Source: a virus. From it: a stretch of DNA of 21,443 nucleotides. The DNA is taken from positions 1 to 21,443 of the IMG/VR virus record IMGVR_UViG_3300009175_001420, one strand, 5' to 3'. Of the stretch, positions 1 through 21,443 are shown one piece after another. The position numbers and the translations under genes are program-made. The notes under the pieces were generated by a model. That model made no database searches. It had not been told where the DNA came from and saw nothing but the letters and a program-made list of their open reading frames with translations. Every line of letters begins with the position of its first letter. Position 1 is the first letter of the stretch.

Positions 1-369
1 CCGATCATGCCGACCACCGCGGAAACGGTGCACGCGGCCGTCGCCACCGAGCGCACGCGCATCAAGGCGATTCAGGACATGGCGGAACCCGGCGCGGAAG
101 CGATCATCACCGCGGCGATCGATAGCGGCGCGCAACCCGGCGACGTGGCCCAGCAGATTCTCGCCGCCTCGCGTGAGCGCCGCCTGCTGCTGGAAAATCA
201 CGCCGCGCGCATCGCCGACGCCGCCGACGCCGGCCTGCCTAAAATTTCTCCCAGCGCCGCGCCGGAAAACGAACAGCCGGGCGCGGAAAAACAGGCCAAG
301 CGCGAAGGCTTCCTGGCTGTCGCCGCCGCCGCGCTGAAGAAACTCGGGCGGCTGAACACCGAGAACTAA
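1..369 (+). CDS. C-terminal end of phage capsid protease/scaffold protein (partial)
   Basis: The frame is open from base 1, so this is the end of a longer gene cut by the window; the first in-frame ATG is at base 7. The visible 120 residues start with an A/E-rich segment containing ATERTRIKAIQDMAEPG, then a helix ending in QQILAASRERR and a charged, Ala-rich tail. This resembles the C-terminal scaffold part of phage S49 (ClpP-like) head proteases, the lambda gpC/Nu3 type, where 'ERxRIxAI' and 'xxVLAA' helices are common. These proteins mature the prohead and act as internal scaffold. Position supports the call: decoration protein and major capsid protein follow directly, as in lambda (C-Nu3-D-E). 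The catalytic Ser/Lys domain would lie upstream and cannot be seen. An independent short scaffold gene starting at base 7 cannot be excluded, but there is not enough upstream sequence to judge a ribosome binding site. Confidence 0.65.
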   Translation, partial: PIMPTTAETVHAAVATERTRIKAIQDMAEPGAEAIITAAIDSGAQPGDVAQQILAASRERRLLLENHAARIADAADAGLPKISPSAAPENEQPGAEKQAKREGFLAVAAAALKKLGRLNTEN

Positions 370-438
370 CTGGCGCGCGAGCGTCCTCGCGAGCAAACCC
401 ATTCCCGGCGCAGGCCGGAAATATAAGGAGCATGAACC

Positions 439-1101
439 ATGACCGATCAGTACATCTACGCGAATTACGACGGCCTGCTCGCCGGTACCACCGACGAGGT
501 CAAGGGCCAGGGCGCCCTCATTAAGCACGCCGGCAGCGACGTGTTGAAGCGCGGCACCGTGCTGGGCAAGATTCTCTTCGCCCTCGGCACGGTCACCCGC
601 GGCGGCACCGGCGACGGCACGGTAACCGGTGTCGCGCTGGGCAAAGGCGCGAAAATCGGCAACTACGTGCTGACCTGCACGGCCGCCAGCACCAATACCG
701 CGACCTTTCAGGTGATCGATCCGGAAGGCTATCGGCTGGCCGATGCGACAGTCGGCGCGGCCTATGTCGGCCCGGTCTGCTTCACCGTCAATGACGGCTC
801 GACCGACTTCACCCCTGGCGCCACCATCACCATTCCCGTCACCGGCGCCACCGGAAGCAAATGGGTGATCGTCAATTCCGCCAACGTGGACGGCAGCCAG
901 TTTGCCGATGCGGTCCTGCTCTCGCCGACCGTTGACCCGCGGAGCGCCGACGCCGCCGCGGTGATCGCCTATCAGGGCGAATACAATGGCGACAAGCTGA
1001 TCTTCGGCGGCGCCGACACCCTCGCCACCCACCTGCAGACGCTGCGCAATAAGGGCATCATCGTGAAAACGAATCAGATGGCCAACTCGGTCTTCGCATA
1101 A
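439..1101 (+). CDS. D: Head decoration protein, lambda gpD-like, with inserted beta-domain
   Basis: This is a 220-residue capsid decoration protein of the lambda gpD type, which caps capsid three-fold axes and stabilises the expanded head. AAGGAG at 425-430 sets the start. The N-terminal part (about 1-55, with HAGSDVLKRGTVLGKI) and the C-terminal part (about 155-220, with DPRSADAAAVIAYQGEYN and TLRNKGIIVK) look like the two halves of the gpD fold. Between them, about residues 60-145 form a Gly/Thr-rich beta domain (GDGTVTGVALGKGAKIGNYV, then DPEGYRLADATVGAAY and FTVNDGSTDFTPG). This insertion type is seen in many phage decoration proteins and makes this one about twice the length of lambda gpD (about 110 residues). 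The gene lies between scaffold/protease and major capsid genes, as expected. The insertion probably faces outward; that is inference. Confidence 0.85.
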   Translation: MTDQYIYANYDGLLAGTTDEVKGQGALIKHAGSDVLKRGTVLGKILFALGTVTRGGTGDGTVTGVALGKGAKIGNYVLTCTAASTNTATFQVIDPEGYRLADATVGAAYVGPVCFTVNDGSTDFTPGATITIPVTGATGSKWVIVNSANVDGSQFADAVLLSPTVDPRSADAAAVIAYQGEYNGDKLIFGGADTLATHLQTLRNKGIIVKTNQMANSVFA

Positions 1102-1109
1102 GCGAACGC

Positions 1110-1131
1110 GCGGGGGAGTCATCTCCCCCGC
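1110..1131 (+). terminator. GC-rich hairpin after decoration gene
   Basis: A perfect 9-bp stem (GCGGGGGAG at 1110-1118 with CTCCCCCGC at 1123-1131) and a TCAT loop sit 8 bases after the stop codon of the decoration gene. No T-run follows, only CTCCCTTTCC. It may be a weak or Rho-assisted terminator or an mRNA stabiliser that balances decoration and capsid protein levels. Confidence 0.5.
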
Positions 1132-1182
1132 CTCCCTTTCCTGGCCGGGAACGGCCTGCACATTTCGTTAAAGGAGATTTCG

Positions 1183-2265
1183 ATGCCGGAAAACTATACC
1201 CAACTCTTCGGATTCGATCCGTTCGATCCGGTGACCATGCTCCAGATGGTCAACCAGGTGAAGCCGCCGCAGACGTTCATCCTGGATAAATTCTTCGCGA
1301 ACCGCCAGACGTTCAATTCGTCCTATGTGACGATCGACTTCAAACGCGGTCAGCGCCGCCTCGCGCCCGTCGGGCATCGCCTGTCGCCGGGCAAACCGAG
1401 TCAGCGCATCCAGTTCGCCAACCGGCTCTATGAGCCGCCGCTCTCCAACCCGCAGCGCATCCTCACCTGGCTGGACGGCCTGGTGCGCAATCCCGGTGAA
1501 TCGCCGTTCGAGAAGAGATCGGTCGCCGAACGCATTGCCGAAAAACTCGCCGAGGACATGATCGAATTGAACGACATGCACATCCGCCGTGAGAACAAAC
1601 AGGCGTGCGACGCGCTGGTCAACGGTTCCATCACATTGGAAGGGGACGGCTTTAAGGATGTGCTGGATTTGCAGCACAGCCTGACTACCACGCTGACCAC
1701 CTCCGCGCGCTGGTCAGAAACGACCGCCGTGCCGATGACCGATATCAAAAATTGGGCCTTGGAAGTGAAGCGCATCTCGGGTAAAACCGTGCGCAACCTC
1801 ATCATCGGCACCGACGTGGTGATGAACTTCCTCGGCAACGCGGAAGTGCAGAAATACACCAACATCCTCACCACGCGCTTGTTGACGGTGGATGTGCAGG
1901 AACCGGACAACGGCGCCGCCTTGCTCGGTATCTACAACGTCCCCGGCATCGGCAAGGTCAACGTGTGGACCTACGCCGACTGGTATCTCGACGAGACTGA
2001 TCTCGACGAGGACGGCAATGCCATCGAAAAGCCGGTATTCCCCGGCAATGCCGTCGTACTGATTCCCGACGACTTCGACGGGCGTCTGCTCTGCGCCACC
2101 TATGTGGACATGGTAAAACTCGGCAACGGCGCGCCCTATCGCTACCCGCGCGTGTGGGGTGACGAGAACGGCAACAAGCTCTTCTTCGAACTGGACGCCC
2201 TCACTCTGCCGGTACCCGCCGACGTCGATGCCTGGTACAGCGCTATCGTGCAGGACGCGGCCTAA
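1183..2265 (+). CDS. E: Major capsid protein, lambda gpE family
   Basis: This 360-residue protein matches the lambda gpE family of major capsid proteins (lambda gpE has 341 residues). It builds the icosahedral shell with the HK97 fold. Recognisable parts are the N-terminal LFGFDPFDPVTMLQMVNQV, then PPQTFILDKFF, the RRLAPVGHRLSPG segment (about 55-70), a long helix EKRSVAERIAEKLAEDM (about 108-124), a central helical domain with VRNLIIGTDVVMNFLG, and a C-terminal beta-rich part with DDFDGRLLCATYVDMVK and PYRYPRVWGDENG. It contains no obvious N-terminal scaffold extension, consistent with a separate scaffold/protease gene upstream. AAGGAG at 1171-1176 precedes the ATG. Long antisense frames across this gene are byproducts of high GC. 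Confidence 0.93.
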   Translation: MPENYTQLFGFDPFDPVTMLQMVNQVKPPQTFILDKFFANRQTFNSSYVTIDFKRGQRRLAPVGHRLSPGKPSQRIQFANRLYEPPLSNPQRILTWLDGLVRNPGESPFEKRSVAERIAEKLAEDMIELNDMHIRRENKQACDALVNGSITLEGDGFKDVLDLQHSLTTTLTTSARWSETTAVPMTDIKNWALEVKRISGKTVRNLIIGTDVVMNFLGNAEVQKYTNILTTRLLTVDVQEPDNGAALLGIYNVPGIGKVNVWTYADWYLDETDLDEDGNAIEKPVFPGNAVVLIPDDFDGRLLCATYVDMVKLGNGAPYRYPRVWGDENGNKLFFELDALTLPVPADVDAWYSAIVQDAA

Positions 2266-2271
2266 CCTAAC

Positions 2272-2309
2272 CCCGGTTTCCCCTTCCTATCCGGGAAGGG
2301 GAAACCGGG
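2272..2309 (+). terminator. Perfect 16-bp stem hairpin after major capsid gene
   Basis: CCCGGTTTCCCCTTCC (2272-2287) pairs perfectly with GGAAGGGGAAACCGGG (2294-2309) across a 6-nt loop. It starts 6 bases after the capsid stop. The sequence after it (AGCGCGACACTTCG) has no T-run, so it is not a canonical intrinsic terminator. It may protect the 3' end of the capsid message or attenuate read-through into the minor genes. A related TTTCCCC/GGGGAA hairpin follows the tube gene at 8671-8708. Confidence 0.6.
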
Positions 2310-2350
2310 AGCGCGACACTTCGTTCGCGCGCACAACAGGAGATAATCCG

Positions 2351-2590
2351 ATGATCAAAGTGGAAAAACCCGTCTCCGCACAGCCGGTGCCGGGAAAAAC
2401 CGTGAGCTATCAGCCGGGCGAGGTGATCACCTATTTATCGAGCGAGCAGGAAGTCGCGCTGATCAATGCCGGGCTGGCTTCGCCCTTCACCGGGGAAATC
2501 ACCCATCACGGCGCGCGTGCCTTCCCGGTGCCGTCGCCCGCCGCGGCGCCGATGCCCAGTCTCGACCCGGGCGATTACGCGATCAATTGA
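2351..2590 (+). CDS. Small phage head-region protein, paralog A
   Basis: A 79-residue protein starting at the ATG after AACAGGAGATAATCCG; the longer open frame upstream lacks a better start. The core, YQPGEVITYLSSEQEVALI, followed by NAGLASPFTGE (about 25-53), has the pattern 'PG-x-V/I-x-x-LS-x-x-(E)-x-x-LI-x-x-G-x-A'. That pattern is typical of short proteins found next to capsid genes in many phages, and they have no firm function. The C-terminus is Pro/Ala-rich and probably disordered. The next gene repeats the same core, so the two look like a tandem duplication. Cellular role unknown; a minor capsid or connector role is suggested only by position. Confidence 0.6.
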   Translation: MIKVEKPVSAQPVPGKTVSYQPGEVITYLSSEQEVALINAGLASPFTGEITHHGARAFPVPSPAAAPMPSLDPGDYAIN

Positions 2591-2600
2591 GGACAGCACG

Positions 2601-2972
2601 ATGATTCAACTCACCCGCGCATGCATAACGTTGACGGACGGCGTCACGCGTCTGCCCGGTCAAATCGTGGCGAATCTGTCGCCACGCGAAGAGCAGATAC
2701 TCATTGCCGAAGGCAAAGCGGTGCCGTATACCGGCGCCGTCGCCGAGGTACCGCCGGCGGATGCGAGCAAAAAGCAATATCCGCTTCTCGTGCCCGCCGA
2801 ATCCAGCGAGCCGTCGGCAACGGACACTAATACCAGCCCGGGGCAGGACGTACCCCAAACGGCTACTGCAAGCACGGATGCGTTGACAACGCCGGAAAAT
2901 GATACGGTACCGGTCATCGAACCGGACCCGCCGGCAGAAACGCCCACGGCTGACCTGCCTTCGGGGGAATGA
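2601..2972 (+). CDS. Small phage head-region protein, paralog B, with disordered tail
   Basis: A 123-residue protein beginning 10 bases after the stop of its neighbour, with TTGAGGACAGC as ribosome binding site. Residues 15-48 (VTRLPGQIVANLSPREEQ, then ILIAEGKAVPYTGAV) align by eye with the previous protein: both share PG, V/I, LS, LI, G-x-A, P-(F/Y)-TG in the same order. From about residue 50 onward it is rich in Pro, Thr, Glu, Ser and Ala (for example PPAETPTADLPSGE), so it is probably unstructured. No catalytic motif or membrane segment is visible. Function unknown; neighbours place it in the head or head-tail joining group. Confidence 0.6.
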   Translation: MIQLTRACITLTDGVTRLPGQIVANLSPREEQILIAEGKAVPYTGAVAEVPPADASKKQYPLLVPAESSEPSATDTNTSPGQDVPQTATASTDALTTPENDTVPVIEPDPPAETPTADLPSGE

Positions 2973-3002
2973 GGCATTACCTCACCGAGTCAGGCAACGG
3001 GC

Positions 3003-3043
3003 GGGTGCCGGTCCTGGGATCACTCTCCCTGGGACCGGCACCC
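3003..3043 (+). terminator. Long intergenic hairpin before head-tail joining gene
   Basis: GGGTGCCGGTCC (3003-3014) pairs perfectly with GGACCGGCACCC (3032-3043). Two G-U pairs and two more G-C pairs extend it inward, giving a stem of about 16 bp and a 9-nt loop. It ends 17 bases before the next ATG. There is no T-run. It could attenuate transcription, stabilise RNA or affect access to the downstream start. Confidence 0.5.
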
Positions 3044-3060
3044 ACAAATGAGAGAACGAT

Positions 3061-3375
3061 ATGACGCTGGCCACGCAGATACAACAGGATATCAGGACCT
3101 TTCTGAACGTCGATGAATTCGCGAAAACGCGCACTATCAACGGCGCGGCGGTCGCCTGCGTGTTGAGCAAAGACGAATTCCTGCCCGAAGGCGACATGCC
3201 GGCGAATATGGGCATTTACAACAACGCCTGGACGCTGGAATGTGCCACCGCCGCGCTGCCGATCCGTCCCCGGCCCGGACGGAAGATGCTGATCGATGGG
3301 ATGGAATTCCACGTGGTGGACTCCCGCGATACTGACGGTATGCTGCAAGTCAATCTCACCGAGGTCAGCGTGTAA
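3061..3375 (+). CDS. Head-tail joining (stopper/connector) protein
   Basis: A 104-residue protein in the position of the head-tail joining protein (lambda gpFII or Gifsy-2-type head-tail proteins). The N-terminal helix QIQQDIRTFLNVDEFAKTRT leads into a small beta-barrel. This includes a mid segment ALPIRPRPGRKMLIDGMEFH and a C-terminal strand pair VVDSRDTDGMLQVNLTEV. The pattern 'xDxxxFLNxDEF(A/G)xxxxxxG' followed by 'GxxxxxDGxxFxVxxxxxDGxxxxxxL' is common in this group. It would seal the portal after packaging and offer the docking site for the tail. The start is weakly marked by GAGAGAACGAT. Its stop overlaps the next ATG (TAATG), which suggests coupled translation. Confidence 0.6.
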   Translation: MTLATQIQQDIRTFLNVDEFAKTRTINGAAVACVLSKDEFLPEGDMPANMGIYNNAWTLECATAALPIRPRPGRKMLIDGMEFHVVDSRDTDGMLQVNLTEVSV

Positions 3376-4031
3376 TGGCCACGTTTGTAAATATTGAAAT
3401 TGATGATCATGCCGGCATTGAAGCGATTCTCCAGCGTTTTCGTGGCTGGGGTAGTAATTATGACATGAAATTCGCCATCAATAATGCCCTGCGACGTGCG
3501 ATTCAACATGGGCGCACGCTAGCCACGCGAAAAATTCGCGATTCTTATTTCGTCAAATATGGCGCGGTATTAAAAGCATTTAAAATATTTTATCCCACCT
3601 ATAGCGCAACATCATTGGTTGCCACCTTACTCAGCCAGGGGCAAGCAATTCCAATGATTAAATTTAGCGTAAAACCGAACAAACCGACAAAACGCAAACC
3701 AGCAAAAGGCGTGTTAGTCCAGGTGCGTAAAGATTCGCAGGCGAGTCGAATTGACGGCACGTTTATCGCACCGCTGCATGGTGCCGGGGCACGGTATGGC
3801 GTGATGAAACGCACCGGACCGTCGTCATTGCCGATTGAGGAATTATATGGCCCGGCTGTTCCGTCAATGTTTGGCAGTCCGCATGTGATCGATGACGTGG
3901 AAAAAGGCGTGCTCAAAATGTTTGAGAGCCAACTCGATACGATTACCACCGCGTTAGAAAAAGAGTGGATCGATCCTAATCGAGATCAGAAACAATTTCA
4001 ACCGGGTCATCGCCGGAGTTTTCACGAATGA
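3375..4031 (+). CDS. Prophage minor tail protein Z-like (tail completion)
   Basis: A 218-residue basic protein that fits the minor tail protein Z family (lambda gpZ-like tail completion). Features seen in order: N-terminal helix with NNALRRAIQHGRTLATRKIRD (about 34-55), the YFVKYGAVLKAFKIF segment, an inner strand AIPMIKFSVKPNKPTKRK (about 92-109), GVLVQVRKDSQ, a GTFIAPLHGAGARYGVMKR stretch, and LPIEELYGPAVPSMFG (about 153-168), which is the best family signature. A C-terminal helix ends the fold. The protein is expected to act at the head-proximal end of the tail. The base composition is clearly lower in GC than its neighbours, with many AAA, ATT and TTA codons, so it may have a separate origin. 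The end overlaps the next gene by ATGA. Confidence 0.8.
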   Translation: MATFVNIEIDDHAGIEAILQRFRGWGSNYDMKFAINNALRRAIQHGRTLATRKIRDSYFVKYGAVLKAFKIFYPTYSATSLVATLLSQGQAIPMIKFSVKPNKPTKRKPAKGVLVQVRKDSQASRIDGTFIAPLHGAGARYGVMKRTGPSSLPIEELYGPAVPSMFGSPHVIDDVEKGVLKMFESQLDTITTALEKEWIDPNRDQKQFQPGHRRSFHE

Positions 4032-6562
4032 CAAAACTACCGCTCGACAACACGAATAAACTCGCCGTGCCCAACCTGACCGCCGGGCGTGGTCCGGTGG
4101 ATCTGCTCGACACGCTCTGTGCCGACTTGCGCATTATCGCGGCGGAATTCCCGGAGCTGGAAGCGGGCATTGACCCGGAGACCAAACTGGCGTTGCCGTT
4201 GCGCGCGCCGCAGGTCATCGCACAGTTGTTCCCGCGTACCAATCTGCAGAGCGTGTTGCAGGAGACGACGCCGGTCGATGATGGGCAATTCCCGTTCATC
4301 CTCGTCTGCCTGATGCCGGTGGAATATGCCGAAGACGCGCTGACCGAAGCGCCGATCGATATGCTGATCGGTACCTTTTCGCAGGAGCCGGACGGCTGGC
4401 GCGACGGACTGCACATCGCCTACACCATCGCGAACGGCTTGCTCTCCCGCGGCTATTGCGGCGCGGCGGAGGCGGCGAAGGGTATCCCCGGCAAATATCG
4501 CTTGCAGCGCCCGTTGACGGTGAAGCCGTTAAGCTCGCTGCTGCTCGACAAGCGCACCGACCCGGCGCATTACGTGCACCTCAGCACGCGCTGGGAAGTG
4601 CCAAACATTCTGCCGCCGACCTTCGGGCTGGACGCGTTTCCGCCCGTCGCCCCGGCGCGACAACGCGAGGTGATCATCACCACGCCGCCGACGTTCACCC
4701 GCCTGTCGTCGGGCCGCACCGCCAACACCTTTGCGCCGTTTGCATTTTCGCTAGAACCCGCCGGCGTGGGCAATACGATCAATCTCGATTCCGTGCAGGT
4801 GATGCTGGACGGCGTGGATATCAGCGGCCATGTGCGACATGACGGCACGTGGTTTACCACGTTTGGGCTTTTTGCGCTCGCGCCGCTGAACACGATTGCT
4901 GACCTCACCTGGTGGGCAATGGCGAACTACTGGAATAACCTGCGCATCAGCCCGATCCCGTCGCCGACCGGCGGCGCGAGCGGGGTCGCGCTGGTCAACG
5001 ACGGCGACGCGGATACCGCGTTTACCCTCACGTCGCCCGTCGTCGCGGTGGAACCCGGCGCGGAATATGCCTTGCGCATCAGCGCGAAGCATCAGCTCGA
5101 TCTCTCGCACATCGGCGCGCAATCCTTCCCGTGGAATTCGGCGGTGATCTGGTTCGATGAAGATTTAGTGCAGTTAACCGAGCGCACGCCCTATCATCTC
5201 TCCGTCGGTGACGGCAGCTGGCACACCGATACCATTGCCCTCACCGCTCCCGCCGGCGCGTATGCCGCGCGCGTGCAGCTCGGGTTCGACGCGCCAAACA
5301 TCACCGGATCCAGTGTGGTGGAATTTGCCGATGTTGTCCTCGACGGCCCGCATCCGGTGTTGCCCGCGCAGCCGAACCTGCACCGCTACGATGTCAGCGC
5401 GGCCGACCGCTTCGGCAACACCGTCGCGCAAAGTTGCTGGCTACTGGTGAAACCCGAGCCAACCACCGGCGTGGTGAGCGTGGATGACAGCGGCAATACC
5501 CGCATCGACGATGAGCCGTTCTTCCCGCTCGGCATTTTCAACGTCTGGCAAAAAGATGACTTAAATATCGAGCAAACGATGTCCGAGCTGGCGACGGCCG
5601 GCTTCAACAGCGTCCATACCTACCACGGCAACCGCGTGCCGGCGTTCGCCGCCTTCACCGCCGCCGCGCACAATCACGGGCTGAAGTTCATGGTCGCCGG
5701 CAATGCCGGCGACAATCTCCGTGATCCCATCGATGTGCTCTACGATGTGGCGCTGGAGGCGAACACGCCCAATCTGCTGGCGTGGTACCTGGCCGATGAT
5801 ACCGCCGGGCATAACAACGCCGGCGCGTTGGCGGCGATTTCATCAGCGCTCACCGATATCGACCCGGCGCATCTCACCGCGCAAGCCGATTCCCTCCCGG
5901 AAATTCGCTTGCCCTTCGTGCAGGCGTGCGGCGCCTACCTGCCGGAAATCTATCCGTTTCAGTACACCGGCGTCTCCGACGTGCCGCGCGTGATTCACGA
6001 CATGAAAGCGGCGGTCGATTTGTCCATCCGCGCCGGCGCGCCCCGCCGTCCGGTCTGGGCATTGTTGCAGGCGTTCAGCGGTTGGGGCTGGCAGCGCTTC
6101 CCCACCTTCGCCGAGACGCGCGCCGCCGTCTATCTCGCGCTCATTCACGGCGCGAACGGGCTCTGGTTCTATACCTATACCGGCTCCGGCGACAACCTGG
6201 GCGCGAGCGATGATAGCGATTACTGGGATTATCTGTGCTTCGTCACCGGGCAAGTGGCGTTCCTGCTCCCCGCGCTCACCGCGCCCGCCCCGTCGGAATT
6301 GGCCTCGATGGAAATCGACGCCGGGCCGCTTACCGACGCGCGCGGCTATCCGTCGATCAGCCTGCGCCTGCTGCGCCACGGATCCACCTGGTATCTGTTG
6401 GCGGCGAATTCTTCCGCCGCGCCGGTCACCGCGTCCCTGTTTGCGCCAAATCTGTTCGGCCTGGTGACCCGACAATTCGAGGCGACGACCTTCACCGCCA
6501 GCGGCGTGATCACTGACACGTTTGAACCCTACGGCGTACACGTCTACGCCTGGACCGCCTAA
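4028..6562 (+). CDS. Tail terminator-like protein fused to beta-sandwich and glycosidase-like TIM-barrel domains
   Basis: An 844-residue protein starting in an ATGA overlap with the preceding gene. Residues about 20-195 (DLLDTLCADLRIIAAEFPEL, FPFILVCLMPVEY, GKYRLQRPLTVKPL, YVHLSTRWEVPN) look like a tail terminator/completion protein, and the position just before the sheath gene fits that role. Residues about 215-290 form an Ig-like beta module. Residues about 302-440 resemble a carbohydrate-binding jelly roll (GVALVNDGDADTAFTL to SSVVEFADVVLDG), followed by an Ig-like strand pair at 450-475. Residues about 490-755 look like a glycoside-hydrolase TIM barrel: FFPLGIFNVW, TAGFNSVHTYHGN, AAHNHGLKFMVAG, LLAWYLADD, PVWALLQAFSGWGW and ALIHGANGLWFYTYTG. 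A C-terminal beta domain (about 770-844) ends it. In related barrels the strand-4 motif usually reads D-E-P; here D590-D591-T replaces it, so activity is doubtful. Domain calls are by eye; the frame is uninterrupted. Confidence 0.6.
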   Translation: MTKLPLDNTNKLAVPNLTAGRGPVDLLDTLCADLRIIAAEFPELEAGIDPETKLALPLRAPQVIAQLFPRTNLQSVLQETTPVDDGQFPFILVCLMPVEYAEDALTEAPIDMLIGTFSQEPDGWRDGLHIAYTIANGLLSRGYCGAAEAAKGIPGKYRLQRPLTVKPLSSLLLDKRTDPAHYVHLSTRWEVPNILPPTFGLDAFPPVAPARQREVIITTPPTFTRLSSGRTANTFAPFAFSLEPAGVGNTINLDSVQVMLDGVDISGHVRHDGTWFTTFGLFALAPLNTIADLTWWAMANYWNNLRISPIPSPTGGASGVALVNDGDADTAFTLTSPVVAVEPGAEYALRISAKHQLDLSHIGAQSFPWNSAVIWFDEDLVQLTERTPYHLSVGDGSWHTDTIALTAPAGAYAARVQLGFDAPNITGSSVVEFADVVLDGPHPVLPAQPNLHRYDVSAADRFGNTVAQSCWLLVKPEPTTGVVSVDDSGNTRIDDEPFFPLGIFNVWQKDDLNIEQTMSELATAGFNSVHTYHGNRVPAFAAFTAAAHNHGLKFMVAGNAGDNLRDPIDVLYDVALEANTPNLLAWYLADDTAGHNNAGALAAISSALTDIDPAHLTAQADSLPEIRLPFVQACGAYLPEIYPFQYTGVSDVPRVIHDMKAAVDLSIRAGAPRRPVWALLQAFSGWGWQRFPTFAETRAAVYLALIHGANGLWFYTYTGSGDNLGASDDSDYWDYLCFVTGQVAFLLPALTAPAPSELASMEIDAGPLTDARGYPSISLRLLRHGSTWYLLAANSSAAPVTASLFAPNLFGLVTRQFEATTFTASGVITDTFEPYGVHVYAWTA

Positions 6563-6585
6563 CACGCAATAAAAGGAGAACTGTT

Positions 6586-8043
6586 ATGACCTATTTGCAC
6601 GGGGTGCAGGTAAATCAAAAAACCAGCGCCAATGTCCCGATGACGCAGACGCGCGCAAGCGTGCCGGTGGTCATCGGCTGCGCGCCGGTGTTCCAGGTGG
6701 ACGGCGGCAACGGCGGCGTGGTGAACGTGCCGGTGCTCTGCAACACGCTGAACGATTTCATTACCGCCTTCGGCTGGAGCACGGATTACGCTCATTTTTC
6801 GCTGTGCGAAGCCGCCGACGTGCTGTTCAACTTGATGAACGTCGGACCGGCGGTCTTCATCAACGCGCTCGATCCGGTCGTCTCCGGCACGCAAACGACG
6901 AACCAGGCGGAATCGCTCGTCGCCGGCACCTACACCCTGAATGTCGATAACGTGGTGCTGAATACGCTGGTGGTCAAGGATTCGGCAGGTACGACCACCT
7001 ACACCCTCACTGACGATTACACCGTCGTCTATGACGCGAACTGGCACCTCGTCATCACGCGAAACCCGACCGGGCGTATCGGCGCGACCGCCGCGCTGAA
7101 ACTCTCCTATAAATCCGTCGGCTCCGGCGTGGAGAACGCCGCGATGATCGAAGCGGGCATCGCCGCGGTGGAATCGGTCTATGCGGTCACCGGCATGATT
7201 CCCGGTCAACTGGTCGCGCCGTTCTGGAGCAAGGTGCCGGAAGTCGCGCTGGCGCTGGCCGCCGAAGCCGCGAATATCGACGGCGCGTTCACCGCGCGCG
7301 CGCTGGTGGATATCAGCACGAATCCCAGCGGCGTCGGCGCGCTGAACATCACCCAGGCGCTGGCCTGGAAAACCGCGAACGCCTACACCGATCCGAACAT
7401 GGTGGTCTGCTGGCCGCTGGCCAAGGTCGGCACGGTCAAATATCACCTCTCCACTTTCTACGCCGGCGCGCGCTGCCTGCTCAACGTCGCCAACGGCGTG
7501 CCGGATGTGCCGTTTGCCAGCGCGTCGAATCAGCGGATTCCCATCACCAGCCTCTGCACGTTCGACGGCACGGCGATTTACCAGACGATGACCGGCACCA
7601 ACACCCTGGAAGCCAACGGCATCGTCACCGCGATCAATCAGCCGCGCGGTTGGGTGCTGTGGGGCAATCGTTCCGGCGGCTATCCGGGCAGCACGGACCC
7701 CAGCCTGACCTTCAATGCCGAACAGGAGATGTTCATCTTCCTGAAAAACGCGCTGCTCACCAGCTTCTGGCAGAACGTCGATGCCCCGCTCAACCCGCGC
7801 GACGTGCACGGCTGGCTGACCACGATCAACCAGTGGCTCAATAGCCTGGTCGCGCCCGGCTATCTGGTCGGCGCCAGTTGCGACTTTCTCGCGGCGGATA
7901 ACGCGGTCAACGATCTGGCCGATGGGCGAATCGTGCTGGATATCCAAACCGGCTACACCCCACCCGCGCGGCTGATCATCCTGAACGTGACGGAAAACAC
8001 CGATTATCTGTCGGCGCTGTTCAACGGCAATAACGGCGCATAA
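6586..8043 (+). CDS. Contractile tail sheath protein
   Basis: A 485-residue sheath subunit, P2 gpFI/Mu gpL type. It polymerises around the tail tube and contracts to drive it through the host envelope. Evidence: N-terminal HGVQVNQ, then VPVVIGCAPVF and VPVLCNTLNDFITAFGW (about 47-63), the classic start of sheath proteins, followed by CEAADVLFNLMNVGPAVFIN. Residues about 105-180 (AGTYTLNVDNVVLNTLVVKD to GRIGATAALKLSYKSVGSGV) form an inserted beta domain found in many long sheaths. The conserved C-terminal half includes VPDVPFASASNQRIPI, EANGIVTAINQPRGWVLWGN and the NAEQEMFIFLKNALLTSFWQ helix, ending with ARLIILNVTENTDYL. AAAAGGAG at 6571-6578 marks the start. The 540-residue antisense frame over this gene is a shadow. 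Confidence 0.93.
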   Translation: MTYLHGVQVNQKTSANVPMTQTRASVPVVIGCAPVFQVDGGNGGVVNVPVLCNTLNDFITAFGWSTDYAHFSLCEAADVLFNLMNVGPAVFINALDPVVSGTQTTNQAESLVAGTYTLNVDNVVLNTLVVKDSAGTTTYTLTDDYTVVYDANWHLVITRNPTGRIGATAALKLSYKSVGSGVENAAMIEAGIAAVESVYAVTGMIPGQLVAPFWSKVPEVALALAAEAANIDGAFTARALVDISTNPSGVGALNITQALAWKTANAYTDPNMVVCWPLAKVGTVKYHLSTFYAGARCLLNVANGVPDVPFASASNQRIPITSLCTFDGTAIYQTMTGTNTLEANGIVTAINQPRGWVLWGNRSGGYPGSTDPSLTFNAEQEMFIFLKNALLTSFWQNVDAPLNPRDVHGWLTTINQWLNSLVAPGYLVGASCDFLAADNAVNDLADGRIVLDIQTGYTPPARLIILNVTENTDYLSALFNGNNGA

Positions 8044-8048
8044 TTTTA

Positions 8049-8114
8049 GGCAGTTGGCAGTTGGCGGTTGGCTTCTGGCCACTAGCCAACCGCCACTAGC
8101 CAACCGCCAATAGC
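8049..8114 (+). repeat. Heptad-repeat hairpin, copy 1 (sheath-tube spacer)
   Basis: The spacer between sheath and tube genes is made almost wholly of 7-bp units in one phase: GGCAGTT, GGCAGTT, GGCGGTT, GGCTTCT, GGCCACT, AGCCAAC, CGCCACT, AGCCAAC, CGCCAAT, then AGC. The left units are near-complements of the right units, giving a perfect 12-bp stem (8062-8073 with 8084-8095) and a 10-nt loop. The repeat ends directly at the AAAGGAG ribosome binding site of the tube gene. Two related copies lie at 15044-15106 and 16120-16191. Confidence 0.85.
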
Positions 8115-8128
8115 AAAGGAGATTTATT

Positions 8129-8665
8129 ATGGCCACTTTAGGCAATGCCAACGTATTACCGATCCCGAGCCGCGTGAACAACTGCCGCGCCTATCTCAAC
8201 GGCATGTTGCTGACCGGCATGGTGGATATCCAACTGCCGAAATTGGAGGCAGTCACCGATACGCTGAAAGGCGCGGGCATCGCCGGTGAAATCGAGGTGC
8301 CGATCCTCGGTCACTATAAGGCGATGACCACCACCATCAAATTCCACCTGCCGACCACCGAGCAGCTTATCATGGCCATGCCGATCGGCAGCACGTTGAT
8401 CGTGCGCAGCGCCAATCAGAGCTACGATGCCATGACCGGCGGCCTCATCATCCAGCCGTTCATGGCGGCCATGCGCGGCACGGCGAAAATCACCGATCCC
8501 GGCAAAGTGTCGCCGGGCGAATCCGCCGACGCCAGCACGGAACTGTCCATCGTCTACTACCTGTTAACCGTCAACAATCAGACGATGGCGGAAATCGACC
8601 CGATCAATATGAAGTGCGTCATCAATGGCGTGGACTACCTCGCCGCCGTGCGCGCGGCGATCTAA
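8129..8665 (+). CDS. Major tail tube protein, P2 gpFII-like
   Basis: A 178-residue tail tube subunit that stacks in rings inside the sheath and forms the DNA channel. Family signs: VNNCRAYLNGMLLTGMVDIQLPKLE near the N-terminus, the GAGIAGEIEVPILGHYKAM segment (about 49-67), IKFHLPTTEQLIM, and a mid-to-C-terminal beta part with TGGLIIQPFMAAMRGTAK and STELSIVYYLLTVN. These match the phage major tail tube family by length and order. The ATG follows AAAGGAG with 9-nt spacing. It directly follows the sheath gene, as FI-FII do in P2, separated only by the heptad-repeat hairpin. Confidence 0.92.
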   Translation: MATLGNANVLPIPSRVNNCRAYLNGMLLTGMVDIQLPKLEAVTDTLKGAGIAGEIEVPILGHYKAMTTTIKFHLPTTEQLIMAMPIGSTLIVRSANQSYDAMTGGLIIQPFMAAMRGTAKITDPGKVSPGESADASTELSIVYYLLTVNNQTMAEIDPINMKCVINGVDYLAAVRAAI

Positions 8666-8670
8666 CCGAT

Positions 8671-8708
8671 TTCCCCACTTCCCCGGCGACGGAAGGGGAA
8701 GAGGGGAG
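8671..8708 (+). terminator. Imperfect hairpin after tail tube gene
   Basis: TTCCCCACTTCCCC (8671-8684) pairs with GGGGAAGAGGGGAG (8695-8708), with one A-A mismatch, one G-U pair and a 10-nt loop. It begins 6 bases after the tube stop codon and is followed by TGGTAAATC, not a T-run. Its pyrimidine-rich arm resembles the hairpin after the capsid gene (2272-2309). Both highly expressed structural genes thus end in the same kind of stem. Confidence 0.45.
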
Positions 8709-8732
8709 TGGTAAATCTGAAAGGACAATACG

Positions 8733-9020
8733 ATGAAACTGATGACCCCGCGCCTTTTTGAAGGCAATGAGATTACCGAGATCGACCTGCGCCTGGACGG
8801 TTTGACCGGCAAGCAACTGATGCATGTCGAACGCCAGGTGCGCGCCGAACTGCGCGAGCAGGGCGAAATGCCGATCATGCTGGAAAGCGAATCCGCCTAC
8901 CTGATCGCCGTGGCCGCCGCCGCCGCCGGGCAACCCATCGAACTGTTCGAGCAACTCTCCGGCGCCGACTTCACCGCCGTGAAAATGACCGTGCAGAATT
9001 TTTTGCTGGGGTCGGCGTAG
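8733..9020 (+). CDS. Tail assembly chaperone, gpE-like (zero-frame product)
   Basis: A 95-residue protein in the P2 gpE position, between tube and tape measure genes. N-terminal residues include MTPRLFEGNEITEIDLRL, then helices DGLTGKQLMHVERQVRAEL and SAYLIAVAAAAAGQPIEL, ending FTAVKMTVQNFLLGSA. This pattern (helix with 'DL..LTG.DL', then 'A.A.G.P.E.L..L...D') is typical of small tail assembly chaperones that coat the tape measure protein before tube polymerisation. GAAAGGACAATACG precedes the ATG. A slippery T TTT TTG lies five codons before the stop and produces the longer form listed separately. Confidence 0.85.
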   Translation: MKLMTPRLFEGNEITEIDLRLDGLTGKQLMHVERQVRAELREQGEMPIMLESESAYLIAVAAAAAGQPIELFEQLSGADFTAVKMTVQNFLLGSA

Positions 9021-9163
9021 ACCCGAACAACCTACGCCTGACCGTCGCGCGATTGGCGGCGGTGTTGCACACGCCGGTAAGCGAGTGGCTAGCCATGCCG
9101 CTCACCGAACTGGCGGCCTGGTTCCCGATCTATAACCGGATCGTGAAAGAGTCGGAGAGCTGA
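8733..9163 (+). CDS. Tail assembly chaperone gpE-E' made by -1 frameshift
   Basis: A -1 shift at 8999-9005 joins 8733..9005 to 9005..9163 and gives about 143 residues. The extension reads through AGVGVDPNNLRLTVARLAA, VLHTPVSEWLAM, PLTELAAWFPIYNR and ends IVKESES with TGA at 9161-9163, two bases before the tape measure ATG. The motif 'VxHxPxSxxxxMxLxEL..W' is the signature of the P2 GpE'/GpE family, where the extension binds the tape measure protein. The extension has no ATG of its own except a late internal one at 9095, and it exactly fills the otherwise empty gap 9021-9164. In P2 the same arrangement makes E and E+E'. The ratio of products is unknown. Confidence 0.85.
8999..9024 (+). other. 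Programmed -1 ribosomal frameshift site T TTT TTG
   Basis: The heptamer TTTTTTG at 8999-9005 is in the X XXY YYZ register relative to the zero frame (AAT TTT TTG). A 5-bp hairpin, GGGTC (9009-9013) with GACCC (9020-9024), starts 3 nt later and overlaps the zero-frame stop TAG at 9018-9020. The short spacing and small stem are less than ideal for a stimulator, but the heptamer is the type known for P2-like tail chaperone genes. Confidence 0.85.
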
Positions 9164-9164
9164 C

Positions 9165-10889
9165 ATGAGCGGAAAAACCCGTGAGCTACAACTGAAGATC
9201 GGCGGCAAACTCGAAGCCACCTACCCGGCGGCCTTCCGGCAGGCGATCGGCAAACTTGAACAGTTGCAACAGAAACTGGGCAAGGTGGCGAAAGCGGAAC
9301 ACGCCGTCAAGGAGCACGGCGGCGGTCACGGCAATATTTTCGCCGGTCTACTCGGCGCCGGTGCCGCGCTGCTATCGATGGAGAAAATCGAAGAGTATCT
9401 GCACGGTGGCATCGAGATGGCGGAACGGTATGAAACCCAACTCACGCGGATGGAAGGAATCATGCGCCGCGTTCCCGGCACCACGGCGGAAGAGATCGAA
9501 GCGACGATCAAGCTGAATAAAACACTTTCTGCGGAGCGCGGTATTCGCCTGTCCGTACTCAATACCGGTAGCGCGCAACTCGCGATGATGAACCTGCACC
9601 AGGAGAGCATTGCCAAACTCATGCCGGCGCTCACCGATATGGCGCATGCTCAATATGGTGTCAACGTCTCCAGCGAACAACTTGAAACTACCAGCAAACT
9701 GATTGGGAAAGCGCTCAACGGCAATACCGGTGCGCTGCGTCGCGCGGGTATCTTCCTCGGCGCACATATCGAAAAAATGTTGAAAACCGGCTCCGAAGAG
9801 GAGAAAGTGGCGATCATTACCGCCGCGCTGACACAGAAATTTTCCGGCATGTCCAAGCAACTCATGAGCACCGGCACCGGCAAATTGGAACGCCTGCATA
9901 TCCTGGAGGAAAAACTCCAGCGCACGCTAGGCGAGAAACTGTTGCCGCTGCAGGAGCGGTGGATGACTTTTATCGTTGCACACATGCCGATGATTGAAGC
10001 CGCTTTCAATCGCCTGCTCACCATAGTGGACGGACTTATGACAGTTGTCTGGAAAATATATAACTATTTCTCTGCCCACTGGACTACCCTTGCACCACTG
10101 ATTGGCGGTATATCGGCTGCGTTTTTATTTTGGCAGGGCACAATTTTTGCCGTCAATACCGCGCTGGCAGTGACAAAAGGCGCGGCGATAGCGCTGGCTA
10201 CGACGCAAATGATTATCAGTAAACTGCAAGGTGTTTGGCTGCTGTTGCAAATGGCGATTCAGGGTGGAACCGCCGCGACATTTGCCTTTAATGCTGCGTT
10301 GGGTGCAACCCCGATCGGGGTAATTGCCGTGCTGGTCGCGACCGTTGCGGCACTTGGCATTAAACTCTATCAGATTCACCAGGAGACGGCCGCCATTAAA
10401 GCCCTCGGTGATCAGGCAAAGGCTGGCACCGCGATTCTCGACGCCGACATGAACCGCCGCCTTGCACAAGGCTATGCCAAAACCGGCGCTGACCGCGCGA
10501 CCGTGCAGGCGAATATCCGCAAAGAGAAACATGTCACCGGGGAAATCTCCCCCAGCATGGAGATCAATTATCTCCGCGCGCATTATGGCTATGTGCCGAC
10601 CGCAGATCACAACCTGCAACAAAAGGTTGCCAACAATATCCCCGCCATGGCCGCCGGCGGCATCGTCACCCGGCCTACCCTCGCGCTGATCGGCGAGCGC
10701 GGGCCGGAGATGGTCACGCCGTTGCCGCGCGGCGGTGGTCATGCGCAACCGATCAGCCTGACGGTCAACGTCACCGGCGGCGGATCACCCGCGCAAACCG
10801 TGCAGGCGGTGCAGCAGACGTTGCCGGAATTCGAGCGGATGCTGAAGCAGGTAATGGGCAACGCGCGGAGGACGAGCTATGCCGGCTGA
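9165..10889 (+). CDS. Tail tape measure protein
   Basis: A 574-residue tape measure protein that sets tail length and fills the tube. Residues about 15-50 are a Lys/Gln-rich coiled coil (FRQAIGKLEQLQQKLGKVAK). Then comes a small hydrophobic patch (IFAGLLGAGAALLSM), a long helical region, and a strongly hydrophobic stretch at about 292-405 with several possible membrane segments (APLIGGISAAFLFWQG, IGVIAVLVATVAALGI). The C-terminus carries MAAGGIVTRPTLALIGERG followed by PEMVTPLPRGG (about 495-524), a very common tape measure ending. At about 1.5 angstrom per residue the tail would be roughly 85 nm. The hydrophobic middle (about 10020-10400) has lower GC than the ends, suggesting mosaic exchange. 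The end overlaps the gpX gene by 11 bases. Confidence 0.92.
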   Translation: MSGKTRELQLKIGGKLEATYPAAFRQAIGKLEQLQQKLGKVAKAEHAVKEHGGGHGNIFAGLLGAGAALLSMEKIEEYLHGGIEMAERYETQLTRMEGIMRRVPGTTAEEIEATIKLNKTLSAERGIRLSVLNTGSAQLAMMNLHQESIAKLMPALTDMAHAQYGVNVSSEQLETTSKLIGKALNGNTGALRRAGIFLGAHIEKMLKTGSEEEKVAIITAALTQKFSGMSKQLMSTGTGKLERLHILEEKLQRTLGEKLLPLQERWMTFIVAHMPMIEAAFNRLLTIVDGLMTVVWKIYNYFSAHWTTLAPLIGGISAAFLFWQGTIFAVNTALAVTKGAAIALATTQMIISKLQGVWLLLQMAIQGGTAATFAFNAALGATPIGVIAVLVATVAALGIKLYQIHQETAAIKALGDQAKAGTAILDADMNRRLAQGYAKTGADRATVQANIRKEKHVTGEISPSMEINYLRAHYGYVPTADHNLQQKVANNIPAMAAGGIVTRPTLALIGERGPEMVTPLPRGGGHAQPISLTVNVTGGGSPAQTVQAVQQTLPEFERMLKQVMGNARRTSYAG

Positions 10890-11085
10890 TTACTATACCA
10901 CCAATGCCGGCGATACCTGGGACTTGATCGCCTGGAACGTCTATGGCGTGGAAGACTATCTGGGCCAGTTGCTGCTGGCCAATCCGGCCTACGCCGACGT
11001 GCAGCGGTTTGACGCCGGGGTAGAGATTCTCTGTCCGGATTTCGCGATTGCGGTGAGCAATAATCTGCCGCCGTGGAAGAGTTGA
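10879..11085 (+). CDS. Tail protein X, LysM-like (gpX)
   Basis: A 68-residue P2 gpX/LysM-type tail protein. It starts inside the end of the tape measure gene, with GGAGG at 10867-10871, 7 nt before the ATG. The LysM-like pattern is clear: NAGDTWDLIAWNVYG (about 9-23), then LLLANPAYADV, then GVEILCPDF. In contractile tails this small protein sits near the hub and binds the tube/hub junction. It is followed at once by the gpD hub gene, the P2 order X-D. No signal peptide is present, so it is a virion part and not a secreted cell wall binder. Confidence 0.88.
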   Translation: MPADYYTTNAGDTWDLIAWNVYGVEDYLGQLLLANPAYADVQRFDAGVEILCPDFAIAVSNNLPPWKS

Positions 11086-11086
11086 G

Positions 11087-12151
11087 ATGCCCGATCAACA
11101 GCACGTGACGATTGCGGATATTGCCGATTCCACCGCGCCACGCGTACGGGTGGAGTTGAAATACAACGGGACGGATATCACCGCGAATATTGCGCCGTTC
11201 CTGCAATCGTTCAGCTATGTCGATCACGCTGGCAGCCGGGCGGATGAGATCGAGTTGCAGCTCGAAAACCTGGATAAACTGTGGGGCGGGCGCTGGTATC
11301 CGGCGCCAACCGATACCATTCAGGCCGATATCGTCACCTACGATTGGGAAAAGCACGGCCAGGTCCAGCGCTTGCCGTGCGGAGTTTTCCAAATCGACGG
11401 CGACACTTTCGATGGACCGCCGGACGGTACCACGCTGAAGGCGATATCCGCGCCGCTGACCAGCGGTCTGCGCCGGCAACGCAAGCACCGCGCCTGGGAA
11501 CACTTGCACCTGCGGCAGATTGCCGCCGATATTGCCGACAACGCCGGGCTGAAACTGTTCTATGACGCGCCGATCAACCCGATCTATGATCGGAAAGATC
11601 AGCATTTTCAGAGCGATTTAGCGTTTTTACTGGATTTATGCAATCGCTACGCCCTGCGACTGAAGGTGACTGCGGATCGGATCCTGATCTTTGATGAGGC
11701 GACGTATGAGGCGCGCCCGGCCAGCTACGTGCTCGATCGCGCCGCCTCGCTCTATACGCGCTATGCGATTCGGCGCAACTTCGCCGACGCGTATCGCGCC
11801 TGCACGGTGAATTATCACGGCGCCGACGCCGGCCAATACATCACCGCGACGTTCACCGCGCCGCAGCCGCCGCCGACCGGCGAAGTGCTGGAAATCAATG
11901 AGCGGGTCGAGAACCCGGCGGAAGCGCTGCTGCTGGCGAAGGCGCGGCTCCGCGAGAAAAACCGCGAGGCACATACCGCGGAGTTCGGCATACCGTTCAA
12001 TGTCCACCTGGTGGGGGCGGCGACGGTTGACCTGGTGAACTGGGGCGCGCGTAACGATGGGCGCTATATGGTGGATTCCGTTCGCCATGCGCTATCGAGC
12101 GGTGGGTCAACCAGCGAGGCGCAATTGCACGAGGCGCTGATCGGATACTGA
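11087..12151 (+). CDS. Baseplate hub protein, P2 gpD / Mu gp44-like (late control D family)
   Basis: A 354-residue hub protein (phage late control D family; structural equivalent of T4 gp27). The N-terminal beta domain contains PRVRVELKYNGTDITANIAPFLQSF and the hallmark YVDHAGSRADEIELQLEN (about 44-61) followed by W. The middle has GTTLKAIS, HLRQIAADIADNAGLKLFYD and QSDLAFLLDLCNRYALRLKVT (about 167-187). The C-terminal part includes RYAIRRNFADAYRACTVNYH and NPAEALLLAKARLREKNREAHT. The hub holds the spike (gpV) and continues the tail channel. It starts one base after gpX and overlaps the spike gene as TGATG, so the three are translationally linked. Confidence 0.92.
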   Translation: MPDQQHVTIADIADSTAPRVRVELKYNGTDITANIAPFLQSFSYVDHAGSRADEIELQLENLDKLWGGRWYPAPTDTIQADIVTYDWEKHGQVQRLPCGVFQIDGDTFDGPPDGTTLKAISAPLTSGLRRQRKHRAWEHLHLRQIAADIADNAGLKLFYDAPINPIYDRKDQHFQSDLAFLLDLCNRYALRLKVTADRILIFDEATYEARPASYVLDRAASLYTRYAIRRNFADAYRACTVNYHGADAGQYITATFTAPQPPPTGEVLEINERVENPAEALLLAKARLREKNREAHTAEFGIPFNVHLVGAATVDLVNWGARNDGRYMVDSVRHALSSGGSTSEAQLHEALIGY

Positions 12152-12714
12152 TGTCTGATTTTTTCCAACAATCCGACGAACTGCGGTACCCCGGTCGCAA
12201 TACCGAGGGCATGATCCGTGCCGGCCTGGTATCCGCCGTGGATGCCGATACCGCGCGGGTGCGGGTGACGTTCCCCGATCGGCAGGGGGTCGTCTCCGGC
12301 TGGTTGCCGGTGCTGCAATGGCTGACCGGCGCGAGCGCGCAATCCTACGCGCTGCCCGATCCCGGTGAGTACGTCGGCTGTTTATTTTTCGGCACCGGGC
12401 TGGAAGCCGGGTTTTGCATGCGCGGTTTTTACACCGCGGATAATCCGCCGCCGGTCAGCGGCAACGTCGTCTATCTGCAATTCGGGTCCGACGCGGTCAT
12501 TATTTACCATAAGGATACGAAAGAGATGCACATTGCGACAGGCGGAAAAGTGACCATCGCCGCCGCCGCCGGCGTGGAGATCACCGCCAATGTCACCATT
12601 ACCGGCAACGCCACCATCACCGGCACCTTGACTGCCGCCGGCGTCGATATGAATACGCATACCCATTATATCGCTGGTACGCCCGGACGCTCCGGGGGAC
12701 CGGGCAACGTGTAG
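12151..12714 (+). CDS. Baseplate assembly / spike protein, P2 gpV-like
   Basis: A 187-residue spike protein. Residues about 19-100 form the OB-fold: MIRAGLVSAVDADTARVRVT, then GVVSGWLPVLQWLTGASAQSY, LPDPGEYVGCLFFGTGLEAGF. After VVYLQFGSDAVIIYHKDTKEM comes a repeating beta-helix tip, VTIAAAAGVEITANVTITGN and ATITGTLTAAGV (about 132-164), ending DMNTHTHYIAGTPGRSGG. In gpV/gp138-type spikes such His residues in a HTHxxx sequence bind a metal ion at the apex. The tip pierces the outer membrane on contraction. Its length and domain order are as usual for the family. Confidence 0.92.
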   Translation: MSDFFQQSDELRYPGRNTEGMIRAGLVSAVDADTARVRVTFPDRQGVVSGWLPVLQWLTGASAQSYALPDPGEYVGCLFFGTGLEAGFCMRGFYTADNPPPVSGNVVYLQFGSDAVIIYHKDTKEMHIATGGKVTIAAAAGVEITANVTITGNATITGTLTAAGVDMNTHTHYIAGTPGRSGGPGNV

Positions 12715-12725
12715 AGGAGAGCATT

Positions 12726-15035
12726 ATGTTAATTTTAACCACCGGCGAACAACTGATCGTGACGCGCAGCGGCGCCGTGGTGACCACCGCGCCGACCGTG
12801 TTCGCGCAGCTCATCGTGCGCGGCAACACCGCGCTGTCCATGGGCAATGGCCTCGGACAGCTAACCGAGGAGAGTCTCGCCATGGGCGGCGACGCTACCT
12901 CGCCCTGGCCGCGCGAGATCGCGAATCTGCTCATCTTCAACGCCGACTCGATATCGCATCAGTTCACCGTCAGCACCTCGCGCAACTCGGTCAACACCAC
13001 GCGCTATCAGGTGACCGTCGCCGCCGGCGCGGGATTCAATCTGGATCCGGTGGACGAGCTATGGTTAACGCCTGGGCAATCGCTATGGCTGCAAGCCGCC
13101 GCCTCGCCGTCGACGCCGCTAACCGTGCAGGCGTCCTATCGCGATGCGCGTCCGGCGACCGATGCCACCGCGCAATATTCCGTCGCCGCGCAACTCGCTG
13201 ACACCACGCTGACGTTGCTGATCGCTGCCCCCACCGCCGGTCTCATCCGGCGCGTTGGCGCCATCGAGCTGCACAACGGCAATGACGCCGCCGGTACGGT
13301 GACGTTGCTGCTGCAACAGGGTGACGCGACGCCGGTCCCGCTCTGGCGCGAAGCCGCGCCGGGCCACGGCACCAGTTCGTTGCTCGCACTCACGCCGGCG
13401 GATATTCACGCGCAAACGGCCATCACCTTTCCCGGCGACGCGACGAAATTCCTTAACGGAACCGGCGCGTTCACGACGCCGGGCGCCGACAGCAATACCA
13501 TTCTCTCCGGTACCGCCGTACCGACGACCGAGGGTGTTAACGGCGACTACTACCTCAAAACCGATACCAGCCGGTTCTATGGTCCGAAAACCTCCGGCGG
13601 CTGGGGTGCTGGCGTGTCGCTAATCGGTCCTGCCGGTACGAACGGCACAAATGGCAGCGATGGATCTAACGGCACCAACGGTACGGATGGCCTGACTATC
13701 CTCAATGGCACCGCCGTGCCAACCGCCGAGGGCGTCATCGGCGATTACTACTTCAAAACCGACACCAGCCGGCTCTATGGTCCGAAAACCGGGGACGGAT
13801 GGGGAAGTGGCGTCTCGCTGATCGGTCCTGCCGGCAATGATGGCACGAATGGGACAAATGGCACTGACGGATTCGGCACGCTGTCGATGTACGATGCACT
13901 GCTCGACAACCTTACTCTGTTACAGCTCCGCGCCGAGGTGCAAAACAGCCTGACCGTGCAGAACATGCGCAATGGGATCGTTGATGGGCTGATGGATGAA
14001 ACTGGCATCGACACCACTGATAGTCAGAATCTTATTTTCAGCACGGGAAAAGCATCGAATACCGGCGCAGATCAGCATATTGCGACATTATTGCATTTTG
14101 ACGATACAGTAGTCGCCAATGCAGGACCAACCGGAGTATTCACCGCAGGAGGAGGTACTCCCGTAATCGATACTGCTAACAAAGTTTTTGGCGCGGGCAG
14201 CATGCTCGGTGGATATCTCGTAGCCGACGCAGGTTTATGGGATTTCGGGCACAATTCCTTCACGTTGGAGGGATGGTTTAAGTTCGGATCTAACATAGAT
14301 ACCCAGGTAATGTTTCTATTAGACAATCGTGGCGATACCTCCGGGAACGGCATGTATTGGCTTACGTTCGGGCACGTACTGCATTTCGGCACCGGCAACA
14401 CAGGCACATTACCAGGATCGGACATTTTGACTTTTGATCTATCCACGCTCTCTCCAGCATTGGATTTAAGCGTTTTTCACCACATCGCCGTCACGCGCGA
14501 TTCCACAACTAACACCTTTTCGCTGTATTTGGATGGGACTCGCGTAGCAAATGCTACTGCTAATGTAACATTCAACTACACAGGGGTGTCTGGAACTGGC
14601 ATCGGCAATAATGGCGGTGGTGACTACCTGATAAATATTGATGAATGGGCAGTATCGTTGGGGATTTGTCGCTATTCGGGCGACGCCTATACCATCCCGA
14701 CAAAACCCTATGGCGCTCCACGCGATATGACCCTCATCACCAATCCTGCGGCGAATTGCCAGGCGTCGCCGGACACCATCCGCCTGCTCGGTTTCGCCGA
14801 ACTCGGCGGCGGCGCGCTGAATACCGACCTGACCGGTAAGGTATCCCGTGACAACGGCAGTACCTGGGTCGCCGCCACGCTGGTTGATCTGGGCGCCTAC
14901 GTCGGCACGCGGCATCTGCTGGCGTGCGAGGTGACGTTCACCGATCAACCGGCCGGTACCGCGCCGGCGGCCAAATTCGTCACCACGGACGGCTATACCA
15001 TCAATCTGTATGGTTATGGCCTCGCCTGGTCGTAA
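12726..15035 (+). CDS. Tail fibre with duplicated collagen-like units and LamG-like receptor domain
   Basis: A 769-residue fibre protein after GTAGAGGAGAGC. Residues 1-255 are beta-rich and probably anchor it to the baseplate. Residues 259-322 and 325-382 are two copies of a unit (GTAVPTTEGVNGDYYLKTDT, FYGPKTSGGWGAG, GPAG) each ending in a collagen-like G-x-y run rich in GTNG and GTDG. Residues about 385-450 form a helical linker. Residues about 453-660 resemble a LamG/concanavalin jelly roll: ATLLHFDDTV, NSFTLEGWFKFGS, HHIAVTRDSTTNTFSLYLDG and NIDEWAVSLGICRYSGD. A final beta domain (670-769) closes the protein. The LamG stretch (about 14082-14705) has lower GC and different codon use, suggesting recombinational acquisition. 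The likely role is adsorption to a surface glycan; specificity cannot be read from sequence. Confidence 0.8.
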   Translation: MLILTTGEQLIVTRSGAVVTTAPTVFAQLIVRGNTALSMGNGLGQLTEESLAMGGDATSPWPREIANLLIFNADSISHQFTVSTSRNSVNTTRYQVTVAAGAGFNLDPVDELWLTPGQSLWLQAAASPSTPLTVQASYRDARPATDATAQYSVAAQLADTTLTLLIAAPTAGLIRRVGAIELHNGNDAAGTVTLLLQQGDATPVPLWREAAPGHGTSSLLALTPADIHAQTAITFPGDATKFLNGTGAFTTPGADSNTILSGTAVPTTEGVNGDYYLKTDTSRFYGPKTSGGWGAGVSLIGPAGTNGTNGSDGSNGTNGTDGLTILNGTAVPTAEGVIGDYYFKTDTSRLYGPKTGDGWGSGVSLIGPAGNDGTNGTNGTDGFGTLSMYDALLDNLTLLQLRAEVQNSLTVQNMRNGIVDGLMDETGIDTTDSQNLIFSTGKASNTGADQHIATLLHFDDTVVANAGPTGVFTAGGGTPVIDTANKVFGAGSMLGGYLVADAGLWDFGHNSFTLEGWFKFGSNIDTQVMFLLDNRGDTSGNGMYWLTFGHVLHFGTGNTGTLPGSDILTFDLSTLSPALDLSVFHHIAVTRDSTTNTFSLYLDGTRVANATANVTFNYTGVSGTGIGNNGGGDYLINIDEWAVSLGICRYSGDAYTIPTKPYGAPRDMTLITNPAANCQASPDTIRLLGFAELGGGALNTDLTGKVSRDNGSTWVAATLVDLGAYVGTRHLLACEVTFTDQPAGTAPAAKFVTTDGYTINLYGYGLAWS

Positions 15036-15043
15036 CCAGCTTT

Positions 15044-15106
15044 GGGCTACTGGCTACTGGCTGTTTGCTAGTAGCCAGTAGCCAGTAGCCAACAGCCAGC
15101 AGCCAA
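15044..15106 (+). repeat. Heptad-repeat hairpin, copy 2 (fibre - small gene spacer)
   Basis: Nine consecutive 7-bp units fill the spacer: GGGCTAC, TGGCTAC, TGGCTGT, TTGCTAG, TAGCCAG, TAGCCAG, TAGCCAA, CAGCCAG, CAGCCAA. The next heptamer, CAAGGAG, is the ribosome binding site. The first half is complementary to the second, with a perfect 18-bp stem (15045-15062 with 15073-15090) and a 10-nt loop. The strict 7-nt phase distinguishes it from a simple terminator. Confidence 0.88.
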
Positions 15107-15118
15107 CAAGGAGCAATC

Positions 15119-15331
15119 ATGGCACAAGAAACTTTCGGGGCAACCCGCACATTACCACAACTGGCCGGTGACCGCCTGCAGGCGATTGCCTGGATCAATC
15201 CGACCAGCCTGCCCGGTCTCACTGACGAGCAGGCGGCGGCGCTCAACGCCTACCGCGGCGAGTTGTCGCAAATCTACCTTGGTACCGTAAGCGCAACCGC
15301 GTTGCCGGCGGTACCGGCGTTCCTGCCATAG
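15119..15331 (+). CDS. Small tail-region protein, possible fibre-assembly type
   Basis: A 70-residue protein with an AAGGAG site 8 bases before the ATG. The sequence contains LAGDRLQAIAWINPTSLPG, then a helix LTDEQAAALNAYRGELSQIY and a hydrophobic Pro-ending tail ALPAVPAFLP. The 'W/A-x-x-YR-x-x-L ... P-x-P' end recalls C-terminal parts of small tail fibre assembly or XkdW-like proteins, often located right after fibre genes as here. The resemblance is weak and short. No membrane segment or catalytic motif is present. Treat as a hypothetical protein that may help fold or attach the preceding fibre. Confidence 0.55.
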   Translation: MAQETFGATRTLPQLAGDRLQAIAWINPTSLPGLTDEQAAALNAYRGELSQIYLGTVSATALPAVPAFLP

Positions 15332-15339
15332 GAGTAGCG

Positions 15340-15819
15340 ATGTCGCAACTCGGCGCCTGGGGCACGGCCCTGGCATTTGAATCGAGTAGCAACCGCCTCC
15401 TCACGCCCTGCGAGATTGGAGTCGAGGGGTCGGCGCGCTATGCGCAGCATGATGTGGTGGGGCTTCCGCCGTTTTACGAGTTCATCGGCCCCGGCTTGTC
15501 GACCTGTCAACTGACCGTCCGGCTCTCCGCACGGGAAGGCGTGTCGCCGCGCGCGCAACTCGACTTGTTGCGCGCGGCGCGTGATGAAGGCGTTGCCGCC
15601 GTGCTGGTCATCGGCGGCCGGCCGGTCTTCGATGCCGGCCATCTCGCCGTGCTGGAGAAGATCGGCGAGGCGTGGGCCTATTTCACCGGCCAGGGCGGCC
15701 TGCTGGTCGCGGTCGGCGAACTGACCTTCCACGAGGTGGTACCGCGCGAGCATTACACCGTCGCCGCCAACGCGATCGGCAGCGGCGCGGCGACGAAACG
15801 AAACGTGGTGAGCAAATGA
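15340..15819 (+). CDS. gpU-like tail protein
   Basis: A 159-residue protein starting 8 bases after the previous stop (ATAGGAGTAGCG precedes the ATG). Its layout matches the P2 gpU family: a first strand pair LGAWGTALAFESSSNRLL, then YEFIGPGLSTCQLTVRLSAR (about 47-66, the GPG followed by beta-strand being the best sign), a helix RAQLDLLRAARDEG, the VLVIGGRPVFDAGHLAVLEKI segment, and a final strand LVAVGELTFHEVV. gpU-type proteins sit at the tail terminus or baseplate and help complete the tail. In P2 the gene lies between tape measure and gpX; here it lies just before gpW. Similarity is by pattern only, so a different tail protein with the same fold is possible. The stop overlaps the next start as ATGA. 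Confidence 0.5.
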   Translation: MSQLGAWGTALAFESSSNRLLTPCEIGVEGSARYAQHDVVGLPPFYEFIGPGLSTCQLTVRLSAREGVSPRAQLDLLRAARDEGVAAVLVIGGRPVFDAGHLAVLEKIGEAWAYFTGQGGLLVAVGELTFHEVVPREHYTVAANAIGSGAATKRNVVSK

Positions 15820-16115
15820 CTATCGATATTGTCGCGACGCCAGCCAAGTGGAACTTCGCACCCGCCAGCGTGGTAGAGGAAATCAGTCAGAACGTGCTAT
15901 TCCTCCTGCTCACTCCGCGCGGCACGGTGCCATTGCATCGGGCGATGGGGCTGGACATTGCCATCACCGATCAACCGTTCAATCGCGCGCAACAGCGCAT
16001 GGCCGCCGAAGTGATCGGCGATATTCATAAATACGAACCGCGCGCGGCGGTGCGACAGGTCAGTTACGGCGGCAATGCACCCGATGGAGCGCTGACCGTG
16101 ACGATTGAGATTTAG
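15816..16115 (+). CDS. Baseplate wedge protein gpW / gp25 family
   Basis: A 99-residue baseplate wedge protein of the gpW/T4 gp25 family. The start is the ATG in the ATGA overlap; the longer upstream frame is a shadow of the gpU-like gene. The family core is visible: ASVVEEISQNVLFLLLTPRG (about 17-36), VPLHRAMGLDIAI (the equivalent of the usual 'P.....G' region), a helix FNRAQQRMAAEVIGDIHKYEPRA, where the 'I..YEPR' motif is the strongest family sign, and a C-terminal strand ALTVTIEI. It connects sheath and baseplate and nucleates sheath assembly. gpJ and gpI follow, completing the W-J-I order known from P2. Confidence 0.92.
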   Translation: MTIDIVATPAKWNFAPASVVEEISQNVLFLLLTPRGTVPLHRAMGLDIAITDQPFNRAQQRMAAEVIGDIHKYEPRAAVRQVSYGGNAPDGALTVTIEI

Positions 16116-16119
16116 AAAA

Positions 16120-16191
16120 GGCTGCTGGCTTTTGGCTGTTGGCGGTTGGGAAATACCAGCAGCCAACCGCCAGTAGCCAGTAGCCACTAGC
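16120..16191 (+). repeat. Heptad-repeat hairpin, copy 3 (gpW-gpJ spacer)
   Basis: Units in 7-bp phase: GGCTGCT, GGCTTTT, GGCTGTT, GGCGGTT, GGGAAAT, then a 6-nt ACCAGC, then AGCCAAC, CGCCAGT, AGCCAGT, AGCCACT and AGC. Positions 16134-16149 pair with 16163-16178 as a 16-bp stem with two central G-U pairs. As in the other copies, the repeat runs into the ribosome binding site (GAAAGGAC) of the next gene. It is the only spacer inside an otherwise overlapping W-J-I cluster. Confidence 0.85.
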
Positions 16192-16203
16192 GAAAGGACA
16201 ATC

Positions 16204-17319
16204 ATGCTACCGAAAATCAGTGATATCTTCGCCGGCAACATTGACCCGGCGGCCATTGAGGCGGGCATCATCAGCGCGTGTCAGACGGCGCTGGGCCGCA
16301 CGCTTGCGCCGGCGGACCCGTTGCGGGCGATCTTATCCACGTTAGCGGCGGTGATCACGCAACTCTGTTTCTTATTGCGGCTGGCCATGCGGGCGAACCT
16401 GCTCGCTACCGCCGCCGGCAACGACCTCGACAATTTGGGCGCGCTCTTCGGCGTATCGCGCCTGCCCGCGTCTCCCGCGGCCACTGTGCTGGAGTTTGTC
16501 CTTTCGACAGCACAACCCGGGGACGTGGTGATTCCAGCCGGCACGCGGGTGAGTGACGGAAATTCCGCCGTTTTCGCCACCACGATTGCTGCGACCGTGC
16601 CGGCTGGAGACACCACTAAAACCGTGGCCGCCACCGCGCTGGTTGCCGGCGTCGGCGGCAACGGCTATCTGTCCGGACAAATCAATCAGCCGGTCGATAT
16701 TCTGCCGTGGATTGCCAGCGTGAGCAACACGAGCACCAGCGCCGGCGGCGCGGAGACGGAAGCCGATGATGCGCTGCGCGCGCGGATTCAGCTCGCGCCC
16801 ACCGCGTTTAGCGTCGCCGGTCCTACCGGTGCCTATGAATACTGGACGAAATCCTACTCGCCCGCGGTGATCGATGTCTCGGTCACCTCGCCCGACGCCG
16901 GCGAAGTGCTGGTGACACCGCTACTCACCGATGGCGCGCTGCCCGACAGCGGCACCTGCGCGGCGATATTGGCGATTCTCTCCGCTGCGACCCGCCGTCC
17001 GCTCACCGATTCCGTCTCCGTCGCCGCGCCGACGGTGACCACCTACGATATCACGCTGACCTATTACGTCAACCAGGCGGATGCCGCGCGGGAGACCGCG
17101 ATCGATGCCGCCGTGACGCAAGCCGTCACCGATTACGCCGCCTGGCAACGCGCGAAATTGGGCCGCGATATCAACCCGAGCGAGTTAATCCGCCGCGTGA
17201 TGGACGCCGGCGCGCAGCGCGTAACGCTCACCTATCCGGCGTATGCCGCCGTGGATAATCTGCACGTTGCCCACGCCAACACGCCCAGCATCACCGACGG
17301 CGGATTGGAGGCGGAATGA
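16204..17319 (+). CDS. Baseplate protein gpJ-like (gp47/JayE family)
   Basis: A 371-residue baseplate wedge protein (P2 gpJ, Mu gp47, T4 gp6 C-terminal region). Clear family blocks: an N-terminal helix AAVITQLCFLLRLAMRANLL then ATAAGNDLDNLGALFGVSRL (about 70-89), a beta region with TAQPGDVVIPAGTRVSDGN (about 110-128), VAATALVAGVGGNGYLSGQI, the AEGGA-like AGGAETEADDALRARIQL (about 181-198), and AGPTGAYEYWTKSYSPAVIDV (about 206-226). The C-terminal part holds RRPLTDSVSVAAPTVTTYDI, a helix DYAAWQRAKLGRDINPSELI and AGAQRVTLTYPA. It joins other wedge proteins to form the baseplate ring. The start follows GAAAGGACAATC; the end overlaps gpI by ATGA. Confidence 0.93.
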   Translation: MLPKISDIFAGNIDPAAIEAGIISACQTALGRTLAPADPLRAILSTLAAVITQLCFLLRLAMRANLLATAAGNDLDNLGALFGVSRLPASPAATVLEFVLSTAQPGDVVIPAGTRVSDGNSAVFATTIAATVPAGDTTKTVAATALVAGVGGNGYLSGQINQPVDILPWIASVSNTSTSAGGAETEADDALRARIQLAPTAFSVAGPTGAYEYWTKSYSPAVIDVSVTSPDAGEVLVTPLLTDGALPDSGTCAAILAILSAATRRPLTDSVSVAAPTVTTYDITLTYYVNQADAARETAIDAAVTQAVTDYAAWQRAKLGRDINPSELIRRVMDAGAQRVTLTYPAYAAVDNLHVAHANTPSITDGGLEAE

Positions 17320-17891
17320 TTTCCCTGCAGCAGGCGAAATTGCTGGAGATGCTGCCCCCCTCGCTGGTGAGTGACCCGCAAGTGCAGGCGCTGTCCACCG
17401 CGCTCGATCAGGCGTTGCAGGCGTTGCCGGCGCTGCTGAACGGCGCGCGCATGCTCTCTGATATTTCCGAGCAACCGGAGGCGATGCTCGACAGTCTGGC
17501 CTGGCAGTTCCACGTCGATGAATACCAGGGTAGCTACGCGCTGGAAATCAAGCGGCAGTTGATCGCGCAATCCGTGTATATTCACCAGCATCGCGGCACC
17601 CCGGCGGCGGTGCAGGCGGTGATCAGCATCATCTTCGGGCCGGGAGCGGTATTGCAGGAGTGGTTCGACTATGCCGGTGATCCGTACCATTTCCGCATCC
17701 TCTGTCCATCCAGCCCGGCGCCGTGGAGTGACAGCGATATTCACGACCAGATCGTCGCGCTGATCAACCGCGCCAAAAACGTGCGCAGCGTGATGGACGC
17801 GCTGCTGGTGAGTACGGAAATCGACCGCCCTATTTACGTCGGCGGCGCCGTGCTCGTTTCGAAATACATCGAGGTTGTGCAACATGGCTAA
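17316..17891 (+). CDS. Baseplate/tail protein gpI
   Basis: A 191-residue gpI-type protein (P2 gpI, Mu gp48-like). GGAGG at 17306-17310 lies inside the end of gpJ. The signatures are present in order: LEMLPPSLVSDPQVQALSTAL, DSLAWQFHVDEYQGSY (about 68-83; the usual block is 'LPWLAWALHVDEW'), an internal helix IKRQLIAQSVYIHQHRGTPA (the conserved 'R..I..S...H..KGT..A'), AVQAVISIIFGP, and EWFDYAGDPYHFRILC (about 115-130), ending with INRAKNVRSVMDAL. It links the wedge to the fibres. The last 8 bases overlap the collar-fibre gene. Confidence 0.93.
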   Translation: MISLQQAKLLEMLPPSLVSDPQVQALSTALDQALQALPALLNGARMLSDISEQPEAMLDSLAWQFHVDEYQGSYALEIKRQLIAQSVYIHQHRGTPAAVQAVISIIFGPGAVLQEWFDYAGDPYHFRILCPSSPAPWSDSDIHDQIVALINRAKNVRSVMDALLVSTEIDRPIYVGGAVLVSKYIEVVQHG

Positions 17892-18690
17892 CTTTTCCAA
17901 TTTCGTACTGACCAATGCCGGGCTGGCGTTGCTCGCCCGCGCGCAAACCGGGACCCCGATCGTCTTTACCGCCGCGAAAGTCGGCAGCGGCGATGTCGGT
18001 TCCACCGACCCGAAAACGCTCACCGACCTGGTCAGCGTAGAAATGTCCTGTATCATCCAGGGCATCAGCGTCAACGGCCCCAAGGCCCGGGTCAACGTCT
18101 ATTTTAACAACAGCGCGGTTTCGACCGGCTTCGACCTGCTCGAACTGGGTCTCTACGCGCAGGATCCCGACAATCACGCGGCCAATATCCTCTACGCCTA
18201 TGCCAGCGATCCGACGCCGGACAGCATCCCCACCTCCGGCACCCCGGAGGAATACCTGTTGCCGATCATCCTGATCATCAGCAACGCCAGCAGCGTCACG
18301 GCGACGATCGACAGCAGTTTCGGCTTCCCCTCCGGCGGCATCATCCTCTGGTCCGGTGCTTCCACGGCGATCCCGACCGGCTGGGCGCTCTGCAATGGCA
18401 GCAGCGGTACCCCCGACCTGCGCAATCGGTTCGTGGTCGGCGCCGGCAGTACCTACGCGGTAGGCGCGACCGGCGGCGAAGCCGCGCATACGCTGGCCAT
18501 TAGTGAGTTGCCGAATCAGAAACTCACCGTCTCCCGCACCTTCAACACCGGCGGATCAGCGACGGCGCTCTCCGCCACCTCCGGCGGTACCCCGGTGGAA
18601 TCCAACGCCTTTTTCGAGACCGCCGGCGGTGCCACCGCGCACGAAAACCGGCCGCCATACTATGCCCTGTGCTATATCATGAAATTGTAG
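17884..18690 (+). CDS. Tail fibre/collar protein (DUF3751-type N-terminus plus tail collar domain)
   Basis: A 268-residue fibre protein from the ATG at 17884, which overlaps the end of gpI; an upstream in-frame TTG is less likely. Residues about 1-140 follow the tail-collar fibre type that attaches to gpI: LTNAGLALLARAQTGTPIVF, AAKVGSGDVGS, FDLLELGLYAQDPDNH and ILYAYASDP. Residues about 155-200 hold the collar domain sequence GIILWSGASTAIPTGWALCN, GTPDLRNRFVVGAGSTYAVG. The C-terminus ends HENRPPYYALCYIMKL, the typical ending of this domain, which binds at the fibre tip in other phages. It is short compared with P2 gpH, so the long LamG fibre at 12726 probably supplies the main receptor binding while this one may be a second, short fibre. 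Confidence 0.88.
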   Translation: MANFSNFVLTNAGLALLARAQTGTPIVFTAAKVGSGDVGSTDPKTLTDLVSVEMSCIIQGISVNGPKARVNVYFNNSAVSTGFDLLELGLYAQDPDNHAANILYAYASDPTPDSIPTSGTPEEYLLPIILIISNASSVTATIDSSFGFPSGGIILWSGASTAIPTGWALCNGSSGTPDLRNRFVVGAGSTYAVGATGGEAAHTLAISELPNQKLTVSRTFNTGGSATALSATSGGTPVESNAFFETAGGATAHENRPPYYALCYIMKL

Positions 18691-18703
18691 GAGGATTCGA
18701 TCA

Positions 18704-19096
18704 ATGGTTGACCAGCAGCAGGATCAACTGCCGGGGAAGGCGACGACGACGACGCCGGTGAAACGCCGTCGCGCGCGGCGGATAACTGAGACTGATGATA
18801 TCAGTATCGAACGTGAACTCGGTGCGCTGAATGAACGCACGCGCTTGCATCATGAAGAGATTGCTGATCTCTACAACCAGCAACGCGCCACCACAACCAA
18901 TCTGACCGAAGCGAGCACGCTGATCAAAAACCTGGCCGAAGTGCAACATGCCGCGCACACGCCGATCACGTGTCCGCATGGGTTGCGCGTGGAAAAGCTC
19001 TGGCCGATCTATCTGGCGGGAGCGGCGATTCTGGCGATTGTGTTCCCGATTGCCATCGTCTTCCTCTCCCGATGGGTGGCGATCATCTGGAAATAG
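18704..19096 (+). CDS. Coiled-coil protein with one C-terminal membrane segment (lysis-associated)
   Basis: A 130-residue protein after TAGGAGGATTCG. The N-terminus is Thr/Lys/Arg-rich (KRRRARR at 20-26), then a predicted coiled coil (about 33-82: ISIERELGALNERTRLHHEE to LTEASTLIKNLAEV), a TCPHG segment and one hydrophobic span at about 100-124 (WPIYLAGAAILAIVFPIAIV). This shape resembles XhlA-type haemolysin/holin accessory proteins, where a soluble helix precedes one membrane span that ends the chain. It lies directly before the endolysin gene. It could also be a spanin-like or antiholin protein; there is no lipobox or N-terminal signal sequence. Function is inferred from topology and position only. 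Confidence 0.6.
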   Translation: MVDQQQDQLPGKATTTTPVKRRRARRITETDDISIERELGALNERTRLHHEEIADLYNQQRATTTNLTEASTLIKNLAEVQHAAHTPITCPHGLRVEKLWPIYLAGAAILAIVFPIAIVFLSRWVAIIWK

Positions 19097-19109
19097 AAAG
19101 GACAACATC

Positions 19110-19646
19110 ATGGGGAAATTACACGACCCGGCCGCCGTCGCCGCGGCGATTCACTGCCCGGTGCCGGCGGTGACCGCGAATCTGGAATTGATTCTTACCG
19201 CCATGCAAGGCGCCGGCGTGCTGGAAACGAACAGCGCGATCGGTATGCTGGCGACGGTGGCGGTCGAAACCGCATGGAAATTCCAGCCGATTCACGAGTT
19301 TGGCAACGCCGCCTATTTCGCGAAATACGACGGGCGCGCTGACCTGGGCAACGTGCAGGCGGGAGACGGCTATAAATTCCGGGGACGCGGCTTCATCCAA
19401 ATCACCGGCCGCGGCAACTACGTCCAGTATGGCCGCCTGCTCGGTATCGATCTGCTGGGCAATCCGGAAGATGCCTGCAATCCGCAGATTGCCGCACGCG
19501 TGGCGGCATCCTATTGGCAAACGCACGGTATCCAACTCGCCTGCCATGTCGCCGACTGGCAACGGGTCCGGCGCGCGGTCAACGGCGGATTGAACGGCTG
19601 GAATGATTTCATCGGTTGTGTCAACCGGCTGATTCCGCTGGCGTGA
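19110..19646 (+). CDS. GH19 chitinase-like endolysin
   Basis: A 178-residue GH19-family enzyme used by many Gram-negative phages to cut peptidoglycan glycan strands. The ATG follows GAAAGGACAACATC. The catalytic region is plain: ATVAVETAWKFQPIHEFGN (about 48-66) with Glu53 as likely general acid and Glu63 close by, then AAYFAKYDGRADLGN (about 67-81), GDGYKFRGRGFIQITGRGNY (about 86-105), and a C-terminal part with ACNPQIAARVAASYWQTHGI and RVRRAVNGGLNGWND. Typical family members read YEGR where this one has YDGR. There is no signal peptide or separate binding domain, so release depends on a holin; candidates flank it on both sides. Confidence 0.92.
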   Translation: MGKLHDPAAVAAAIHCPVPAVTANLELILTAMQGAGVLETNSAIGMLATVAVETAWKFQPIHEFGNAAYFAKYDGRADLGNVQAGDGYKFRGRGFIQITGRGNYVQYGRLLGIDLLGNPEDACNPQIAARVAASYWQTHGIQLACHVADWQRVRRAVNGGLNGWNDFIGCVNRLIPLA

Positions 19647-19687
19647 TGCCATGTCACATTCAAACCCACTATGAAAGGATAAAAACT

Positions 19688-20230
19688 ATGACTACGACCC
19701 AGCCTCCGCAATGGCGCAAACTCCTGATTACCGTGCTCGGACTGATCGCCACGGTGATCGCTGTCCCGCTCGGGACGCAATCGGCGCATGACGCCGGCAC
19801 GGTGATCATCCAACTGGCCGCCGTCGCGGTCATCTCCGTGGTGAGTATTCTCACCCACGGAAACGTCGATCTCGCCTGGGTACAGCGGCTCTCGCCGGTC
19901 ATCGATGAAGAGGCCAGACTCGCCAACGCGCTCACGCCAGCACTGGCACCACTGGCGCCGACAGAGACCAGCATCCCGGCGGATATTCCTCCCGCGCCGC
20001 TGGCTATTGCGACGCCGGCGGATATCAGTAATGCCGCCGGTACCGCCGTCACCGGCGAGGTGCAGCAACTCGCGCCCGCGTTGCCGCCGGAAATCACCGA
20101 CCTGCTGCGCACGGCCGTCAACGCGCTGACTGCCGAAGCGCTGGCCAAACTCGCCGCCGGGCAGGATCCGAATATCCGCCGACCGGGCGAAAGCGTTACC
20201 CCCGTCGCCGTGGTAAACTCGGGAAACTGA
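19688..20230 (+). CDS. Holin-like membrane protein with long soluble tail
   Basis: A 180-residue protein with GAAAGGAT before the ATG. Two hydrophobic segments, about 11-30 (KLLITVLGLIATVIAVPLGT) and 38-57 (VIIQLAAVAVISVVSIL), form a compact hairpin. The rest (about 70-180) is soluble and rich in Ala and Pro (TPALAPLAPTE, PADIPPAPLAIATPADISN), ending in a helix LLRTAVNALTAEALAKLAAG. Two spans near the endolysin fit a class II holin, but holins rarely carry such a long tail, so a role in superinfection control or another membrane task is possible. It follows the endolysin by 41 bases. No close family is recognised. Confidence 0.5.
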   Translation: MTTTQPPQWRKLLITVLGLIATVIAVPLGTQSAHDAGTVIIQLAAVAVISVVSILTHGNVDLAWVQRLSPVIDEEARLANALTPALAPLAPTETSIPADIPPAPLAIATPADISNAAGTAVTGEVQQLAPALPPEITDLLRTAVNALTAEALAKLAAGQDPNIRRPGESVTPVAVVNSGN

Positions 20231-20241
20231 CCCCGACCGTC

Positions 20242-20346
20242 GTGAGCCTGGACACCTCGCGCTATGCCGCGATTGAAAACCAGCTTACCGGCGGTCGCAC
20301 AGCCAACCAGATGATCGAGGACGCGCTCAAGCGCTGGTATCACTGA
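20242..20346 (+). CDS. Possible small ORF (34 codons), uncertain
   Basis: After the holin-like gene an open frame ends at TGA 20344-20346 and would encode MSLDTSRYAAIENQLTGG followed by RTANQMIEDALKRWYH if GTG at 20242 is the start. The codons look like those of the phage genes, and the amphipathic helix ending KRWYH is plausible. However, there is no good ribosome binding site, and upstream the frame continues without an ATG. It could be a real small protein, perhaps using CTG at 20227, or just open sequence. Confidence 0.3.
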   Translation: MSLDTSRYAAIENQLTGGRTANQMIEDALKRWYH

Positions 20347-20370
20347 TGCCGATCATCTCGCGACAGCCTG

Positions 20371-20409
20371 ACCTGCGAACGTGTAAGTAAAACTTACACG
20401 TTCGCAGGT
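20371..20409. repeat. Perfect 18-bp palindrome with 3-nt loop
   Basis: ACCTGCGAACGTGTAAGT (20371-20388) and ACTTACACGTTCGCAGGT (20392-20409) are exact complements around AAA. The right arm ends 5 bases before the AGGA of the DUF1003 gene's ribosome binding site. No T-run follows. It could be a bidirectional transcription block, an operator-like site, a processing site, or the trace of a small mobile palindromic repeat. Confidence 0.8.
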
Positions 20410-20423
20410 TGGCAGGAAACATT

Positions 20424-21035
20424 ATGCCGATCAATGCCAACCAGTTACATCACGACAGCCTGACGGCCGGCGAGCGCTTTGCCGCGCACATCGCCAGCAG
20501 TGTCGGCTCACCGAGCTGTTATTATTTGCAGCTTATCTGGACGGTGAGTTGGCTGATGTGGAATCTTTTCGCGCCGTCTCCCCTCCGTTTCGATCCATTG
20601 CCGGCCTGCGTGCTGTATCTCCTCATCACTAATATTTTGCAAGGCAACCTCATGCCGCTATTGCTGGTTGCTGCCAACCTGCAAAGCCGCCACGATACCC
20701 AACGCGCCGACGCGCTCTATCGGCTGGAGCAGCGCCTGGCCGATGATACCGATGATATCCGCCGTCAGATCGACAGCATCGCCATCGCCTGCCGCCTCTG
20801 TACCACCCGCATCCCGCGCGAAGCACTGGAATCGCTCGAATACACCTTCGCCGCTGGCGACCGTCCCGGTCGCACCCTCGCCGACGCCATTACCGCCGAT
20901 GACCACCTCGCCCACGCCCGCGCCCACCTGGACGCCCTGGCCGCCGGTGACGTGTTTGAGGATCACCTCGCCCACGCCTGCGCCCGGTTGGCGATGGAGA
21001 TCACCCGGCGCGCGCGGAAATATTGTCAAAAATAG
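20424..21035 (+). CDS. DUF1003-type membrane protein
   Basis: A 203-residue protein; the ATG at 20424 has AGGA 6 nt upstream and is preferred over an in-frame TTG at 20409. The N-terminal half follows the DUF1003 pattern: GERFAAHIASSVGSPSC (about 16-32), first membrane span LIWTVSWLMWNLFA (about 33-50), the signature FDPLPACVLYLLITNILQGN (about 56-75) with second span to about 83, then AANLQSRHDTQRADALYRLE (about 83-102), which replaces the usual 'MSQNRQxxxDRxRAExDY'. The second half (100-203) is a soluble helical extension with a repeated DHLAHA (two copies, about residues 154 and 173), ending ITRRARKYCQK. DUF1003 has no known function. Its location after the lysis genes suggests a phage cargo gene or a membrane function linked to lysis or exclusion; this is inference. 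Confidence 0.7.
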   Translation: MPINANQLHHDSLTAGERFAAHIASSVGSPSCYYLQLIWTVSWLMWNLFAPSPLRFDPLPACVLYLLITNILQGNLMPLLLVAANLQSRHDTQRADALYRLEQRLADDTDDIRRQIDSIAIACRLCTTRIPREALESLEYTFAAGDRPGRTLADAITADDHLAHARAHLDALAAGDVFEDHLAHACARLAMEITRRARKYCQK

Positions 21036-21059
21036 TTACAAAATCACCCCTAAATTTCC

Positions 21060-21091
21060 TTGACGACACCGTAACACGGTGGTATTATAAT
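21060..21091 (+). promoter_or_regulatory. Sigma70-like promoter with inverted repeat in spacer
   Basis: TTGACG (21060-21065) is followed after 17 nt by TATTAT (21083-21088); the overlapping TATAAT at 21086-21091 gives 20-nt spacing. Between them ACCGT-AAC-ACGGT (21068-21080) is a 5+3+5 inverted repeat, well placed to bind a repressor. It is the only consensus-like promoter noticed, and it lies 65 bases upstream of the last gene. Confidence 0.65.
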
Positions 21092-21155
21092 CATGTCACC
21101 AGCGCGTAAGACCTGAAACCGGAAAATCCGGAAGGCAGCTCAAAAGGAGACAAAC

Positions 21156-21443
21156 ATGAAAACCCTATCTCTCCGCAACGAATTCCACGGCACCGAAACT
21201 CACATCCGCCTTTCCCAGTTTCCTACCAGCTCACGACATGCGGGATTGTATCGCGTTACGCGCCAACAAGCCCTACGCGCCAAGCGAGCGCTCTGCGGTA
21301 TTGCAGGATGTGTCTGCGGTGGCGCTTTCGGCGAACGTGGCACACAACCGTGCCCCTTTGAAATTATCAACGAAACTTATGATCACGAATACGTGTTGGA
21401 GATACATAAGGAGCCGGAAGTCGATTACTCCTACCTCGCGTAA
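21156..21443 (+). CDS. Small Cys-rich protein of unknown function
   Basis: A 95-residue protein with AGGAG 6 nt before the ATG and the stop at the last three bases of the window. It begins MKTLSLRNEFHGTETHIRLS, has a basic helix RVTRQQALRAKRALCG (about 33-48) and a compact Cys/Gly segment CGIAGCVCGGAFGERG with a fourth Cys in PCPF (Cys 47, 52, 54, 66). The Cys spacing C-x4-C-x-C-x11-C could bind a metal, but no known finger class is matched. The C-terminus is acidic with Tyr. GC is lower than in the structural genes. It has its own promoter with an operator-like repeat, so it may be expressed separately from the late operon, for example as a moron or host-takeover protein. Function unknown. 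Confidence 0.65.
   Translation: MKTLSLRNEFHGTETHIRLSQFPTSSRHAGLYRVTRQQALRAKRALCGIAGCVCGGAFGERGTQPCPFEIINETYDHEYVLEIHKEPEVDYSYLA

Follow-up and report, generated by a model that had tools for sequence, protein, structure and literature searches.

A tail terminator fused in one gene to a 630-residue module with a glycoside hydrolase-type barrel in a contractile-tailed metagenomic virus

Tail gene cluster and terminator domain

The DNA analyzed here, referred to as the window, comprises positions 1 to 21,443 of the IMG/VR virus record IMGVR_UViG_3300009175_001420, a linear metagenomic virus record of 21.4 kb. It belongs to a bacterial virus with a contractile tail in which a single gene encodes a terminator ring protein together with a 630-residue sugar-handling module. 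The genes are arranged in the order head decoration, major head protein, minor tail, neck-1, fusion gene, sheath, tube, chaperone, and tape measure, followed by hub, late control D, baseplate V, J, and I, fibre, and lysin. The genes flanking the fusion gene form a standard contractile-tail cluster, with all of the following on the plus strand: a minor tail protein (3061 to 3375; PHROG 2551, E value of 7e-19), the order of which is conserved in the nearest relative L165; the neck-1 or tail completion (minor tail Z) protein (3375 to 4031; PHROG 27, 2e-25); the tail sheath directly downstream of the fusion gene (6586 to 8043; PHROG 23, 1e-55); and the tail tube (8129 to 8665; PHROG 55, 4e-38), which carries the PHROG label "head closure" and occupies the position of the FII-type tube gene in X29. 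As the sequence-only reading had stated, the slot between minor tail Z and sheath, i.e., the tail terminator slot, is filled by one uninterrupted frame of 844 codons (4028 to 6562, plus strand). Its start overlaps the end of the neck-1 gene, and its stop lies 24 nucleotides upstream of the sheath start at 6586.

The tail terminator domain of the encoded protein, residues ~22 to 198 (4091 to 4621, plus strand), was assigned using PHROG, a profile of relatives, and the predicted fold. Specifically, with residues 1 to 201 as the query, residues 25 to 194 matched PHROG 2581 with an E value of 4.8e-9. A noncircular profile built from 74 terminators of relatives, with the window left out, matched residues 23 to 193 (domain E value of 4e-11) and, among the forward-strand frames of the window, the fusion gene alone. 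The AlphaFold model of the terminator part, calculated with 64 relatives, displayed a mean pLDDT of 77.9, and its comparison by Foldseek and VIA-align returned terminators nearly throughout. Mu, T5, and lambda terminators occupied the top rows; the best match was Mu gp37 (9khy; Z 12.5, 4.7 Å over 151 residues), and the others were T5, lambda, chi, E217, and T4 gp15, with the terminators or neck proteins of Mu, T5, lambda, chi, and E217 matching the model at Z 11 to 12.5. Judged by its modelled fold, the PHROG 2581 part of the fusion is a terminator; sequence kinship to the terminators of syntenic phages, fold, and position between neck-1 and sheath point the same way. The boundaries of the terminator-like head, earlier placed at about residues 1 to 195, are thereby refined to ~22 to 198, and the concern voiced along with them, that residues 1 to 200 could fold unlike a terminator, is not borne out by the model, in which residues 1 to 211 fold like one. 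PHROG 2581 itself is labelled "virion structural protein" only.

Residues ~193 to 217 (4604 to 4678, plus strand) constitute the junction between terminator and module, a putative C-terminal arm or linker that is partly proline-rich and beyond which, at residues 217 to 220, the homology to cellular proteins begins. The corresponding C-terminal tail of the L165 terminator comprises ~14 residues. An internal restart at the junction was considered and rejected as implausible: the in-frame GTG codon (V215) directly follows GAGG with zero spacing.

Domain architecture and cellular relatives of the module

The module (residues ~217 to 843) consists of an Ig-like domain in two halves at residues ~218 to 290 (4679 to 4897, plus strand, as for all following features) and ~441 to 477 (5348 to 5458), a putative CBM4/9-like jelly roll between them at residues ~291 to 440 (4898 to 5347), a (β/α)8 barrel of the glycoside hydrolase clan A type at residues ~478 to 752 (5459 to 6283), and a C-terminal β domain at residues ~753 to 844 (6284 to 6559). 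Ig-like and jelly-roll modules at about residues 215 to 475 and a TIM-barrel, glycosidase-like part at about residues 490 to 755 had been anticipated from the sequence and were recovered with these sharper limits. The C-terminal β domain had not been named; it was modelled with pLDDT values of ~90 to 95 over most of its length and keeps 14 of the 15 host-invariant columns. The Ig/jelly-roll part was modelled at low confidence (pLDDT of ~25 to 40), and its fold assignment is one by sequence alignment to the cellular proteins L140, L141, L121, L142, and L144, with a conserved PNLH...D.(A/F)GN...W.LL pattern in the second Ig half and a jelly roll that is homologous to each of the two present in those proteins. 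In a further family member, L143, the jelly roll is missing at that place and the two Ig halves are continuous, and the jelly roll is consequently regarded as an insertion in the Ig-like domain. The Pfam family CBM_4_9 was matched weakly in three of nine family members (best E value of 0.016) and not in the window protein. Searches of Pfam with the full protein and the module alone, and of the PDB by sequence with the single protein and the jelly roll, revealed no kin; Pfam gave no more than a subthreshold trace of Pertactin in the window protein, which was set aside.

Model confidence was high along most of the barrel (pLDDT mostly 75 to 96) and the C-terminal β domain, which were modelled together. 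Their closest structural match was the GH164 β-mannosidase Bs164 (7oms; Z 29.8, 3.2 Å over 330 residues, 14% identity), followed by GH42, GH140, and GH5, all of these, including GH164, lying at Z 24 to 30. Since the VIA-align rows of the other families fall within a few Z units of GH164, we did not assign the barrel to a single family. Sequence profiles of the barrel reach GH158 (E value of 1.5e-11) and β-glucuronidases. Matches in BFVD include phage glycosidase-like proteins, with TM-scores too low to add kinship.

Although the barrel and the C-terminal β domain share their fold with Bs164 and clan GH-A, the pocket differs: members of the clan carry Asn-Glu at strand 4 and a nucleophilic Glu at the end of strand 7 (PMC7105311), whereas the phage module has Asp-Asp and Gln, respectively. 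Asp590-Asp591, located after strand 4 at the acid/base position (5795 to 5800), align with the Asn-Glu motif of GH158 and β-glucuronidases. Of 42 family members, 40 have Asp at position 590; at position 591, 30 carry Glu and 10 carry Asp, the latter being the residue found in the clade of the phage. Glu640 at the end of strand 6 (5945 to 5947) corresponds to a position that is acidic in 34/42 members (Asp in 27, Glu in 7). Gln681, placed by the model at the end of strand 7 (6068 to 6070), occupies the nucleophile position and is Gln in 38/42. Because this position is Gln in nearly the whole family, hydrolysis by the barrel is uncertain, and the family may use another mechanism or bind without cutting. 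The enzyme-like domain of the earlier proposal has the GH-A-type fold but lacks the canonical strand-7 nucleophile, and it may serve for binding instead of cleavage. Of the 147 positions that do not vary within the cellular clade, 117 are unchanged in the phage copy, among them D590, D591, E640, Q681, and aromatic residues, and by this measure the pocket appears to be under selection.

A search with the whole protein covered 151 Armatimonadota and 294 Planctomycetota genomes. Residues ~217 to 843 matched proteins of these phyla across the entire module with 36 to 40% identity (L140, 40%; L141 and L142, 38% each; L121, 36%) and E values of 1e-117 to 1e-134; L144 aligned over residues 220 to 608 only. 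Full-length alignments with E values down to 1e-134 argue against a chance match. The cellular match sets in at residues 217 to 220, i.e., at the boundary leading into the Ig-like domain. The domain order is the same as in the phage module, but the cellular proteins (the N terminus of L142 being outside the comparison) possess a signal-like region and an extra jelly roll at the place where the phage protein has its terminator. Specifically, L140 and L141 are ~950 amino acids long with hydrophobic, signal-peptide-like N termini, and the cellular kin contain two jelly rolls, of which the phage has the second, without the first and without the signal region; residues 1 to 216 of the fusion, comprising terminator and linker, stand in their stead. 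From reading the sequences, we take the neighbors of L140 to be hypA- and mrp-like genes and the neighbor of L141 to be a hexosaminidase-like gene, which suggests that the surroundings are chromosomal rather than phage.

Distant relatives of the module are numerous in Armatimonadota and Planctomycetota. A maximum-likelihood tree calculated for the barrel places the phage sequence as sister to three Armatimonadota sequences (95/92) within a clade of seven rows (100/99); the phage branch is long (1.03). Given this nesting within an Armatimonadota clade, transfer from host to phage is the better-supported direction. On Deinococcus plasmids, the neighbors of distantly related barrel genes are glycosyltransferase and sugar-transferase genes, a context that fits a role with surface polysaccharide.

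The terminator slot in related phages

Using the sheath protein, we gathered related loci from phage records and viral contigs. Terminator length among 130 distinct complete relatives ranges from 127 to 192 residues (median, 162), the longest lying no more than ~30 residues above the median; 844 residues is an abnormal size for a terminator. The fusion protein resembles the terminators of contractile tails (Mu gp37, T4 gp15, P2/Mu-like; PHROG 2581) in sequence, fold, and gene position, but differs in its length and its 630-residue C-terminal module. The nearest relative, L165 (L244 in the viral collection), resides on a contig of an Armatimonadota metagenome-assembled genome (MAG) and shows the gene order of the window, with a 170-residue terminator that is 30% identical to that of the window and has no extension; its sheath gene follows after 44 nucleotides, with no small gene between. 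Three further Armatimonadota prophage loci encode terminators of 156 to 160 residues. In view of these normal terminators, the slot most likely held a normal terminator ancestrally, and the extension in the window would be a later C-terminal addition. The homologs without the C-terminal part that the sequence-only reading had wanted sought are thus available as separate terminators of normal length, and its worry that two proteins had been joined by error loses ground, as terminator and module are never neighboring genes in the relatives.

Most relatives possess a gene of ~95 codons (PHROG 4089) between terminator and sheath, which the window lacks. That the extension had absorbed this gene was considered and rejected, as a PHROG 4089-type profile found nothing in the extension. 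The small gene is also missing in L036, L080, L244, and L282, yet their terminators are not extended. The module gene was absent from every related phage locus examined; it was found neither by tblastn in 50,697 phage records nor in viral contigs searched with the full protein, a barrel profile, and a module profile. Likewise, no second copy of the fusion was detected in viral contigs, phage records, or the 130 relatives, and the fusion is known from a single copy on one metagenomic virus record.

Display at the neck and alternative explanations

We favor, with a probability of roughly 60%, the explanation that the terminator has been fused to a host-derived, originally secreted glycan-handling module, six copies of which would stand outside the neck and bind, and possibly trim, glycan. 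We infer that the fusion is translated in one piece and present in six copies, that the module is displayed outward and targets a glycan to the benefit of the phage, and that the host belongs to the Armatimonadota; the last point follows from the nearest phage relative and the kin of the module. In the proposed sequence of events, a glycan-handling protein of the host was captured onto the neck ring minus its N-terminal signal region. Residues ~22 to 198 would form the hexameric ring capping tube and sheath, as in other terminators, and the stretch past the last strand (residues ~193 to 217) would act as an arm engaging the top sheath ring. Myophage terminators are hexamers with the C terminus reaching the sheath, and in Mu and Milano the C-terminal arm joins the β-sheet of the top sheath subunits, the Mu arm moving on contraction (PMC11915804, PMC10491603). 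Residues ~193 to 217 seem long enough for such an arm. Since the arms of known myophage terminators thread into the sheath β-sheet, the 70-kDa addition would have to be accommodated there. Beyond this arm, the module would exit the ring at the border of neck and sheath, and the virus particle would probably carry six sugar-handling arms at its neck. These could bind, and possibly trim, polysaccharide of the host envelope or the surrounding matrix, and such contact would promote virion retention and approach before the baseplate engages.

Sugar-handling parts at the head-proximal end had been described as out of the ordinary. They are indeed uncommon, but cases at the neck are known. The neck passage proteins of lactococcal phages (TP901-1 ORF51) are neck-anchored and elongated, with carbohydrate-binding modules at the end (PMC10747895), the collar appendages of phi29 (gp12) recognize and degrade glycan, and depolymerases have been reported as neck proteins (PMC9863714). 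ORF51, however, is a separate protein on a siphophage neck, whereas the fusion described here combines a myophage terminator ring with a GH-type barrel; phi29 gp12 is a separate, trimeric podovirus appendage with no apparent kinship to the fusion. A search of the literature collection used here retrieved no paper on a phage tail terminator fused to a glycoside hydrolase. Neck-borne sugar parts are thus already known as separate proteins, and the fusion to the terminator ring itself is new.

Instead of staying on the virion, the module could be cut off or released from the fused protein, to handle polysaccharide in soluble form at a late stage of infection or to act as host cargo, i.e., an auxiliary metabolic gene on a structural gene. 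Its kinship to secreted-type bacterial proteins with their many distant relatives and the partly proline-rich linker would suit such a fate, but without the signal region found at the N termini of its cellular kin, the module has no evident export route, a six-copy structural protein would be a poor carrier for making a soluble enzyme, and no protease site was identified, making release rather improbable. There is similarly little to recommend the view that the module decorates the neck as a structural or inert element without a sugar role, one that replaces the ~95-residue PHROG 4089 gene and stiffens the terminator-sheath junction: it would account for the missing small gene and the missing strand-7 nucleophile, and phage 812 has terminator decoration proteins (PMC12886913), but the four loci that lack both small gene and extension indicate that a replacement is unneeded, and conserved pocket residues would not be required in an inert filler. 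As for a chimeric assembly or a sequencing error joining a phage terminator to a bacterial gene, the single copy on one metagenomic contig would be in keeping with it, but such an artefact is very unlikely, since phage genes on both flanks would require two chimeric joins, the frame stays open through the join, which falls on a domain boundary, and stops just ahead of the sheath gene, third-position GC is uniform across the join (terminator, 0.815; Ig/jelly roll, 0.789; barrel, 0.812; sheath, 0.835), and the module, ~60% different from every cellular copy, is no stray piece of a known genome.

If the six-copy display on the terminator ring is correct, it bears on how necks are built. Terminators are small and essential, and the rings that they form sit where space is tight. 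A natural C-terminal extension of 70 kDa suggests a ring able to hold bulky cargo as a fixed array of six copies, which would be useful for understanding neck assembly. The gene is also a clear example of how a secreted-type protein of cells has become a probable component of the virion, seemingly among phages of Armatimonadota, a phylum whose phages are hardly known. It points to a role, open to testing, in sensing the host surface at a site other than the baseplate.

Among the related loci, L012 is the only other one with anything unusual between terminator and sheath, namely a gene with an FGE-sulfatase fold; a diversity-generating element, sought via repeats of at least 40 nucleotides in the examined DNA of this locus, was not found. 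More speculatively, a glycan-handling protein of the host might have been domesticated as six permanent arms on the terminator ring, yielding a lectin-like collar or one of altered chemistry, and the terminator-sheath slot might be a general place of attachment for foreign binding domains. This extended scenario is tentative; under it, the FGE-sulfatase-fold gene of L012 would represent a second, independent case.

Barrel relatives in bacteria

The cellular relatives of the fused module and its barrel (loci L140-L159 and L090-L112) make up a large, uncharacterised family of GH-A-fold barrels in Armatimonadota, Planctomycetota, and Lentisphaerota/Verrucomicrobiota, in which a conserved Gln replaces the strand-7 nucleophile; matches to this family occur in 85 of the 151 Armatimonadota genomes. 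In the Planctomycetota genome G158, the module copy (L122:1-2600) carries a stop and a shift of reading frame that leave three open pieces, and represents either a pseudogene or an assembly fault. More distant, likewise uncharacterised GH-like barrel proteins are encoded on Deinococcus plasmids (L003:2770-4035, L004:2980-4020, and L005:2770-4011); these proteins share the strand-4 motif D-D rather than D-E. Their genes adjoin sugar-transferase or glycosyltransferase genes in L003 and L004 and an LCP-family gene in L005.

Terminator-sheath interval

Fold and position identify PHROG 2581, labelled 'virion structural protein' under head and packaging, as the tail terminator (window 4028-4630; L006:7230-7733 in a related phage). 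PHROG 55, labelled 'head closure', matches the tail tube gene of the window (8129-8665), and the annotations of both families look wrong or too vague. In most relatives, a PHROG 4089 gene of approximately 95 codons separates terminator and sheath (L006:7711-8001, L007:7716-7997, and L008:7711-8001); this gene is absent from the window, from its nearest phage relative (L244/L165), and from the related loci L036, L080, and L282.

In L012, another phage contig, this slot is occupied by a separate gene (7013-7783) for a 256-residue FGE-sulfatase-fold protein (PF03781, E 3e-48). The fold is C-type-lectin-like, and phages frequently use such folds for ligand binding. The L012 sequence examined revealed no TR/VR-type repeat. 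The terminator-sheath slot may be a site of binding-domain gain.

A fibre-like gene

Within the baseplate gene run of the window, upstream of the baseplate J-type gene, positions 12726-15035 encode a fibre-like protein of 769 residues with collagen-like Gly-X-Y stretches.
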